From positions 1,178,001 through 1,242,000 of the forward strand of contig NZ_CP093442.1 in the NCBI RefSeq assembly GCF_022814725.1: a stretch of DNA of 64,000 bases, written 5' to 3'. Both the position numbers and the translations under genes were made by a program. This DNA is from Bdellovibrio reynosensis (GTDB taxonomy: Bacteria; Bdellovibrionota; Bdellovibrionia; Bdellovibrionales; Bdellovibrionaceae). A model generated the notes under the pieces. The model saw nothing but the letters and a program-made list of their open reading frames with translations, had not been told where the DNA came from and ran no database searches. Shown piece by piece: positions 1 to 64,000 of the stretch (positions are counted from its first letter, which is position 1; every line of letters starts with the position of its first letter).

Positions 1-1
1 C

Positions 2-178
2 CGTGGTAGTGATCAAGATATGAAAACCAAGGGAACTGGTTTAGGTCTTTATTTAGTAAAATATTTTATTGAACTGCATGGCGGTAAAGTAAAAATGGAA
101 AGTGTTGTCGGCACTGGCACCACAGTTTCATTTACACTGCCACTGGATACAGAAAGTGAATCAGAGGTGTTAGCATGA
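2..178 (+). CDS. Sensor histidine kinase, C-terminal end (partial)
   Basis: Only the last 58 codons are inside the window; the gene begins upstream. The visible part is the end of a HATPase_c ATP-binding domain. It shows the G2 box ([10 protein letters not shown]) followed by the usual closing pattern ELHGGKV...[11 protein letters not shown]. It ends in a TGA that overlaps the ATG of the next gene (ATGA), so the pair is translationally coupled and is very probably a cognate two-component system. The sensor part and the phosphorylated histidine are outside the window, so the signal is unknown. Confidence 0.9.
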
Positions 179-1587
179 TGAACAAACTCCACACACTTAT
201 TGTTGATGACGAAGCGGAATTACGCCGTTCGGTCATTTCTATTTTAAAGTCAACAATGCCTGAAATTGATTTCACCATTGATGAAGCTTCTACTGGCAAA
301 GAAGCCTTAGATAAAGTGAAGCAACAACAGTGGGATCTAGTCCTTATGGACGTAAAGATGCCAGAAATGAACGGTCTAGAAGCATTGACCGCTATTAAAG
401 AACACGATCCCAGAACTTTCGTGGTTTTGATGACAGCGCATTCAAACTTAACTGATGCGGTTTTAGCGATTAAAGAAGGCGCCTACGACTATGTTGAAAA
501 GCCAGTGAACCCACAGCTATTGACTGAAATTGTGCGTAAAAGCTTAGAAGCTCGTGACTTGGTTTCAAGTCTTGCGATGTCCAATCCTGTCTTCGATGAC
601 GATATCGAAAGTGAATTTGTCGGTGACAATTCTAAAATGCGTGAAGTGTTTAATTTGATCTATCGTCTGTGCAAAGTGGACACGACAGTTCTTGTTCGCG
701 GTGAAAATGGAACAGGTAAAGAACTTGTAGCCCGCGCGATTCACTTCAACTCCCCTCGCAAATCAGGAAGCTTTGTGGCCATTAACTGTGGCGCGATCCC
801 TGAAAGCTTGATGGAAAGTGAATTGTTCGGCCATGAAAAAGGGGCTTTCACGGGCGCCCATGAACGTAAAATCGGCAAATTTCAAATGGCGAACAACGGC
901 ACCCTTTTCTTGGACGAAATTGGGGAACTTCGCCCTGACATGCAGGTAAAATTATTGCGTGTCCTGCAAGAACGTAAATTCACCCCGGTGGGTGGAACTC
1001 GTGAAGTGAAAACCACAACACGCATTATTGCTGCAACCAACAGAAACTTAGAAAAGATGATGGAAGAAGGCACCTTCCGCGAGGACTTATTCTATCGCTT
1101 AAATGTGATGCCGATCTTCTTACCACCATTGCGTGAACGTACAGATGATATTGAAGCTCTTGCTTCAAACTTCATTAAAAAATTCTCTAAACAGCATGGT
1201 CGCGTGATTAACGGTGTGACGCCGGAAGCTTTGCAGTTATTAAAAAGCTACCGTTGGCCCGGAAATATCCGTGAGCTTGAAAACATGATTGAACGCACGT
1301 TCATCGTAGAAAACTCAAATCAGATCACTGCGGATTCGTTACCAGATTCTTTAAAAGCAGCTGCCGCCAAAGAAAGTCCTGAAAAGACAGCCCATGTGGG
1401 TTATTCAGGTCCTTTGGATTTTGATGCCTTTAAAGAAGAAATGGAAAAAGAATTTATCGTCAGCGCATTGAAGGCTAACAACGGTCGTATCAATCAAACT
1501 GTGGCTCAGGCGAATATTCCTAAGAACACTTTGCTACGTAAGATTCGTAAGTACGGCATTAACGTTAAAGACTTTACCGAAGAATAA
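175..1587 (+). CDS. Sigma-54-dependent NtrC-family response regulator
   Basis: This 470-residue protein has the full three-domain layout of an NtrC/AtoC-type activator. The receiver domain (about 1-125) has acidic residues D11-D12, the phosphoacceptor D59 (LVLMDVKMP) and K109 (VEKP). The AAA+ domain (about 150-390) has Walker A GENGTGKE, the sigma-54 contact loop GAFTGA, Walker [12 protein letters not shown] and a [10 protein letters not shown] motif. A Fis-type helix-turn-helix lies in the last 40 residues ([20 protein letters not shown]). It should activate RpoN promoters when phosphorylated by the kinase encoded just upstream. The stop overlaps the convergent glycosyltransferase gene by 14 nt. 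The regulon cannot be read from this window. Confidence 0.95.
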
Positions 1588-2665
1588 ATCCCGCAGTTTT
1601 AAGCACTTCTTCTGCAGAGATATTCTTCATACAGACATGGGTGCCAATCGGACAATGATGGTGCCCATGCTTCCCGCACGGACGACACTTTAATCCCGCT
1701 TGGTGAACGATATAACTTTCTGCGGACCACGGGCGGAATCCAAATTCGATAATAGTCGGACCAAACACGGCAATGAGCGGAGTTTCACACACAGCTGCCA
1801 AGTGAGTCGAAGCCGAGTCATTACCAATCACTAAAGCTGCACGTGCGATCAGTTGCGTGGATTCAATAACTTTGGTTTTTCCTGCAAGACAAATGGAACC
1901 GGGAATTTCTTTAGCTACCGATTCAGCTAAAACTTCTTCCCCAGGGCCACCCATGACATAGACCTGATAGCCTTTTTCCTGCAATGCTATACCCGCGTTT
2001 ATAAAGCCTTCAGCGGTCCAGCGTTTGGTTGCCCACACACTGCCTGGGAAAAGTAGAACAGCCTTGCCTTCATCAAATCCTGGCAATGGGAAGCGTGCTT
2101 TAAGGGAATCATAAACCCCCGGCAAACTAAGAACTTGGGAACGTAAACTCATAGAGGCCCACACCGGCGGCGCTGAAAGCTTTCCGTGGGCATCAGGAAG
2201 ATAAGGTTTTTCTTGTGTGCGAAAAGTTTCGATATCTTTCGTCACATGGGGATTGATATTTTTTAATAGGCTGATCTGGCGAATCGGATCTGGAAGTTTA
2301 AGATCCTTTTCAACCCGGGAATTATAAAAAATAAAATTCCATGGTTTTGCAAAACTGATTTTTTGACGGGCTTTGATTTTTGAAACCAAAAATGCCGTTC
2401 GCAAAGATTCATGGGGCGAAATCAAATGATCGACTTCAAAGGATTTTAAATTCTCTGCTATTTTTTGGTAAGTGTCGGCTTTGCCTTTTTCGATTTCAAA
2501 AACATGATGAACAAGACCCGTTTTTAAGAAGAAATCACCGAAACCTTTTCTGCAAACAAGTCCCAGCTGATGTTCAGGCCACATCTCACGGCATTTTTTC
2601 AGCAGTGGGATTGAGAGCAGCAGGTCTCCCAGAAAGGCTGTTTGCACAACAAGATTTAAGGGCAT
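1574..2665 (-). CDS. Glycosyltransferase family 9 (ADP-heptose:LPS heptosyltransferase-like)
   Basis: The 363-residue protein has the GT9/heptosyltransferase fold. The N-terminal nucleotide-binding motif VVQTAFLGDLLLSIPLL resembles the start of WaaF/RfaF. The C-terminal half has LFPGSVWATKRWT, VMGGPGEE, VIGNDSASTHLAAVCETPLIAVFGPT and a cysteine-rich tail (CRPCGKHGHHHCPIGTHVCM) common in this family. The likely role is to add a heptose or related sugar to the LPS core at the cytoplasmic membrane. The start lies 80 nt inside the end of the upstream GT9 gene, so the two should be coupled. The exact sugar is not predictable. Confidence 0.85.
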   Translation of the reverse strand: MPLNLVVQTAFLGDLLLSIPLLKKCREMWPEHQLGLVCRKGFGDFFLKTGLVHHVFEIEKGKADTYQKIAENLKSFEVDHLISPHESLRTAFLVSKIKARQKISFAKPWNFIFYNSRVEKDLKLPDPIRQISLLKNINPHVTKDIETFRTQEKPYLPDAHGKLSAPPVWASMSLRSQVLSLPGVYDSLKARFPLPGFDEGKAVLLFPGSVWATKRWTAEGFINAGIALQEKGYQVYVMGGPGEEVLAESVAKEIPGSICLAGKTKVIESTQLIARAALVIGNDSASTHLAAVCETPLIAVFGPTIIEFGFRPWSAESYIVHQAGLKCRPCGKHGHHHCPIGTHVCMKNISAEEVLKTAGFILR

Positions 2666-3743
2666 GAAGGACTTCCTCTAAAGAAACCTGATCGTAGCAC
2701 ATAATGCTTTTTTCACAAGTCCTCTTCCAGCAAGGGCTGCAGGGGCTTTTTGTTAAAATTTTAAAGCCTCTGTCATATAAATCTATTTCATGAGCACAAG
2801 TGGGCCCAAACCAAGCGATGACTTGTTTTTTCTGAGAAATCGCCATGTGCATTCCTAAGCTGTCCCCTGTAACGACAACATCGCAAGCCGCAATGCTAAC
2901 AAGTCCGTCGCGCAATCCCGACTGCGTTTCAGATGAAATCACATTGAGATCCTGAGCTATGGCCTGGTTGCGCTCAGTGTCTTCTGGGCCTCCCAATAAC
3001 ACAATCGCCGCGTTGGGATGGGCTTTATGAATTTGCTTAATTAAAAGGCGATAATATTCCACCGTCCATTTTTTATGGGCAATCACATTGCTGCAACCCG
3101 TATTTAAACCAATAAGAATTTCTTTTTTTTCTAGCCAATGGGCACGACGGTTTTGTGCCTGGGATTCTTCGCTCTCTGTAAGCGGAAGCCAATATTCGTC
3201 GCGCTGATACCCGCCCAATTCAAGGGCTTCGATCATTAACTGAGTTTCTGGCTTCACATTTACGAAAAATTTTTTGTGGTTATCTAGGCCTAATGACCAC
3301 AGTTCGTCTGCGGCAGAAGTTGCTGGAAGAATTGCGCCGGTGCGGGGATCATTGACGAATCCATAAATAAAATCCACGGTGGTTTTTTTAAGAACCCCGG
3401 CGGCCTTTAAAGATTTATCTATAACGAAGGCCGCTTCAAATTCTAATGCTGAAAGTTGCAAAAGGTCACTTTCAGCGGTGGTCAGCACCCGATCAATTCC
3501 AGGATGATTTTTTAAAAGGTGATGGGCTGGAGCATCCGTCACCCAGGTGATCATACTTTGTGGAAATTTTCGTTTAATAGCTTTAAGTAGCGAAGTACTG
3601 CGAACCACAGCACCTAAAGCACCTAAATGCACAATCAATAAAGAACTTTGCGGAATATCCTTACTAGGACATAAAGAGTCGCAGCTGCTATTTTTAGCGC
3701 AGGGTTTATAACCAGAAAAGTGTCGGCATGCAGTGATGGCCAT
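2586..3743 (-). CDS. Glycosyltransferase family 9 protein with N-terminal cysteine motif
   Basis: This second GT9 protein has 385 residues from the chosen ATG at 3743; an in-frame ATG at 3824 is possible but would add an unconserved extension. The N-terminus has a cysteine cluster (CRHFSGYKPC, then CDSLCPS) before the GT9 motif LLIVHLGALGAVVRSTSLL. The C-terminal half has GLNTGCSNVIAHKKWT, VLLGGPEDTERN, VVTGDSLGMHMAISQKKQVIAWFGPT and a second cysteine group (PCSPCWKRTCEKSIMC). It probably acts in LPS core or another glycan with its neighbour. The last 26 codons overlap the start of that neighbour in another frame. The cysteines could bind a metal; this is inference. Confidence 0.8.
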   Translation of the reverse strand: MAITACRHFSGYKPCAKNSSCDSLCPSKDIPQSSLLIVHLGALGAVVRSTSLLKAIKRKFPQSMITWVTDAPAHHLLKNHPGIDRVLTTAESDLLQLSALEFEAAFVIDKSLKAAGVLKKTTVDFIYGFVNDPRTGAILPATSAADELWSLGLDNHKKFFVNVKPETQLMIEALELGGYQRDEYWLPLTESEESQAQNRRAHWLEKKEILIGLNTGCSNVIAHKKWTVEYYRLLIKQIHKAHPNAAIVLLGGPEDTERNQAIAQDLNVISSETQSGLRDGLVSIAACDVVVTGDSLGMHMAISQKKQVIAWFGPTCAHEIDLYDRGFKILTKSPCSPCWKRTCEKSIMCYDQVSLEEVLHALKSCCANSLSGRPAALNPTAEKMP

Positions 3744-3848
3744 GGATCTATTGTAGAACAATGTACTTTTTTGATAGAGCGAAACGTCCCTTTTAGGACC
3801 AAGGCCCGGTGTATCTACAGGCAAAAATTTCCGATATTACTTCTGGTT

Positions 3849-4976
3849 ATGAAAATAGAAAAAGAACAGGTCCAGCTTAAAGCACTTCAACATCAGCCCC
3901 AACAATATGGTGGGGTGATTAAGATCCTTGGGACTAACAAAACTTATCAGCTGCAAGGCCTGCAATATTCTTATTTCGAAGTCTTACAAACTGCCGGAAG
4001 CATTGAAGGTGTCGTTAACTTTTTCATGGGACAGGGCTGGCTGATCAGTTTTCGCGAGCTTTGGACATTAATAGATTTCCTAGTGGACGAAGATATATTA
4101 TTAAACCCTTCTATTCGCAGTTACTTTTCTAAAAAAGAAATCTCTGGCGTGCATTTTCAGCACAGTCTTACTTTTTCCCCGGGCCAAGCAAAGATTCCCA
4201 GCGCTTCTTCACTGCCCTTTTTTCGTTCTTTAGAACCGCAACTTGCCCAGTACTTACTGCAAAAGGCGGAATGCCTAAAAGTCCCTGCAGGTGTTCGTTT
4301 GATACAAGCCGGAAACAAGGACCGCGACCTTTATATTCTGCTTCAAGGTGGTGCTGCGGTTTATAAGGTGTATGATGAAAAAAGACGTCAGCTGGTTTCT
4401 TCATTAGGAGCCGGTGCCATTTGCGGCGAACGTGGATTTTTATTAAATCAAGCCCGCACTGCGGATGTGGTCACGACCGCCCCTTGTGAAGTTTTGCGCG
4501 TAAAACACCTTCCCGATTTTGATCAGCTTATTAAGTCAGATAAAGCCCACAGCTTGCAGCATCGCTTCTGGGTTTTACAAGCTTTGCAAAGTTCAAACTT
4601 CTTTAAAGACTTCCCGGGGGACAGCCTCGACAGTCTAATTTTTTCAGGGAAACTGTGCCAAGCCGCTGCGAACCAAGTTTTGTTTCAAGAAGGACAGCCG
4701 GGCACGACCTGTTACATCTTAGTGCAAGGAAACGTCGTGATCAGTCAACGAGGTCACAACATCAATGTTTTAAATCAAGGCAGCTGTTTTGGTGAAATCA
4801 GTCTGCTAATGAGCAGCGGAAAAAGAACGGCCACTATTAAAACTCAACAGGATTCAATTCTGTTAGAAATTCAACAGCAGGATTTTTACCGCATCCTTAG
4901 CCAAAATCTTTTCTTGGCTAAGGAATTAGAAAATCTGGCGGCGCAACGTTTGATGAACGATCAGAAACGGAACTAA
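3849..4976 (+). CDS. Protein with two cyclic-nucleotide-binding domains
   Basis: The chosen ATG at 3849 gives 375 residues. The first 110 or so residues are not recognised. Two Crp-like beta-roll domains follow. The first, near residues 125-235, has the phosphate-binding cassette form GERGFLLNQARTADV. The second, near 245-370, has FGEISLLMSSGKRTATI, which matches the GE-(A/S)-LL-RTA consensus well. There is no helix-turn-helix or enzyme domain, so it probably senses cAMP or cGMP as an adaptor. It is divergent from the GT9 genes (105-nt gap) and overlaps the end of the DUF3108 gene by 4 nt. An upstream in-frame start exists but lies inside the divergent gene. Confidence 0.8.
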   Translation: MKIEKEQVQLKALQHQPQQYGGVIKILGTNKTYQLQGLQYSYFEVLQTAGSIEGVVNFFMGQGWLISFRELWTLIDFLVDEDILLNPSIRSYFSKKEISGVHFQHSLTFSPGQAKIPSASSLPFFRSLEPQLAQYLLQKAECLKVPAGVRLIQAGNKDRDLYILLQGGAAVYKVYDEKRRQLVSSLGAGAICGERGFLLNQARTADVVTTAPCEVLRVKHLPDFDQLIKSDKAHSLQHRFWVLQALQSSNFFKDFPGDSLDSLIFSGKLCQAAANQVLFQEGQPGTTCYILVQGNVVISQRGHNINVLNQGSCFGEISLLMSSGKRTATIKTQQDSILLEIQQQDFYRILSQNLFLAKELENLAAQRLMNDQKRN

Positions 4977-6067
4977 GGCTTACCGGGTTTGATTGAGACC
5001 ACTTCTGAAATTAAAGTTCCGATTTTAATTTTTGATTCGATTCTTAAAATATATTTGCGATCATCATCAGAAAGCCAAATGAAGTTATCACCAATAGGTT
5101 TGAACTTACCTTTAAGCACAATGTTCGGTTGTACCACGATGGCTTTCATCGGACCTAACTTAGTTTGCAAGACTTCACGGCGTAAAGCTTTACCTGAAAA
5201 CACAAGGTTTTCATTGTCGTTAGCAACGCGGAAGGAATACTCTTTCCCCGTTTCCCAAGCAAAGTTTCGCATATAATAAATGATGCTATAAACGTTTTGC
5301 GAATACGGTAAAATTTCCCAATGTTGTTTCTTTTCTTCTTCACCGTCGTCTTTAGTGACTTTCTTTTCCCAGAAAGTAGCGGTGTTTTTTTCTACGTCAA
5401 AAAGCATTTTTGCTTCTCTAAGTTGATTGGTTTCTTTAACGTGAAGCTGATAAACACGAGGCACTAAATCTTCGAAATCAACAAAAGTTTCAGCACGATC
5501 TTCAACACTATAGAAGCTTGAAAACAAAGAGCTTGTCGCGATCTCAATGGCAAAGGTATAAGACTTTCTACCATTTACTTGGGCGAAATCTTCTACTTTG
5601 AATTTCAACGTTCCTGCTGAAACTTTAAAGTAATGCACATCATGAAGGACTTCTTCGCCGACACGGAACGGGTCCGCAAGCGGACGGCGTGAAATACCAA
5701 AGCCTGTGGTGTCTTCAATATCAGGTTGACGACGTTCTGGCACTTTTGGTGTTTCGACCTTGGCTTCTTCTTTTTTCTTTTCCGTTTTTTTAGCAGCAGG
5801 CTTTACTTTGGCTGCTGTCTTCTTAGCTGGCTTTTTTTCTTCTTTTACTTCCGGAGCGGCTGTAGGAGTTGGAGCTGTGGCCGCTGGAATTTCAGTAGGA
5901 ACTGGAGAGGGAGACGTCGTTCCGGTCTGTCCCGGTTTAATGATTTCAACCGCTTTATCAAACTCGTCTATTTTTTTTAGTTCGCCTGACTTTTCATACT
6001 TTAACGAAGAGGAACAAGCTAACAGAGACAAAAAAACAAGAGAGCAGAGTAAGCTTGGGAATTTCAC
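4973..6067 (-). CDS. DUF3108-type lipoprotein at the end of the lpx operon
   Basis: A GTG at 6067 gives 364 residues. It has a good Shine-Dalgarno (GGAAGGA) and its G is the last base of the upstream stop (TAGTG). The N-terminus is a lipoprotein signal with lipobox SLLAC (C18). A low-complexity Pro/Ala/Lys/Glu linker (about 50-125) could span part of the periplasm. The C-terminal 220 residues resemble DUF3108, a beta-rich envelope domain, with a typical opening (FRVGEEVLHDVHYFKVSAGTLKF). Its position directly after lpxL suggests a role in lipid A or LPS handling; the function is unknown. Confidence 0.75.
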   Translation of the reverse strand: MKFPSLLCSLVFLSLLACSSSLKYEKSGELKKIDEFDKAVEIIKPGQTGTTSPSPVPTEIPAATAPTPTAAPEVKEEKKPAKKTAAKVKPAAKKTEKKKEEAKVETPKVPERRQPDIEDTTGFGISRRPLADPFRVGEEVLHDVHYFKVSAGTLKFKVEDFAQVNGRKSYTFAIEIATSSLFSSFYSVEDRAETFVDFEDLVPRVYQLHVKETNQLREAKMLFDVEKNTATFWEKKVTKDDGEEEKKQHWEILPYSQNVYSIIYYMRNFAWETGKEYSFRVANDNENLVFSGKALRREVLQTKLGPMKAIVVQPNIVLKGKFKPIGDNFIWLSDDDRKYILRIESKIKIGTLISEVVSIKPGKP

Positions 6068-6948
6068 TAAAAGTCCTTCCACCTTCGATGCACCCACATC
6101 CATTGTTCGGGGTGTTTGCGCACAATCTCTTCAAGTTTGTCATTGAAGGATTGGGTTAAATTTAAGGTTGTTTCATCTTTATCTTCAGTCACATAACGTG
6201 AAGTGTCTATAGCTGGCTCGACAACGACATGAAGTTTTTTATCTTTTCCTTCAAACGTATAAACCGGAAGCACCGGAGCTTTTGACTTTTGCACGAACAG
6301 AGCTAGACCATAGGCTGTACCCGTGCGTTTGCCAAAAAAGGTAGAGGCGATACCGAAGGGTTTTCCCATATATTGATCTAACACAAAAACTACGGCGGCA
6401 TTTTTTTTCAGGGCTTTTAGAATTTCAAAGGCGTTATTAGCAGCATGGGCATCGATGTATTTGACACCTTTTGCCCCACGGATAGAAAACCACAAGTCAT
6501 CAAACCATTTGGTCTTAAAGCGCTTTGAGATCAAATAAAGTTCTTGGCCATTAAGTGCAATTGAATTTGTCGCCACATCGGCGTTCCCTAAATGAAGACT
6601 AAGAAAGAACATTCCTTTTCCAGCGGCGCGGGCTTGTTCGACATTTTCCCAACCTTCAAAAACCACGTGTTCTTTTAGCCATTGTCCATTCATGTGGGGA
6701 ATATGGAAGAACTCACCGAAGTTGTAGGCAAGATTATAAACCGAATCCCTACCCACCTGATGTTTTCTTTTTTCATCCCATTCCGGAAAAGCAATTTCTA
6801 AATTTCCGTTGATGATTTTTTTGCGAAAACCAAAAAGGTCGTACCACAAAAAACCCAACCACGCGGCCGACTTACGCAATACTTGGCGTGGCAATAGACC
6901 ACTGATGAAAACCATGAATTTAACGAAGTACTTGATTAATAATCTCAT
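6067..6948 (-). CDS. lpxL: Lipid A biosynthesis acyltransferase (LpxL/HtrB family)
   Basis: The 293-residue protein belongs to the LpxL/LpxM lysophospholipid acyltransferases. It has an N-terminal hydrophobic segment and the catalytic HX4D motif at H119-D124 (SLHLGNAD). It also has VFVLDQYMGKPFGIASTFFGKRTGTA and a C-terminal HPEQWMWVHRRWK, as in HtrB. It should add a secondary acyl chain to the lipid A precursor at the inner membrane. It overlaps lpxK by 29 nt upstream and the DUF3108 gene by one base downstream. Whether it is LpxL- or LpxM-like in chain choice cannot be told. Confidence 0.88.
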   Translation of the reverse strand: MRLLIKYFVKFMVFISGLLPRQVLRKSAAWLGFLWYDLFGFRKKIINGNLEIAFPEWDEKRKHQVGRDSVYNLAYNFGEFFHIPHMNGQWLKEHVVFEGWENVEQARAAGKGMFFLSLHLGNADVATNSIALNGQELYLISKRFKTKWFDDLWFSIRGAKGVKYIDAHAANNAFEILKALKKNAAVVFVLDQYMGKPFGIASTFFGKRTGTAYGLALFVQKSKAPVLPVYTFEGKDKKLHVVVEPAIDTSRYVTEDKDETTLNLTQSFNDKLEEIVRKHPEQWMWVHRRWKDF

Positions 6949-7939
6949 GCAATCGTCCCTTCTTCCCTAACTCTGAAACTTCAAGTGGGGCACTCCACAG
7001 CAGTGAGGCGTCTTCAAAAAGAGGGCGCAATTTCACTGCATCCTTTTCTGTTGTAATTAAAAAGTCAGCCTGGGATTTTTTGAACTGGGTTAGAATATTT
7101 TTAATATCGGATTCTGTGTACTGATGATGGTCGCGGTAATGAAGACTGTCTTCGCTGACCTCGCCCATTTCGCCCATCATCTTTTCAAACACATCAGGTC
7201 TGGCGATGGCGGAAACTAGGAATAACTTTTTGCCAGCCAAGGATGCCGTTTCTTTCACTTCTGCCGTTTGCAGATTGTGAATCTTATGAATGCCGTATCC
7301 GCAATAAAGCACTTCTTTATTTTTTGGCAGGCGAGCTTCTAAATTTTTAAGATCCGCTTGTGAGGCTAAGTTTGCTTTTGACACAATAATAAGATCAGAG
7401 CGATCTAAACGGTCCCAGGATTCACGGGCTCTGCCTTCAGGAAGGACGTGGTAGTTTTCGATGTTTTCCGTAGCATCTAAAATCACGATATTTAAATCGC
7501 GGTGAAGTTTACGATGTTGAAAACCATCATCGACAATCAAAAGATCAAATTCATCTTTCGCCACCGCGTATTGCGCTGTCGCCCATTTTTTGGGCCCTAC
7601 GAAAACAGACACGGCAGGATTGGCTTGGGCTAATAACACGGGTTCATCGCCGAAATATCTTGCAGCAAAAGGGTGGGAGACATCCACTTGGCAGGCGCTT
7701 TCAGCGTCAGCACGATATGACCGACTGATCACGGCCACTTTTTTGCCGTTAGAACTTAAATGTTTTAAGCACAAATCGGTGATCGGAGTTTTCCCCGTCC
7801 CGCCCACTGTCAAATTGCCAATGCTTACCACCGGCACCGGAGCTTGATAGGATTTAATAATGCCTCTGTCATAGAGATGATTCTTTGTCTCTACCAATCG
7901 ATCATAGAGAAATGAAAGAGGCTTTAGGTAAAACTTCAT
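6920..7939 (-). CDS. lpxK: Tetraacyldisaccharide 4'-kinase LpxK
   Basis: The 339-residue protein has the LpxK hallmark P-loop at residues 41-51 (GNLTVGGTGKT). It also shows VISRSYRADAE, GDEPVLLAQ, LLIVDDGFQHRKLHRDLNIVILDA and the late motif DFLITTEKDAVKL. LpxK phosphorylates the 4' position of the lipid A disaccharide using ATP at the inner membrane. The ATG overlaps the stop of lpxB (4 nt), so the two are coupled. An intact LpxK is notable because the published lipid A of Bdellovibrio bacteriovorus carries mannose in place of phosphates. Confidence 0.95.
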   Translation of the reverse strand: MKFYLKPLSFLYDRLVETKNHLYDRGIIKSYQAPVPVVSIGNLTVGGTGKTPITDLCLKHLSSNGKKVAVISRSYRADAESACQVDVSHPFAARYFGDEPVLLAQANPAVSVFVGPKKWATAQYAVAKDEFDLLIVDDGFQHRKLHRDLNIVILDATENIENYHVLPEGRARESWDRLDRSDLIIVSKANLASQADLKNLEARLPKNKEVLYCGYGIHKIHNLQTAEVKETASLAGKKLFLVSAIARPDVFEKMMGEMGEVSEDSLHYRDHHQYTESDIKNILTQFKKSQADFLITTEKDAVKLRPLFEDASLLWSAPLEVSELGKKGRLHEIINQVLR

Positions 7940-9084
7940 TTCGTCAGATACTCATCCAAGGACTTCACCACGCGTTCAGTAACACCTTTGTCACCTAAGT
8001 GCTGGCGAAGTTGAGCAAGGTCATTAACGACACTGGCCTTATGCTGAGAATCCGTAATGTAGCGATCCAGTTGTTTTGCTAAGTTTTCAGGATTGGCCTG
8101 ACCTTGGAAATTTTCTGGCACTGCGAATTTATTTAAAATCAAATTCACAAGACCAAAGAATTTAGAAGTCACAATCATACGCGCGATCAAAGCTGTTAAC
8201 CAGTTCACGCGGTACATGATAACCATCGGTTTATGCAGCAAGCCCACTTGTAATGTCGCAGTCCCAGATGCCACAAGCATCATGTCCACAAGATGAATCA
8301 TGCGGAATGGTTCATCCTTAAGTAGGATGTATGGCAGACGGAAATCTTCTAGGTAATCTAGCATTTTATCTTTGCTAAAATTCGGCGCTGTTAAGATGAC
8401 AACTTTAAGGTTCTTGTGCTTTTTTGCCAGGATTCTTGCGGTATCCAGCTGCACTTGAAAGTGTTGCTTTAATTCCTGACGACGACTGCCTGGCATAAGG
8501 CCTAAAACGATTTCGTCGTCACGGATACCGCATTGGTTACGGTGAGTTTTTAAGTACGTTGGATCTAAAAGCTTTTCATCCATTTCATCTAATAAGGGAT
8601 GACCAACAAATTCTACGGGAACTTGGTGTTCTTCATAGAATTTTGTTTCAAATGGAAAAAGAACCAGAACTTTTTCGCAGTATTGTTTAATCGTTTTTAC
8701 GCGCCCCTTTTTCCAGGCCCATACTTGCGGAGAAATATAATAAACCACCGGAATTTTCATCTCATGCAGCTTTTTAGCAAGCATCAGATTAAAACCAGGA
8801 TAGTCCATCACCACCGCCACTTTAGGACGGCGCTTTTCGCACTCATCAACGATGCGGTTAAATACTTTTTTAAGATCACTGTAGTGAGAGATCACCTCAG
8901 CTGCACCGACCACAGCCATTTCTTCAGATTTACCAAAGCGTTCAAAGCCCAGGTCTTCCATTTCTTGGCTGCCGACACCGAAAGCATGAATCTTGCGGCC
9001 TTGTTTTTTCCAAAGCTCTAGGATTCTTTGTGCATAGGTAACACTAGATGCCTCTGCGGCGATCATCAAAACTTGATCCATCAA
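7936..9084 (-). CDS. lpxB: Lipid-A-disaccharide synthase LpxB
   Basis: The 382-residue GT19-family protein matches LpxB along its length: MIAAEASSVTYAQRIL, FGVGSQEMEDLGFE, VVMDYPGFNLMLAKKLHEMKIPVVYYISPQVWAWKKGRVKTI (split here by family motif), FVGHPLLDE, GLMPGSRRQEL and LVASGTATLQVGLLHKPMVIMYRV. It joins UDP-diacyl sugar and lipid X to make the beta-1,6 disaccharide. It starts 4 nt inside the upstream dehydrogenase gene. The usual second residue stretch with SGE reads AEASS here, a mild variant of the family's GE(A/V)SGD motif. Confidence 0.95.
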   Translation of the reverse strand: MMDQVLMIAAEASSVTYAQRILELWKKQGRKIHAFGVGSQEMEDLGFERFGKSEEMAVVGAAEVISHYSDLKKVFNRIVDECEKRRPKVAVVMDYPGFNLMLAKKLHEMKIPVVYYISPQVWAWKKGRVKTIKQYCEKVLVLFPFETKFYEEHQVPVEFVGHPLLDEMDEKLLDPTYLKTHRNQCGIRDDEIVLGLMPGSRRQELKQHFQVQLDTARILAKKHKNLKVVILTAPNFSKDKMLDYLEDFRLPYILLKDEPFRMIHLVDMMLVASGTATLQVGLLHKPMVIMYRVNWLTALIARMIVTSKFFGLVNLILNKFAVPENFQGQANPENLAKQLDRYITDSQHKASVVNDLAQLRQHLGDKGVTERVVKSLDEYLTK

Positions 9085-10007
9085 CCCTCAATCAATTTTT
9101 CCACGTCTTCGATGGCTTTCAATGCTTTTAAACCATCAAGGCCAGTCACTACTGGATTTTTATTATTTAAAACGGCATCGATAAAGGCGTCTGTCTCTTT
9201 TTGAAGAGCGTCTTCTTTATTCACGGTCCATTTTGTGATTTTCACTAGTTCGTCTGGTGTGCCGTTACCCTTTTCCACTTTTTCAAGTTCATGGGTACCT
9301 GTCAGCGCAAAGATCGTGTTGTCTTCTTGAATTACGCGCACCGAGCGCTGCATGCCTGAAGAGACGCGAGAAACGTTAATAATCCCAACCACGCCGTTTT
9401 TCATTTTGAAAGTCACAGACGCTGTATCAAGTTCTTTAGAAACAAGTTTAGAACCAGTTCCAATCATGCTTTCAATTTCGCTGCCAGAAAGGAAGAATAA
9501 CATATCGATGTCGTGGATCATAAGATCATGCAAAACGCTGACATCCGCACCGCGAGTTTTATAAGTCGCCATGCGATTAAGTTCGATCACTTTTGGATTT
9601 TTAAGATGCTTTTTTACTTCTAAAACTGATGGGTTGAATCTTTCGATATGGCCCACGGCTAGTTTTAGATTGTTTTTTTGTGCAAACGCCACAAGCTCTT
9701 CAGCTTGAGGAACAGTGGCTGTGATTGGCTTTTCAACGTTTACGTGAACGCCGTTTTGCAAAAACATTTTCGCCAGTTCGTAGTGGCTTAATGTGCTTGC
9801 CGCAATGGTAACTAGATCCACTTGGCCGATAAGATCTTCTGGCTTGTGGAAGCTCTTAACCCCTAAGTCCGCTGCGATTTTATCAGCTTGCGCTGGAAAG
9901 TGGTCACACACCCCGACTAATTCTACGTTCGGGTTGTTTTTATATTTTTGCGCGTGGAAATTACCTAGGTAACCCACCCCGATTACCGCACCTCTAAGCT
10001 TAGTCAT
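9081..10007 (-). CDS. Gfo/Idh/MocA-family dehydrogenase, GnnA-like
   Basis: The 308-residue protein has an N-terminal NAD-binding Rossmann fold (VIGVGYLGNFHAQKY), the family EKP motif (VNVEKPIT) and GHIERFNP, followed by the usual C-terminal beta-sheet domain. It lies between lpxA and lpxB and overlaps lpxA by 8 nt. In Acidithiobacillus and Leptospira, GnnA of this family oxidises UDP-GlcNAc at C3 as the first step to UDP-GlcNAc3N, which gives lipid A with extra amide-linked chains. The reported diaminoglucose lipid A of B. bacteriovorus fits this role. The partner transaminase GnnB is not in this window, so the assignment is inference. Confidence 0.75.
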   Translation of the reverse strand: MTKLRGAVIGVGYLGNFHAQKYKNNPNVELVGVCDHFPAQADKIAADLGVKSFHKPEDLIGQVDLVTIAASTLSHYELAKMFLQNGVHVNVEKPITATVPQAEELVAFAQKNNLKLAVGHIERFNPSVLEVKKHLKNPKVIELNRMATYKTRGADVSVLHDLMIHDIDMLFFLSGSEIESMIGTGSKLVSKELDTASVTFKMKNGVVGIINVSRVSSGMQRSVRVIQEDNTIFALTGTHELEKVEKGNGTPDELVKITKWTVNKEDALQKETDAFIDAVLNNKNPVVTGLDGLKALKAIEDVEKLIEG

Positions 10008-10824
10008 CGTCCTGCCAACCTTTCGGGCTTCTGTCGACAGCGATACCGCGTTTTGAGCTCTTAATGAAATTAATAAAGTACTCGATGTTAGGGCTCATAG
10101 TGCATTCGGCTTTGATGCGCTCAATACCCTCGTCCACCGTGTGTGAACCCATGATGATGATGCGAATTGCTTTATGCACGTTCACAATCTCTTCGCGCGG
10201 GAAACCTTTACGGGCAAGTCCGATTTTGTTAGTCGCACGAATCGTTGCGTAGGTACCTTGGGCACGAGAGAACGGCAGAATGTCTTTATTAACTACAGAA
10301 GAACCCGCGATGAAAGCGCCACGGCCCACTTTTGTGAACTGGTTAAAGGCGCACACACCACCAATGGTTACACCATCTTCGATTTCACAGTGACCACCTA
10401 AATGGGAGTCATTGGCAATCGTCACGTTGTTACCGATTTTGCAATCATGACCCACGTGAGTGTACGCCATGAAATAGCAGTTATCTTTGATTTCAGTGAT
10501 CATATCCGCTTTGCTAGTTGCCAAGTTCGCTGTCGAAAATTCACGAAAAGTGTTGTTGTTACCAATGATAAGTTTTGTAGGTTCTGTTTTATAAGAGTGA
10601 TCTTGCGGGGGGCCGCCGATAACAGCGCCAGGAGAGAAACGATTATTTTCCCCGATTTCTACGATGCCGTAGCGAGAGCCGAGGGTCACGTGACCTTCGA
10701 TGAAAGTACCTTTGCCAATCTTTACTTTACCTTGAATCAAGCAATAAGGACCGATTTCTACGTCATCGGCGATTTCTACGTCTGGAGAGATAACACTGCT
10801 TGGATGGATAATATATTTTGCCAT
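10000..10824 (-). CDS. lpxA: UDP-GlcNAc (or UDP-GlcNAc3N) acyltransferase LpxA
   Basis: The 274-residue protein is a left-handed beta-helix acyltransferase with many hexapeptide repeats. It has LpxA hallmarks: IHPSSVISPDVEI at the N-terminus, GGPPQDHSYKTEPTKL, the catalytic-histidine region YTHVGHDCKIGNNVTIANDSHLGGH and GLARKGFPREEI. It transfers the first hydroxyacyl chain from ACP to the sugar nucleotide. The length is slightly above the usual 255-265. If the next gene is gnnA, the natural acceptor may be the 3-amino sugar, making an amide. lpxD and fabZ, often beside lpxA, are absent here. Confidence 0.93.
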   Translation of the reverse strand: MAKYIIHPSSVISPDVEIADDVEIGPYCLIQGKVKIGKGTFIEGHVTLGSRYGIVEIGENNRFSPGAVIGGPPQDHSYKTEPTKLIIGNNNTFREFSTANLATSKADMITEIKDNCYFMAYTHVGHDCKIGNNVTIANDSHLGGHCEIEDGVTIGGVCAFNQFTKVGRGAFIAGSSVVNKDILPFSRAQGTYATIRATNKIGLARKGFPREEIVNVHKAIRIIIMGSHTVDEGIERIKAECTMSPNIEYFINFIKSSKRGIAVDRSPKGWQDDD

Positions 10825-10884
10825 TTTTGATTTACCTTAACGGATATTATGAGAATACTTTTGAACTTTGTCGGGACTGAAACA

Positions 10885-10909
10885 ACAAGGGGCCTTTGAA
10901 GGCCCCTAG
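10885..10909 (-). terminator. Candidate intrinsic terminator after ompH/skp
   Basis: A perfect hairpin (AGGGGCC, loop TTTGAA, GGCCCCT) lies in the 91-nt gap between ompH and lpxA. On the minus strand it is followed by TTGTTGTTTC. The T-run is imperfect, so it may be a partial terminator or attenuator that lowers lpxA expression relative to bamA-skp. Confidence 0.5.
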
Positions 10910-10915
10910 AGATTC

Positions 10916-11419
10916 TTACTTTTCGCTTTCATAGGCCTTGATCACTTGCTCTGTCAAATCAGCATCTGGTGTTGCATAAAGCACCATTTGCGAATTTTCG
11001 ATGACCATTGTGTAGCCTTTGTCTTTTGCAAGTTTAGCGATCACTTTTTTCATTTTTTCCAAGATCGGAGCAGTGAGTTCACGCTCTTTCTTTTGGATTT
11101 CAAGTTGGCTTTTACCAACGACGTCACGGTAGCGAAGCATTTCTTCTTGGAATTCAGCTTGTTTTTTACCAAGAGCTTCTTCAGAAAGAACAGACTTTTT
11201 CTTTTCTAAGTCTTCGCCCATTTTTTTCAAATCAGCTTCTTTCTTTTCTAGCTCTTTTTTCTTTTTGTTGAATTCGCCTTCAAGTTCAGTCTTTGCTTTT
11301 TTACCAGCAGAAGTAGACTGAATAGCTTTTTGCATATCAACGTATCCAACTTTAGCGTCAGCAGCGTGTGCGAATGATGCCGTCATGAGCATGCTTAGCA
11401 CGATTAATAGGTTCTTCAT
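10916..11419 (-). CDS. skp: Periplasmic chaperone OmpH/Skp
   Basis: The 167-residue protein starts with a Sec signal peptide (MKNLLIVLSMLMTASFAHA) and continues as KVGYVDMQKAIQSTSAGKKAKTEL, typical of the Skp/OmpH family. A long charged coiled coil (about 45-110) would form the tentacles that hold unfolded outer-membrane proteins. A strong Shine-Dalgarno (AAGGAGG) precedes the ATG. It follows bamA by 78 nt, the usual partnership with the BAM complex. Confidence 0.92.
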   Translation of the reverse strand: MKNLLIVLSMLMTASFAHAADAKVGYVDMQKAIQSTSAGKKAKTELEGEFNKKKKELEKKEADLKKMGEDLEKKKSVLSEEALGKKQAEFQEEMLRYRDVVGKSQLEIQKKERELTAPILEKMKKVIAKLAKDKGYTMVIENSQMVLYATPDADLTEQVIKAYESEK

Positions 11420-11497
11420 TAATAATCCTCCTTAAAGGTTTTAAAATTCAATCGAACAAAATAAGTCCAGCCGCTTCGGCCTCCTCGGCATCCGCCG

Positions 11498-13903
11498 CTA
11501 GAAGCTAGGACCGATCGAGAATTCGAAGACAGTCGCATCTTGGTAAAGCGGATCGCGGTTTAAAGGGAATCCCCATTCAAAGCGCAATACACCGATTGGC
11601 GAATACCAGCGAATTCCAAATCCGATATCGGCAAAGAAATCTGTTTCCGATAATTCATCTTCAGCCGCACCGACGTCAAAGAATCCAGCACCCATGATGC
11701 CAGCTTCTTTTACCAAAGGGAACTGTAATTCTGTTTGATACATGGCCTGTTGAGTTCCGCCATAGAAACGCATAGATCTGCGACGAGCTTCTTCATCTGA
11801 AATCGTCGGCGTTTCAGCTTTGATCTCATTGAAAATCTTTTGAGAAAATTTCATCTTACCTACGCGATAAGAACGATACCCACGTAAAGAATAAGGTCCA
11901 CCAAGCAAGTAAAGCTCACTAAACGGAACATCTTGACCCTCTAAGGAATCGATGCGCGCGTACTGCAGGTTATTTCTCCACACCACATCCCAGAAAATAT
12001 TTTTATAAAAACGGAAGGACCCGTTCATGCGAGTGTACTTAAGATCTCCACCCAAACCTGCGTATTCAAAAGACGCACTGGTGTAGATACCTTTGATCGG
12101 CATTTGACGGTCGTTACGAGTATCGTAATCAACAGTTCCCGTCACAGAGCTTGTTACTCCCGAAGCTGTGTTCAATGGGAACAAGTCCGTGTCCGTGATC
12201 GGCTGACCTGCACTGTCGTATTTGGTCGCTAATTCTGTATCATCGTATTTATAGCGAATGTAACCGCGAGTGTACTCTGCCAAAGGATGACCGAAACGAA
12301 TAGCTCCACCCTGATGGTTTTCATTATAGTCCGCACGGGCCGAGTTCGCACTTTGATAAACGTCCGCACCTACTGACCACAACGTGTCTCTGAAATAAGG
12401 CTCGGTGAAAGAAAGACTGTAGTAACTTCCGGTATTACTTAGATTCAACGAGGCACCTAAGTTTTGCCCGCGCCCCAGGAAGTTTGCTTGGTTCACAGAA
12501 CCTTGCAACGTGAATCCTTGAGATGTTCCGTAACCCGCACCCAACTGAATCTGACCCGTGTTACGCTCTTTAACCGCAATATCCACATTCATGATTTCGG
12601 TATTTTCTGGATCGATGGAAGTTTTGAAATTCACTTCTTCAAAGAAGCCCAGACGCTGGATGTTTTCTAAGGACTGACGGCGGCGAGTTTCATTGTAAAG
12701 TTCGCCTTCGCGAACCTTCAGTTCACGACGCAAAACCTTATCACGGGTTTTAGAGTTCCCGATCACGTTAATTTTACCGAAGTAAACTTTTGAACCCTTG
12801 TCGAATTCAAAAACCAAACTGACTTTTTTCTCTTTGGCATTAAAGGCGGTTCTTGGGATTACGTTGGCATAAGCGTATCCAAGGTCGCCGTACTTTGCTG
12901 TCAGCTCACTGATATCTTTCTGCAAAATATCATACGCAAAAACGTCGTTATCATCAATTTTGATGGCTTCATGAAGTTCTTGCTTTGGAAACAAGATATC
13001 ACCAGCAAAATCAACTTCGCCAACGTGATACTGCTCACCTTCCTCGATGCGGATGGTGATATAAATATTTTTCTTATCTGGAGTCACCGTCACTTGCGGA
13101 CGATCGACCTTGGCTTGAACGTAACCTTGATTCCAGTACAGGAATCTTAGAATTTGCACGTCCCGTTCAAACATCTCTTGTTTGTACTGACCAGAACCGC
13201 TCAGGCCCGAGAAAAAGCCACCCTCTTGAGTCAGCATCTTTGATTTTAGGGAGCTGTCACCAAGATTTTTATTTCCTAGGAACGTGATCTTCTTAACTTT
13301 GACCTTATCGTTTTCGCGGATTTTAAAAACCAAGCGAACCGTTTCATCTTTAGTCAGGTTCTGAACTTCAGCTTCGACTTTCGCTAAGAAAAAACCTTTG
13401 TCTTCATAAAGCTTTTGAACTTTTTCAACCGCTTCTTTAACTTTCGTCATGTTCAGCAACTGATAGGCTTTTAAACCGGTTGCATCGGCAATGTCTTCAG
13501 ACTTAACTTCGCTGTTACCTTCATAAGTGATTTCAGTAATCGAAGGTTTTTCTAGAACTTTATAAGTTAACGTCGCGTCTTTACCTGAAACTTCGCGATC
13601 CACTTCGATGTTATTAAAAAATCCAAGTCTAAAAAGGGCTTCAACGTCTTCGCGGATATGATCCGACGAATAAGCCTCGCCCACTTTTGTCGTGATCTTA
13701 CTAAGAATTGCATCACGTTCAATTTTGCGATTTCCGACGACTTCGATTTTTTTAACAATCAAAGAAGAAGTTGCTGTTTCAACTGAAGCCGCTTGAACCG
13801 TTGGCGCTTTTTGATTGCGACGAGGTGATTTCTTTTTTGCTTGGGCAAAACAAAGCGACGAACTTAAAGAGGTAATTAACAAGGCACAAAGAAGCTTACT
13901 CAA
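11498..13903 (-). CDS. bamA: Outer-membrane protein assembly factor BamA
   Basis: The 801-residue protein has a signal peptide (1-20) and five POTRA repeats, recognisable near residues 49, 120, 202, 293 and 375 by the pattern I-x-G-N. An Omp85 16-strand barrel follows from about 445. The L6-loop RGY motif (YLLGGPYSLRGYRSY) is present, and the last residue is Phe, the usual BAM signal. It inserts beta-barrel proteins into the outer membrane. The start codon is TTG with GGGGA nine bases upstream; an in-frame stop just before it excludes a longer form. Confidence 0.95.
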   Translation of the reverse strand: MSKLLCALLITSLSSSLCFAQAKKKSPRRNQKAPTVQAASVETATSSLIVKKIEVVGNRKIERDAILSKITTKVGEAYSSDHIREDVEALFRLGFFNNIEVDREVSGKDATLTYKVLEKPSITEITYEGNSEVKSEDIADATGLKAYQLLNMTKVKEAVEKVQKLYEDKGFFLAKVEAEVQNLTKDETVRLVFKIRENDKVKVKKITFLGNKNLGDSSLKSKMLTQEGGFFSGLSGSGQYKQEMFERDVQILRFLYWNQGYVQAKVDRPQVTVTPDKKNIYITIRIEEGEQYHVGEVDFAGDILFPKQELHEAIKIDDNDVFAYDILQKDISELTAKYGDLGYAYANVIPRTAFNAKEKKVSLVFEFDKGSKVYFGKINVIGNSKTRDKVLRRELKVREGELYNETRRRQSLENIQRLGFFEEVNFKTSIDPENTEIMNVDIAVKERNTGQIQLGAGYGTSQGFTLQGSVNQANFLGRGQNLGASLNLSNTGSYYSLSFTEPYFRDTLWSVGADVYQSANSARADYNENHQGGAIRFGHPLAEYTRGYIRYKYDDTELATKYDSAGQPITDTDLFPLNTASGVTSSVTGTVDYDTRNDRQMPIKGIYTSASFEYAGLGGDLKYTRMNGSFRFYKNIFWDVVWRNNLQYARIDSLEGQDVPFSELYLLGGPYSLRGYRSYRVGKMKFSQKIFNEIKAETPTISDEEARRRSMRFYGGTQQAMYQTELQFPLVKEAGIMGAGFFDVGAAEDELSETDFFADIGFGIRWYSPIGVLRFEWGFPLNRDPLYQDATVFEFSIGPSF

Positions 13904-14051
13904 AGTTTTGATTCCCCATCATCAGGCAGCGCCCGGATTTTTAAAAATCTATAAGATTTCTCAATACTTACAATTTTATTGGGGAATCGTAACTTAAGAC
14001 TAAGGTCCTGTCAAAGGAGACGCGCTGCGTACGCCGCAAACCCAACTTCTA

Positions 14052-14173
14052 GAACGCTTGAAAATTCGTCAGATCAAGGCGGACTTGTCCAAAAAGCGCG
14101 CAGGCGTACTAAAAGTACGTCGGAGCGATTTTTGGATAAGTCCAACGAAGAGCTGGCGGATTTGCAAGTGTTC
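14052..14173. repeat. 122-bp imperfect palindrome between lolD and bamA
   Basis: Two arms of about 59 nt match each other as inverted copies at roughly three quarters of positions. They meet at GTACT-AAA-AGTAC near 14112. The best conserved parts are the outer ends (GAACGCTTG against CAAGTGTTC) and the inner block GGACTTGTCCAAAAA against TTTTTGGATAAGTCC. Transcribed either way it would fold into one very long hairpin. It looks like a dispersed intergenic palindrome or MITE-like element; copy number elsewhere is unknown. Confidence 0.7.
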
Positions 14174-14176
14174 GGG

Positions 14177-14857
14177 TTAAGCCCACTGACCGTCTTTCAT
14201 TCGGTATACTTTTGGAAATCTTGTCGCAAAAGTTAAGTCATGGGTGACGATCACCAGGGCTAATTTCATCTCTTCTTTCAGTCGGAAAAAGAGATCCTGA
14301 ATTTTCAAACTCGTATGTGAATCCAAATTTCCTGTGGGCTCATCGGCGAAAAGAACTTTTGGATGTCGCACCAGGGCACGGGCAATGGCCACGCGCTGCA
14401 ACTCCCCACCTGAAAGCTGACTTGGGTAATGGTTTGCGCGCTCAGCAAGCCCCATAAAATTTAACAAGTGCATGGCTTTTTCTTGAGCCGCCTTGGTTGA
14501 CTCCCCAGCAACGCGGCAAGGAATCATTACGTTTTCAACTGCTGAAAATTCACTTAACAAATGATGGAACTGAAACACGAAACCCATTTCGCTGTTGCGA
14601 AAACGCGACAGTTCTTCGTCGTCCATGGCTAAAATATTTCGGCCTTCGCAGAAGAGCTCTCCACGATCGGGGCGATCCAAAGTTCCCATGATGTGCAGAA
14701 GCGTACTTTTGCCTGCTCCGCTAGATCCTAAGATCGCAAGAGCTTCGCCTTCTTTGATTTCCATACTGATTCCACGAAGGATTTCTAACTCGCCTGTTCC
14801 CTGGGTGTAGGATTTATGGATATCAACCGCTTTTAAAAAAACATTGCTATCACTCAT
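14177..14857 (-). CDS. lolD: Lipoprotein-releasing ABC transporter ATPase LolD
   Basis: The 226-residue ABC ATPase has Walker [11 protein letters not shown]-loop [20 protein letters not shown], signature LSGGELQR, Walker [13 protein letters not shown] and switch histidine VTHD. The LLxEFSAxENV stretch is typical of LolD. It powers removal of outer-membrane lipoproteins from the inner membrane to LolA. The start overlaps the permease gene by 8 nt. The MacB ATPase family is similar, but the adjacent LolC/E permease and envelope operon favour LolD. Confidence 0.9.
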
Positions 14858-16079
14858 TGCGAAGACCTTCTACGGGGTTAAGCTTTCCACCTCGGCGCGC
14901 TGGAGCCAAAGTGGCGATGAAACAAATCAATAAAGTCGCAATCATAATCGCGATGGAGTCGATCAATCGCACGTTCACTTCGATAGAATCGATGCGATAA
15001 ACCTCACCTGAAATAAGACCTAAGCGACTTTGCGCAAAACTGAAAGCGACACAAAGAATAAGGCCAAGGACGAAGCCGAAGACGATGCCGATCACGCCCA
15101 TGAAGAGGCCTTGAAGGGCGAAGATCTTGATAATGTCTTTACGGGAAAGCCCCACGGTTTTTAGAATTGCGATGTCTTTATATCTTCTAACGACGTTAAC
15201 AAAAAGTGTTGATGAAACGTTGAAGGCTGCTACGAAAGTGATCACTAGCACGACCATGAAAATGCCGGGGCGTTCTACACTGACGGCTTCAAAAAGATTT
15301 TCGTTCGCATCGCGCCAGTCGCGGATCCAGTATGGGGTTCCTAAAACTGCGCTTAGATTGAAGGCTGCAGTTCTTGCGTAATCGACGTCTTGGAATTTTA
15401 GGATAAGGCCAGAGTATCTATCACCGATATCGGCGATGGTTTGACTGGCTTTCAGATCGCTGATGATGAATCTTTCATTCCAGTCGTATTTGCCTAAATC
15501 AAGAATCCCTTGAACTTTGAATTCGCCTAAGCGGCGTTGGAATTTTGATGGGTCTACTGCATCGGCGACTGGGACTACGACACGGAAATGATCGCCCACT
15601 TTCAGTCCCATTTTATTTGCCAGGCCTTTGCCGATCAAGGCTAATGGCGTTTCGCTTTCTACTTGCAGATTGTCTGTACCACTCACAATCCGGCTTTTGA
15701 AATTAAGAACTCGGTTTACGCGGTCTTTATCCACACCTTGAATTAATACGCCAGAGATCTTTCCTGAATGCGCTAGGACTGCTTCGATGAAAACAAATCT
15801 TGTGCTGCTTTCTAACGTCGGCTCTGCGACTTTGATGCGGTCTTCAAGTTCTTTCCAGTCATCGACGAATCTTGAACGTTTAACAACCTGGGCGTGGCCT
15901 GAAACATCGGCCATGGCGTGCTTAAGTGTAGATTCAAAACCACTCATCACGGCCATTGAAGCCACCAGAGCCGCCACACCAAGAATTAAGCCCAGCATAG
16001 ACAACGGAGCAGATCCCCCGAAAAGAGTTTTTCGGGAAATCAGAAGTCTCCATGCTATCCATGCTAGGGATTTATTCAT
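14850..16079 (-). CDS. Lipoprotein-releasing ABC transporter permease LolC/LolE
   Basis: The 409-residue protein has the LolC/E layout. One N-terminal membrane helix (about 25-45, LGLILGVAALVASMAVMSGFE) is followed by a periplasmic MacB-like domain (about 50-265). Three C-terminal helices enclose the FtsX motif ILKTVGLSRKDIIKIFALQG. N-terminal IAWRLLISRK is typical. It forms the transmembrane part of the Lol exporter with LolD. Only one permease gene is here, so the complex may be a homodimer (LolF-like arrangement) or a second gene may lie elsewhere. It overlaps the prfB stop by 4 nt. Confidence 0.9.
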   Translation of the reverse strand: MNKSLAWIAWRLLISRKTLFGGSAPLSMLGLILGVAALVASMAVMSGFESTLKHAMADVSGHAQVVKRSRFVDDWKELEDRIKVAEPTLESSTRFVFIEAVLAHSGKISGVLIQGVDKDRVNRVLNFKSRIVSGTDNLQVESETPLALIGKGLANKMGLKVGDHFRVVVPVADAVDPSKFQRRLGEFKVQGILDLGKYDWNERFIISDLKASQTIADIGDRYSGLILKFQDVDYARTAAFNLSAVLGTPYWIRDWRDANENLFEAVSVERPGIFMVVLVITFVAAFNVSSTLFVNVVRRYKDIAILKTVGLSRKDIIKIFALQGLFMGVIGIVFGFVLGLILCVAFSFAQSRLGLISGEVYRIDSIEVNVRLIDSIAIMIATLLICFIATLAPARRGGKLNPVEGLRNE

Positions 16080-17207
16080 GAAGGTTGACCTTCGGTGGTG
16101 ATTTGCGATTTTAGGTAGGCCATGATGAAGCCGTTTAAGTCCCCATCCATGACGTCATCGACTTGATTGGTTTCAAAATCAGTTCGATGGTCTTTCACCA
16201 TTTGATACGGATGCATGACATACGAGCGGATTTGCGATCCCCACTCGTTGGCTTTCTTAGAGGCATTCATGGCGTCTTTTTCGGCGTTGCGCTTTTCGAT
16301 TTCCATCTCATAAAGACGGGCCTTAAGCATCTTCATCGCCTTTTCACGGTTTTGAATCTGCGAGCGTTCCATTTGGCAGGATACAACCACGCCAGTGGGG
16401 ATGTGATACATGCGCACGGCAGAGTCCGTTTTATTGACGTGCTGACCGCCGGCTCCGCTGGAGCGGAAAGTTTCTACGCGGATGTCTTCGGTTCTAACTT
16501 CGATATTGATGTCATCGTCGACTTCGGCCCATGCGAACACAGATGCAAATGAAGTGTGCCTTCGGGCATTGGAATCAAATGGTGAAATGCGCACCAGTCT
16601 ATGTACCCCGGATTCAGCTTTCAGGTAACCGTAAGCATAAGGGCCTTCAACTAACAGTGTACAGGATTTGATTCCAGCACCTTCGCCCTCGGTCATCTCG
16701 ACCACAGAAACCTTGTATCCTTGTTTATCAGCGTAGCGCGTGTACATGCGCAGAAGCATTTGCGCCCAGTCGCAGGATTCTGTTCCGCCGGCTCCGGAGT
16801 TGATGGAAACATAGGCGCTGTTAGCATCAAGCTCACCGGCAAGGACTCTTTTAAGTTCTAACTCTTGTCCAAGTTTTTCAAGACCTGCGACTTCGGATTT
16901 TACTTCGGTGAAGCTTTGTTCGTCTTGGGCTTCCATCGCCATTTCAAGAAGAACATTGGCGTCACTTAGGCGGTTTGCGAAACCATCAAACTCTCCCACG
17001 GCTCTTTCAAGCAGGGTTTTTTCTTTATTGATTTTCTGCATCTCTGCGGGCTTTTCCCACAGCGCCGGGTTTTCGGCTTGGATAGCAAGCTCGTCTAAGC
17101 GTTTTTTCTTTTTATCAAGGTCAAAGATACCCCCGAAGTTCCTTTGAGAAACTTTCTAGGGCATTAATGCGGCTTTTAACTTCGGAAGATTCCGTAATGA
17201 TCGACAT
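16076..17207 (-). CDS. prfB: Peptide chain release factor 2 (programmed +1 frameshift)
   Basis: Two joined frames encode a 376-residue RF2. Frame one starts at the ATG at 17207 (MSIITESSEVKSRI) and runs 28 codons to an in-frame TGA at 17123-17121. After CTT the ribosome slips +1 and continues with GAC at 17122, giving the conserved RGYLD sequence, and reads to 16076. The main frame has the catalytic GGQ (SGAGGQHVNKTDSAVR) and the RF2 hallmark RISPFDSNARRHTSFASV. RF2 ends translation at UGA and UAA. Annotating from the internal ATG at 17041 would wrongly drop 55 residues. The stop overlaps lolC/E (ATGA). Confidence 0.95.
17119..17134 (-). promoter_or_regulatory. prfB programmed frameshift site
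   Basis: The minus strand reads GGGGG-TAT-CTT-TGA-C. This is the classic RF2 autoregulatory signal: an internal Shine-Dalgarno-like G-run three bases before the slippery CTT-TGA-C. When RF2 is scarce the UGA is read slowly and the ribosome shifts +1. The sequence from the G-run to the C matches the well-known Escherichia coli site. Confidence 0.95.
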
Positions 17208-17422
17208 GGGGGTTAGTTTAGCTGGGAGTGTCGGGCTGTCAAGGAAAACGCCTTAGGGGGATTCGGCTCAATGAAAGAGAGCTTGGGATTTCTTTCGACT
17301 ATTTGCGGTATGAAATATCGAAGTAAAGATTAGCGTCTTAGTCAGCAGCAAATTTCATCGGTCTGATTCCCAAAACGCTTATTTTTTGATCACTACAATC
17401 TGGTTGGAGCTTGCCGTTAACG

Positions 17423-18400
17423 CTAATTTACACCGAAAGATTTTAAATTTTTCTCAGTTTTATATTTGTATCGATTATGCTCGCCGCATAGAACCTGGAG
17501 ATTAGACATTGAGTTCATGCCTCCAACCCACTTAGGCATTTTATGGTCTATTTGCAGAGCAAACGTACTTCCACATTTCCTCCCGGTTTTATAATTAATG
17601 AACTGACAACACTTATCCCTTTTTAAAATTAAACCGCGAAGCTTCGGAGTAACTGATTTTCTATCCACCACCGCATCGGTGGTAATCATTGCTGGTTTTG
17701 AATCTTTTGTTTTAATTAAACTCTGATCTTTTGAGATCGCCTGAGATTTATCTTTAATTTTAGTCGGCTTGAACTTTTCATTTAAGTATTGATCAGCTAG
17801 GAACTCAATTACATCCGTCATAGATGCAGTTCCACCTCCTTGCAAAAGAATATGAGCAGCAAGGTCTTTACATTGAAGAAGCTTTTCATATTGTGCTTTA
17901 GAAGGCGTAACTTCCAAACGGACGGACTCATCTTTTTGCATGCGCTGAAAATCATATTCTTTAAGTGGCAAATCCAGAACTCTAGCAAGTTCATGCTGAG
18001 TTTCTTGCGTGGTTTTGCCAATAACTACTTCTATTAATTCCTGCTTTTGCGACGCGCACACTTTTTCGCCGGAAATTTTTTCTTTTTCTTTGATAGAACG
18101 AGACAACTCACCGATCTGCGAAAGATTCAACGACCCTTCCTGAATAAGCTCTGCAACCTGAGGAACATCACGAAGCAAACGAGCTGCTTCAAGTCTGCGC
18201 ATTGCAGCCGAACCAGAATAGCCAAGTTCTTTTGTCAGATACTCATAAATAGAAGAATACGCTTTCCCAAGGTAAAGCTTACGAGCATCAAATTCACGAA
18301 TGTGCTCAAGAATCACATGCAAAAGCTTACGCTCTTTATGAACAAGATCCTTAAGACGAACTTCAAGTTCCATATTTGATAATCGTGAAAGTGAATCCAT
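17423..18400 (-). CDS. HNH endonuclease-like protein (DUF222-type)
   Basis: The ATG at 18400 has a strong Shine-Dalgarno (GAGGAGG) and gives 325 residues; an ATG at 18436 lies before the ribosome site and is unlikely. The first 150 residues are helical (LHVILEHIREFDARKLYLGKAYSSIYEYLTKEL is typical in part). The C-terminal 60 residues form an HNH module: CCQFINY, GRKCGSTFALQIDHKMPKWVGG, then NLQVLCGEHNRYK. Proteins of this type are repeated in Bdellovibrio genomes, and their biological role is unclear. It stands alone, with 215 nt before prfB and 341 nt before ybeY. Confidence 0.75.
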   Translation of the reverse strand: MDSLSRLSNMELEVRLKDLVHKERKLLHVILEHIREFDARKLYLGKAYSSIYEYLTKELGYSGSAAMRRLEAARLLRDVPQVAELIQEGSLNLSQIGELSRSIKEKEKISGEKVCASQKQELIEVVIGKTTQETQHELARVLDLPLKEYDFQRMQKDESVRLEVTPSKAQYEKLLQCKDLAAHILLQGGGTASMTDVIEFLADQYLNEKFKPTKIKDKSQAISKDQSLIKTKDSKPAMITTDAVVDRKSVTPKLRGLILKRDKCCQFINYKTGRKCGSTFALQIDHKMPKWVGGMNSMSNLQVLCGEHNRYKYKTEKNLKSFGVN

Positions 18401-18741
18401 AAGAAACCTCCTCAAGAAGTAAGGAAGGTATATCATGAGTTTTCAGAGTGAAATTTTCGAAGCTCTACGAATGTAGACTTAATTAAGCACTAAACGCTCT
18501 AATCCAGCCTACATTTAGTGATCTCGCTCAAAACGAATTTTGAAAATTTAGAATGAAATTAAAAGAAACAGCGCCATTCCGTTGATTAGAAAAACCCGTC
18601 AAGCTTTTCACGCATGACAAAAAAGATATGACACCATGAGAAACCGATGCGGTGGTAGTTTAAAGTGAAGAACGATTATCACCAGACAAAAGATAGATCA
18701 TGCTTTAAAAAAAATGTGAGCAGGAGGTAACCTGGCCCCCC
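18401..18741. other. Non-coding gap between ybeY and the HNH gene
   Basis: This 341-nt AT-rich stretch has no convincing gene. It holds the leader of the HNH gene, with GAGGAGG at its left edge. A TTGACG near 18600 on the minus strand lacks a good -10 partner at normal spacing. No terminator with a T-run was found after ybeY. Confidence 0.6.
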
Positions 18742-19179
18742 CTACTTCCCTACCAACTTCTCAAACACCGCATCTTGAATTCCAAACATCTCCGCGGCAT
18801 CTTTCTCACTCGTTTCATGATCATAACCAAGTAAGTGCAAGATCCCATGAAGGAGCATATACCCAAGCTCCAGCTGATAAGTAAGTCCGTGTTCTTTTGA
18901 CTGGCGTTTCAGCACAGCCGGACACATCACCAACTCTCCTAAAGAGCTGGGATCCATTGAAGCAAAACTCAAAACGTCAGTGGCATAATCCTTATCACGG
19001 AATTCTTTATTCAGTTTCTTCGCAGCTTTGGGTTCTAAGAACACCAAAGTTAATTCTTGCGCCGAAGACTTAAAGATCTTCTTCTTCTTCAGCTCCTTAA
19101 CCACAGCATCACAGAACCCCGCAATAAACTTACGAGGCACAGGAACTTTTGCTTCATTCACAATCTGCAGCTGCAACAT
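18742..19179 (-). CDS. ybeY: Endoribonuclease YbeY
   Basis: The 145-residue protein carries the YbeY zinc motif H-x3-H-x5-H (HGILHLLGYDH) and the preceding pattern NKEFRDKDYATDVLSFA. YbeY takes part in 16S rRNA 3'-end maturation and ribosome quality control. It follows the 7TM-HD gene by 9 nt, a pairing seen in many bacteria (often with phoH, which is not in this window). Confidence 0.93.
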   Translation of the reverse strand: MLQLQIVNEAKVPVPRKFIAGFCDAVVKELKKKKIFKSSAQELTLVFLEPKAAKKLNKEFRDKDYATDVLSFASMDPSSLGELVMCPAVLKRQSKEHGLTYQLELGYMLLHGILHLLGYDHETSEKDAAEMFGIQDAVFEKLVGK

Positions 19180-19188
19180 AGAAACCTA

Positions 19189-21594
19189 CTACGAAGGAGT
19201 GTGACCCACATCGCCCAAACCACCGCCGGCACTGCGTGGATAGTCGATGCGTTGATGGTAAATACCAAGTAAAATGCGCACGAAGGCCGCTTCTACTTTT
19301 GAAATGTCTTTCAGAGTTAAATTACACTCATCCAGCTGAGCATCTGAAAACTTACGCTGAATGATGTTACGAACGATATTTTGCAAACGCGCTGGTGTTG
19401 GTTCATCTAACGAACGGGCAGCCGCCTCGATACTATCGGCCAACATACATAAAGCAGATTCACGGAACTGAGGTTTCGGGCCTGGATAACGGAAGTCATC
19501 GTCGGCAATCTCTGGATCGTCTTCTTTTTTAAGATCTAATGCCTTGTTATAGAAATAAGAAATCAACGTGGTCCCGTGATGCTGAATGATCCCATCAATG
19601 ATCGGCTTACCCAGCTTAAACGTCGTACCCATTTCCACCCCATCTTTAACGTGGGCAACAAGCAACGTTTTACTCATGAACGGCGAAATATGATCATGAG
19701 GATTCTGGCCTGGTTTTTGATTCTCGATAAAGTAATTCGCGTGCTCCATTTTACCGATGTCGTGATAATAGCACATTACTTTACCAAGCAATGGATTTGC
19801 ACCGATCTCTTCCGCGGCAGCTTCCACCATCGAACCGACCATCATTGAGTGATGATAAGTCCCCGGCGCCTTCACAATCATTTCTTTCAGTAAAGGATGG
19901 TTCAAATTACTTAGCTCAAGAAGCTTAACGTCCGTCGTATAGTTAAATACTGTTTCCAATAAAGGAATAAACATCATTGCTACCAAAGCGCTGAAAATAC
20001 CACCCAAGAAACCCAGCGGAATCGAGAACAAAATCTCTTTTAACCCACCCGCCTGATCGTACTTCGTCATAGTCAGAATAAATGCAATCATTAAAGCATT
20101 GATCGCACCCGTTCTTACCCCAGCAAAATAAAGATCATTACGCGTTTTGCAGTTATAAACCCCGCGGGCTGCAGCGATACCGCCCACAAGACTGATAAAC
20201 ATAAAACTGAAATTATAATCAACCATGATCCCTAGGCACACCGACATAAAGGCCGTGAAAAGCCACACGATTTCGCCGTAAGAAATTAAAAGACCCACCA
20301 GCATCGGAGCCGCCGCTACCGGAGCCGCAAACAAGAATGCCGTCGGCGGAATCAAATGCCCTAGCTTAGAAGCAAAAGCGGCATCAATCATGAAAAGATA
20401 AATCTTCGTGAAGAAGACAACCCCAAAGGCGATCAACATCATGACTGAAACGTCTTTAAACTCGATACGCACTTTGTTGATAGTAAAACGCTTCAAGTAC
20501 GAAAAGAACACCATAATCGCCACCGACAACATCAGAGCCATCGATAAAGCCATCAGGTCCTTACGCTTGTCTGTACGAATATTCTCGATCTCGCGAATCA
20601 CGGCCATCTGAAAGGGCTGAACCACAGACCCTTGAGAAATAATGCTCTGATTCTTCTTAATCGTGATCGTCACAGGGATAACCGCATCCCTAGCCGCTTG
20701 ACGACGGGAAGCTGTTTCTTGCTTATTTAAAGTTAAATTAGGAACCATCAACGAACGAGCAAAATATAATAAGTTCGCTTGATCGCTTTCAGAAAAACGA
20801 TTTAGATCTTTCTTATCAGTGAATTCAAAATTCTCTGGAACTTGTAGATCTAAAATCTCGCTGCGAGAAATGGGAAACTCTCGACCCAGATTGTTCTTAT
20901 GGACAACTCGGCCCAGGACATTCATTTGGTTTATTGGAATAAAACGATCCGGAGCCTCAGCAATTTTGCCGTTGTACCAGTTTTCTAGATTGCGCATCAC
21001 TATGAATTCAACCTTGGGACTGAACTTAAGATCAATCAGCCACTCAAACATGAAATCAGAAACGCCTACACCCAGTTCTTTTTCAAACTGCTTTTTATGC
21101 TGAAAGAAGTCTTTCACCTTCGCGCGATGTTCAGCCGCATTTTTAGGCCACTGAGTTTCACGGTAATAGGCGCGCATTGAACGGAAAGCATGCATTAAGT
21201 TTGTCGACACACGCTCAAACACACCAGTGTCATAGTCGTAAACCACCGGAACAGAAAACTCTGACTTAAGACGCTTTTCTTCCGTAGTAACTTCATCGAT
21301 CATTTCAAATGCCAACGGAGAGCTGACATCAAATTGCGCCACATCCCCAACGGCGAAGTTATAAGGAACATCTAATTCATAGAAAATTGTGTAGGATAAA
21401 AGAACGCAATAAAGAAAGATCAAAGCAGCGCGACGGATGAAAAACTTTTCTTCCATGAACTGCACAGCACGCCCGAAAAAAGTCTTTTCCAAACCAATGG
21501 AATCAACCCAGTCCAAGAATTTTAAACTGTGATCTTCATAGTTAACGCGAGTCGCGGGACTCTCGCCTTTTTTTGTGTTTTTTCCTCGCTGCAT
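19189..21594 (-). CDS. 7TM-HD family phosphohydrolase (PgpH-like)
   Basis: The 801-residue protein has one N-terminal membrane helix (about 55-75) and a large extracytoplasmic 7TMR-HDED domain (about 80-320). Seven membrane helices (about 345-555) and a cytoplasmic HD domain follow. The HD residues are visible as YHHSMMVGSMVEAAAE and CYYHDIGKMEHANYF. In Firmicutes, PgpH of this family degrades cyclic di-AMP. No cyclic di-AMP synthase lies in this window, so the substrate is inferred. It is co-transcribed with ybeY and divergent from mazG (98-nt gap). Confidence 0.88.
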   Translation of the reverse strand: MQRGKNTKKGESPATRVNYEDHSLKFLDWVDSIGLEKTFFGRAVQFMEEKFFIRRAALIFLYCVLLSYTIFYELDVPYNFAVGDVAQFDVSSPLAFEMIDEVTTEEKRLKSEFSVPVVYDYDTGVFERVSTNLMHAFRSMRAYYRETQWPKNAAEHRAKVKDFFQHKKQFEKELGVGVSDFMFEWLIDLKFSPKVEFIVMRNLENWYNGKIAEAPDRFIPINQMNVLGRVVHKNNLGREFPISRSEILDLQVPENFEFTDKKDLNRFSESDQANLLYFARSLMVPNLTLNKQETASRRQAARDAVIPVTITIKKNQSIISQGSVVQPFQMAVIREIENIRTDKRKDLMALSMALMLSVAIMVFFSYLKRFTINKVRIEFKDVSVMMLIAFGVVFFTKIYLFMIDAAFASKLGHLIPPTAFLFAAPVAAAPMLVGLLISYGEIVWLFTAFMSVCLGIMVDYNFSFMFISLVGGIAAARGVYNCKTRNDLYFAGVRTGAINALMIAFILTMTKYDQAGGLKEILFSIPLGFLGGIFSALVAMMFIPLLETVFNYTTDVKLLELSNLNHPLLKEMIVKAPGTYHHSMMVGSMVEAAAEEIGANPLLGKVMCYYHDIGKMEHANYFIENQKPGQNPHDHISPFMSKTLLVAHVKDGVEMGTTFKLGKPIIDGIIQHHGTTLISYFYNKALDLKKEDDPEIADDDFRYPGPKPQFRESALCMLADSIEAAARSLDEPTPARLQNIVRNIIQRKFSDAQLDECNLTLKDISKVEAAFVRILLGIYHQRIDYPRSAGGGLGDVGHTPS

Positions 21595-21692
21595 ATCAGT
21601 TATCTACCGTATCAAGTTTTGCAAAAGTTGTCGAAATCACTCTGCAATTGTGCTAGCAATAAAGAGTTTCCATCAGAAAGTCGAGGCTCCGC

Positions 21693-22511
21693 ATGGCACA
21701 AACTCCAAGCAACTTACGTCAAATTGAGTCCTTAGTCGAGATCGTATCGCGATTACGCGGCCCTGACGGATGCCCTTGGGACAAAGAGCAAACCCACGAA
21801 AGTTTGACTCAGTACGCAATTGAAGAAACCCACGAACTTGTAGAAGCCTTAGAATTACCGCAAAGCCAAAGCAATAAAGACCAAAAAATTAAGGAAGAGC
21901 TTGGGGACGTGCTTTTCCAAGTGATCTTGCACTCACAACTTTCAAAAGAACGTGGCGCTTTTGGCATTGAAGACGTGATCGAATCTATTTCAGAAAAATT
22001 AATTCGCCGTCATCCCCATGTCTTCGGTGATACGAAGGTTGCAGATACTGCCGAAGTTATCAAAAACTACGACGTCATTAAAAAACAAGAAAAAGCTCTT
22101 TCGCAATCTTCCCCCTATTCGCTTGATGTTCCTCCTCTGCCGGCCTTGCAGCGCGCCTATAAAATCGGTAAGCGAACAGAGAAATTGCAATTCGATTGGG
22201 ACGATGCTGAAGGAGTCATGGTTAAAGTCGAAGAAGAATTCGAAGAACTGAGAGAAGCCTTGGAAGAAGGCAGTGAAAAAGAAATTGAACACGAACTGGG
22301 GGATGTTCTTTTTTCTTTAGCGCAACTGGGACGTCACTTAGAAATGGAACCCGAACAAGTCTTAAGAAAAGCCAACTCCCGTTTTGAATCCCGCTTCGCA
22401 AAAATGGTCGAACTTGCCACCCAAGATCAAAAAGACTGGTCGCAACTAAAGCTCGAAGAAAAAGAGCAATACTGGCAAAAAGCGAAGGAATTGCTTAAAG
22501 CCAAAACCTAA
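21693..22511 (+). CDS. mazG: Nucleoside triphosphate pyrophosphohydrolase MazG
   Basis: The 272-residue protein has two MazG domains. The first has RGPDGCPWDKEQTHESL, EETHELVEAL and EELGDVLFQVILHSQL. The second (about 165-250) has KVEEEFEELREAL and HELGDVLFSLAQLGRHLEMEPEQVLRKANSRFESRF (family motif). The EExxE-ExxD pattern binds magnesium. It hydrolyses NTPs and dNTPs to monophosphates, a house-cleaning role that may also lower the stringent-response alarmone. The ATG at 21693 agrees with the usual MazG N-terminus. Confidence 0.93.
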   Translation: MAQTPSNLRQIESLVEIVSRLRGPDGCPWDKEQTHESLTQYAIEETHELVEALELPQSQSNKDQKIKEELGDVLFQVILHSQLSKERGAFGIEDVIESISEKLIRRHPHVFGDTKVADTAEVIKNYDVIKKQEKALSQSSPYSLDVPPLPALQRAYKIGKRTEKLQFDWDDAEGVMVKVEEEFEELREALEEGSEKEIEHELGDVLFSLAQLGRHLEMEPEQVLRKANSRFESRFAKMVELATQDQKDWSQLKLEEKEQYWQKAKELLKAKT

Positions 22512-22646
22512 GATTCCTGGTACGCCCCTTGCTCTTAAAACTCTCCTGAAACTGAGAGGCAATAGGCTGGATTTGAGCCGTAAATCGGATCCCGTTTTCG
22601 CCTAAAATCTCTAATTTTAGACAGTTGCCCCTATTTAGGAGAAAAC

Positions 22647-24767
22647 GTGAGTATCTGGAATCGTACCTCTGCATACGTGATTTTAAGCTCTTTATTCCTT
22701 ATTTCCTGCACCCAGGAAAAAGAGACTATCGTTATAAAAGAAGCCCTTCCGCCGGCTAAAATCGAAGCTTCAGCCACTGTCAATAAGAACCTCGTGACCT
22801 TTGAAAAAGCCTCTTTAGGAAAGCTTTTTATGCTGATCCCGACGGTGATTGATAACTCTCGATCTGCAGCGCCTAATCTGCACAAGCCCCAACTGATTAC
22901 TTTCGAAAAAAATGGCGATCGCGTCGCCGTCTTCAACCAGACAATTCAAAACAATGTCGACTCAGTCACAGCAGATCAACTATTGCAAACGTTTGCAGTA
23001 GTTCAAGAAACCTCTGACAAAATCGTTTTTGATATGGCCCAAGGCTTTTTATCAATGAACTATGAAGCGGGTTTAGAAATTTTGATTCCTCAGATCTATA
23101 CTGATATCGAATTTAACAATCAAAATAGAAAAGAATCCCATCTGGTGCTGAAAGACGCCTATATTAGCACTTTGTCGGTTGCCGGTAATGCAATTCGCAT
23201 GAAACAAGTCATTCGCGTTGTTGAAGACTTTGTAAATCCCATGGTCGAAATTACGAAGGAAGAAAAAGAAAAATTAGAAAAAATGGCTATCCGCAGACCT
23301 GAAAAAGTCGAAAGCAGCAAAACGGTCTTTTTCGAAATTAAACCCTACGTGCCCAATAAAAATTTTAAATCTAAGACCTATGATGCAGAAAATCGTTTTG
23401 GATTTTTCGTGAACAACACTTTCGGTGGCGTCGGCGAATCTGACATGAAGGCCGTGATCACACGCTGGAGTGTCGATCCTAAAGACGGAGACATTCGAGT
23501 CTTGGTCGATAAGAATGTCCCAGAGAAAATGAAAACAGCCGTAGCTGATGGAGTTCACTACTGGAATCGCGCTTTAGGCCGCGATGTTCTTAAAGTCACT
23601 TTCAACCATGATATCAAAGAGCCCCAGCAGGATCGAACCATCGTCATTAATTGGATTAAGTGGGATGATTCATTTAGCGCCTACGCCAATGTTCAAACGG
23701 ACCCTCTGACTGGGGAAGCCATTCGCGGTTACGTTTACATGACATCCTCTTTTACTAAAAAAGAAGTGTCAGATGATTGGCAAAAAAACAGCGGCTTCGC
23801 AGCTGGAAATCTATGTGGGTTGATTGTAGATCGCCCTTTGATTGAACAAGAAGATTATGTGCGCGAAGTGATCGCCCACGAAATGGGACACATTATGGGG
23901 CTACGCCATAATTTTGCAGGAAGCTTTAATGCCGAAGCCACGGATGAAGAAATTCATGCTGCCGTTGAAAGAGCTGCAAAAGGTGACAACTCAAAACCTG
24001 TTCCAGTCTCAAGCTCTGTGATGGATTATATGACTGCTGAACCGACAATGGTTTCGGGCGGTGCTATTAAAAATGCTCTGCTATCTTACGACAAAAAAGC
24101 TATTGAATGGGGCTATGCTAATATCGACAGTCCTCGAACAGAACATAGTTATTGCTCTGATGAACATTGGCTTGAAGCCCACTCAGAAGGTAGAGAAATT
24201 GTGGGCTGCAATCGTTTTGATCTTTACGGCAATATCTTTTTTGCTCCCCGAAAAGAGTTTTTAGAAGCAGCCAAGGCACAATTACTGAGTTCAGTAGAGG
24301 TCTTTCTTGCTTATAAAGGCACAGGTTTTCCACTTAAGTACAAAGAGCAAGTGCAACTAACTTGGAATCCAGAATTTTCATTCATTGAAATTCTGTATAA
24401 AAATAAAGAAGAAAAAATTCCTGTAACCATAGACTTTATCATCGACAACTATCTTAGCTCCTACATGCTGTGGAGAAGAGACGGTCCTTCATTTACAGAA
24501 TACAGTCCTGAATTGACGGACAATTTATATCTTTCTCAGCTTAATGAATTGGGTGGACTTTCAGGATATCTGAATTCGTTAAAACCCGATTTTACGAAAC
24601 TCACGATGGAAATCGTAAGTAGCGAACAGCTAGAGAATTTGACGGGATTTGAAAAGGCGCTTGTGGTTGAAAACCTTCTTGAAGCTGCAGCGAATTTAGA
24701 AAATGAAGCGCAGGAAAAAATAGAAAAGCTTATTAAGCGCGATGAACTTCGCTCTTCTTTTAAATAA
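22647..24767 (+). CDS. EcxA-like zinc metalloprotease lipoprotein
   Basis: A GTG start with AGGAG gives 706 residues. The lipoprotein signal ends at C21 (LFLISC). The catalytic motif near residue 410 is HEMGHIMGLRHNF, an HExxHxxGxxH zinc site, followed by a Met-turn (SSVMDYM). A GYVYMTSSF stretch precedes it. This pattern fits the EcxA-like/DUF5117 zinc metalloproteases of the metzincin type. It probably acts at the cell surface or in the periplasm; a role in digesting prey protein is speculative. It appears to be a single-gene unit. Confidence 0.82.
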   Translation: MSIWNRTSAYVILSSLFLISCTQEKETIVIKEALPPAKIEASATVNKNLVTFEKASLGKLFMLIPTVIDNSRSAAPNLHKPQLITFEKNGDRVAVFNQTIQNNVDSVTADQLLQTFAVVQETSDKIVFDMAQGFLSMNYEAGLEILIPQIYTDIEFNNQNRKESHLVLKDAYISTLSVAGNAIRMKQVIRVVEDFVNPMVEITKEEKEKLEKMAIRRPEKVESSKTVFFEIKPYVPNKNFKSKTYDAENRFGFFVNNTFGGVGESDMKAVITRWSVDPKDGDIRVLVDKNVPEKMKTAVADGVHYWNRALGRDVLKVTFNHDIKEPQQDRTIVINWIKWDDSFSAYANVQTDPLTGEAIRGYVYMTSSFTKKEVSDDWQKNSGFAAGNLCGLIVDRPLIEQEDYVREVIAHEMGHIMGLRHNFAGSFNAEATDEEIHAAVERAAKGDNSKPVPVSSSVMDYMTAEPTMVSGGAIKNALLSYDKKAIEWGYANIDSPRTEHSYCSDEHWLEAHSEGREIVGCNRFDLYGNIFFAPRKEFLEAAKAQLLSSVEVFLAYKGTGFPLKYKEQVQLTWNPEFSFIEILYKNKEEKIPVTIDFIIDNYLSSYMLWRRDGPSFTEYSPELTDNLYLSQLNELGGLSGYLNSLKPDFTKLTMEIVSSEQLENLTGFEKALVVENLLEAAANLENEAQEKIEKLIKRDELRSSFK

Positions 24768-25130
24768 AAATCAAACTTCGCAGTTGATTCAAATTGACTG
24801 CGAAGACCTGTCTCAACTCGACAAAAGATTAACTTTGAGATGACAAAAAGTTTTTCGCAATCGAGCAAGTTCTCAGAGTTGCGCATAGTTAGCGAGTTTT
24901 TTGAGATCCAAGTTCGAAAATATTGTCAAAAGTCTTGCCAGAAGAATTTTTTTAAAAAATAGTGTGATTTAGCAAACATCAGTACTTTCAGCCACTTACA
25001 TTGCTTCATTTTAAGACTCGTTTGAAATAAAAAAGCAATTTTAGGTACTTACCCCAAATTTCATTTTTCACACAGTTTGAACGAAACTGACTTCACACAA
25101 AGCTGGTGGGGCTCAGGGAGGGCAAACCGT
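24768..25130. other. Non-coding gap upstream of the VWA/Agl-Glt-like operon
   Basis: The 363-nt, very AT-rich gap has no gene. Near its left end CTTCGCAGT (24776-24784) pairs perfectly with ACTGCGAAG (24797-24805), but no T-run follows, so an intrinsic terminator is doubtful. A second weak pair (TCTCAA/TTGAGA) lies within the next 40 nt. The right part should hold the promoter and leader of the downstream operon; no consensus promoter stood out. Confidence 0.55.
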
Positions 25131-26204
25131 ATGTTTAATCATGTTGCACGCAAAGCAGTTACATTCGCTTCCGCGGTAACGCTTCTAGCAGGATGCCAGA
25201 AGAGCACGGATTCTTTCACGCTCTTAAAAGATGGCTCTGATTATAAGCAACAAGCTGTCTTCATTCCTAAGAAGATTGATATTCTCTGGGTGATCGATAA
25301 TTCAGGCTCAATGGATACTTCGCAAAATAACTTAGTATCTAATTTCCAGTCTTTTATCTCTCGCTTCAATCAACAGAATTACGACTTCCATATGGCGGTT
25401 ACGACAACTGAAGCTTGGGAAAAACAATTTAATGCTAATAGTTTAAAGGCCCGTATCAAGGATGGTGCGGTTCTTCAAAACAGTCCAAGAATCGAAACTC
25501 ATTCAGGCGTGTTTGTTATGGATAAGAACACTCCTGATTTGAACAACGTATTCGCTACTAATATTAAGCAAGGAACGCTTGGTAATGGTGACGAAAGAGC
25601 TTTTGAAAGCTTCAAGCAAGCCTTGAAAGAACCATGGAATGTGGCATTCCGTCGTGATGACGCTTTCTTAGCTGTTATCTTGGTGAGTGACGAAGAAGAT
25701 TTCTCTCACTCTACTTCAAGCTTCAAGGAAGATTATAACAATCCAAACCTTTACACAGTTCAAAGCTATGTAGACTTCTTGGATACTTATACAAATGCAG
25801 CAGTTAACGGTAAAAACTATTCAGTCAGTGTTATCACTGTTCCGGATACAGCTTGTCGTGATGCGCTTTCTTCTGATGGTTTCCAACGTAAGATCTCTAC
25901 CCGTCTGCCACAATTGGCGGATCTAACTTCGGGTGTAAAAGGATCTTTGTGCAGTAACTTCGGTGATACTTTAGAGTTGATCTCTGATTCTATCATCCAA
26001 CTTTCTGCAGTCTTCAAATTAGCTCGTGAACCACAAGTAGATACAATCAAAGTTATCGTCGATGGAGCTGAAATTCCTAACGATGCTACCAATGGATGGA
26101 CTTACAACGCTAGCGACCTGACGATCACCTTCCATGGAAGTTCGGTGCCGGGAGCTAACTCAAACATTCAGATCGACTACTATCCGACGTCGGTCAAACT
26201 CTAA
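25131..26204 (+). CDS. von Willebrand factor A domain lipoprotein
   Basis: The ATG at 25131 has GGGAGGG upstream and gives 357 residues beginning with a lipoprotein signal (TLLAGC, C22, then Gln, which favours the outer membrane). A VWA domain follows, with a complete MIDAS start, DNSGS at residues 56-60, and later VSDEEDFSHS. The last 60 residues form a small beta domain (VIVDGAEIPNDATNGWTYN). VWA domains bind protein partners through a metal ion. The stop is only 11 nt before the GYF-PilZ gene, so this seems to be the first gene of the Agl/Glt-like operon. Its role there is unknown. Confidence 0.82.
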   Translation: MFNHVARKAVTFASAVTLLAGCQKSTDSFTLLKDGSDYKQQAVFIPKKIDILWVIDNSGSMDTSQNNLVSNFQSFISRFNQQNYDFHMAVTTTEAWEKQFNANSLKARIKDGAVLQNSPRIETHSGVFVMDKNTPDLNNVFATNIKQGTLGNGDERAFESFKQALKEPWNVAFRRDDAFLAVILVSDEEDFSHSTSSFKEDYNNPNLYTVQSYVDFLDTYTNAAVNGKNYSVSVITVPDTACRDALSSDGFQRKISTRLPQLADLTSGVKGSLCSNFGDTLELISDSIIQLSAVFKLAREPQVDTIKVIVDGAEIPNDATNGWTYNASDLTITFHGSSVPGANSNIQIDYYPTSVKL

Positions 26205-26215
26205 AGGGACTTAGT

Positions 26216-26833
26216 ATGGGTGGGGTACAAACAGTCAATTCGGAGCAATGGTACATTCTTCGTGGGGAAATGAAATACGGTCCCTACGAATACAGTGCCC
26301 TGATCCGCATGATTCAGATGAGTGAGCTGCAAGACTACAACTATGTCTGGGCTGCTCATTTAGAAAATTGGACACAGGTGGGAGATCTTCAAGAGTTCTC
26401 TAAAGACCGTTTGTGCCGTTTGATCGAAACTCAAGACCACTTGTCTGGTGCTTTTCTAGAAAGAAAACACCCACGCGTGAATCTTGAAACACCGGTTTAT
26501 GCTCATAATGAGCAGGCTTGTTTTGACGGCCACACACTCAGCGTGAGTGAAAACGGAGCTTTGGTTCTTTTAAATGATCCTTTGCTTCAACCAGGTCAAA
26601 AAATTCTTCTTCATTTCAGAGCCTCTGAGGTTAATCCTCAAGGATTCAATGTTCTTTGCGAGGTTATTCGTAAGAATTTCTCTAAGCAAAGACTCAATGT
26701 AAAATCAGGGCTGCACTATGCTGTTCGTTTCCTCCAAGTGCAAGACCATGGCATCACTCAGTTAACAAAATGGACACGCGGTGGCGTTTCCAAGGAGGAA
26801 ACAAAAAATGGCATTCTTAAACTTCATGAATGA
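26216..26833 (+). CDS. GYF-PilZ protein, likely cytoplasmic regulator of the motor
   Basis: The 205-residue protein joins two small domains. Residues 11-60 resemble GYF_2 (QWYILRGEMKYGPYEYSAL, then WTQVGDL), a proline-rich peptide binder. Residues 80-190 resemble PilZ, with RKHPR at 83-87 matching RxxxR and SVSENG at 109-114 in place of (D/N)xSxxG. It has no signal peptide. In Myxococcus the gliding protein GltJ/AgmX carries a cytoplasmic GYF domain; here GYF is on a separate protein with a possible c-di-GMP sensor. The gene overlaps the TolQ start by 26 nt. The altered PilZ motif makes ligand binding uncertain. Confidence 0.75.
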   Translation: MGGVQTVNSEQWYILRGEMKYGPYEYSALIRMIQMSELQDYNYVWAAHLENWTQVGDLQEFSKDRLCRLIETQDHLSGAFLERKHPRVNLETPVYAHNEQACFDGHTLSVSENGALVLLNDPLLQPGQKILLHFRASEVNPQGFNVLCEVIRKNFSKQRLNVKSGLHYAVRFLQVQDHGITQLTKWTRGGVSKEETKNGILKLHE

Positions 26834-27512
26834 TTCCGGGTTCGTCGGTTGGTTGATCCTTATGGTAGGGATCGGCTCGCTAGTGCTTATTGGGGAACGC
26901 GCACGCGCTCTTTATAAGCTTTACGGAATGAATGTGGAAGAGTTCACTAGCAAAGTTCAAAACTTGATCCTTGCTAAGAAAACAGATGAAGCTCTTTTGC
27001 TTTGCGCTCAGTTAGAAAGCAAGCCTTTGGCTCGCGCTTTCAAAACTATCATTGAAAAAGCGGATCGCGATGACGATACGATTTTCCAAGCTCACGATAT
27101 CGCGTTAAGCGAAAACGTGCCGTTCTATACTAAACGTCTTCACTATCTTTCAATGCTTGCGAACGTAGCAACGTTGTTAGGTCTTCTTGGTACGATCCAC
27201 GGTCTTATCCTTTCGTTCCAAGCGGTGGCGACTGCCGATCCTGCACAAAAACAAGCTTTGCTTGCGCATGGTATCTCGGTATCGATGTATACAACAGCAT
27301 TGGGTCTTGCGGTGGCAATCCCTGCGATGGTGTTCTTCTCTTTCTTGACTGCCCGTCAAAACCAATTGATCGAGCAATTGCAAGAGAAGTGCTCTAAATT
27401 AACAGAGCTTCTAACTAGCGCACATATCCCGAACTTGACTCGTCAAAACGTATTCCCTGATCAAGCAAAGGCGCCAATGACGCCTCCAACTCCAGGCTCT
27501 AAGGTTTCTTAA
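26808..27512 (+). CDS. MotA/TolQ/ExbB proton-channel protein (AglR-like)
   Basis: The ATG at 26808 has an AAGGAGGA Shine-Dalgarno and gives 234 residues with three membrane helices (about 12-32, 112-135, 155-178). The family core is clear: ANVATLLGLLGTIHGLILSFQAV and MYTTALGLAVAIPAMVFFSFL. With the two ExbD-type proteins that follow it should form a proton-driven motor in the inner membrane. In Myxococcus AglR with AglQ and AglS drives gliding and focal-adhesion complexes, and the neighbours support that type over TonB or Tol systems. Confidence 0.88.
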   Translation: MAFLNFMNDSGFVGWLILMVGIGSLVLIGERARALYKLYGMNVEEFTSKVQNLILAKKTDEALLLCAQLESKPLARAFKTIIEKADRDDDTIFQAHDIALSENVPFYTKRLHYLSMLANVATLLGLLGTIHGLILSFQAVATADPAQKQALLAHGISVSMYTTALGLAVAIPAMVFFSFLTARQNQLIEQLQEKCSKLTELLTSAHIPNLTRQNVFPDQAKAPMTPPTPGSKVS

Positions 27513-27535
27513 TCTTAAGCAGGAATTGATTGAAG

Positions 27536-27562
27536 ACACTCCGGACTGCAAAACCGGAGTGT
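27536..27562. other. Hairpin between the TolQ and first ExbD genes
   Basis: ACACTCCGG pairs perfectly with CCGGAGTGT around a 9-nt loop, in the 73-nt gap between the two genes. No T-run follows, so it is not a standard terminator. It may set the TolQ:ExbD ratio through mRNA processing or stability. Confidence 0.5.
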
Positions 27563-27585
27563 TCACCAAATGGATGGGTGGGACT

Positions 27586-28131
27586 ATGAGACGCGCAAAA
27601 AAAATTAAAATTAATCATCACAGTGAGTTCGAGCTCGATTTAGCTCCGTTACTTGCGGTTATGGTTAAACTAGTACCAGTACTACTTGTATCTTCGGCCT
27701 TCGTGCAAATGATGGTGATCGAAACTGAATTACCTCAAGTTGTGAACGAAGCTATCCAACGCCAGGAACAAACTCCACTTCCGACCAATGTGGCTTTAGA
27801 AGTTGATGCTAAAGACGGCATTCGCATCGTGATCACTGAAAAAGGTCAGGAAAAAGTGGAAACTATTCCACTAAAAAATGGCGCATTTGATTTTGAAACT
27901 CTTCACCAGAAATTGGTGGCGGTAAAATCAGCACATCCTGAAATTTTTAAGCTTGAGCTTAATCCGGATGGCAAGGTTCCTTACAACGAGATCGTAAAAA
28001 TCATGGATGAAGCCCGCCAGGCCCGCGACATGAAAGTGAAGTTCCCAGTGTTTGATACCAAACAAGGTAAGAACGTGGAAACAAACTACATGTTCCCGGA
28101 AATTATTTTCACCAACACTATGGAAGGTTAG
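27586..28131 (+). CDS. ExbD/TolR-family protein lacking the membrane aspartate
   Basis: The ATG at 27586 gives 181 residues: a short cytoplasmic N-terminus, one membrane helix (about 19-40) and a periplasmic domain. The helix entrance reads ELDLAPLLAVMVKLVPVLL. Aligned with the ExbD pattern NVTPFIDVMLVL, the essential aspartate is Ala24, and a Lys follows at 28. The periplasmic part is ExbD-like, with a proposed strand at VALEVDAKDGIRI. It likely pairs with the next ExbD gene, 4 nt downstream, in a heteromeric stator (AglQ/AglS-like). A longer in-frame start at 27526 would begin before the hairpin and is less likely. Confidence 0.8.
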   Translation: MRRAKKIKINHHSEFELDLAPLLAVMVKLVPVLLVSSAFVQMMVIETELPQVVNEAIQRQEQTPLPTNVALEVDAKDGIRIVITEKGQEKVETIPLKNGAFDFETLHQKLVAVKSAHPEIFKLELNPDGKVPYNEIVKIMDEARQARDMKVKFPVFDTKQGKNVETNYMFPEIIFTNTMEG

Positions 28132-28135
28132 TTCT

Positions 28136-28630
28136 ATGTCACGCCGTACACGCTTTGAACCGAACTTAAATAAGAACTCAACCTTCACCTTAAACATCAC
28201 GTCAATGACGGACATGTTTACGATCATGTTGGTGTTCCTATTACAAACCTACTCTACTGCAGATGTACAAATCATTCCTGCAGACAAAGTAAGATTGCCT
28301 ACTTCGGCTTCGATGACGAATCCGACGGAATCAATTAAACTTTCATTGTCCGAAGATGCTTTAAAGATCGATCAAACGAAGATTGCTGACGTTAAAAACG
28401 CAGACTTCCTTCCACAAGATCTAGAGTCTTCAGACACTAACTTCATTAAGCCGTTATTTGACGAACTCGATAAGCTTGCTAAAACCTCCACAGAAAAACA
28501 TGTGAAGGATGGAAAAATCTTACTTCAAGCGGATAAGGATCTTCCTTATGCGACTTTACGTAAAGTGATGTACACAGCATCAATGGCCGGCTTCCCGCAG
28601 TTGAAACTTGTCACCATGGTCGGAGAATAA
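28136..28630 (+). CDS. ExbD/TolR-family protein with conserved aspartate
   Basis: The ATG at 28136 gives 164 residues. The membrane helix begins NITSMTDMFTIMLVFLL, placing D26 at the position of the proton-carrying aspartate of ExbD/TolR. The periplasmic domain ends with the usual PYATLRKVMYTASMAGFPQLKLV. It is separated by 4 nt from the first ExbD gene and by 4 nt from the following TPR gene. It should be the proton-coupled ExbD subunit of the motor. Confidence 0.87.
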   Translation: MSRRTRFEPNLNKNSTFTLNITSMTDMFTIMLVFLLQTYSTADVQIIPADKVRLPTSASMTNPTESIKLSLSEDALKIDQTKIADVKNADFLPQDLESSDTNFIKPLFDELDKLAKTSTEKHVKDGKILLQADKDLPYATLRKVMYTASMAGFPQLKLVTMVGE

Positions 28631-28634
28631 GTTT

Positions 28635-31600
28635 ATGATCAGAACAGTGATTCTGCTTCTAGCATTTCATCTTTTTTCCATTTACTGTCTTGCTGCTGAT
28701 AAAAATGCCAAAGGACTTTTACCTGAAGTGCGCATGAACTCAGGTAGCGAACAGGATAATGAAAAGAAAGCTTTCAGCAGTGAGATTATGATCACTCGCT
28801 CTGAAAACAAGGCTATCGAATCACTGCAAGGGATCTTAAAAAAGAAAAAAGGATCCCCTGAAGAAGTGGATCTTTGGTACCGTTTGGCGGAGCTTTACAT
28901 GCGCCGCTCAAAATCAGGCCGCTTCTTTGACCTTCATCAGGATACAAAGCTGATGAAGCTTTCGCCGTTTCCAGTTCCTAACGAAAGAGGATCTGACGCG
29001 GTAAAACGCGCTATTAAAATCTATACTAAGATTGAAATGGAATTCCCGTCTTTCAGACAAATGGATGCCGTTTTATTTAATAACGCCTTCGCGAATCAAC
29101 AAATCTCTCAATACAAAGCCTCTGAAGTTCTTTACTACAAACTTCTAAACCGCTTTCCTAAGTCACCATTGATTGCCGATGGTACTTTGGCAGTGGGTGA
29201 ACTTCTTTATGACCAAGGTAAATTTAAAGAAGCCTTGGAACATTTCCTAAAAGTAGAAAAATTCCCCCACAGCCGCGTTTACTCTTACGGTATGTATAAA
29301 GCCGCTTGGAGTTATTACAACATGCGCGACTCTGAAAACGGGATCCGCAAATTAGTTACGGTCGTAAAATCAAACCCGCCTCTTCAAGATGGTGAAGTTC
29401 CAAATAATCGCCACAACCTACGCCGCGAAGCACTTCGCGATTTGACTGTGTTCCTTGGCGACACTTACGAAGCTGATAAATTGTATTCTTTCTTTGAAGA
29501 AATCACTAATGAAGAAGAACTTGGTCAGGCGATGACTGATCTAGCGAAACTTTATGATTCCCACAGTAAATATAAAGAAATGAATATTTTCTTGGGTGAC
29601 TACCTTGAAAGACGTCCTACTGGATCTGATGTTGTTAAGTCTCACCTGCTATTGGTTAGCGCCAATGAAAGCCTAAAGAAAAGAGACAAGGTCATTTCCC
29701 ACATGCAAACAGCTAGCGACCTGTGCCGCAAAGACTCTACTTGGAGAACTTTGCAAAAACCTGTTGAAGCAAAAGTTGCCTGTGAAGAAGATTTCCGCCG
29801 TGTCAGCCTTGATATGGCTAAAAAATGGTGGGAGATCTGGCTTAAGAACAAACAAAACATGGAGTTCTCTGATCTAACTCAACAGTTATTCGGATTGATC
29901 CTTGCTAACGAAGATGCATCAAAACCGGACTTAAAAACCCGTTATGCTTATGCAGAGCTTTTATTCCAATTGCAAAAGTATGACGAAGCCAGCGTTCAAT
30001 ACAAAATGGTGGGCGATAAAGCTTCTGAACCGACAATGCGCCATGATTCAAACTACGCTTCCCTTTATTCAAAAGAGAAAAGCTTAGAAAAAGCTAAAAC
30101 TCCATTGAAAGAAGCTGAACGTAAGGAACTTGCAACTCGTTACTTGACTTTGCACCCTACTGGTAAGTTTGCGACATTGGTTAAATTTAAAATGGGCCAT
30201 ATCGCTTACGAAGAAAGCAATTACCCAGAGGCTGAAAAGTGGTTGACTCCCCTTGCTTCTATCAAAGGCAATGACGAGATTAAAAAGAAATCTGAAGACT
30301 TGATCCTAGATATCTTAAACATCCGTAAAGACTTCACAGGTATTAAGAACTTCTCTAAACAGGTGATGGGTTCTACTTCTGACGATGCCCGTAAGAAAAA
30401 CATGGGTAAAATCTTAGAAGAAGCTCACTTCACGGAAGTTCAAGAGTACGCAAAAACAGGTAACAAAACTGAAGCTGCAAACCGCCTGGTTGCTTACGCA
30501 AAAGAACACGAAGGTTCAAAACTTTCCCAAGATGCTTTATGGCAAGGCTTAAGCCTTCTTTATGCTGAAGGTAAAGTGTTTGATGCGGCTGAGTTATCAA
30601 TGAAATTCGTTTCGAAGTATCCAGAAGACAAACGTAATTTGGATGCTTTAAAAGAAGCGGCAAAAGCTTACGCTGATGTTGGCCAGATTTCAAAATCAGC
30701 GCAAACTTTAGTGAAAATTGCGGACCTAGATAAGAAAGGCCGTAACACTCACCTAGAGATGGCTGCAGATATCTATTTACTTGAAAAGAAAACCAAGGAA
30801 GCTCGTTCTGCGTACCAAGGTATTCTTGCGGCAGCAGATTCTAAAACTCTAGAAAGAATCTATGGCAAACTTTTGGATTCATATAAAAATGAACCAAATT
30901 CAAATGAGCTAGATAAATTGCAACAGCAAATCCTTGCAAAAGGTATTGAGCCGTTCACTACTCAGATCATAATCTCTCGCGCTAGAAGACTTTTAGAACA
31001 AGGTAAAGACACTCAAGCTTTTGACCTTGCGATGAAAGCCAACGGCCGTGATGTAAGTGCTGAGGTTCGTGCGGAAGCTCGTTTAATTCAAGCCCGCATT
31101 TTAGAAAATGAATTGGCTAAACAAAGCGTAAAAGCACGTGAAGAAAAATTCGCGATGGTTCTTTCACTTAAAACAGAGAAGCTTGATAAAGCCCACACTG
31201 CTTATTACAGCACTTTGAAAATGAGTAAAGATCCATATCAACAGCTTGAAGCTATGCGCGGTATCGACCGCTGCTATGGTAACTTCATTGAAAGCTTACA
31301 AAGTATGCCATTGCCTGCTTCTTTAAGCCCAGCAGATCAGGAAGCTTTAAGAGCTGAGATCGCTAAGATGACAGCTCCGATCCAAGATAAGAAGAATGAA
31401 AACGAAGCGAAGCTAAAAGTTCTAGCGGCTTCCAAAGGCCAAGGTGCTAGCACTGAAAGAACTTACGCCAATATTCGTGCGGATCAAACAGTGACTCCGC
31501 AAGTGCAATATCCTGCGCCTGAAAAAATGGCGGCGTTCTTACCTGCTTCCTCTGACTTCACGATCGGTAAGGTGTCTCAGTTTGATACTCGCACGGCGAA

Positions 31601-32342
31601 AGCCTGCAGCAAGACTGCAGTCGCGGCTAGAAATTTCACTGCTGCCTCAGCATTGGAAATCGCAGGAAATTGTTATTCTTCTAGACAGTACGAGACTGTA
31701 GAGAACCTTGGTCTAGAGCTCGCTAAAGCTCCTGAAACGCGCGCCCTGGGCTTATTCTACGCAAGTCTTGGTGCCGAGTCGAAAGGCTACACGGACAAAG
31801 CTTTGTGGATGATTGAGGCTTCATTGAAGTTGCAACCAGAAGCAGCTCCATTCGTGTATCAGAAAGCAAGACTAGTCTATAAAGAAGATGGAATCACTTC
31901 GGCGATGCCGTTTTTCGAAAAAGTTCTAGACATGCAAATGCCTTCGACAGAAATGAAAACTTTCGCTGCGGTGAAGGCATTCTCAGAGGGAGATTTTACG
32001 AGCGCAGTTGATAAATTTTCTGCACATTCAAAAGAAAGTTTGTATACTTTGAATGTAGGTATCTTGTTAAGTGAGGCTTACGCGCAGAAGGGTGAAGTCG
32101 AAAAAGCTCTAAGCACAATCAAAGATTTGCTTGGAATGAAAAAAGACAACACAGACTTCTTGTTACAACAAGCGCACTTGCTAGAGACATACAAAGGAAG
32201 CCCGACGCTCGCGTTGGATTCTTATGAAAGAGCTTTAAAATCCAGTCAGCAAAGTGAATTGCGTGATTGGTTAGGTAAGAAAATACAGTATTTGAAAACA
32301 CAAAACAAAGTCGGTCAGCACGTAATCTCGGGAGACTTGTAA
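28635..32342 (+). CDS. Large periplasmic TPR protein
   Basis: The ATG at 28635 gives 1235 residues with a Sec signal peptide (IRTVILLLAFHLFSIYCLA). The rest is almost entirely helical with many TPR-like pairs, for example WYRLAELYMRRSK, YYKLLNRFPKSPLIADGTLAVGELLYDQGKFKEALEHF (repeat motif) and the late block LNVGILLSEAYAQKGEVEKALSTIKDLLG. Such proteins are scaffolds. Long periplasmic TPR proteins (GltC, GltD, GltE type) occur in the Myxococcus Glt complex. Its place directly after the motor genes suggests a scaffold between the inner-membrane motor and the outer membrane. Exact orthology cannot be set by eye. Confidence 0.8.
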   Translation: MIRTVILLLAFHLFSIYCLAADKNAKGLLPEVRMNSGSEQDNEKKAFSSEIMITRSENKAIESLQGILKKKKGSPEEVDLWYRLAELYMRRSKSGRFFDLHQDTKLMKLSPFPVPNERGSDAVKRAIKIYTKIEMEFPSFRQMDAVLFNNAFANQQISQYKASEVLYYKLLNRFPKSPLIADGTLAVGELLYDQGKFKEALEHFLKVEKFPHSRVYSYGMYKAAWSYYNMRDSENGIRKLVTVVKSNPPLQDGEVPNNRHNLRREALRDLTVFLGDTYEADKLYSFFEEITNEEELGQAMTDLAKLYDSHSKYKEMNIFLGDYLERRPTGSDVVKSHLLLVSANESLKKRDKVISHMQTASDLCRKDSTWRTLQKPVEAKVACEEDFRRVSLDMAKKWWEIWLKNKQNMEFSDLTQQLFGLILANEDASKPDLKTRYAYAELLFQLQKYDEASVQYKMVGDKASEPTMRHDSNYASLYSKEKSLEKAKTPLKEAERKELATRYLTLHPTGKFATLVKFKMGHIAYEESNYPEAEKWLTPLASIKGNDEIKKKSEDLILDILNIRKDFTGIKNFSKQVMGSTSDDARKKNMGKILEEAHFTEVQEYAKTGNKTEAANRLVAYAKEHEGSKLSQDALWQGLSLLYAEGKVFDAAELSMKFVSKYPEDKRNLDALKEAAKAYADVGQISKSAQTLVKIADLDKKGRNTHLEMAADIYLLEKKTKEARSAYQGILAAADSKTLERIYGKLLDSYKNEPNSNELDKLQQQILAKGIEPFTTQIIISRARRLLEQGKDTQAFDLAMKANGRDVSAEVRAEARLIQARILENELAKQSVKAREEKFAMVLSLKTEKLDKAHTAYYSTLKMSKDPYQQLEAMRGIDRCYGNFIESLQSMPLPASLSPADQEALRAEIAKMTAPIQDKKNENEAKLKVLAASKGQGASTERTYANIRADQTVTPQVQYPAPEKMAAFLPASSDFTIGKVSQFDTRTAKACSKTAVAARNFTAASALEIAGNCYSSRQYETVENLGLELAKAPETRALGLFYASLGAESKGYTDKALWMIEASLKLQPEAAPFVYQKARLVYKEDGITSAMPFFEKVLDMQMPSTEMKTFAAVKAFSEGDFTSAVDKFSAHSKESLYTLNVGILLSEAYAQKGEVEKALSTIKDLLGMKKDNTDFLLQQAHLLETYKGSPTLALDSYERALKSSQQSELRDWLGKKIQYLKTQNKVGQHVISGDL

Positions 32343-32357
32343 TTATGGAGGATTCAA

Positions 32358-32606
32358 GTGAAAAGAATCATCGCAGCGATGATCCCTTTCCTTCTTCTGA
32401 GTGCTACGACTGCCTTTGCCAAACAAAGAACAGTCCGTAAAGTTCAAGAAGTCAATTTCGGTGACATGAGCCTCAAAGGAACGATTCGTAATCCTGATGG
32501 CGCCTACCTTGTGCAAAAAAGAGGTGTGAAATTCATGCCTCTTTATGATGTGCAGAAGGATATGGATGGCCGTATTCGCGAATCCGCTCTTTATTTAAAT
32601 CAATAA
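32358..32606 (+). CDS. Small exported protein in the motor operon
   Basis: An 82-residue protein starts at a GTG preceded by TGGAGG. It has a clear Sec signal peptide (RIIAAMIPFLLLSATTAFA) and a short mature part of about 60 residues (VQEVNFGDMSLKGTIRNPDGAYL). No known domain is recognised. It sits 15 nt after the TPR gene and 18 nt before the TonB-like gene, so it is a likely accessory part of the complex. The gene is real by ribosome site, signal peptide and packing. Confidence 0.75.
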   Translation: MKRIIAAMIPFLLLSATTAFAKQRTVRKVQEVNFGDMSLKGTIRNPDGAYLVQKRGVKFMPLYDVQKDMDGRIRESALYLNQ

Positions 32607-32624
32607 TCTGATTTGGGGTTTATC

Positions 32625-34091
32625 ATGTTTACACTGATCGTACGCCAATCCCTCAAAGATGGGACGGCAAAAAGTTGGAAGCTACGTCCCGGGAATTCTA
32701 CCCACACTTTCGGTTCATCTCGCTTGGCCGATGTGATTTCTATTGCGCCAAAAACGGAAGGCATTCAAGGTCTCTTTGAATTCCGCGACAACCGTTGGTG
32801 GTATATCAATATGAATATGTCATCGGCTCAAGGTGCAGCGATGCCTGCAGTTTGCTTGGATAAAGAGCAAACAATTGAGCTTACTGACTGCACATTGACT
32901 CTGACGCCGATTGAAAAAGAAGCAAATCTTTATTTGCGTCTTGAAAAGGCCGGTCAGGAACAACGTGACGCTGGAAAACAGTTCCAACTTTTCATCGTTC
33001 GTCAGGGCGGAAAAGTAGTTGAAACCAAAGTTCTTCCACTTAATAAAAAATTTAAACCTTCCATGGCAGTGACTCCGCTTGTAATCGCGAGTACTCCAAC
33101 CCAGGAATGGAAAAAAGAAACCGTTGGTGATCTTGAAATCAGCCAAAGAACTGTGTCATTGGAAGATGCAGCTAGATGGGGCTATATCACAGCTGACCAA
33201 TTGGTTGATGAAGAATCTAAGCGTGGCGTATTGCTGGTGCTTGGCGCTGCCCTATTCCTTTTGACTGTGGGCATCTTCGCTCCGAAAAAGGAAATGGAAG
33301 TCGTGGCTGCTCCACCAAAAGCCGCTCAGAAAATCATTGTTAAAACTGAAATCAAACAAAAACGTAAAAAGTCTGAAACTACAACTCCAACAAAAGTTGT
33401 GGTTAAAGAAAACCCGTCTGCTGCAGGTCCTAAAAACGAAATGCCTAATGGCGGTGGCGGCGGAAGCCGTGTTGCTAACATGATGAAGTCTCTTCAAGGC
33501 GGAAGAGTTTCTCAATTGATCGGTAAAGTTTCCGCGCAAGCAGCAAAAAGCAATAACGTGATTTTTGCTAACGGCACGAAAGCTGGTACAGGTGCTTCTG
33601 GAAGAGCGCTAGCTGCAGTAGGAAATATCGAAAGATCAGGCCGTAATTGGGGTACTGAAGGAAATGGCTCTGGTGTGACTATTTCTACTGCCGGCCGCGG
33701 TGGTGGTAAAAATGCTTCGGGCATGGGCGGCCTTGCTGCTGGTGGAACTGGTAGCGGTGGCGTTGGTTTGATCGAAGAAGAAGGCGAAATTACTGGCGGT
33801 CTTGACCGTGAAGTGATCGCTCAATACATCAAATCAAAATTAGGACAGATTTTATATTGCTACGAACGTCAACTGAGCGCGAACCCGGATCTATTCGGTA
33901 AAGTGGCAGTGAAATTCACTATCGGACCTACAGGTCAGGTAGAGCAACAGTTAATTGGGGACACAACACTTAAGAATGCGACCGTTGAGGGATGTATATT
34001 GAATCGGGTTGCAGCATGGAAGTTTCCTAACCCACAAGGTGGAACTCGAGTGCTAGTGACATATCCATTCTTATTCAAGAGTACAAACTAA
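32625..34091 (+). CDS. TonB-like spanning protein with AgmX/PglI-type C-terminus
   Basis: The ATG at 32625 gives 488 residues. Residues 1-110 look like a degenerate FHA-type beta domain (FGSSRLADVISIAP). One membrane helix lies at 201-219. A Lys/Pro segment and a long Gly-rich linker (about 275-390) follow. The last 95 residues (DREVIAQYIKSKLGQILYCYERQ...) match the AgmX/PglI C-terminal domain of myxobacterial gliding proteins. The topology is cytoplasmic sensor, membrane helix, periplasm-crossing arm and TonB-like tip, as in GltG and GltJ. It is the strongest single link of this operon to the Glt machine. Confidence 0.83.
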   Translation: MFTLIVRQSLKDGTAKSWKLRPGNSTHTFGSSRLADVISIAPKTEGIQGLFEFRDNRWWYINMNMSSAQGAAMPAVCLDKEQTIELTDCTLTLTPIEKEANLYLRLEKAGQEQRDAGKQFQLFIVRQGGKVVETKVLPLNKKFKPSMAVTPLVIASTPTQEWKKETVGDLEISQRTVSLEDAARWGYITADQLVDEESKRGVLLVLGAALFLLTVGIFAPKKEMEVVAAPPKAAQKIIVKTEIKQKRKKSETTTPTKVVVKENPSAAGPKNEMPNGGGGGSRVANMMKSLQGGRVSQLIGKVSAQAAKSNNVIFANGTKAGTGASGRALAAVGNIERSGRNWGTEGNGSGVTISTAGRGGGKNASGMGGLAAGGTGSGGVGLIEEEGEITGGLDREVIAQYIKSKLGQILYCYERQLSANPDLFGKVAVKFTIGPTGQVEQQLIGDTTLKNATVEGCILNRVAAWKFPNPQGGTRVLVTYPFLFKSTN

Positions 34092-34106
34092 GGCGGGGGT
34101 AATTAT

Positions 34107-34856
34107 ATGTTGAAGAAGACACTCTTAATGATCATCTTGACTGCATCTCAAGCGTTCGCACAAACGGCTAGCGACACTGCTAACAGCGCGAATGGCGACC
34201 AAAGAGGCAGCGATAAATTAGACATCAAAAAATTGGAACAAAAATACTGGGCGGCAAAAGATGACGATTTTAGCGTTGTGCAAAACCGCCGTTACACAAA
34301 AGCAGAAAGATATTACCTAAACGTATCTGGCGGCGTACCTATTAATGACCCGTTTGGTACTGGTACTATCACTTCCCTGCAAGTAGGTTACTTCTTTAAT
34401 GAACGCGTGGGTGTAGATGTAAACTACACGAAAGCGGACATGAAGAACAATGACAACACAAAACAGTTCATCGACGAAAACGGTGTGGCTCCGAACTATA
34501 ACTTTTTTGATTCATCGAAAACAGTTTCGGTCACTTATGTTCCGTTATACGCGAAAATGAGCTTACTAGATAAACACATCATCTATTTTGATATGGGTAT
34601 CTCTTTAGGTGTTGGTACTACTGATTACATCATCAAAAAAGAAGAAGGTGACCAATCAGGAAGTGCTTTCAGTTATCAAATCGGCATCAATCAGCAAATT
34701 TTCTTCAGTGAACATTTTGCGATCCGTGCTGACTTTATTAATAAATTTACAAACGAAGATCGTTTTAAATACAGCACGATTGCTCCAAGCCGTGACTTGG
34801 GTGCCAAGGTCGTTAACGACACACAACTTTTATTAGGTTTGACTTACTGGCACTAA
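34107..34856 (+). CDS. Small outer-membrane beta-barrel protein
   Basis: The 249-residue protein has a signal peptide (LLMIILTASQAFA) and, from about residue 70, alternating strands typical of an eight-stranded OmpW/OmpA-like barrel (YYLNVSGGVPIND, LQVGYFFNERVGVDVNYTKADM). It ends in LLLGLTYWH, aromatic but without the usual terminal Phe. It lies 15 nt after the TonB-like gene. In the Myxococcus Glt complex several barrels (GltA, GltB, GltH) form the outer-membrane part, and this is the likely counterpart. That assignment is inference from position. Confidence 0.78.
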   Translation: MLKKTLLMIILTASQAFAQTASDTANSANGDQRGSDKLDIKKLEQKYWAAKDDDFSVVQNRRYTKAERYYLNVSGGVPINDPFGTGTITSLQVGYFFNERVGVDVNYTKADMKNNDNTKQFIDENGVAPNYNFFDSSKTVSVTYVPLYAKMSLLDKHIIYFDMGISLGVGTTDYIIKKEEGDQSGSAFSYQIGINQQIFFSEHFAIRADFINKFTNEDRFKYSTIAPSRDLGAKVVNDTQLLLGLTYWH

Positions 34857-34880
34857 AAAAATCTCCAAGGTGGGGTACAT

Positions 34881-36983
34881 ATGTTTAAGCATTATAAGAT
34901 TATAATTGCGTTGCCTTTTGTGTGTGGTGTTGCTTTGGCTAACTCCGCACTGACTGTGAAAAAATCCGGTCGTCCAGCGGCTTCGGGTTTAAAAGTGAAA
35001 TCAAGCATGGTTCCAACCTATGACGTCTACACTAAAAAGACGGTCAAAGGTAAAACTGAAATCACTAAAATCAAATCAATTCCATTATTGGATTTAGGTG
35101 AAGAGCGCCAGGTGCAAGCGGGATCAGTTTCCCCTTTACGCCTACCCGCTTCTCAAGCTTTGAACTTGCAACCTTTACGCAGCAAAACGGCATCACCGGT
35201 TTTACAATTCAACATCGCTCCTTATAAAGCCGTGGTTGAAGCGCCTAAAAATATCACGTCTGCAGATGCTTTTAAGAAAATTCCAGACGTAAAAATGCTG
35301 CCTCATATCGCTGACGCTAAAACTCAAGATCCACTTGTGAACTTGGCGAAAATCGATGAAATGAAGCCTAACGATTATAAGTTACTTCAAGCCATGATTT
35401 TCCTTGAGTACCACAAGAACTATGAGATGGCGATGGGCCTATTTGCTGAACTTATGGAAGATCCTGAGCACCGTCTTCAGTCTTTGTTTAATTACGCAAT
35501 GACTGCAAAAGGCTTAGGTTTATATTCTGAGTTCCGCCAATACATGATCCAAGTTTCTCAAGAAACGAAAAACAAAGAATGGCAACAAAGAGCGACGGCT
35601 GCTTTAGCTGAAAACATTTCTTTATTGGAAGTTTCTGACATCGCGATGATTGATCCTCTTGTGATTAAGTTTGAAATTGATGTGACTCAAAACGATGACT
35701 ATCAATTGACTCGCGCTAAATATTACTCTGAAAAAGGCCAATTGGGTCTGATGGAAGACGCCTTGATTTTCATCACTGAAAAATCAAAACGTTATCCAGA
35801 TGCTCTTTTATTGATGGCCTTAAATAATTACCGCCAAGGTAAAGTGGACGAAGCTATTGGTCACTTAAACCGCTTAATGGATGCTACTGATGGCGATAAG
35901 TCTTCTCAGTTGCGTTCCGTAGGTGCGTTGACGTTGGCTCGTATCCAGTTCCAAAAAAGTGATTATAAAGACGCTTTCCAATCTTATTTGAAAGTGGAAA
36001 AGTCGAATCCTCTATGGTTGCAAGCTGCGATCGAAAGCGCTTGGACTCAAGTTTTAAGTGAAGACTATGAAGGTGCTGCAGGAAACATGTTCTCGCTACA
36101 TACAGACTTCTTTAAAAATGCTTTTGCTCCGGAATCTTACGTTGTTCGTACAGTTGGTTACTTAAACCTTTGCCAATACGGTGACGGCGTTCAAGTTTTG
36201 ACTGAGATGAACAAAAAGTATGGTCCGACGAAAAAGAAACTTGATGAGTACTTGAAGTCGCACAAAGATCACTTGAGCTACTATGAAACAGTTAAAAACT
36301 GGGTCAAAAACTCGGATCTTAAAGAAGTGGATGGTTTACCTCGCGCGTTCATCGTTGAGTTAGCCCGCCACCCGGCTTTCATGAACAATCAAAGACAGAT
36401 CAACACTTACGAAGATGAGATTCAACGCTTTAACAAGATCTCTTTAACTCTTGTTACTTTAGAGCGCCAATTCATCGCAAGACAAAGTGAAGCGAATGCA
36501 GAGCTTGCAAAAGCAAAAGGTTCTAACAAAACCGGATCTTCTGCGATCACTTCTGCTGAAAGAAAACTTTTAAGCGCAAGAATCCAGTATCACATTGCTA
36601 AAAAAGCCCGCGTATCTATTAAGAACTTACGCGAAAAAGGCATCGCTCGTATCGAAAAAGAAAAAGGCGAATTGCGTGTAGCAGCGGCGAAGGCTTTGAA
36701 AGCTCGTTTTGCTGATATGTTTGCTTCTTTAAGCAAAGTTTTGGATCAAAACGATGTTCTTCAGTATGAGTTGTACTCTGGCGCTGGTGAACACATCCGC
36801 TATCAAATGGCTGGTGGTGATCCAACAGATAAAGAACGTCCAGAATTGAAGGTTCAAAAAGAAAAGAGCCTGAACTGGAAGTTTAAAGGTGAAATTTGGG
36901 AGGACGAAGTGGGTCACTACCGTTCTTCACTTAAAAATGTATGCCCTCAACAAGACAATGTTGCAGGTTTGGTTGAACAATAA
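34881..36983 (+). CDS. Periplasmic TPR protein
   Basis: The 700-residue protein has a signal peptide (IIIALPFVCGVALA), a low-complexity region to about 130, then TPR-like helices (for example YKLLQAMIFLEYHKNYEMAMGLFAEL, in part, and LLLMALNNYRQGKVDEAIGHL). Residues about 520-640 form a charged coiled coil. It follows the barrel gene by 24 nt. It is a plausible GltD/GltE-like periplasmic scaffold of the same complex. No enzyme motif is seen. Confidence 0.78.
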   Translation: MFKHYKIIIALPFVCGVALANSALTVKKSGRPAASGLKVKSSMVPTYDVYTKKTVKGKTEITKIKSIPLLDLGEERQVQAGSVSPLRLPASQALNLQPLRSKTASPVLQFNIAPYKAVVEAPKNITSADAFKKIPDVKMLPHIADAKTQDPLVNLAKIDEMKPNDYKLLQAMIFLEYHKNYEMAMGLFAELMEDPEHRLQSLFNYAMTAKGLGLYSEFRQYMIQVSQETKNKEWQQRATAALAENISLLEVSDIAMIDPLVIKFEIDVTQNDDYQLTRAKYYSEKGQLGLMEDALIFITEKSKRYPDALLLMALNNYRQGKVDEAIGHLNRLMDATDGDKSSQLRSVGALTLARIQFQKSDYKDAFQSYLKVEKSNPLWLQAAIESAWTQVLSEDYEGAAGNMFSLHTDFFKNAFAPESYVVRTVGYLNLCQYGDGVQVLTEMNKKYGPTKKKLDEYLKSHKDHLSYYETVKNWVKNSDLKEVDGLPRAFIVELARHPAFMNNQRQINTYEDEIQRFNKISLTLVTLERQFIARQSEANAELAKAKGSNKTGSSAITSAERKLLSARIQYHIAKKARVSIKNLREKGIARIEKEKGELRVAAAKALKARFADMFASLSKVLDQNDVLQYELYSGAGEHIRYQMAGGDPTDKERPELKVQKEKSLNWKFKGEIWEDEVGHYRSSLKNVCPQQDNVAGLVEQ

Positions 36984-36998
36984 GGAAGGGATTTCAAG

Positions 36999-37652
36999 AT
37001 GAAACTCAATAAAGCAATGATGACTTTAACTTTGGGTGTTTTAATGAGCCTGCACACGACAGCTTTCGCACAAACGACGGCGAAAGAGGGCTTAGAGCGT
37101 ATTAAAACAAATTTGAACAATTCAAAATCAAATTTGAATGAGTACGAGAAAAACTTAAAAGTGGTTGAAGGCAACATCACTGAAGTTGGTAAAGTGAAAT
37201 CCCAAGTTGAAGGACAACAAAAACAAGTCCAGCAGCAAATGGAAGATAATAATAAAGCCATGGGCAAAATCGGCACTCAGGAAAAAGACCTGCAACGTCT
37301 GATCGCTGATGAACAATCAAAAATGGCGTTAGAAAACGCTAAGATTGCTGAATTCGAAGCGGCTATCGCTAAGATTAAAGAAAACCAAAAGAAACGCGAA
37401 ATGAACATCAGTGACTACCAATTGCAAATGTCACAGTTGCAAGAAGAAAAGAAAATCTGGAGTTCAAGAGCGAACAGCCTAAAAGAGCAAAACACTGAAG
37501 TAAGCAAAAAATTACGTTCAGTAGCAAGCGAAGAAAACGAATGGAAAGCCAAACAAAAAGGCTACCAAGGCGAAGTAAAACGCTGGTCAAAAGAAGTTGA
37601 AAGACAAACGACTATCAGCGAAAGCTACAACTCTTTAGCTGAAAACAAATAA
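36999..37652 (+). CDS. Secreted coiled-coil protein
   Basis: A 217-residue protein has a signal peptide (LTLGVLMSLHTTAFA) and then an almost continuous coiled coil rich in Lys, Glu, Gln and Asn (about 30-215). No domain is recognised. It is the last gene of the operon, 15 nt after the TPR gene and followed by a strong terminator. A structural or spacer role in the envelope complex is inferred. Confidence 0.75.
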   Translation: MKLNKAMMTLTLGVLMSLHTTAFAQTTAKEGLERIKTNLNNSKSNLNEYEKNLKVVEGNITEVGKVKSQVEGQQKQVQQQMEDNNKAMGKIGTQEKDLQRLIADEQSKMALENAKIAEFEAAIAKIKENQKKREMNISDYQLQMSQLQEEKKIWSSRANSLKEQNTEVSKKLRSVASEENEWKAKQKGYQGEVKRWSKEVERQTTISESYNSLAENK

Positions 37653-37707
37653 TCGAAGGTGCCTGGTTGTTCTTTACGCCCATAGTGCGTTATTGGAATC
37701 TACCAAA

Positions 37708-37742
37708 TAAAAAAGGCTGCTCTAAAAAAGCAGCCTTTTTGT
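37708..37742. terminator. Bidirectional terminator between the motor operon and adh
   Basis: GGCTGCT pairs with AGCAGCC around a CTAAAAA loop. A-runs on the left and T-runs on the right allow termination in both directions. It serves both the convergent coiled-coil gene and the alcohol dehydrogenase gene. Confidence 0.85.
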
Positions 37743-37745
37743 TTC

Positions 37746-38792
37746 TTATACGGTCGCAATGTCGATCACAAAGCGATAACGAACGTCGCTCTTTAGAACG
37801 CGCTCGTAGGCTTCGTTCACTTGATCGGCTTTCACCATCTCAATTTCTGGTGTGATGTTGTGTTTGGCGCAGAAATCCAACATCTCCTGCGTTTCCTTTA
37901 TTGAACCAATCAGCGAACCCGCATAATTTCGTCGTTGCATGATCAGCGAAATTGGATGGATAGAGAGTGGCTTATCAGGCGCTCCGACCGAGACCAGCGT
38001 GGCATCCAGTTTCAAAAGTGCAAAGTACGTGGCTAAGTTTAAGTCCGCTGACGAAACTGTATTGATGATTAGATCAAAACTCCCCGCTCTGTTTTGAAAT
38101 GCACCCTTGTCGCTCGAAGAAATAAAGTGATGAGCGCCCATTCTTAATGCATCTTCTTTCTTCTTATCTGAATGGCTTAAGACTGTGACCTCAGCACCCA
38201 TAGCGCGCGCGATTTTAACGGCCATGTGACCAAGCCCGCCTAAACCGACTACACCAACTTTTTTACCTGGGCCCGCCTTCCAATGCATGAGCGGTGAATA
38301 AACCGTGATCCCTGCACACAACAACGGTGCGGCTTTATCCAGTGGTAACGATTTTGGAATTCTTAAGACATAATTTTCATCAACGACGATGACATCAGAA
38401 TAACCGCCTTGTGTCGGCGTTTTGCCATCCTTCTCAAAACCGTTGTAGGTCGAATTCATTCCGTTCAAACAATAGTTATCAAGATCCTGCTTACAGTTCG
38501 TACATTCACGACAGGAATCAACAAAACAACCCACGCCAACGTGATCACCCACTTCAAAGTTTGTAACCTTAGGACCAATGGCACGAACGACGCCCGCAAT
38601 CTCGTGCCCGGGAACGATCGGATATCTCGCCGCTCCCCACTCATCGCGCACCGTATGAATATCAGAATGGCATATCCCGCAGAATTTAATATCGATCACT
38701 ACATCGTGATCTTTAGGATCTCTTCGTTCAAAATCAAACGGGCCTAGTGGCGCTTTCGCAGCCTGTGCAGCAATGCCTTTTGCTTTAATCAT
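37746..38792 (-). CDS. Zinc-dependent NAD(P) alcohol dehydrogenase (YahK/CAD type)
   Basis: The 348-residue medium-chain dehydrogenase has catalytic zinc ligands in CGICHSDIH and GHEIAGVV. The structural-zinc loop has four cysteines ([15 protein letters not shown]), and the Rossmann motif is [13 protein letters not shown]. The pattern [12 protein letters not shown]...[15 protein letters not shown] is typical of YahK and cinnamyl-alcohol-type aldehyde reductases, which usually prefer NADPH. The natural aldehyde is unknown. The gene stands alone. Confidence 0.9.
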
Positions 38793-39004
38793 AGCAATGA
38801 ACCTTTCTCGAATTTTCTTAAATGAAAGAGGTAGCGTACACCCAACTTTGGCACTTCAAAATTTTTTAATAAAAATACAAACAGTGTCAGAATGTTTGGC
38901 CCATTAATCTCTGTTAATAATCACCACCGGTGCGGTTGTGAAATAGGCTGAATCTGCAATCTTTGTCCGGCAACGCCCGGTGGTGACTTGGCGCAACCGT
39001 AAAA

Positions 39005-39034
39005 AGAAAAAAATGCCAGGATGGCATTTTTTCG
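39005..39034 (-). terminator. Intrinsic terminator after murJ
   Basis: TGCCA pairs with TGGCA around a GGA loop, and six flanking A-T pairs extend the stem. On the minus strand the stem ends in a run of T. The T-rich flank on the plus strand would also work for the other direction. Confidence 0.65.
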
Positions 39035-39039
39035 CGTAG

Positions 39040-39075
39040 CCCTCCGCTAGGAGGGTTGAGGGCAGGAGCCCTCAA
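39040..39075. repeat. Two adjacent perfect hairpins downstream of murJ
   Basis: CCCTCC-GCTA-GGAGGG (39040-39055) directly abuts TTGAGGGC-AGGA-GCCCTCAA (39056-39075). Both have four-base loops. With the terminator just beyond they form a triple-hairpin murJ 3' end. Confidence 0.6.
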
Positions 39076-39076
39076 C

Positions 39077-39135
39077 AAGCAGGCACCTTTTAGTTTTTGC
39101 TGCGGTGTAGACCCAAAAAAGAAGCAGGCACCTTT
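39077..39135. repeat. Direct repeat of a 14-mer at the murJ 3' end
   Basis: AAGCAGGCACCTTT occurs at 39077-39090 and again at 39122-39135. The first copy touches the murJ stop codon and the second encodes residues near the MurJ C-terminus. This suggests the present C-terminal tail of MurJ was formed or altered by a repeat. Confidence 0.6.
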
Positions 39136-40661
39136 AGGGCGTGGGCGATGGTTAGGTAGGTTGTTGCTGCTAGTAGGATTGTTAGGGTTAGGGCTATTAG
39201 CTTCATGCTTCCGTTCGTCCATGCTAGGAAGGCTTGATGGAATTGGATTGCTAGGATGAGGCCTGCACCGGCGATGAGAAATTTTGTGATTGCGATGAAG
39301 AGCTCTTTTCCTGCAAATGACAAATTCCATTTTGGGAGAGCTGCGAATAGTAGAAGGAAATTGAGCAAGGCTGCTAGCGTGCTTGAGATGATGAGGCCTT
39401 GCAGTCCCCGCTCTTCCATCCAATATCGGGCCATGCCGATGTGCAGGGCTAAACTTAATACTGAAACTGCGGCTGGGTACCAGGTGTTCTTCACGGAATA
39501 ATACAAAGGCATTAACACTCGACTGCCAGCAATTAACACCAAGCTTACTGCGTAGACTTTTAATACAGCGGCCGTTGAGACAACATCATTCGCTGTGAAT
39601 CGGCCACGCAAGAATAGAACTTCGATGATGGGTTCTGCTAAGAAATAAAGTCCCAAAGCTGCTGGTAAAGACAAAAATAAATTCATCAAGAAACCATCTT
39701 GAGCGGTGGCTAAGAATTTCTCGCGGTCTTTTGAAGAAGCAAGATCACTTAAGGTAGGTAACAACGCTGCACCTAAACTTACCGACACCAGCGACAACGG
39801 CAGTTCCAACAAACGATCCGCCCAATAAATATAAGAAATAGAACCTTCAGGCAGACTGCTTGCGAAATATAAATTTATCAAAGTCGTAAATTGGGTAAGC
39901 CCCATGCCCACTAAACCAGGCACAAGATTGCGAAACACCGCTTTTAAATCGGCGCTCCAGCCGGTGAATTTAAATCGCGGCAAGTGTCCTGTGCTTCTTA
40001 GTGCCCACCACACCACGGACGCTTGTAAAATTCCGCCGACTAAAACTCCCCAAGCAAGTCCATCCCCTGCCCGCGGAAACCAATGTGCCGGCATGAAAGT
40101 AAATGCCAACATTGAGACATTTAACAAAGCAGACGCCACCGCCGGCAGACCAAAACTCCCAAGGGCATTTAATAGGCCCATGAAGTAAGCGTAGGTTAAG
40201 ATAAAAAAGATGAAACCGAACATGATGCGGCCCATGCGCACTGTGAGTTCCCATTTTTCGGGGCTAGCGCCATAGGTGTCAGACAAAAGAACTTGAAAGA
40301 GCGGATCGGCAAAGGCGATTCCTAAAAGTGTCAGAGCCCCTAAGAACACCAACAGTAAGGTATAAAGCCCGTTTGCGAGGTTCTGGGCACGGGGGCCGTG
40401 GGGATCTGCGGCTTTAGCTTCCATGAAAACCGGAATAAAACTCACGGAAAGGGAGCCTTCGCCCAATAAACGGCGAAAGAAATTAGGAATACGGAAGGCC
40501 GCCGACCAGGCATCGGTGATCATTCGGTCAAACAAAGCCCCCAGCGCCATATCCCGTAAAAGCCCCAAGATGCGGCTAGTTAAGGTACCTGACGCCATGG
40601 AAAAGGCTCTTTTGAAGACCTTTTTGCGATCTTCTTTTAATACCCTTGCTTCCTGAGACAC
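39090..40661 (-). CDS. murJ: Lipid II flippase MurJ
   Basis: The 523-residue protein of the MOP superfamily has about 13-14 membrane helices. It matches MurJ/MviN: SMASGTLTSRILGLLRDMALGALFD, RIPNFFRRLLGEGSLSVSFIPVF (N-terminal hallmark in part), YWADRLLELPLSLVSVSLGAALLPTLS and APVL-type late helices. It flips lipid II across the inner membrane for peptidoglycan synthesis. The start is a GTG at 40661; internal starts are possible. The last 14 residues overlap a repeated sequence and may not be conserved. Confidence 0.92.
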   Translation of the reverse strand: MSQEARVLKEDRKKVFKRAFSMASGTLTSRILGLLRDMALGALFDRMITDAWSAAFRIPNFFRRLLGEGSLSVSFIPVFMEAKAADPHGPRAQNLANGLYTLLLVFLGALTLLGIAFADPLFQVLLSDTYGASPEKWELTVRMGRIMFGFIFFILTYAYFMGLLNALGSFGLPAVASALLNVSMLAFTFMPAHWFPRAGDGLAWGVLVGGILQASVVWWALRSTGHLPRFKFTGWSADLKAVFRNLVPGLVGMGLTQFTTLINLYFASSLPEGSISYIYWADRLLELPLSLVSVSLGAALLPTLSDLASSKDREKFLATAQDGFLMNLFLSLPAALGLYFLAEPIIEVLFLRGRFTANDVVSTAAVLKVYAVSLVLIAGSRVLMPLYYSVKNTWYPAAVSVLSLALHIGMARYWMEERGLQGLIISSTLAALLNFLLLFAALPKWNLSFAGKELFIAITKFLIAGAGLILAIQFHQAFLAWTNGSMKLIALTLTILLAATTYLTIAHALKVPASFLGLHRSKN

Positions 40662-40719
40662 CGTATGTTAATCCCTTTGGTTCGTTTTAGTAAAAAAAGA
40701 TTACTGTGGAGGTTATCCC

Positions 40720-40986
40720 TTGGCAAATCATAAGTCTGCAGCAAAAAGAGCTCGTCAATCAGTTCGCAAAACAGCTGTTAACAACGCACGCAAAAGCACT
40801 GTAAAAACAGTTGAAAAAAGCTTGGTTAAAGCTATCCAAGCAAAAGACGTTAAAGCTCTTCCTGAGTTGTTGAAAAAGTTCACAGCTCAAGTAATGAAAG
40901 CTGCAAAATCTGGCGTTATTAAGAAAGAAACTGCTTCTCGCAAAATCAGCCGTCTTTCTGTTCGCGCTAACACTGCTGGCAAGTAA
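40720..40986 (+). CDS. rpsT: 30S ribosomal protein bS20
   Basis: The 88-residue protein is basic and helical, beginning ANHKSAAKRARQSVRKT as in bS20. It binds 16S rRNA in the small subunit. The start codon is TTG, preceded by TGGAGGT; non-AUG starts are also known for S20 genes in other bacteria and may help autoregulation. It is divergent from murJ (58-nt gap). Its stop is directly next to the stop of the convergent PilZ gene, with no spacer. Confidence 0.97.
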   Translation: MANHKSAAKRARQSVRKTAVNNARKSTVKTVEKSLVKAIQAKDVKALPELLKKFTAQVMKAAKSGVIKKETASRKISRLSVRANTAGK

Positions 40987-41337
40987 TTAAGCTGAATCTG
41001 CTCTGGCAGAAACATAAGAGCGAATTTGACGTTTGATTGAGAAATCGATCTCGTTAAAGCTCAAACCATGGGTGACGGTACCGTCACCCTGTTTTTTTTG
41101 CGTTGATACAATCGTACCGCGCAAGAAAACGAAGTTTCCGTTAGGAACTTGGAAACTCAAGACAACTTGATGGCCTTCCGTCAGAATGTATTCTGAGCGA
41201 ATAGACATCCCCCCCTCACCGATTTCCCGTGAATCACACACAAAATAACTGCCGTCGCAAAGGACTCCTATTTTGCGCGAAAAATCACGTCGTGGATATT
41301 GGCGGCGGAAACTGCCACTTTTGTCTTCGTATCTCAT
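40987..41337 (-). CDS. PilZ-domain protein
   Basis: A 116-residue single-domain protein has RRQYPRRDF near the N-terminus, fitting RxxxR, and then EIGEGGMSI in the place of (D/N)xSxxG. A beta-barrel-like remainder follows (VVLSFQVPNGNFVFLRGTIV). It may bind c-di-GMP, but the second motif is altered (Gly for Ser), so binding is not certain. No partner gene is visible. Part of its coding sequence doubles as the rpsT terminator on the other strand. Confidence 0.78.
   Translation of the reverse strand: MRYEDKSGSFRRQYPRRDFSRKIGVLCDGSYFVCDSREIGEGGMSIRSEYILTEGHQVVLSFQVPNGNFVFLRGTIVSTQKKQGDGTVTHGLSFNEIDFSIKRQIRSYVSARADSA
41071..41099 (+). terminator. rpsT terminator inside the antisense PilZ gene
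   Basis: A perfect 18-bp palindrome, GGTGACGGTACCGTCACC, is followed by CTG and eight T on the plus strand. It lies 85 nt after the rpsT stop, within the PilZ coding region, which is read on the other strand. It has every feature of an intrinsic terminator for rpsT. Confidence 0.75.
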
Positions 41338-41372
41338 AGGGAACTGATCGGTTTTTCTGAAGGAAAACTAAA

Positions 41373-42392
41373 TCAGATAGCGTGGGCAGAGGTTGTCCCA
41401 CAAGTCTTAAGAACCATGTTTTCAAGCCAGATGTGGCTAGACAATGGTGATGATTTTAAAGCTTTATCCGTCTCTGACAGGACCACCAGAGTTTGCTCTA
41501 GCTTTTTCGCAGTCCAAAGTCGGGCTTGATCAAGATAGCTTTCAAGGAAGTACGGAGGTACCTGGGCATAGTGAGCAAGTTTAGCTCCATGCAGGCCTTC
41601 TTCCATGCCGCGCTTTAAGGTCAGCAGAATACGCACGTGGCGAGCCACTAGCGAGATAATGCCGATCTCGTTCTGCCCCTGATCCAACAAATGAACCAAG
41701 TGCTCTAACGCCTTCACGCGGTCGTTTTCACCGATGGCTTTTGTAAAATCAAAAACGTTTTCTTCTTTAGAGCGTGACACCGCTTGCGCCACATCTTGAA
41801 CTTCAATACGGCGATGGCCACCCACGAAGTCGCCAAGTTTTTTAAGCTCAGCTTCGATTTCTGTTAAATGATGGCCCACAAGTTTATGCAACAAGTGAAT
41901 AGCATCGTTACTGATCGTCAGACCCAAACTTTGCGCGATGTAGTTGATCCAAGAAGGAATCTGATTTTCGTAAGGCTTTTTAAATTCAACGCAGTCGGCT
42001 TTATCAAGCAGCTGTCTGATTTGTTTTTTACGTTTATCAATGCGTGAAGCAAGGATCACGAACACAGTGCTATCCACCGGGCTATCAATCAACGAATCAA
42101 ATTCGGCCCACTCTTTGTCAGTCAGTTCTTGCGCTTCTTTTAAAATCACCAGACGGCGCGGAGCCATCATCGGTAAAGTTTCAACCGCATCACGAACCAC
42201 GACAACATCTGCGTCGCTTGCATAAAAAAGACTGTAATTAAAATCCACAGCTCCTTCAGTCAGAACTGCGTATTTAAATCTTTCAACACTTTGATTTAAT
42301 AAATAAGGTTCTTCACCGAAAAGAAAATACAACGGCGCTAGCTGACCTTTTTCAAGATCTTTATAAAATTTTTGAGCATCAATCAGTGCCAT
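41373..42392 (-). CDS. holA: DNA polymerase III subunit delta
   Basis: The 339-residue protein has the HolA pattern: PLYFLFGEEPYLLNQSVERFK, a degenerate AAA+ core without a functional P-loop, RRLVILKEAQ, and the collar domain with ISLVARHVRILLTLKRG. Delta opens the beta clamp in the clamp loader. It follows lptE by 18 nt, a very common neighbour pair. Confidence 0.9.
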   Translation of the reverse strand: MALIDAQKFYKDLEKGQLAPLYFLFGEEPYLLNQSVERFKYAVLTEGAVDFNYSLFYASDADVVVVRDAVETLPMMAPRRLVILKEAQELTDKEWAEFDSLIDSPVDSTVFVILASRIDKRKKQIRQLLDKADCVEFKKPYENQIPSWINYIAQSLGLTISNDAIHLLHKLVGHHLTEIEAELKKLGDFVGGHRRIEVQDVAQAVSRSKEENVFDFTKAIGENDRVKALEHLVHLLDQGQNEIGIISLVARHVRILLTLKRGMEEGLHGAKLAHYAQVPPYFLESYLDQARLWTAKKLEQTLVVLSETDKALKSSPLSSHIWLENMVLKTCGTTSAHAI

Positions 42393-42410
42393 CTTTAGCT
42401 AGCTTTTCAT

Positions 42411-42995
42411 TTAGAAATTTTCAGTGATACGGTCATGGGCTTCCGCCATAATGTCGTTCGCCATGACGTCAATGTTTTGCCTTCGCGCAGAAAGATTGTA
42501 AAGAGGATTCACCGAGTTGACGCCCGCTAGCGTTACTTGAGGTGCTGCATAAGTACGCTCTCCGCTGAAACTTCCACTCCACAGTTCGGTTCCGTCAGCT
42601 TGACGTACTACTTTAACTGTTACCTGCAACAGAATGCGATACTCTGACGCGATAACGGTTCCTAGAGGAAGATACGGTGTTGAAGAATCACCAGCAACGC
42701 GTTTTGCTCCTGGTAAATACTGAACTGAATCAATCGATCCAATCACAGCCACTTCAGATAATGAATTGTCCACAACACGAGCAATGCGCGAACGTTGAAA
42801 CTCTTGTGCCAAAGAGTTTGTGAACGCCACTTCAATCCCCGTCTCCTGGGTTTTATTTTTAAAAATAGGCACGGAGATTTGCTTGTACCCGCCGGGCATA
42901 CTTCGCGTCGCCGCACCCAAACGATAGGCACAGCCAGTAAGCGAAAGAGATGAAAATGCAGCTGCTATAAGCAGACCTTTAAAGATTGCGTCCAC
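42411..42995 (-). CDS. lptE: LPS-assembly lipoprotein LptE
   Basis: The 194-residue protein has a lipoprotein signal (SLTGC, C22) followed at once by AYRLGAATRSMPGGYKQISVPIFKNKTQETGIEVAFTNSL (recognisable LptE pattern), and then GIDSVQY-type strands. LptE plugs the LptD barrel and helps place LPS in the outer leaflet. The holA neighbour supports the call. It is divergent from the aminotransferase gene with a 44-nt gap. Confidence 0.9.
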   Translation of the reverse strand: MDAIFKGLLIAAAFSSLSLTGCAYRLGAATRSMPGGYKQISVPIFKNKTQETGIEVAFTNSLAQEFQRSRIARVVDNSLSEVAVIGSIDSVQYLPGAKRVAGDSSTPYLPLGTVIASEYRILLQVTVKVVRQADGTELWSGSFSGERTYAAPQVTLAGVNSVNPLYNLSARRQNIDVMANDIMAEAHDRITENF

Positions 42996-43039
42996 AGGAC
43001 CAGTTGAGTATAAATTTAGAAGGAAGTCATCTCAAAAAA

Positions 43040-44218
43040 ATGGGAAAAACAATGACAACATTTGATGCCAAATACAGCTTGTTAGCTCCGGGTCCCGTGA
43101 ACCTTCACCCAGAGGTGCGCAAAGCTTTGGCATTGCCGATGATTCACCACAGAACGCCTGAGTTTGATAAAATCTTAAAGAAAGTTTTAGCGGGAATTAA
43201 GACCATTTTTCAGACAACGCAAGACGTGTTTCTTTTGACCTCCACAGGATCTGGGGGCATGGAAGCGCTGCTTGTTAATGTTCTGTCACCGGGCGACAAA
43301 GTGATCGCCATCAATTCAGGAAAATTTGGTGAACGTTGGGCCGAGATGGCAAAAGCCTATGGCGCAGAAGTGATCATGATCGATGTGCCGTGGGGAAAAG
43401 CCGTTGATCTGCGCATTGTTGAAGGAACATTAAAAAATCATCCCGATGCGCGCGCCGTTCTTTGCCAAGCTTGTGAAACAAGCACCGCTGTAGCGCACCC
43501 CATTGAGGCTTTAGGAAAAATTATTAGCGCTTACCCAGAAACTTTATTCTTGGTTGATGCAATCACAGCGCTGGGAGCTTATCCATTACCAATGGATGCG
43601 TGGAATATTGATGGCTTGGTCGCAGGTTCGCAAAAAGCTTTCATGCTTCCTACAGGCATGACTTTTGTTTCGTTATCTTCAAAAGCGTGGAAGTTTGCAG
43701 AAAAAGCCACAACACCAAGATTTTATTTTGATTTGCGCAAGGAAAGAAAAGCCAACCAAGCCGGTGAAACTTTTTATTCTTCCAATGTCGCGATCATTCG
43801 CGCTTTAGACGTTGTTTTAGACATGATTCAAAAACAAGGCTTGGAAGAATTATTTAAATCCATTCATCGTAAAGCAGAATTCACAAGAGTTTTTGGGCAA
43901 AAACTAGGCATGATGCTTTATGCGGACTCCCCTAGTGATTCTGTGACAGCTTTAGTGGTCCCGCAAAAAATGGATGGGCAAAAAATTCGGTTGCACCTAG
44001 AGGAAACTCACAACATCACCATCATGGGTGGACAGGATCAAGCCAAAGGTAAAATCATTCGCATTGGTCACATGGGCTACATTCCTGATGAAGACATGGT
44101 GCGCTTGATTGAATGCCTTGGTCACACGTTAAGACATTTTGATCCAGGCTTCTTAAGCCTGGATCATATTTCGATTTTAACTGACGAAGCAAAACTGTGG
44201 TTGGAGCAAAATCCATGA
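43040..44218 (+). CDS. Class V aminotransferase (alanine-glyoxylate/serine-pyruvate type)
   Basis: The ATG at 43040 gives 392 residues; the ATG at 43052 is an equal choice, and neither has an ideal ribosome site. It is a PLP fold-type I enzyme with LLAPGPVNLHPEV, TSTGSGGMEALL, LVDAITALGAYPLP and the PLP lysine in VAGSQKAFMLPTG. Family members use glyoxylate, pyruvate or 3-phosphohydroxypyruvate. The next gene is a SerA-like dehydrogenase overlapping by 4 nt, so the pair probably makes serine from 3-phosphoglycerate. The function is inferred from context. Confidence 0.8.
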   Translation: MGKTMTTFDAKYSLLAPGPVNLHPEVRKALALPMIHHRTPEFDKILKKVLAGIKTIFQTTQDVFLLTSTGSGGMEALLVNVLSPGDKVIAINSGKFGERWAEMAKAYGAEVIMIDVPWGKAVDLRIVEGTLKNHPDARAVLCQACETSTAVAHPIEALGKIISAYPETLFLVDAITALGAYPLPMDAWNIDGLVAGSQKAFMLPTGMTFVSLSSKAWKFAEKATTPRFYFDLRKERKANQAGETFYSSNVAIIRALDVVLDMIQKQGLEELFKSIHRKAEFTRVFGQKLGMMLYADSPSDSVTALVVPQKMDGQKIRLHLEETHNITIMGGQDQAKGKIIRIGHMGYIPDEDMVRLIECLGHTLRHFDPGFLSLDHISILTDEAKLWLEQNP

Positions 44219-45201
44219 AAAAGAAAATTTTAATCACTGACAGATTTGCGCAAGACAGTTTTTTATATCTGCACCAGCATTCTCAATTTGAAGTCGTGCG
44301 CAGCGATCACCCTCAGCATTTGCCGCTAGAGCATTTAGTCAGTGCCCACGCTTTATTGATTCGTAGTCGCACAAAAATTGACGAGGAACTATTAAAAAAA
44401 GCTCGCCAGTTGCAGCTTATCATCACGTGCACAAGTGGATTTGATCACATCGACTTAGAAGCGACCCAGAAATGGGGCGTGACTGTGATGCACACTCCAT
44501 CGGCTAACATTGAATCAGCTGCACAGTTAACGTGGGCGCTAGTTTTAAACTGCGTAAATAACATTCACCAAGGTCACAAGATGGTGAAGGCCGGTGACTG
44601 GCAGCGGGATCTCATTACGGGGATTGAACTAAGCGGTCGCACTTACGGCATCGTGGGTTTAGGAAGAATTGGTTCACGAGTTGCACAAATTGCTCAAGCC
44701 TTCGGCATGAATGTCGTCGCCTATGACCCTTACCAGGATGACGAGGTATTTGAACGCCTTAAAATTCCGCGCTTAAGTTATGAGGAAGTCTTAAAAACGG
44801 CCGACGTCTTAAGTTTCCACGTGCCGAAAACATTGGAAACAGAACATATGTTAAACCGATCGCAGTTTGAATATCTTCATCGCGGCATCGTTTTAATCAA
44901 CACCTCCCGCGGTTCAATCATCAACGAAAATGATTTATGCGAAGCTCTAGAAAAAGGTTGGCTGCGCTCCGTCGGACTTGATGTGTATGAAAAAGAACCT
45001 CTTAGCAGAAATTCGAATCTGCTTTCATATAACAACGTGGTTTTAACCCCGCACATTGGAGCAAATACGGAAGATGCGTTCTTTAAAGCATCTCAGGTTG
45101 CAGCTAATAAGTTAATGGCTTTCTTCATTGATGGCTCCACTTCTGACACACTTCCCCCAAGAGCTCCGTGGTATGGAGCGGCTCCTTTTAAAGGAGAATA
45201 A
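44215..45201 (+). CDS. D-2-hydroxyacid dehydrogenase (SerA-like)
   Basis: The 328-residue protein is a D-isomer-specific 2-hydroxyacid dehydrogenase. The Rossmann motif is GIVGLGRIGSRVA, with catalytic Arg in INTSRGSIINE, Glu near DVYEKEP and His in LTPHIGANTEDA. There is no ACT domain, so it would be a short form without serine feedback. The ATG overlaps the aminotransferase stop (ATGA). 3-phosphoglycerate is the likely substrate given the partner; a hydroxypyruvate or glyoxylate reductase is the alternative. Confidence 0.82.
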   Translation: MKKKILITDRFAQDSFLYLHQHSQFEVVRSDHPQHLPLEHLVSAHALLIRSRTKIDEELLKKARQLQLIITCTSGFDHIDLEATQKWGVTVMHTPSANIESAAQLTWALVLNCVNNIHQGHKMVKAGDWQRDLITGIELSGRTYGIVGLGRIGSRVAQIAQAFGMNVVAYDPYQDDEVFERLKIPRLSYEEVLKTADVLSFHVPKTLETEHMLNRSQFEYLHRGIVLINTSRGSIINENDLCEALEKGWLRSVGLDVYEKEPLSRNSNLLSYNNVVLTPHIGANTEDAFFKASQVAANKLMAFFIDGSTSDTLPPRAPWYGAAPFKGE

Positions 45202-45250
45202 AAACAAAACAAAACTTGCCTGATTTCAACCTTTGAGGGACAAATTGTAC

Positions 45251-46587
<1,337 letters not shown>

Positions 46588-46608
46588 GCAAGGTTAGAGA
46601 TTTTTATG

Positions 46609-46646
46609 GGGGCGTTGCTTAGAGCCTGAGCAACGCCCTTTTTTTT
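46609..46646 (+). terminator. purA terminator
   Basis: GGGCGTTGCT pairs perfectly with AGCAACGCCC around a 9-nt loop, followed by eight T. It closes the purA transcript before the tRNA genes. Confidence 0.9.
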
Positions 46647-46689
46647 ATAAAAAAACGCAGATTTTTTTAAAAAACAGTAAGAAATCGTA

Positions 46690-46716
46690 TTGACTTTGGT
46701 CCCGTGTTACTACAAA
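46690..46716 (+). promoter_or_regulatory. Candidate sigma-70 promoter for the tRNA pair
   Basis: TTGACT (46690-46695) and TACAAA (46711-46716) lie 15 nt apart, about 23 nt before tRNA-Lys. The -35 is good; the spacing is short. Confidence 0.5.
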
Positions 46717-46739
46717 TTAGCACTTCCTAAACGGACAGT

Positions 46740-46815
46740 GGTTCGCTAGCTCAGCTGGTAGAGCACTTCACTTTTAATGAAGGGGTCGATGGTTCGAATC
46801 CATCGCGAGCCACCA
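46740..46815 (+). tRNA. tRNA-Lys (UUU)
   Basis: The 76-nt sequence folds as a full cloverleaf. The acceptor GGTTCGC/GCGAGCC has one G-U pair. The D arm is GCTCAGCTGGTAGAGC, the anticodon arm CTTCA-CTTTTAA-TGAAG with TTT, and the T loop TTCGAAT. The CCA end is encoded. Confidence 0.97.
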
Positions 46816-46877
46816 TTTTTTCCAACTTCGCTTTTGCAAGAAGGATGAAGAAAGAAAAAGTCTGTTTAACTCTAAAC

Positions 46878-46953
46878 GTTCCCATCGTCTAGGGGCCTAG
46901 GACACCTCCCTTTCACGGAGGATACAGGGGTTCAAATCCCCTTGGGAACGCCA
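46878..46953 (+). tRNA. tRNA-Glu (UUC)
   Basis: The 76-nt cloverleaf has acceptor GTTCCCA/TGGGAAC, anticodon arm CCTCC-CTTTCAC-GGAGG with TTC, T arm GGGG-TTCAAAT-CCCC and an encoded CCA. It probably shares the promoter of tRNA-Lys, 62 nt upstream. A copy of its 3' end lies 234 nt downstream. Confidence 0.97.
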
Positions 46954-46966
46954 ATTTATATTAAAA

Positions 46967-46999
46967 ATAAAAAACCCAATCCAACGGATTGGGTTTTTT
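46967..46999 (+). terminator. Terminator of the tRNA transcript
   Basis: AAACCCAATCC pairs with GGATTGGGTTT around an AAC loop, with T-rich sequence on the right and A-rich on the left. It ends the tRNA-Lys/tRNA-Glu unit and could also act on the minus strand. Confidence 0.85.
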
Positions 47000-47005
47000 A
47001 TTTTT

Positions 47006-47278
47006 ACGATAGTTCACGTACCCCAAGGGGAAGTGGACTTAAAAGCGTTGGGCGAACAAGCCCGTCAAAATCTCCAAAAAATTTTCGTCGCCCAACAACA
47101 GGGGTTCACTCGACGACGCAGGATGCGTCCTCGAGGGCGCCGTAGGCAGTCGCTACGCGACCGAGGGCCACGACGGCCCGAGCCCCATCCCCTTGGGAAC
47201 GCCAGCGAAGTTTCAAGCAAAGCTTGAAACCAGCACAAAGCGAGTCGTGAGCAAAGCGAACGAAGAGCCTGTAAGAAC
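47006..47278. repeat. Hairpin-rich non-coding segment with a split tRNA-Glu 3' end
   Basis: This 273-nt region has no credible gene. It contains several hairpins: GTTGGGCGA with TCGCCCAAC, AGGATGCGTCCT, GTCGC-TAC-GCGAC, GGGCC-ACGAC-GGCCC and GTTTCAAGC-AAA-GCTTGAAAC. ACAGGGGTTCA (47098-47108) and ATCCCCTTGGGAACGCCA (47187-47204) repeat the T arm and acceptor end of the tRNA-Glu gene, here separated by 78 nt instead of 1. It looks like a remnant of a mobile or recombined tRNA 3' end. Confidence 0.65.
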
Positions 47279-48169
47279 CTACCCCCGCCCCAAACTAAAA
47301 CTCCGCATAGAAATCGACCCATTCTGCAACTCTTCATACTCAAACTTCAATTCATCCGCAGAATCCGCAGCACCCAAAACATAATGAAGCGGATAATAAT
47401 GCTCCATCGTCGGAATACTCATCTTCCCTGCCTCCGTCCGATGGAAATCATTGAGCACCGCAGAGAAATCTCGATCAAGCAATCTCGCCTTCAACCACTC
47501 ATCATATTCAACCGCCCAATCATAGGGCTGCGCATTCGGCTCCCAACGAATCGTTCGCAAATTGTGAACAAGATTGCCGCTACCTAAAATTAAAATCCCC
47601 TTATCACGAAGCTGCGAGAGCTGCTTCCCAAGTTCTATATGATACTCGACGGGCTTTTCCATATGCAGACTTAGCTGCAGCACTGGGATGTCTGCTGCTG
47701 GATACAAATGGCGAAGCACTGACCAAGTACCATGATCCAATCCCCACATCTCTGTGTCTGCGTGAATTCGTGGATGCTGAACACTTTCGCGAATGAACTT
47801 AGCTATTTCAGGACTGCCCGGAGCGGGATACTGAACATCGAATAATTCTTGAGGAAATCCGTAAAAATCATGAATCGTTTTTGGCTTTGGCATTTCTGTG
47901 ATCCATGAGCCTTCCGTCATCCAATGAGCCGAAATAACTAAAATAGCTTTTGGTTTCGGAAGTTTTTCGCCAAGGCTATTCAATGTTTTTGTATAGGGAT
48001 TTGAATCTATCGCATTCATTGGTGAGCCATGACCGATGAACAAAACCGGCATTCTTTCGGAATTGGGACCATTCATTAGTTTGTCCAACATAGAAGACCT
48101 CAATAGTTTATAAATTGAAAACCCCATCGCCGCACAACCTAATGTCAGAATAGCTGATCGACGATTCAT
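47279..48169 (-). CDS. DODA-type extradiol aromatic ring-opening dioxygenase
   Basis: The 296-residue protein has an N-terminal hydrophobic or twin-arginine-like leader (NRRSAILTLGCAAMG). The DODA/YgiD family body follows: PVLFIGHGSPMNAI with the metal-binding His, LVISAHWMTEGSW, HDFYGFPQELFDVQYPAPGSPE and GSGNLVHNLR. Family members open catechol rings with iron or zinc; E. coli YgiD acts on L-DOPA. The leader is unusual and suggests export or membrane attachment. It overlaps the esterase gene by 4 nt. Confidence 0.85.
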   Translation of the reverse strand: MNRRSAILTLGCAAMGFSIYKLLRSSMLDKLMNGPNSERMPVLFIGHGSPMNAIDSNPYTKTLNSLGEKLPKPKAILVISAHWMTEGSWITEMPKPKTIHDFYGFPQELFDVQYPAPGSPEIAKFIRESVQHPRIHADTEMWGLDHGTWSVLRHLYPAADIPVLQLSLHMEKPVEYHIELGKQLSQLRDKGILILGSGNLVHNLRTIRWEPNAQPYDWAVEYDEWLKARLLDRDFSAVLNDFHRTEAGKMSIPTMEHYYPLHYVLGAADSADELKFEYEELQNGSISMRSFSLGRG

Positions 48170-48822
48170 AACGACTTAAGCCACTTTCTTGCATCGGTAA
48201 TAAGCTCAGGGGAAACGGAATGGTCGGCTGGGTATTCCTTATAAATCAAATCCAAATCGGCCGAACGAAGAATTCGCTCGGTATTTCTGGCAAGAGCTAC
48301 TGGAAGTTTAGAATCATATTCCCCGTGGCCGATAAAAATTTTCCGATCTCTGTAACTTGCTAAAGGCGATTTTTCAGAAGCCTGTGCAAATTCAGGCAGA
48401 GTTCGCCCAGAAGATGCAATGTACTTTTCAAGCGGAAGTTCTGATTGCAAAGCCAAACCGATAGTCATGATCGCGCCTTGGCTAAAACCAAAAATAGAAA
48501 TCTTCTCTAACGGGATTTTCGTTTTATCAGAAAGATCCAACAAAGCTTCTTCAATAAGTTGCAAACTCTTTTTCGCTTCATCCCAGTTATGAATCGGCCC
48601 GTGAGCTGTGAATTGAACATGAAACCACGCAAAAGCATTGGCGCCCAAAACCAAAGGGCCTCTTAAAGAAACGATCAGGCGGTCTTCGGCAAGAATCGGC
48701 CCAAGTTCCAGCATATTTCGCTCATTACTGCCGACACCATGAAGAAGAACCAGAGCTCCGTTTGGATTTCCAGGCGGAGCTAAAGTTATCGCTGAAAGAT
48801 CGCCAAAGTTTTGCGTGTGCAT
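48166..48822 (-). CDS. Alpha/beta-hydrolase, phospholipase/carboxylesterase type
   Basis: The 218-residue protein has the YpfH/carboxylesterase pattern: VLLHGVGSNERNMLELGPIL, the nucleophile elbow GFSQGA, an Asp region near GHGEYDSKLPV and His in PADHSVSPE. It should cleave short acyl or choline esters. It shares an operon with the DODA-type gene. The substrate is unknown. Confidence 0.85.
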   Translation of the reverse strand: MHTQNFGDLSAITLAPPGNPNGALVLLHGVGSNERNMLELGPILAEDRLIVSLRGPLVLGANAFAWFHVQFTAHGPIHNWDEAKKSLQLIEEALLDLSDKTKIPLEKISIFGFSQGAIMTIGLALQSELPLEKYIASSGRTLPEFAQASEKSPLASYRDRKIFIGHGEYDSKLPVALARNTERILRSADLDLIYKEYPADHSVSPELITDARKWLKSL

Positions 48823-48997
48823 TTTCAGACCTCCTCAAAGATCTCCCGCGAATCCTTAGTATTTATTTCTAATGCGCTGCTATCACTATGTTATTACCAA
48901 GCTAAGGCTGTTTTCCGTCAATGATATCACCTGACATAAATATCGATCCTTTTTTGTCGGTTGAATAGATGCCTAAAAGTGAATACAGTGTTTCCCG

Positions 48998-49516
48998 ATG
49001 GAAACGATCACGACAAAGTTCGAATTTGAAGACTTCAGAAGCCGCGGCGAACAATTCTTCCAGTCCCTCATTGATGCTCTGGCAGCCTTAGGTCTACCAA
49101 CCCACTTAGCCTCCGACCATCTCTGCTTCCGAGTCGCAACGACCGAAGAATACCAAGAATACAAAACTCACTTATTAAATCATGGTACGCTACTCACTGA
49201 AGCCAACGTTAACGGCCGCCCTATTGCCACATTTAAGTTGCACACACCTTTTAAAACAAAGACCCACGAAATTCCTTTGGTAGAACTCCCAGCACCAAAA
49301 CCAGGAGCGAACTACGCATCGGGCTTTGAACACGCAGAATTCATCATCGAAGAAAGCTTTGAGACATTCGCAGCAAGATTTCCAGAAGTAAAATTTGAAG
49401 AACCAACAAAGAAAACAATCAACGCAGAAATGTGCTTAAAACTTGAAGGCAAACAAGCAAAGTTCCATCATCAATCGTTAGAGAGAATTATCGAAATGGA
49501 AAAAGGCGAATCTTAA
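48998..49516 (+). CDS. YecM-family protein (VOC superfamily)
   Basis: The 172-residue protein resembles YecM, a metal-site fold related to glyoxalase/VOC enzymes. Visible features are THLASDHLCFRVATTEEY, HEIPLVELPAPKPG and GFEHAEFII, with histidines and a glutamate in metal-ligand positions. Its biological role is not established. Its stop overlaps the convergent small membrane protein gene by 4 nt. Confidence 0.82.
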   Translation: METITTKFEFEDFRSRGEQFFQSLIDALAALGLPTHLASDHLCFRVATTEEYQEYKTHLLNHGTLLTEANVNGRPIATFKLHTPFKTKTHEIPLVELPAPKPGANYASGFEHAEFIIEESFETFAARFPEVKFEEPTKKTINAEMCLKLEGKQAKFHHQSLERIIEMEKGES

Positions 49517-49794
49517 TTGCCCTTCCCCTCTTCGCGCTTAAACTTCCTGGTAAAATAGAAGCCAGTAATATTCGCGATCAACAAAACCAAATTCAAAACC
49601 GTAAAAACCCAGTTACCAAGATTATAAGAATAAACAGCAAGTCCAAGGCTAGCTACAATCTGCCCAGCGAAAAGATAAATAGAAACGCCCTCAGCCGTCC
49701 GATCACGAATCTGCTTTCGCACTTGATTCACAATCGTAGCGATCAAAATCAGCGAGGCCGCCCAACCTAGAAGATCGTTAGAAGACATGCGCAC
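49513..49794 (-). CDS. SemiSWEET/PQ-loop-like small membrane protein
   Basis: The 93-residue protein has three predicted membrane helices and a PQ-loop-like turn near residue 24 (IVNQVRKQIRDRTAEGVSIYLF). This is the layout of a SemiSWEET half-transporter, which dimerises to carry sugars. The proline of the PQ motif is not present, so transport activity is uncertain. It lies 3 nt after selO. Confidence 0.7.
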   Translation of the reverse strand: MRMSSNDLLGWAASLILIATIVNQVRKQIRDRTAEGVSIYLFAGQIVASLGLAVYSYNLGNWVFTVLNLVLLIANITGFYFTRKFKREEGKGN

Positions 49795-49797
49795 ACC

Positions 49798-51234
49798 TTA
49801 TGTCCCACAGAAAGTTTGATAGCCTTCATCATTAGCGGGTCTTTTGAATTCATCGCCATCCCCTGGTTCTACAAACGGGTTTCTAACAATATCAAGTAAC
49901 CGCTGTGCCACTGAATAGTCATCCTTTTCGACTGCGGCAGCTAAGGCTTTCTCAACCATGTGATTGCGTGGAATGACGGCGGGGTTACGGCTTTTCATTA
50001 ATTCCAAATCAGGATTCAAAGCCTGCCACGCCTTGTACCACTCTACGAATTCACCGTCTTTAAATAAAGGCTCATCCAACATCTTTCCTTCAGAAAGAGC
50101 ACGGAAGGTATTCGTGTAGTCGGCTTGATTTCTTTCCATCATTTCAAGCAAAGAGTTAAAAAGAGACATGTCATCTTCACCCTCTTTCACGAGACCTAAT
50201 TTTCCACGCATGCCAGAAACCCAATAACGCGAAAGATGTTCTGCGTACGTATCCAAAGCTGCTTCCGCTTTAGCAATAGCCTCTTCTTGATTAGTACTGA
50301 ATAGAGGCAACAAAGTTTCCGCAAAACGAGTTAAATTCCATTGCCCAATAGAGGGCTGCTGGCCATAGGAATATCTTCCTTGGGTATCAATGGAACTAAA
50401 AACAGTAGATAAAGAAAAACGATCCATAAAAGCACACGGACCATAGTCAATCGTCTCGCCTGAAATTGTCATGTTGTCTGTATTCATCACACCGTGAACA
50501 AAACCCACTTGCATCCATTTGACGATCAGGGAAGCTTGACGTTCGATCACGGCTTTTAAAAGACCTACATAGGGTTCAGGCTGGGACGCTAACTCTGGGT
50601 AATGACGTTGAATAGTGTAGTCAGCAAGTTCGCGAAGGTATTTTCCTTTTTCAACTCCTGCCGCATATTCAAAGGTTCCAACCCGAAGATGACTGCTAGC
50701 AACTCGAGTGAGCACCGCTCCCGGCAAAGAAGTTTCACGAATAACCTGTTCGCCCGTTGTTACAACCGCAAGACTTCTTGTGGTCGGAATATTTAACGCA
50801 AACATCGCTTCGCTAATAATGTATTCGCGAAGCATAGGACCTAGAGCGGCTAGGCCATCTCCCCTTCTTGAAAATCGCGTGCGGCCGGCCCCTTTTAACT
50901 GAATGTCGAAACGCTGACCTTTTGCAGTCACGTGTTCACCTAGAAGATTCGCTCTGCCGTCACCCAGCATATTAATATGTCCAAACTGATGACCGGCATA
51001 GGCTTGCGCCAAAGGCTCTGACCCATCGAATAGACTGTTACCAGCAAAATAATTCTGACCTTCTTTAGAAAGCGCAGAAACATTCAACCCTAGCGTGCGA
51101 GCCAGATCTTCATTGAACATGACCATGTGAGGGGAACGCGCCGGAGTCGGATTTATTCTTTCAAAAAAAACATCAGACAATCGCGCATAGGTGTTATCAA
51201 AGTTCCAGCCAAATTGGTTTTTATCGTCACTCAT
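49798..51234 (-). CDS. selO: Protein adenylyltransferase SelO (YdiU)
   Basis: The 478-residue pseudokinase-fold protein matches SelO/YdiU: FNEDLARTLGLN, AQAYAGHQFGHINMLGDGRA, DIQLKGAGRTRFSRRGDGLAALGPMLREYI (characteristic in part), FVHGVMNTDNMTISGETIDYGPCAFMD and QPSIGQWNLTRFAE. SelO transfers AMP from ATP to Ser, Thr or Tyr of redox proteins. It ends in ...CGT, where eukaryotic members have a selenocysteine and bacterial ones often a Cys. Confidence 0.93.
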   Translation of the reverse strand: MSDDKNQFGWNFDNTYARLSDVFFERINPTPARSPHMVMFNEDLARTLGLNVSALSKEGQNYFAGNSLFDGSEPLAQAYAGHQFGHINMLGDGRANLLGEHVTAKGQRFDIQLKGAGRTRFSRRGDGLAALGPMLREYIISEAMFALNIPTTRSLAVVTTGEQVIRETSLPGAVLTRVASSHLRVGTFEYAAGVEKGKYLRELADYTIQRHYPELASQPEPYVGLLKAVIERQASLIVKWMQVGFVHGVMNTDNMTISGETIDYGPCAFMDRFSLSTVFSSIDTQGRYSYGQQPSIGQWNLTRFAETLLPLFSTNQEEAIAKAEAALDTYAEHLSRYWVSGMRGKLGLVKEGEDDMSLFNSLLEMMERNQADYTNTFRALSEGKMLDEPLFKDGEFVEWYKAWQALNPDLELMKSRNPAVIPRNHMVEKALAAAVEKDDYSVAQRLLDIVRNPFVEPGDGDEFKRPANDEGYQTFCGT

Positions 51235-51445
51235 AACGATGGACAGTAAGACAAAAGCGAAACACCGTCCAGATGTAAAGGCTCAAACAACACCAGTGTC
51301 TTAATTTAAGAATATTTACCTGCACCCCCATAGTAAAAATGCGAGGACTCACTCAAGGTAAACATTTGTAAGAACTAAATAAATTCCAAAATAAATTCCT
51401 GTAAAGATACTAAACATTCCGTAGGATTCCGCCGAAGAGACGACT

Positions 51446-54400
51446 ATGATGTCTAAAGCCAGTTCGTATTTCATACACATCACAACTGCTCTATTTGCTT
51501 TGTTATTAACAAGCTGTATGGACGCAACGCTGGCTCCTCTATTAAGCGAAAATCAAGTCATGAGAAAAATCACAGTGGAATCTGGCACTGCTGTGTCCCT
51601 TGATGAAGGTATTGGCCATCAAATTACCTTAAGTATTGAGACTCCGGTTGTTCCAGGCGTAACTCTTAAGAATGAAGATCTGGGTTGGACTTTAAATGAC
51701 GAAAACGGTGACTTTGAAGCGTCAAATGGAACACTTATTGTACAGCCGGGGGTCACTTCGATTAGCTTCATCATCAAAGCGACTCGTGATGCTGAAATTG
51801 AAAGTGATGAAAGTTTTCAGCTTCGCTTCACTGGCGAGCATTTCGAAAATCTTGATACAAACCAAATTTCATTCGTCGTAAAAGATAAAACCACGCGTGC
51901 GAAAGTAACATCTTCAGCAAGTCTTGATTTTGGTCCGCAGCTTAAAGATACGGTGGCTGAAAAATCTCTAACTTTTTCAAACTCTGGGGATGCGCCAGCA
52001 CAAGGATTCACTCTCGGCGCGTTGTCGGCTCCCTTTGCATTTAAGGGTGGAACTTACCCTGGTACTGGCGGCACTTGTTCGGGAACATTAAATGGCCATG
52101 CTTCATGTACGGTCGTTCTTACTTACAGTCCAACAGAGGTAAATACCCATTCGCAGAATTTAACTTGGAACTACACAAACCCGGACCTTGCCGACAATGA
52201 TAGCTTAGGCATTTCTGGTTTGGGAGTGGAAGTCGCTGCTGTTCTAGGCGGTCGTCCTGCAGACCCAAGCAACGTGAATGATCTAGATATTACGGTTTCT
52301 GGTACCAATGTCACTCATTACCGCTACAAAGTCGGGCCGCAAGCAAGTACGGATTGTACAGTGGCGACGGGTTATTCTTCTGAAACTGCGATTAGCACAA
52401 AAATCGTGGATGATCTTACTTCGCTAGCGAATCAAAATTTAAAAATCTGCGCGGTCGGAAAAGATTCTAATAATTTCTGGCAACCATTCACAGCCGCAAC
52501 AAGTTATATTTGGAACTTCGACACAATTCGCCCAAGCGTTGTGATCAGCCAAAAAACAGGACAAACAGATCCGACGAATTCTTTGCCAGTAAACTTCTCT
52601 TTAGTTTTTAGTGAAGCAATTGCTGAATCATCTTTAACTGATTCTGACATAAGTTTTACAGGTTCTGCTTTAGTTAGCAGCCACACATTAACGAAAATTG
52701 ATAGTACTCACTATGACCTCACTGTTTCTGCCGTTGATAACAATGGTGTGATTCAGCCAGTGATTAACTCTGATAAGTTTTCTGATCTTGCTGGAAATCA
52801 TAATACCGTTTCCACGGCGAGCGACAATCAGGTAACTTATGATACGGCCGCCCCTGCTCTTCCAAACGCCCTAACTTGGTTACAGTCTTCTCCGTCTAAA
52901 GCAAGTCCTGTGACGGCGCAATGGACGCTTTCAACTTCAACGGACATAGCTGATCAAAAAATCCAGTTCTATAAGGATGCGAGTTGTTTACTTTTAGAAG
53001 GCTCAGCCATTTCACTAGCGACTTCGGCAACCTCTCGCACTTTCTCTGGAGCGGATGGTGAAACTTATACCTATAACCTCACCTTGATTGATACTTCAGG
53101 GAACGTCTCTGTATCTGCCTGTTCTACAGCTTTAGTGTTAGATCGCACAGCACCGACGGTGGCTTCGTTTAATCCTGCAACGAGTATTCGCTCAAGCTTA
53201 CCGACTTCTGTAACTGTAAACTTTAGCGAAGACATGCTTTCCACCTCGATTGAAAATTTAAGTAACTGGGCTATCACTTGTTCAGGTAGTGGATCGGCGT
53301 CAGTGGCAGGAGTGTCTGCTGCTTCAACGACGTCAGCTGTAGTAAATTTAACTGTGTCAGTTGCGCCAGCCAATGCAGAAATTTGTACATTGACTGCAAA
53401 AGCGACTTTGACTGATTTAGCTGGCAATGCGCCGTCTGCAGCTGGAACTGTTTCTTATACACTAGATTTACCGGGTACTGTGGCGTCAGTGACTTCTTCT
53501 TTAGCTAATGGAAGCTACAAAGCCGGTCAAGTAGTACCGGTGTCAGTGCAGTTTAGCGAAAACGTGACTGTGGCAAGTGGCTCTCCGCAACTTTTAATTG
53601 AAACTGGATCTACAGATCAAATCGCTACTTATGTCAGCGGCAGTGGATCAAATACCTTAATCTTTAATTATACGGTTCAGGCTGGAGACAACTCTTCAGA
53701 TTTAGATTATGAATCAGCGAATTCCCTGTCCTTAAACGGAAGCACTATTAAAGACAGCTTTGGAAATGACATGATTTTAACTCTGCCTGCTCCGGGTGCA
53801 ACTGGTTCTTTAGGTGCTAATAAAAATATCGTGATCGATACTCAAGCCCCAGATGCCTTTTCTATCTCAGGTGTTACTGGTGGCACTGATGCAACCGAAG
53901 ATGAATGGCTGACGAATGGCTCGACCGCGACGGCTCATTGGGTCGCAGCGGCTGGTAGTACGCAGTATACTGTAGAGATCCGTAACAATGATGCTTCAGC
54001 TTCGGTCTGCGCTGAACAGACTGTGGCGACGACATCTTATACATTTGCAGGCTGTACCTTAGTAAATGGCACTCAGTACACTTTAAGAGTTGCCGCGAAA
54101 GACGCCGTTGGCAACTCGACAGCGGCGACGAATAATGATTTTGTCTTTAACGTAAATACATCAGCGGTGATCGCGACAATCACGGGACAACCGACTGGTA
54201 AAACCAACCAAACAACACTTAATATTGACGTGGCCGGTGCTGATATTCAGACCTATCGTTATAAGGTCGGCGTTGCAGCCTCTACCAACTGTGCTGATGC
54301 CACTGGTTATTCAGGTGATATCGCCGCGGCTACGAATATTACTAATTCCGTGAGCGGATTAGGTAATACAGACATTAAAGTCTGCGTGATCGGTAAAAAC

Positions 54401-57400
54401 TCTGCTGCTGTGGAGCAAGCTTTAACTTCAGCTACTAGTGTCACTTGGACTCAAGATTTAGTGGCTCCTACTTTGACTATCAATCAAAAATCAGGTCAAG
54501 CAGATCCAACAAATACTTTACCAGCTGAGTTCACAATCGTTGCTAGTGAAGCCGTAACCAACTTTGCAGTTGCAGATATTACCCAATCAGGAACTGCAAC
54601 AGGCATCACATGGTCACTCACCACTTCAGACAATATCACGTGGTCTTTAAAAGCAACGGCCATCACTGGCGCTGGGACGCTTATTCCTTCGATCACTGCC
54701 AATAAACTGACGGATGTGGCTGGTAATAACAACACAGCAAGCACTAGCACGGATAATCTAATTACTTATGAGACTACTAAACCGTCGTTAACTATCAATC
54801 AGGCTTCTGGCCAAACGGATCCAACCAACACCTTGCCGATTGAATTCACGATCATCTTTACGGAAGCTATAAATCCAAGCACTTTCGTTGCTGCGGATAT
54901 CACACAAGGTGGTACAGCTTCTGGTATCACTTGGACTTTATCGACATCTGATAATATCACTTGGACACTGCAGGCAACCGCAATCACGACGGCAGGAACT
55001 TTGATTCCTTCTATTACGGCAGGCAAAGTCAGTGATCCTGCTGGCAATACGAATAATGCATCTACAACTACGGACTCTACGGTTACTTATGATATCACTG
55101 CTCCAGTAAATGCAGCGTCTCTGGCTTGGCAGCAGACAACTCCGACGAATACGACGTCACTTGTAGCCCAGTGGACTAAATCAACCAGCAGTGATCTAGC
55201 GTCACAAAAAGTGCGTTTCTATACCGGGGCTGCTTGTAACACGTATACTGGTACTGAAAACTCTGCTTCAAGTTCCGCAACGACTTCAAATTTCACTGGG
55301 ACTAACGGCAATACTTATACATATCAGGTTATTTCCACGGACACGGCAGGAAATTCCGTCACTTCGGCGTGTTCTAGCGCATTAGTAATCGATACCACCG
55401 TACCAACCGTAACCAACGTCACTTCAAATAAGACAGACGGCGCTTACACAGTGGGCGAAGTTATAGATGTTCGCATCACCTTTAGCGAAAATGTGACTGT
55501 CACTGGCACACCGGTGATCGCATTAAACACGACTCCTGCCCGTTCGGCTTCCTATGTGTCTGGATCTGGCACTTCCACATTAGTATTTAATTATACGGTG
55601 GTAGCGACTGATACTGCTGCCGACCTAAACTATGCGGCAACGACTTCATTAACTATTCCTTCTGCTACTATTAAGGATGCGGCAACAAATAATGCCACCT
55701 TAACATTACCTGCCACCGGCGCTGCGGGTTCACTTGGTACAAATAAAAATATCGTTATTGATACGACGGCACCAAGTATTACTGCGTTCTCGGTAACGAA
55801 TTCAACGCCAACGAACAGCACAACATTTAATATCACTTCTACAGTCAGTGGCTCCCCTGCAACTTATTGTATAATGGAAAATAGTACGACCGTTGCATCG
55901 TGCACTTGGACGGCGGGTGCTACATTGCCTGCGACATTCACAGTGAGCACGGTGAATGAAGCAAAAACTTTGTATGCGTGGGTGAAAGATGCCGCCGGTA
56001 ACGTTAGTAGCATGGCAAGTTCTGCTTCGATTACTTTTGATAATACTCCTCCGACAGCGACTCTTTCTGGACAACCTACTGGCAGCAGCTCGAAATATGC
56101 CTTAAACATCGATGTCAGTGGCAGTGGTGTTGTCGGCTATAAATACAAGGTCGGCGTATCAGGATCCACAGATTGTTCTGTGGCGACGGGCTATTCCGCT
56201 TCCGAGGTCGCTTACACAGTGAACATCACCGATAATATTTCTGCCTTGGCTAACGGCACTATAAAAGTGTGCGTGGTGGGTAAGGATGCTGCCGGTAACT
56301 GGCAGACCTATGCGACGGCGACGTCTGCAACGTGGACTAAAAACTCTCCGGCAATTCAATTTACGGCGACGACATCTTCTGTTTCTGAATATAACGATCC
56401 TACTCATAACGTGGCTGTCAGCATTCCAAGTGCTGTGGATGTGGCGGTCTCGGTATCTTATACATTCTCAAATGGCTCGGCTCCATCTGCGACAATGAGC
56501 AATGACTATACGGCAACAAACGGGACTGCGACGATTGCGGCTGGCAGTACAACAGTTAATATCGCGATTCCAATTCTTGATAACACGACGGAAGAAAACT
56601 CTGAAACTTTCAAACTCACTTTAAGTTCACCAGTCGGTGGATCGCTGGGTACGAACACTGTGCACACAGTGACTATCACTGATGATGAAGCGCCACCGTT
56701 AGTAACTATTCAAGACGTTTACGTTTCCGAAGGAGCTACAACAAACTTAATGGCCACCCTATCGCATCCGACGGACAAGGGTGCCGTTGCTATTAATTGG
56801 ACAAGAGACACTTGTACTGGCGTTGATTGTGCGACGGCTGGCACTGATTACACAATGGCTGTGACTTCAGGAACGGCTTCAGTACCGTCAGGTTCAACGT
56901 CCATCACATTCGGAAGTCTAACTACGATTGATAATGCGGCAGATGAGCTTTATAAACGCGTTCCAATTAAAATCACCAGCATCACCGGTGGTACATCTTA
57001 TATTTCTAACGCGGATATTTTTATTAGCGACAATGACAGTCCTGCAGGTAAGGATGCTGTGGCTATTGGTGCCGGCGACAATCACACTTGCGCGATGACT
57101 AGCAACGGAAATGTTTACTGTTGGGGTTTCAATGGTAACGGACAACTTGCGCAAGGTAACTATTTACCTTATTCGTCCCCACTTCTGATGTCTCTTGCGG
57201 CACCGGCCACTGCAATGTCGACGGCTTACAATAACGTCTGTGCGATTCTAAATACCGGTGCCTTATATTGTTGGGGTCAAGGAAATCACAATACTTATCC
57301 AGGTGCGGGTTTAACTGGAACAAGCAGTACTAGCAACAGATGGACTCCGACCTTGGTAACTGGGATGAGTTCCGGTGTTACTCAAGTCACTGTCGGTTAC

Positions 57401-59179
57401 ATGAATTCCTGCGCAATTCAAAACGGTGCTGTGTACTGTTGGGGTGCTAAAGAGTTCGGAATTCTTGGTGATCCAGCGACTGTATCTTCGACGACGGCTC
57501 CCGTGGCCATTCCAAGTTTAGCAACAGGCGTTACAAAAATATCTAAGGGTCAAACCCATGCTTGCGCGATCAAAGCAGGAACTTTGTACTGCTGGGGATA
57601 TAACACCAATGGTGAAGTTGGAGTCGGTCATATGACTCTAGTTCCGACCCCGACTGCAGTCCCAGGTCTTGGCACGGTTACTAACGTGTGGACTGGCTAT
57701 TACGGCACTTGCGCTAAGAATAGCTCAAACCAAGTCTATTGCTGGGGAAACAATGCCGACAATCAACTTTTAAGTAATAGCACATCAGATCAATCATCAC
57801 CGGTATTAATGACAGAACTTGCTGGTGCTACTGATATTTATTACGGCATTCAATTCTGTGCGGTTCTTAGCGGTGACCTGCACTGTAAAGGCAAAAACTA
57901 TTTTGGTGAAGGTGGTATCAATTCACCTACCGGAGTTTCTAACATCCCATTAACTCCAGTTGTTAATGGCACTGGTGGAGTCACGGCGGTTGCGGGATCA
58001 ACGGGTGCTCACACTTGCTTTATTCGAAATAGCCAAGTTTATTGCACTGGTTTTTCAGGCTGGGGTCAGCATGGTGATACGCAACCACTGCAATCCAATG
58101 CCCATGTGTTAAGTCCTAAATTTAGCGGTGCAAGCAGTCTTTCGATCTTCGTTGAACATGCCTGCGGTATTTTCAGTGGCGCAGTGAAGTGTCTAGGAGA
58201 TAGCAACTACTCTAAGACCGGAAATCTTTTAGTCGACAGGATATATCAAGTAGTGACTCAGGTGAAAAATCTGACTTCTGGAGCTACTAAGGTTGTAACT
58301 TCAAACACAGGAAGCTGTGCTATTGTTTCTGGTGCAGTTCAATGTTGGGGACGCAATTATCTGCGAGGATCAAGTTCAACTTCAGGTAATCCAGCAATCC
58401 CTGCCGGATTGTCGACAGGTGCGACGGATATCGCGGCAAGCTTTGGTGATGTCATGTGTGCCATTGCTTCTGGTAAACTGTATTGCTGGGGCAACGTCGA
58501 CATCATTCCATTCTTTGATATGGAGATTGGCACTTATTATACGCCCGTGGAAGTCACTGCGGCAGGTTCTGATAACGTGAGCGTGCGAATGGGCCGTTAT
58601 CACGGTTGCGTATTAAAAACAGACAAAACTGTATGGTGCACAGGCTACAACCTTCATGGTCAGTTGGGCCTGAACGACAATACGGATCGTATCAGCCTAA
58701 CTCAAGTGCCGGGTCTTACCAATGTTGATGAAATCTCGGCGACAAACTATGGTGCGTGCGCCCGCATCGGAACGACTTCAATTAAATGTTGGGGGCAATA
58801 CCCAGGCAATGGTAGTTCTAGCAATCAAAAAGTTCCTGTGAGCACAGGAACATGGACTAACGTTACGAAACTTGTTGGTGGTAACTACAACCATTGCGCT
58901 ATCCAAAACGGAGCAGCTTCTTGCTGGGGGTTTAATCGTTATGATCAACACGGGAACAACGATTATTTGACGAACGAATATCATCATTCTCCGACGCTTT
59001 TAAATTCGCTAAATGCTGTTGGCACGGTCACGGACGTTGAAGCGCGAGGCACTAACGGTATATGCGGAAAAGTCGGAACTAATTGGTATTGTTCTGGCAT
59101 CGATACTAATAGCGAGCTTGGCACAAGTCGTAAACCGTTCAGATTGGCGCCAGTTTCCATGGGACCATTCCCGAATTAA
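51446..59179 (+). CDS. Giant modular lipoprotein: Ig-like, Calx-beta and RCC1 repeats
   Basis: The 2577-residue protein has a lipoprotein signal (ALLLTSC, C24) and then a long string of modules. There is a HYDIN/ASPM-like domain at about 160-260, three copies of a YRYKVG Cys-pair module (264-353, 912-1008, 1538-1632) and three Big_12-like copies with DPTN-LP (about 360-470, 1010-1112, 1114-1217). Other Ig-like units appear twice (680-800 and 1322-1442). Two Calx-beta domains lie at about 1635-1865, followed by 14 RCC1-like blades to the end, each with C...(Y)CWG. It should stand on the cell surface as an adhesin or recognition protein. ATG at 51449 is an alternative start. Confidence 0.88.
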   Translation: MMSKASSYFIHITTALFALLLTSCMDATLAPLLSENQVMRKITVESGTAVSLDEGIGHQITLSIETPVVPGVTLKNEDLGWTLNDENGDFEASNGTLIVQPGVTSISFIIKATRDAEIESDESFQLRFTGEHFENLDTNQISFVVKDKTTRAKVTSSASLDFGPQLKDTVAEKSLTFSNSGDAPAQGFTLGALSAPFAFKGGTYPGTGGTCSGTLNGHASCTVVLTYSPTEVNTHSQNLTWNYTNPDLADNDSLGISGLGVEVAAVLGGRPADPSNVNDLDITVSGTNVTHYRYKVGPQASTDCTVATGYSSETAISTKIVDDLTSLANQNLKICAVGKDSNNFWQPFTAATSYIWNFDTIRPSVVISQKTGQTDPTNSLPVNFSLVFSEAIAESSLTDSDISFTGSALVSSHTLTKIDSTHYDLTVSAVDNNGVIQPVINSDKFSDLAGNHNTVSTASDNQVTYDTAAPALPNALTWLQSSPSKASPVTAQWTLSTSTDIADQKIQFYKDASCLLLEGSAISLATSATSRTFSGADGETYTYNLTLIDTSGNVSVSACSTALVLDRTAPTVASFNPATSIRSSLPTSVTVNFSEDMLSTSIENLSNWAITCSGSGSASVAGVSAASTTSAVVNLTVSVAPANAEICTLTAKATLTDLAGNAPSAAGTVSYTLDLPGTVASVTSSLANGSYKAGQVVPVSVQFSENVTVASGSPQLLIETGSTDQIATYVSGSGSNTLIFNYTVQAGDNSSDLDYESANSLSLNGSTIKDSFGNDMILTLPAPGATGSLGANKNIVIDTQAPDAFSISGVTGGTDATEDEWLTNGSTATAHWVAAAGSTQYTVEIRNNDASASVCAEQTVATTSYTFAGCTLVNGTQYTLRVAAKDAVGNSTAATNNDFVFNVNTSAVIATITGQPTGKTNQTTLNIDVAGADIQTYRYKVGVAASTNCADATGYSGDIAAATNITNSVSGLGNTDIKVCVIGKNSAAVEQALTSATSVTWTQDLVAPTLTINQKSGQADPTNTLPAEFTIVASEAVTNFAVADITQSGTATGITWSLTTSDNITWSLKATAITGAGTLIPSITANKLTDVAGNNNTASTSTDNLITYETTKPSLTINQASGQTDPTNTLPIEFTIIFTEAINPSTFVAADITQGGTASGITWTLSTSDNITWTLQATAITTAGTLIPSITAGKVSDPAGNTNNASTTTDSTVTYDITAPVNAASLAWQQTTPTNTTSLVAQWTKSTSSDLASQKVRFYTGAACNTYTGTENSASSSATTSNFTGTNGNTYTYQVISTDTAGNSVTSACSSALVIDTTVPTVTNVTSNKTDGAYTVGEVIDVRITFSENVTVTGTPVIALNTTPARSASYVSGSGTSTLVFNYTVVATDTAADLNYAATTSLTIPSATIKDAATNNATLTLPATGAAGSLGTNKNIVIDTTAPSITAFSVTNSTPTNSTTFNITSTVSGSPATYCIMENSTTVASCTWTAGATLPATFTVSTVNEAKTLYAWVKDAAGNVSSMASSASITFDNTPPTATLSGQPTGSSSKYALNIDVSGSGVVGYKYKVGVSGSTDCSVATGYSASEVAYTVNITDNISALANGTIKVCVVGKDAAGNWQTYATATSATWTKNSPAIQFTATTSSVSEYNDPTHNVAVSIPSAVDVAVSVSYTFSNGSAPSATMSNDYTATNGTATIAAGSTTVNIAIPILDNTTEENSETFKLTLSSPVGGSLGTNTVHTVTITDDEAPPLVTIQDVYVSEGATTNLMATLSHPTDKGAVAINWTRDTCTGVDCATAGTDYTMAVTSGTASVPSGSTSITFGSLTTIDNAADELYKRVPIKITSITGGTSYISNADIFISDNDSPAGKDAVAIGAGDNHTCAMTSNGNVYCWGFNGNGQLAQGNYLPYSSPLLMSLAAPATAMSTAYNNVCAILNTGALYCWGQGNHNTYPGAGLTGTSSTSNRWTPTLVTGMSSGVTQVTVGYMNSCAIQNGAVYCWGAKEFGILGDPATVSSTTAPVAIPSLATGVTKISKGQTHACAIKAGTLYCWGYNTNGEVGVGHMTLVPTPTAVPGLGTVTNVWTGYYGTCAKNSSNQVYCWGNNADNQLLSNSTSDQSSPVLMTELAGATDIYYGIQFCAVLSGDLHCKGKNYFGEGGINSPTGVSNIPLTPVVNGTGGVTAVAGSTGAHTCFIRNSQVYCTGFSGWGQHGDTQPLQSNAHVLSPKFSGASSLSIFVEHACGIFSGAVKCLGDSNYSKTGNLLVDRIYQVVTQVKNLTSGATKVVTSNTGSCAIVSGAVQCWGRNYLRGSSSTSGNPAIPAGLSTGATDIAASFGDVMCAIASGKLYCWGNVDIIPFFDMEIGTYYTPVEVTAAGSDNVSVRMGRYHGCVLKTDKTVWCTGYNLHGQLGLNDNTDRISLTQVPGLTNVDEISATNYGACARIGTTSIKCWGQYPGNGSSSNQKVPVSTGTWTNVTKLVGGNYNHCAIQNGAASCWGFNRYDQHGNNDYLTNEYHHSPTLLNSLNAVGTVTDVEARGTNGICGKVGTNWYCSGIDTNSELGTSRKPFRLAPVSMGPFPN

Positions 59180-59216
59180 TCTTGCATGCCTTTATTAAAG
59201 ATCATAGGTTGAGGGC

Positions 59217-59741
59217 ATGTTATATCGCTTTCAAATAGATTTATCTGACGTGGATCGTGGAGTTTACGAAACTTTGGATTTCCGCGTAGCCCAACACCCG
59301 TCTGAAACTTATCCCTATATGTTAAGCCGAGTCCTTGCATATTGCTTGGCTTACGAACAGGGCCTTGAATTTAGCCCCGGAGGCTTAGCTGATCCTGAAG
59401 CCCCTGCCCTTCGCAAACTGGGTCTGCACAATTCAATAGATCTATGGATCGAGATTGGAAATCCATCAGCACGCAAACTTCATAAAGCAAATAAGACAGC
59501 AAAACAAGTGATGGTCTTTACTTATAAAAATCCCGAAGTTTTACTTACTGAAATAAAAAATGGCGAAGTCCATCGCGCCGAAGACCTTAAACTTTATTCT
59601 TTCGATCCGAAGTTTTTAGATACTGTTGCCGATAAAACCGATAAAAACAATCGCTGGGCAATATTAGTTCAAAATGGACAAATGGATCTGACCATCAGCG
59701 AACAAACATTCACGGTCGAAATCACGACGGTAAGCATCTAA
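59217..59741 (+). CDS. YaeQ-family protein
   Basis: The 174-residue protein matches YaeQ: YRFQIDLSDVDRGVYETLDFRVAQHPSET, ARVLAY-type AYCLAYEQGLEFS, DLWIEIGNPSARKLHKANK and VMVFTYKN. The fold is related to PD-(D/E)XK nucleases, with E and K residues in place, but the function is unknown. It begins 37 nt after the giant gene and is convergent with the MBL gene. Confidence 0.88.
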   Translation: MLYRFQIDLSDVDRGVYETLDFRVAQHPSETYPYMLSRVLAYCLAYEQGLEFSPGGLADPEAPALRKLGLHNSIDLWIEIGNPSARKLHKANKTAKQVMVFTYKNPEVLLTEIKNGEVHRAEDLKLYSFDPKFLDTVADKTDKNNRWAILVQNGQMDLTISEQTFTVEITTVSI

Positions 59742-59746
59742 GAAAG

Positions 59747-60652
59747 CTACTGAATCCACTTCGGGAAATACCCTAGCGTGTCTTGCACTTCTGCATCGTG
59801 CGCTGGGATGATTATTAGGGACTTATCTTTTTTTGCAACTTCGCGAACTTTTTCGATGGCTTCCATGACTTTTTCACGATTGCGATCGACGATTTTTGAA
59901 GCGACAAAGAATTTATGTTTCCCTAATTCAATGGCGCGCGCGGACCACACTAAATCACCGACTAGAAAGTAATCTTTCGTTTTGGTATGAACAAAAACTC
60001 CCATAGAGCCTATAGAATGCCCTGGCAGCGGTACTGCGACCACAGTTCCATCACCAAACACATCGTAACTTTGATCAAAGCCGCGATAAGCTTTATTAGA
60101 CCAATTAAAATTACACCACTTCAAATCTGCATGGGAAAACTGGGAAGGAAAAGTCGCTGCGGCCCTGCGATCAGTAAGCTCTTTCATTTCTTCATCTGGT
60201 ACTGATACGCACACTCCAGGTAAAAAGTCTTCTAGGCCACTGGCGTGATCCCAGTGCACGTGGGTGAGATAGATTTTTTTAATCTTTTCTTTAAGCTCTG
60301 CTGGAATCTGATCTATAGCAGCCTTAGTTTCTTCATATGAAAAGAAAGGTTTTGCCCAAACCGGCATATCTTTTTTGAATTGCTGATCAATATTTTTCCC
60401 CAGACCCGTGTCTAAAAGAATCACATCATTCCCATGGCGAATTAAAAAAGCAGAATGATTTAAGGTCATTTTTTTACTGATGGCGCCGCCCTGGATTACT
60501 AAGGCTTCTTGGGTTTTAGCCGTCCCCGTGCGAACAATCGAAAATTCAATCTTTGTTTCTTGGTTCGCACTTATTTTATTTGCAGCAAAAGAACTAGAAC
60601 CAACAAAAACAAATAAAACAAATAGAGCTTTCAAACCGTTAGTTTCCTTCAA
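59747..60652 (-). CDS. Exported metallo-beta-lactamase-fold hydrolase (lactonase-like)
   Basis: The 301-residue protein has a signal peptide (ALFVLFVFVGSSSFA) and an MBL fold with HVHWDHASG (HxHxDH), a later His in LPGHSIGSMGVFV, an Asp in FLVGDLVWS and a final His in IPAHDAEV. The layout resembles AHL lactonases, which would act on quorum-sensing lactones, but the family is broad and the export signal is not usual for AiiA. It overlaps the SRPBCC gene by 14 nt. Confidence 0.8.
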   Translation of the reverse strand: MKETNGLKALFVLFVFVGSSSFAANKISANQETKIEFSIVRTGTAKTQEALVIQGGAISKKMTLNHSAFLIRHGNDVILLDTGLGKNIDQQFKKDMPVWAKPFFSYEETKAAIDQIPAELKEKIKKIYLTHVHWDHASGLEDFLPGVCVSVPDEEMKELTDRRAAATFPSQFSHADLKWCNFNWSNKAYRGFDQSYDVFGDGTVVAVPLPGHSIGSMGVFVHTKTKDYFLVGDLVWSARAIELGKHKFFVASKIVDRNREKVMEAIEKVREVAKKDKSLIIIPAHDAEVQDTLGYFPKWIQ

Positions 60653-61049
60653 CGTACTTCTTAAAATTATTCAAAATCGCCTGCCACCCGTTTTTTTGCA
60701 TCTCTTCCGGGTTCATTTTTTCTGCATCAAAAATCGTGGTGACCTTGGTATTCCCACCAAGATCTTCAAATGTCGTCGATGCCACGCGGCCATCTTCCAT
60801 GGTGTAGGTGATTTTCTTTTGATCGACGATTTCATTGTAAATCGCCGTGAAATCAAAACCAAAGCTTCCGTCTTTAGCTTCCATTCTTGCAGAATACTTT
60901 CCACCGACACGCAAATCATTTTCAGCCCGTGGGCATTGCCAGTCATCGGAAGCAAAATTCCAATTTTGAATATGCTCTGGCTTTGTCCAATAAGACCATA
61001 CTTTTGCAGGGGCCGCGTGAACGGTTGCTTCAATTTGAATTTTAGCCAC
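60639..61049 (-). CDS. SRPBCC/AHSA1-family protein
   Basis: A 136-residue protein has the AHSA1-type START-like pattern: IEATVHAAPAKVWSYWTKPEHIQNWNFASDDW, GGKYSARMEAKDGS and a C-terminal GWQAILNNFKKYVEG. These small cytoplasmic proteins bind hydrophobic ligands; many have no known role. It forms a two-gene unit with the lactonase-like gene. Confidence 0.85.
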   Translation of the reverse strand: MAKIQIEATVHAAPAKVWSYWTKPEHIQNWNFASDDWQCPRAENDLRVGGKYSARMEAKDGSFGFDFTAIYNEIVDQKKITYTMEDGRVASTTFEDLGGNTKVTTIFDAEKMNPEEMQKNGWQAILNNFKKYVEGN

Positions 61050-61135
61050 AAGGACTCCTTTTAAGAATAAAAGTCACAGAGTTGATTTTTGACCTTTAAA
61101 AGCCATTAATCAACTCTGAACTTAACGAATTATTC

Positions 61136-62053
61136 CTATTGAACATGAATAACGACTTTACCGTGGGCTTTACCGGTTTCATTAAGTCGTTGGGCCTCCG
61201 CAGCTTTTTCTAAAGGGAGCACATCGGAAATTCGCACCTTTAATTTTCCATCTGAAACCAATTTAGCGATGGCCGTTAGATCTTCTGAGTTTTGATTGGT
61301 TAAAAAATATTTTCCCTCAACCCCAGTTTCTTTGACTAAGTTTTCCGGCGGCTGGGCTACGGTGCTTACTATAATTCCGCCCTTCTTCACGCACTGAAAT
61401 GAACGCGTCAGGGTGTCACCGCCAACAAGATCGACAATAGCGTCAAGATTGCTGCAGGACTGTTCAAATTTTTGCGTTTTATAGTCGATGACTGCAGTGA
61501 CTCCCAGGTCCCTTAAAAAGGACTCGTCTTCTTTTGCTGCAGTTCCATAGACAGTAATCCCATAGGACTTTGCCACTTGCACTGCAATCGAGCCCACAGA
61601 TCCAGCTGCACCATGAATTAAAACCTCTTTTGCTCCGCGCGCTTGAATATGATTTGTGATAATTTGATAAGCCGTTAGCGCAGGAGTCGGCAAAGAAGCA
61701 GCCAACTCCGTGCTTATCCCGGCAGGAATTTTTGCAATATGATTCACATCGCTGATAGCATATTCTGCATAGGCCCCTTGAGTGAATCCAAAAACTTTAT
61801 CACCTTTTTTATAGTCTGTGATCCCACTTCCAACTTCGGCCACTTCGCCTGCGAAGTCATAACCCATTGTCAGAGGAAAATTCATGGGCATAATGTCTTT
61901 CATGTAACCGCGACGAACCTTCCAATCAAATGGGTTCACACCCGCATCGAAGATGCGAACTAATATTTCATTATTCTTAGGCTTAGGATTTTCAACATTC
62001 TGAACTTTAAGCTCATCGGCTTCGCCGTATTTTTCGATTTGCACTGCCTTCAT
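61136..62053 (-). CDS. NADP-dependent quinone oxidoreductase-like protein
   Basis: The 305-residue medium-chain reductase lacks zinc-binding cysteines. It has GVNPFDWKVRRGYM, MGYDFAGEVAEVG, and the cofactor motif LIHGAAGSVGSIAVQVAK, as in quinone oxidoreductases and enoyl reductases. It probably reduces a quinone or enone with NADPH. It stands alone, 86 nt before the SRPBCC gene on the same strand. Confidence 0.87.
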   Translation of the reverse strand: MKAVQIEKYGEADELKVQNVENPKPKNNEILVRIFDAGVNPFDWKVRRGYMKDIMPMNFPLTMGYDFAGEVAEVGSGITDYKKGDKVFGFTQGAYAEYAISDVNHIAKIPAGISTELAASLPTPALTAYQIITNHIQARGAKEVLIHGAAGSVGSIAVQVAKSYGITVYGTAAKEDESFLRDLGVTAVIDYKTQKFEQSCSNLDAIVDLVGGDTLTRSFQCVKKGGIIVSTVAQPPENLVKETGVEGKYFLTNQNSEDLTAIAKLVSDGKLKVRISDVLPLEKAAEAQRLNETGKAHGKVVIHVQ

Positions 62054-62201
62054 CGGCCCCTCCTGAAGTTAAAAAGTGACCTATTCTAAATAAACCGTGG
62101 CGCTTCGAAGCTCACTACTGCTTCGAAAAATACATTTAATTTTTGAAAACTCAGCGGGAAAAAGACCTGCTAACTAACAGCTCCTTTGCGATCACGGCGA
62201 A

Positions 62202-63326
62202 TTATTTCTTTTGATACCAATTATGATTGATGAAGGGCTTACCAAATTCAAACCACTCCCCTACTTCGGGAGTAATGACTTCGGCGTTTTTTGATTTAGC
62301 AGCGGATAGCGTGCGTAAGATCGGCTCTTCCCAAGCATGATAGGAAAGATCAAAGGTGGCCCAGTGAACCGGAAGCATGATTTTCGCTTCAAGATCTTTG
62401 TGGGCTAGGACCGCTGATTCTGGATCCATGTGAATATCAAGCCATGTTTCACCATAGGCGCCGACTTTCATAAACGAGATATCAATGGGTCCATATTTTT
62501 TACGGATGTCAGCGAAGTGACCAGCGTATCCCGTGTCGCCACTAAAATAAACCGAGTGATTGGGGCTTTTAACAATCCACGAAGCCCATAAGGTTGAATT
62601 ATCCATCGCTTTACGACCAGAATAATGGCGGGCCGGAGTACAAATAATTTTTAATCCTCTAAAAGTAAACTCGTCCCACCAATCCATTTCATGGATTTGC
62701 TCGGCAGGGATTCCCCACTTTTCAAGATGGGCACCCACACCAAGACCCACAAAAAAATGAGTGGCTTGTTTTGCAAGATACTTTACCGTCTCCATATCCA
62801 GGTGATCATAATGGTCATGGGAAACGACGACAAAATCGATTCCTGACATGTCATTCAAGGGAATAGGCGTCGGATGAAAGCGTTTAGGTCCCACGCTTTT
62901 GAATGGCGAGGCTCTTTCTGAAAGTACCGGATCCGTCATAAATCTAACGCCATCCATTTCAGATAACACCGTCGCATGTCCGAACCAGTTCACTCGAAAT
63001 CCTGGTGCAGCAGCCTTTTGCAATGAATTAGGATGAATCTTATTCACGGGAATTTCAAACTCAGGTTCACGCACAAAACCCTGACGATAAAGTTTAAAAT
63101 TCTTTATCAACGAATTATCCGTGTTTTGTTTCGGACTATTTTCAAAGCGCCCGTCTTGATACTCAGGGGAGCTTTTCATGCGCTCTAAACGCCGGCCTTC
63201 AAATGATCCGCCGAAGGCAGGCATTCTAAAAATAAAAAACGCGGTGACGGCTAATAGCAGAATTAAACCGACAAGGATAGAAATGGCAATGATGATTCGT
63301 CTTTTGATCTTACGCTGGATAGTCAT
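62202..63326 (-). CDS. Membrane-anchored MBL-fold hydrolase (NAPE-PLD/UlaG-like)
   Basis: The chosen ATG at 63326 gives 374 residues; it lacks a strong Shine-Dalgarno, but an upstream in-frame start at 63428 would overlap the metG terminator. One N-terminal membrane helix (about 12-32) is followed by an MBL domain. It has VNWFGHATVLSEMDGVRFMTDPVLSERASPF, VSHDHYDHLD, VYFSGDTGYAGHF and LPVHWATFDLSYHAWEEP (NAPE-PLD-like). Relatives cleave phospholipid or sugar lactone substrates. The active site would face the periplasm. Confidence 0.82.
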   Translation of the reverse strand: MTIQRKIKRRIIIAISILVGLILLLAVTAFFIFRMPAFGGSFEGRRLERMKSSPEYQDGRFENSPKQNTDNSLIKNFKLYRQGFVREPEFEIPVNKIHPNSLQKAAAPGFRVNWFGHATVLSEMDGVRFMTDPVLSERASPFKSVGPKRFHPTPIPLNDMSGIDFVVVSHDHYDHLDMETVKYLAKQATHFFVGLGVGAHLEKWGIPAEQIHEMDWWDEFTFRGLKIICTPARHYSGRKAMDNSTLWASWIVKSPNHSVYFSGDTGYAGHFADIRKKYGPIDISFMKVGAYGETWLDIHMDPESAVLAHKDLEAKIMLPVHWATFDLSYHAWEEPILRTLSAAKSKNAEVITPEVGEWFEFGKPFINHNWYQKK

Positions 63327-63384
63327 TGTTGAAATGATATTTTGATGACCGTAGAAAGCAAGTATCCGTTCAAACAACAAATAA

Positions 63385-63411
63385 AAAACCCGAACACAGT
63401 GTTCGGGTTTT
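63385..63411 (-). terminator. metG terminator
   Basis: AAAACCCGAAC pairs perfectly with GTTCGGGTTTT around ACAGT. On the minus strand the stem is followed by further T residues. It lies 24 nt after the metG stop. Confidence 0.85.
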
Positions 63412-63434
63412 AGGGTTTTTAAATACAATTGGAA

Positions 63435-64000
63435 CTATTCAGCAGCAGGTTCTGCGTCCTTTACTGCTGGGAAGTAAATTCCCTTTGGTCCAATCTTATG
63501 ACCAGCAGGAATCCCCGTTCCTAATTCTTCTGCGCGCAGCGAACTTTCTGGAAGATTCAAAGACTTTCGTAAAGCATCCACAGTCTCTGGCACGAATGGC
63601 GCTAGCATGATCATCAAGTTCTTTAAAACATAGAAACATGTGAACAAGGCATCTTTACGTTCTGCTTCATTAGCACGGTCATCATGGGGTTTATACTGAG
63701 TGAATAACGAGTTAATTTGTCGCGCATAGTTTTCAACTTGCCCCAACAAAATAGCATAATCGCCTTTTTGCATTGAACGTAGATACATCTGCACAAGCTT
63801 CACGGTTTCAGCTTCGGCCTTACCTATCAATTTACCTTCAGGAACAACGCCATTGAATTTACCGTTACAAGCTGAAATCGGTTTTTCAAATGCCGCGTTC
63901 ATTGGACCCGCCAAGAACTTGTTACGTTCAGCGAAATGCTCAAAATCAAAGTTCGAAGCTTTCACAGGCAAACTTAAAAGAGCTAAGTAATAACGAACTT
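63435..64000 (-). CDS. metG: Methionine--tRNA ligase, C-terminal part (partial)
   Basis: The reading frame continues without a stop to the window edge, so the gene begins beyond 64000. The visible 188 or so codons include VRYYLA just at the edge and then the helical anticodon-binding domain (EKPISACNGKFNG, LGQVENYARQINSLFTQYKPHD, LAPFVPETVDALRKSLNLP). It ends shortly after GTGIPAGHKIGPKGIYFP, typical of MetG. There is no C-terminal tRNA-binding (Arc1p-like) domain, so it is a short form. It charges tRNA-Met. Confidence 0.9.
   Translation of the reverse strand, partial: VRYYLALLSLPVKASNFDFEHFAERNKFLAGPMNAAFEKPISACNGKFNGVVPEGKLIGKAEAETVKLVQMYLRSMQKGDYAILLGQVENYARQINSLFTQYKPHDDRANEAERKDALFTCFYVLKNLMIMLAPFVPETVDALRKSLNLPESSLRAEELGTGIPAGHKIGPKGIYFPAVKDAEPAAE

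What the first reader, a model, noticed from the sequence alone, without database searches (positions are those of the whole stretch)
47098..47204. Split copy of the tRNA-Glu 3' end downstream of the real gene
ACAGGGGTTCA and ATCCCCTTGGGAACGCCA, the T arm and acceptor end of the tRNA-Glu at 46878-46953, recur at 47098-47108 and 47187-47204. In between there are 78 nt of hairpin-rich sequence instead of 1 nt. tRNA 3' ends are usual integration sites, so this may be the scar of an excised element or an insertion inside an att copy.
Basis: partly seen in the sequence, partly recalled or inferred. Interest (0 to 1): 0.55.

Follow-up and report, generated by a model that had tools for sequence, protein, structure and literature searches.

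The report
rtT-like repeat unit beside tRNA-Glu
Just after a tRNA gene sits a second copy of the tRNA's tail with a cluster of small hairpins wedged into it; the same kind of unit, usually carrying the tail of its own neighbouring tRNA, turns up beside many different tRNA genes in predatory bacteria and looks like the old, unexplained rtT repeats of E. coli.

Summary
It is not the scar of an island. It is one copy of a 251-bp non-coding unit: 18-nt tRNA 3' end (T-loop to CCA), terminator palindrome, inverted T-arm copy, T-arm 5' strand, a four-hairpin cluster inserted after TTC of the T-loop, then the 18-nt tRNA 3' end again. Covariance models find it in 16 of 24 congeneric genomes and 32 of 368 phylum genomes, beside tRNA-Glu, Pro, Leu, Met, Ser, Gln, Gly, Arg and tmRNA, sometimes in tandem. 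Where an intact tRNA adjoins, the copy matches that tRNA best in 12 of 22 genus/family copies and 11 of 12 outside. The hairpins covary strongly (344 double-change cells against 100 shuffled) with almost no G-T pairs, which favours folding as DNA. Two close genomes differ by exactly one 202-bp unit at tRNA-Pro. E. coli's tyrT repeats (rtT, RF00391) have the same layout, and the models rank them first at that locus, but RF00391 does not recognise the Bdellovibrio units. Best reading: a widespread class of non-autonomous, tRNA-anchored repeat units, gained and lost whole. The agent and any function are not shown.

The parts
46878..46953 (+). tRNA-Glu(ttc), the host gene of the unit; its last 18 nt (46936-46953) are the left end repeat
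   Evidence: ARAGORN and Rfam
46936..47186 (+). the 251-bp unit: from the first base of the 18-nt tRNA 3' end to the last base before its second copy
   Evidence: distance between the two 18-nt repeats; unit ends seen exactly in the G018/G001 tRNA-Pro pair
46957..47011 (+). terminator-like palindrome with extended A/T arms, part of the unit
   Evidence: inverted repeat, 26-nt arms, 92% complementary; the corresponding palindrome is inside the G018 unit absent from G001
47021..47040 (-). A': inverted copy of the T arm and part of the acceptor stem
   Evidence: inverted repeats I2 and I3; counterparts in relatives
47047..47096 (+). P2 hairpin (GTTGGGCGA / TCGCCCAAC) with variable loop
   Evidence: predicted fold; GTCGGCG/CGCCGAC counterpart in tRNA-Glu units of relatives
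47098..47108 (+). T5': copy of the T-arm 5' strand up to the T-loop
   Evidence: exact match to tRNA-Glu
47101..47186 (+). P3-closed hairpin cluster: P3 47101-47107 with 47180-47186, Pa 47109-47135, Pb 47138-47148, Pc 47149-47161, Pd 47165-47179
   Evidence: covariance model match 47099-47193, 97.1 bits; covariation; coordinates
47187..47204 (+). second copy of tRNA positions 59-76 including CCA, right end repeat
   Evidence: exact 18-nt repeat

Best explanation
The feature is one copy of an rtT-type unit: a non-coding repeat unit of about 180-250 bp anchored to the 3' end of a tRNA or tmRNA gene. It behaves as a DNA-level, non-autonomous element whose home site is the tRNA itself. Both its ends meet the same 18 nt (T-loop to CCA), so a unit can enter or leave while the tRNA stays intact, and units can stack in tandem. 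The T arm inside it is interrupted at the T-loop by hairpins that would fold when the DNA is single-stranded or extruded, bringing T5' next to T3', while A' can pair with T3'. Shown: the layout, the covariation, the tRNA specificity, tandem copies, one exact presence/absence pair, the phylum-wide spread. Inferred: folding as DNA, and that recombination (site-specific or homologous) between the tRNA-end repeats moves or removes whole units. Unknown: the recombinase, how the local T arm is copied, and any benefit to the host.
For: Precise 202-bp presence/absence at tRNA-Pro between G018 and G001; 18-nt end repeats; tandem units; own-tRNA match best in 12 of 22 genus/family copies and 11 of 12 outside; strong covariation; G-T pairs 9 of 696 standard pairs against 48 of 696 in this genome's tRNAs, Fisher p 9e-8, and G-T:A-C of 14:8 against 48:0, p 3e-5; all examined copies on the strand of the tRNA; no ORF larger than 67 aa confined to the unit on the + strand and no protein feature; same layout in E. 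coli tyrT repeats.
Against: Only one clean empty/occupied pair, and deletion between 18-nt repeats would give the same picture. No recombinase is tied to the units. A unit hopping between tRNAs would need to acquire the new T arm, and no step seen explains that. Units at tmRNA and tRNA-Glu look inherited by descent in many species, so mobility may be low. 10 of 22 genus/family copies fail the own-tRNA test, most with an eroded T3'. The tRNA stem control counts only pairs drawn by ARAGORN.
Confidence: 0.62

Rival explanations
1. A functional small RNA: the unit is transcribed (by read-through of the tRNA terminator or otherwise) and A' with T3' forms an acceptor/T-stem-like helix ending in CCA, a tRNA mimic that affects tRNA processing or translation, as proposed for the E. 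coli rtT RNA.
For: Conserved covarying structure; copies follow their own tRNA, even in another genus; a passage of PMC2965389 says the E. coli rtT transcript could have a role in the stringent response.
Against: G-T pairs are rare and about as frequent as A-C in the hairpins, unlike tRNAs; T3' with CCA has eroded in many copies; no sigma-70-like promoter found (a simple scan); the HD100 unit is not among the 8 attack-phase sRNAs of PMC3627812 Table 2 (which says nothing of growth-phase RNA).
Confidence: 0.25
2. Remnant of integration and excision of ordinary tRNA-targeting islands or prophages, with a hairpin repeat inserted in the attachment copy by accident.
For: tRNA 3' ends are standard integration sites; islands displace the tRNA in several of these very loci; about 20 kb separates tRNA-Pro from its unit in this genome.
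Against: Same hairpin fold beside nine kinds of tRNA/tmRNA gene across the phylum; no integrase in the unit; no phage or plasmid match for the window unit; island joints differ.
Confidence: 0.08
3. Product of a REP/RAYT system (Y1 transposases acting on single-stranded palindromes).
For: Y1_Tnp genes occur in 21 of 24 genus genomes; the hairpins look DNA-like.
Against: G017 and G008 carry units but no Y1_Tnp match, while G015, G014, G003, G011, G020, G004 and G019 have Y1_Tnp and no R1 match. G008, G003 and G014 are fragmented assemblies. The unit ends are long tRNA repeats, not a short Y1 target.
Confidence: 0.03

Closest known systems
RtT RNA / rtT repeats of the E. coli tyrT operon (Rfam RF00391)
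   Same: Order of parts: tRNA 3' end, spacer with inverted T arm, T5' copy, hairpin cluster with C-GAA-G and GCA triloops closed by TTC/GAG, tRNA 3' end again; tandem copies. Model R3, built without it, ranks the four copies first at that locus (16.9-10.7 bits, rough E 0.0012-0.041; next E 1.1).
   Different: RF00391 does not hit the window or any of the Bdellovibrionota units given to it (7 loci at E up to 5; 3 at gathering). In E. coli the repeats follow tRNA-Tyr and no terminator palindrome precedes them at tyrV (by eye); here many tRNAs are used and a terminator lies inside the unit.
Tyrosine-integrase attachment sites in tRNA T-loops and the islands that use them
   Same: End repeat runs from the T-loop to CCA, the tRNA is kept intact, sites occupied or empty.
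   Different: No integrase, 180-250 bp only, and the core is interrupted by conserved hairpins.
REP/BIME palindromic repeats
   Same: Short non-coding palindromic DNA repeats; a passage of PMC2965389 places rtT-like elements upstream of gatY, rbfA, cvpA among BIMEs.
   Different: MG1655 stretches with those three genes gave no RtT and no R3 hit; the gatY and rbfA stretches gave naRNA4. The units here are tied to tRNA 3' ends.
Integron attC sites
   Same: Works-like only: a recombination core that would be rebuilt by folding single-stranded DNA.
   Different: No integron integrase, attC boxes or cassettes were looked for or seen; resemblance recalled, not tested.

Membership tests
RtT (RF00391) | match to the family covariance model | tested here: not met
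   no RF00391 hit in the window, in 7 unit loci at E up to 5, or in L050, L236, L244, L255 at gathering; E. coli and Klebsiella loci do match
RtT (RF00391) | layout: second tRNA 3' end with hairpins between T5' and T3', behind the tRNA | tested here: met
RtT (RF00391) | released as an RNA from the tRNA transcript | not testable with these tools
   no expression data held; HD100 unit not in the attack-phase sRNA table
Integrative element / genomic island in a tRNA | occupied and empty sites with exact ends | tested here: met
   one pair, G018/G001 tRNA-Pro; deletion between repeats not excluded
Integrative element / genomic island in a tRNA | own or associated integrase | tested here: not met
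   no ORF list entry in the unit suggests one (window unit; sizes of 202-251 bp leave no room); a helper elsewhere was not sought
REP/RAYT system | Y1 transposase present where repeats are | tested here: not met
   G017 and G008 have units and no Y1_Tnp match
Integron attC | IntI and attC core boxes | not tested
   -

The most novel reading that the evidence does not exclude
A bacterial class of gene-less mobile DNA units that use tRNA T-loops as home sites through an attachment core interrupted by hairpins and rebuilt by folding of single-stranded DNA, each re-copying the tail of the tRNA it joins; E. coli rtT would be its one previously described case.
Probability: 0.28. Interest if true: 0.85.

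Novelty: new variant of a known kind. Interest (0 to 1): 0.6.

Why it matters
The rtT repeats behind E. coli tyrT have looked like a curiosity of a single tRNA operon (recalled). Finding units of the same layout beside nine kinds of tRNA/tmRNA gene in a phylum of predatory bacteria, and in an unrelated gammaproteobacterial MAG, each usually fitted to its own tRNA, turns the curiosity into a class whose origin, movement and role can be tested in tractable laboratory strains (E. coli K-12, B. bacteriovorus HD100). It also warns that such copies can be mistaken for island scars.

Tried and rejected
Chance match: rejected. Known Rfam family: none at the window; in 7 relatives' loci only tRNA, tmRNA and sub-threshold matches. 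Phage or plasmid origin: no match for the window unit in phages or plasmids; viral contigs gave 0 and then 15 pattern hits that the model did not support. The genome contigs pattern gave 12 stretches; one was a clear copy (Bdellovibrio sp. UBA4095, a contig of the same length as G017's C13) and the other eleven looked like chance at those places. L014, an early BLAST match in G054, reads by eye as RNase PH coding sequence and is unrelated. Y1/RAYT as driver: not supported. Own-tRNA scoring was first done with a faulty split at TTC (own best in 10 of 22) and redone with fixed tRNA positions (12 of 22); L039 and L045, which carry an extra insert, and copies without a tRNA within 400 nt were left out of the count (in one search L039 and L045 could not be scored). 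L040 is in the count, although its tRNA lacks the 3' end. One of the 31 genus matches (G007:C1:1395505, E 0.0012) was not fetched. An integron attC, a retroviral-type tRNA primer site, IS110 bridge RNA and H/ACA-like guides were considered and set aside because no defining feature of them could be tested or seen.

Papers: the searches listed no paper describing such units in Bdellovibrionota; the library lacks most subscription journals. PMC3627812: passages and section 16 read. PMC7657543, PMC8250186, PMC2965389: passages only. PMC1762012 and PMC4383910: search listing with start of abstract only. The classical tyrT repeat papers (Rossi and Landy 1979; Michelsen 1989; Boesl and Kersten 1991), the d(GCGAAGC) mini-hairpin, attC folding and the length of the HD100 genome are recalled.

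Full report
Observation. The two pieces of the tRNA-Glu 3' end recur exactly as described. Between them lie 78 nt. The right piece is tRNA positions 59-76 including CCA, and the left piece ends in the T-loop. In a scan of 33 tRNA/tmRNA genes of this genome, split own-T-arm copies scoring 17-18 of 18 occur only behind Glu, tmRNA and Leu(tag), against 2 of 1056 mismatched pairs.

Family. Blastn found the hairpin stretch at 3 places in this genome, and 12 genomes of the 59 searched (this one included) had a match. A covariance model of 13 copies finds it in 16 of 24 genus genomes with 31 matches at E <= 0.01, 4 of them in this genome. It was found in 18 of 66 family genomes at E <= 0.001. With a broader model, 32 of 368 phylum genomes match at E <= 1e-4. 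Of 32 genus/family copies examined, 24 lie 71-332 nt downstream of an intact tRNA or tmRNA on the same strand, one at 1375 nt, and 7 behind what reads as a displaced tRNA 3' fragment, one of these not assigned to a tRNA. Of 20 stretches fetched for hits outside the genus, 11 show an intact tRNA upstream (Gln, Gly, Pro, Arg, Ser, Glu); for 3 of the other 9 fewer than 120 nt upstream were available. Model R3 was also run on 10 unrelated genomes as a control. One, a gammaproteobacterial MAG, gave E 4.1e-6, and that hit is again behind a tRNA-Ser whose T arm it carries, in two successive units. A second (E 0.086) has no tRNA nearby, and eight had none.

tRNA specificity. With positions fixed from the tRNA 3' end, the copy fits its own tRNA better than every tRNA of another isotype in 12 of 22 genus/family copies and in 11 of 12 outside the genus, the MAG included. 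In another genus the tmRNA T arm differs and the copy follows it. Many copies that fail the test have lost T3' beyond a few bases.

Structure. Four hairpins sit inside a closing stem made of the T-arm GGTTC and the element's GAGCC. Across 51 distinct copies 92.0% of cells pair, 27 of 31 pairs show changes on both sides, and 344 cells do, against 100.4 in shuffles; slid structures fall to 33-45% paired. That alignment was fitted to the model, so these counts lean towards the structure; the first one came from MAFFT and shows the same. G-T pairs are 1.3% of standard pairs in the inner helices against 6.9% in 32 tRNAs of this genome, and A-C is about as common as G-T. Many of the small hairpins have a GAA-type triloop closed by C-G, a form recalled as unusually stable in DNA. 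Together these favour selection on DNA folding, or on folding of both strands, over one RNA strand. This is inference.

Gain and loss. G018 and G001 are nearly identical around tRNA-Pro(tgg), but G018 holds one extra unit, a gap of 202 bp in the alignment, beginning and ending at the 18-nt tRNA end (the script printed 201 because it counted from one base later). Both have a second, older unit downstream. At tRNA-Ser G018, G006 and G002 have units, and G001 lacks the inside of its unit. Tandem or repeated units are seen in other families. In the genus, the tRNA-Glu loci that have the T-arm copies also have a hairpin insert, and the others have neither (read by eye), so the T-arm copies belong to the unit.

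Known relatives. The E. coli MG1655 tyrT locus has four RtT matches around two tRNA-Tyr genes. Read by eye they have the same order of parts: inverted GGGGAAGGAT, T5' copy AAGGTTCGA, hairpins, then AATCCTTCCCCCACCACCA. Models built only from Bdellovibrionota put these copies at the top of that locus (three of the top three with R2; four of the top four with R3), though with low scores; three Klebsiella copies score alike. The reverse test fails: RF00391 does not see the Bdellovibrionota units. RtT occurs in 4680 of 5426 E. coli genomes with 1-9 places per genome. I therefore call the window feature a variant of the rtT kind by layout, not a member of RF00391.

Mechanism. Most likely these are tRNA-anchored, gene-less DNA units that come and go through their tRNA-end repeats (0.62), with an RNA role as the main rival (0.25). 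The agent is unknown. Y1 transposases do not track the units. Ordinary islands use the same tRNAs with joints of their own. HD100 carries the unit behind tRNA-Glu: G006 is taken to be HD100 from its length (recalled) and from the c-di-GMP-I riboswitch that lies inside the published merRNA coordinates. Its attack-phase sRNA table does not list the unit.

Noticed in passing
window 47205-47270: A second palindrome-rich stretch (GTTTCAAGCAAAGCTTGAAAC, then GCGAGTCGTGAGCAAAGCGAACGAAGAGCC) follows the unit; similar GCGAG...AAGCGAAGCGAG...AAGCC repeats follow units in several congeners (L004, L005, L007, L016, L042, L045, L047), by eye a second, REP-like family.
   Followed up: partly
L175 647-719 (G023:C1:2404346-2404418): The only tRNA-Glu found in this single-contig genome lacks the 3' acceptor strand and the terminator; the break lies inside the tRNA/inverted-copy palindrome. 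Either an assembly collapse at the hairpin or a striking real deletion.
   Followed up: partly
window 47033-47059: 27 nt of the unit match, at 93%, a stretch of G054 that reads by eye as RNase PH coding sequence (E 3.6e-4 for one of 59 genomes); probably chance.
   Followed up: partly
L100 / L128 (G000:C1:1707419-1727332): About 20 kb separate tRNA-Pro(tgg) from its displaced 3' fragment and unit in this genome, an island not examined further.
   Followed up: no
L115 (G000 tRNA-Gln): Downstream of tRNA-Gln lies a large terminator palindrome, a 15-of-16 inverted T-arm copy and a different hairpin cluster, perhaps a divergent unit that the models miss; G018 has a run of N at the same place.
   Followed up: partly
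L039 and L045: In G001 and G016 the tRNA-Glu unit holds an additional hairpin insert of about 65-70 nt right after ACAGGGGTT, before the usual cluster.
   Followed up: no

Follow-up and report, generated by a model that had tools for sequence, protein, structure and literature searches.

The window that we analyzed is a 64,000-nucleotide stretch from the complete genome (3,582,323 bases) of Bdellovibrio reynosensis. It contains a gene for a giant protein that begins with a lipoprotein signal peptide, continues as a stalk of roughly 1,830 residues, and ends in 14 RCC1-type repeats (Table 1). The lipobox cysteine (Cys24) is invariant in 9/9 orthologs, and the residue at +2 is not aspartate. The original prediction was that the protein is extracellular, and the lipoprotein signal supports this. 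The best reading of the sequence is that the protein is an outer-membrane lipoprotein, with both lipidation and surface exposure predicted. In a Pfam search of the whole protein, the Ig-like modules of the stalk matched Big_5, Big_12 (below threshold), and HYDIN-like and fn3-like families. No kinase family was among the Pfam matches of the whole 2577-residue protein, and the propeller region forms its C terminus. The protein has 49 cysteines in total: the lipid cysteine and 48 others.

Table 1. Features of the gene and protein (positions are those of the window).
Feature	Position	Strand	Basis
FliA (sigma28)-like promoter motif, TAAA-N16-GCCGAAGA	51411..51438	+	Same position in nine orthologs
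CCGAAAAG box, part of the FliA-like promoter motif			
CDS, 2577 aa lipoprotein, stalk and double RCC1 propeller head	51446..59179	+	ORF call, Pfam
Lipoprotein signal peptide, predicted lipobox L-T-S-C24, Met at +2	51446..51517	+	Sequence; ortholog alignment
Stalk, Ig-like modules and two Calx-beta stretches, 20 cysteines	51557..57046	+	Pfam, orthologs
Best Calx-beta stretch, residues 1634-1747	56345..56686	+	Pfam
Propeller 1, RCC1 repeats 1-7, 28 predicted strands	57047..58120	+	AlphaFold, UVR8 superposition
Propeller 2, RCC1 repeats 8-14	58121..59176	+	710-residue model, HERC1/HERC2 matches, register alignment
Blade 1 Cys pair, C1882-C1892	57089..57121	+	Motif scan, propeller 1 model
Blade 2 Cys pair, C1932-C1942	57239..57271	+	Motif scan, propeller 1 model
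Blade 3 Cys pair, C1989-C1998	57410..57439	+	Motif scan, propeller 1 model
Blade 4 Cys pair, C2040-C2049	57563..57592	+	Motif scan, propeller 1 model
Blade 5 Cys pair, C2089-C2099	57710..57742	+	Motif scan, propeller 1 model
Blade 6 Cys pair, C2138-C2147	57857..57886	+	Motif scan, propeller 1 model
Blade 7 Cys pair, C2191-C2200	58016..58045	+	Motif scan, propeller 1 model
Blade 8 Cys pair, C2240-C2249	58163..58192	+	Motif scan, orthologs
Blade 9 Cys pair, C2291-C2300	58316..58345	+	Motif scan, orthologs
Blade 10 Cys pair, C2338-C2347	58457..58486	+	Motif scan, orthologs
Blade 11 Cys pair, C2388-C2398	58607..58639	+	Motif scan, orthologs
Blade 12 Cys pair, C2438-C2448	58757..58789	+	Motif scan, orthologs
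Blade 13 Cys pair, C2484-C2493	58895..58924	+	Motif scan, orthologs
Blade 14 Cys pair, C2540-C2549 (F and G instead in ortholog L046)	59063..59092	+	Motif scan, orthologs

The last 710 residues had been reported to hold 14 copies of a two-cysteine motif, so that each blade of an RCC1-type propeller has its own pair. We found exactly 14 copies, with the pattern C-x(8-9)-C-x-G, and all 28 of the domain's cysteines fall within them. The two cysteines of a motif are separated by 9 or 10 residues. The residue after the second cysteine was said to be W, T, K, or L, which is correct for most blades, but blade 14 has C-S-G, so the set is W/T/K/L/S. The proposed start of the repeats, at 57055, misses the reading frame by two bases; the in-frame start is at 57047 (residue 1868). 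The repeats match WD40_RLD (E = 4.6e-66, 224 bits with a cut-off of 150), RCC1 (E = 1.9e-31, 108.8 bits with a cut-off of 21.7), and RCC1_2 (101.1 bits with a cut-off of 22) from Pfam. Also, 49/49 cysteines are invariant in seven orthologs with propeller identities of 59-80%. Because the Pfam scores are above the curated cut-offs and the cysteines are invariant, the 14-repeat pattern in the sequence is far beyond chance.

The 14 blades had also been expected to form two seven-bladed propellers. We used AlphaFold to predict the structure of the first seven repeats, from an in-register alignment of 14 sequences, most of which have seven repeats. The resulting model of propeller 1 (pLDDT 88.8, pTM 0.89) has 28 strands in a closed seven-bladed ring, and its residues 1-358 superpose on UVR8 with Z = 50.1 and an rmsd of 1.7 Å over 348 residues. 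Further structural matches include HERC2 (Z = 42.5), RCC1 (Z = 40), and BLIP-II (Z = 26.7). For the second ring our confidence is lower: a model of all 710 residues, built on four sequences only, is weak (pLDDT 60.7, pTM 0.50), and it models poorly how the two rings sit relative to each other. The propeller 2 half of this weak model, which is of medium confidence, matches the RLD domains of HERC1/HERC2 (TM 0.70-0.75, rmsd 4.2-4.6), and the sequence of propeller 2 shares its register with propeller 1 and seven-repeat proteins. The numbers of repeats in related proteins peak at multiples of seven: among 212 relatives, there are 74 with 7 units, 59 with 14, and 5 with 21, so that 138/212 are exact multiples, compared to an expectation of one in seven. 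Relatives with 12 or 13 counted units probably have units that were missed; a cysteine-blind repeat model counts 13 units in the window protein. These counts support two rings. A recent duplication of a whole propeller does not appear to be the source of the 14 blades, as unit k is no closer to unit k+7 than in other pairings.

In the model of propeller 1, 7/7 cysteine pairs lie on adjacent antiparallel strands, which agrees with the original prediction that the cysteines are near enough to pair. Given the strand limits of the model, each pair occupies two consecutive strands and its midpoint coincides with the midpoint of the hairpin to within half a residue; therefore, the two cysteines should face each other. 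The cysteines are more conserved (100%) than tryptophan (76%) or glycine (90%). Among the orthologs, the sole exception in the head is blade 14 of a more distant ortholog (L046), where both cysteines are gone together; the stalk cysteines that are absent from L046 go with its shortened stalk. More broadly, among 2,279 repeats in related proteins, 1,931 have both cysteines, 272 have neither, and just 76 have one. As for the oxidation machinery, a profile search of the genome placed a VKOR domain and a DSBA domain in the same 411-residue frame (G000:C1:656994-658139), while a search of the genome for DsbB found none. Because the pairs are register-matched, conserved, and lost together, and because a VKOR-DsbA protein is present, disulfides are strongly supported. 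We infer that the thiols are oxidized, and that the paired cysteines of each of the 14 blades very probably form one stabilizing bond. The 20 stalk cysteines look paired as well, with equal spacings of 31-32 and 45 residues that recur in repeated modules. The sequence of the stalk suggests about ten more disulfides, and the whole protein would then have 14 disulfides in the head and about 24 altogether.

The ectodomain of CRINKLY4/ACR4 from plants (PDB 7a0j, 7a0k) is, like the predicted head of the window protein, an extracellular seven-bladed propeller of the RCC1 type with a cysteine pair in each repeat. The pairs in CRINKLY4 have the form C-x10-CWG and were interpreted as disulfides (PMC4617170). 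The close cysteine pair of the CRINKLY4 (CxxG) type is present in 14/14 blades of the window protein. The sequence-profile match to 7a0j has E = 1.1e-20, and propeller 1 aligns to CRINKLY4 ectodomains with Z = 24.2 and 23.3. The window protein lacks a kinase and has two propellers on an Ig-like stalk with a predicted lipid anchor, in contrast to CRINKLY4, which combines a single propeller and a TNFR-like cysteine-rich domain with a kinase and a transmembrane helix. UVR8, the RLDs of HERC1/HERC2, RPGR, and RCC1 share the seven-bladed fold, but they are intracellular (cytoplasmic or nuclear) and have different functions, and the aligned sequence of UVR8 lacks a cysteine pair in each blade. BLIP-II from Streptomyces is an exported bacterial propeller with seven RCC1-type blades, and it binds protein with its face. 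BLIP-II (1jtd, 3qhy, 3qi0) has the same fold as propeller 1 (Z = 26-27), but it is a single free propeller of about 270 residues with no lipid anchor or stalk.

Three other accounts of the repeats and their cysteines seem improbable. If the paired cysteines bound a metal or stayed reduced as a redox switch, this would fit with the regular close cysteine pairs that can ligand metals in other proteins. But each blade has an isolated pair across a hairpin, with no additional conserved histidine or cysteine to complete a metal site, there are Tat-type relatives without the pairs, and the equivalent in plant CR4 was read as disulfide-stabilized (PMC4617170), so we consider a metal or redox role to be quite unlikely. 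It is also very unlikely that the fourteen repeats form one ring, a 6+8 split, or an open arrangement. The low confidence of the 710-residue model at the junction leaves some room for this, but the units of relatives come as 7, 14, or 21, seven-repeat relatives are in register with each half, and the first half by itself (residues 1-358) closes as a full ring on UVR8. Finally, the name of the repeat family and the fold might suggest a RanGEF or a chromatin-binding protein of the RCC1 type. The lipoprotein signal, the extracytoplasmic stalk, and the disulfide pairs are at odds with such a role, the family name reflects the fold only, and we know of no Ran in bacteria; we give this idea almost no credence.

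To our reading, the region just upstream of the gene points to regulation by FliA. In 9/9 orthologs there is a CCGA(A/T)AAG-like sequence just 5' of the start codon, with a TWAA-like box at a constant distance upstream. A consensus for attack-phase promoters in Bdellovibrio, TTAAG-N16-CCGATA, is attributed to FliA in PMC3627812, and the motif in the window matches this consensus at 10/12 positions. With a 12-position promoter score (threshold of 10 or more) that we devised after seeing the site in the window, and whose spacing agrees with the independently published consensus, 31/108 RCC1 genes score at least 10, versus about 2 expected from shuffled sequences and versus 9/311 neighboring genes. 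These FliA-like matches are found in 15/50 sequence families, and most of them are near the start codon (typically 7-13 bases away). None of the RCC1 genes whose products lack blade cysteines (see below) has a FliA-like site. Only 7 bases separate the -10 box in the window from the start codon; the mRNA would be nearly leaderless, which weighs against our reading. Similar short spacings recur across the RCC1 genes of the genus. The promoter motif suggests expression of the gene in the free-swimming attack phase. A scan of the region for sigma70 promoters found nothing above chance.

The gene neighborhood is mostly not conserved among the orthologs. We considered YaeQ (downstream) and SelO (upstream) as operon partners, but neither gene is kept beside most of the orthologs. 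We found neither a conserved neighboring gene nor a known ligand-binding site that would indicate the function.

The cysteine pairs are not universal in the family. Our survey covered 172 RCC1 proteins of five or more units, whose export signals we assigned by simple rules (no trained predictor). Blade cysteines are wholly absent from 15/172. Tat signals were assigned to 14/15 of these Cys-free proteins: 13 by score, and L194 by eye (SRRDFLK). The Cys-free protein L150 has a degenerate motif (ARNFLRF) and is encoded beside a paralog with RR. No lipobox was found in any of the 15. In contrast, the cysteine-paired proteins include 114 lipoproteins and 30 with Sec-like signals; five have RR matches that look like chance, and three of these five also have a lipobox. 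A later search identified one additional Cys-free protein with RR (L243). Outside our sample of the phylum, there were no Cys-free proteins among about 40 RCC1 proteins, all of which are mainly cysteine-paired, with Sec or lipoprotein signals where these are readable. The Cys-free Tat proteins L050, L051, L094, L096, L113, L115, L142, L145, L150, L188, L190, and L194 have enough repeats for one to three rings (7, 14, or about 21), and there are tandem gene pairs at L096, L113, and L150.

A Fisher test of cysteine state versus signal type gives about 5e-15, in a comparison that ignores the kinship of these related proteins. On the trees, the Tat/Cys-free class needs 3-4 changes, but a single Cys-free clade is not rejected (p-AU 0.247). 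We therefore do not claim several separate origins, and one evolutionary event, or just a few, may lie behind the association. Tat exports folded proteins. Since the cargo is already folded, disulfides that form outside of the cytoplasm would come too late. Somewhat tentatively, and with less than even confidence, we propose that the RCC1 proteins of Bdellovibrio and its relatives are a large and variable repertoire of FliA-controlled, attack-phase surface binding heads, whose chemistry is set by the export route (a disulfide in each blade for Sec or lipoprotein members, which would fold outside; none for Tat members, whose folding would be cytoplasmic).

The family also has unusual members. 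L015:42-2780 has 14 repeats, is fully cysteine-paired, and has an N terminus like that of a type IV prepilin (GFTVTELIIVIVVIGVL); a pilin may thus carry its propeller head. In L073 (G004:C27), an in-frame TGA interrupts the RCC1 gene, which is perhaps a decaying copy. An extreme expansion is seen in a metagenome-assembled genome from Myxococcales (G251, via L020), which by itself has about 88 RCC1-domain matches.

What might the double propeller do? The mean identity to orthologs is 68% for the head versus 81% for the stalk, so the head diverges faster. This could be due to relaxed constraint instead of recognition. Genomes differ greatly in how many RCC1 proteins they encode: in two near-complete genomes from the same genus (G015 and G017) we found no RCC1 match, while others have many. 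If both of these organisms are predators too, then the family is not essential for the lifestyle. Where the function of an RCC1-type ring is known, as for UVR8, RCC1, and BLIP-II, it generally involves protein binding. The fast divergence of the head, the precedents for protein-binding propellers, and the variable number of RCC1 proteins lead us to favor an accessory surface binding head. Alternatively, the propellers might be structural or protective surface material (S-layer-like, a matrix, or a spacer) that lacks any specific ligand, and the disulfides would help them resist harsh conditions and proteases, including the predator's own. The stalk-like architecture is compatible with this, as are the wide occurrence of relatives in the phylum and in metagenome-assembled genomes of other groups and the genomes without any RCC1 match; the invariance of 49/49 cysteines implies that stability is selected. 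But the faster divergence of the head is the opposite of what a purely structural role would lead us to expect, and the rings of UVR8, RCC1, and BLIP-II argue for binding. Overall, we think that a purely structural role is rather doubtful. We consider it likely that the protein is an outer-membrane lipoprotein whose Ig-like/Calx-beta stalk presents two disulfide-clamped propellers as a putative attack-phase binding head.

For this binding head, we envision the following mechanism. The FliA-like promoter would activate the gene in the free-swimming attack phase. Sec would export the protein unfolded, and Cys24 would be lipidated. Outside of the cytoplasm, the VKOR-DsbA enzyme would oxidize the cysteines on neighboring strands to give one intra-blade disulfide per blade, and these would clamp the propeller rings. 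The propeller faces would then bind a surface ligand, and this ligand would most plausibly be on prey or on other cells.

Some Bdellovibrio proteins that were annotated as "RTX toxin" actually consist of RCC1 repeats, and this misannotation has been pointed out (PMC5941755). Those proteins are from the same genus and the same repeat family as the window protein; the accessible text of that paper does not describe their blade count, cysteine pairs, export route, or promoter. Our literature search found nothing specific about bacterial RCC1 proteins with paired cysteines. The fold and the CRINKLY4 propeller with one pair per blade were already known; for the cysteine pattern, the double head, the export split, and the promoter, we found no earlier description in the literature that we searched.

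If our interpretation is correct, then predatory bacteria have a class of surface lipoproteins that is large and has hardly been described; its members are candidates for the binding heads of the hunting cell and are sometimes mislabeled as toxins or as chromosome-condensation proteins. It would also mean that the bacterium and the CRINKLY4 receptors of plants have in common the solution of one disulfide per blade. The nearly all-or-none split between Tat proteins (no blade cysteines) and Sec or lipoproteins (cysteines in nearly every blade) makes the co-evolution of secretion route and disulfides testable. If the export route does set the chemistry, then one could follow in this family, as in a natural experiment, the gain or loss of a full set of disulfides by one fold as its secretion pathway changes.
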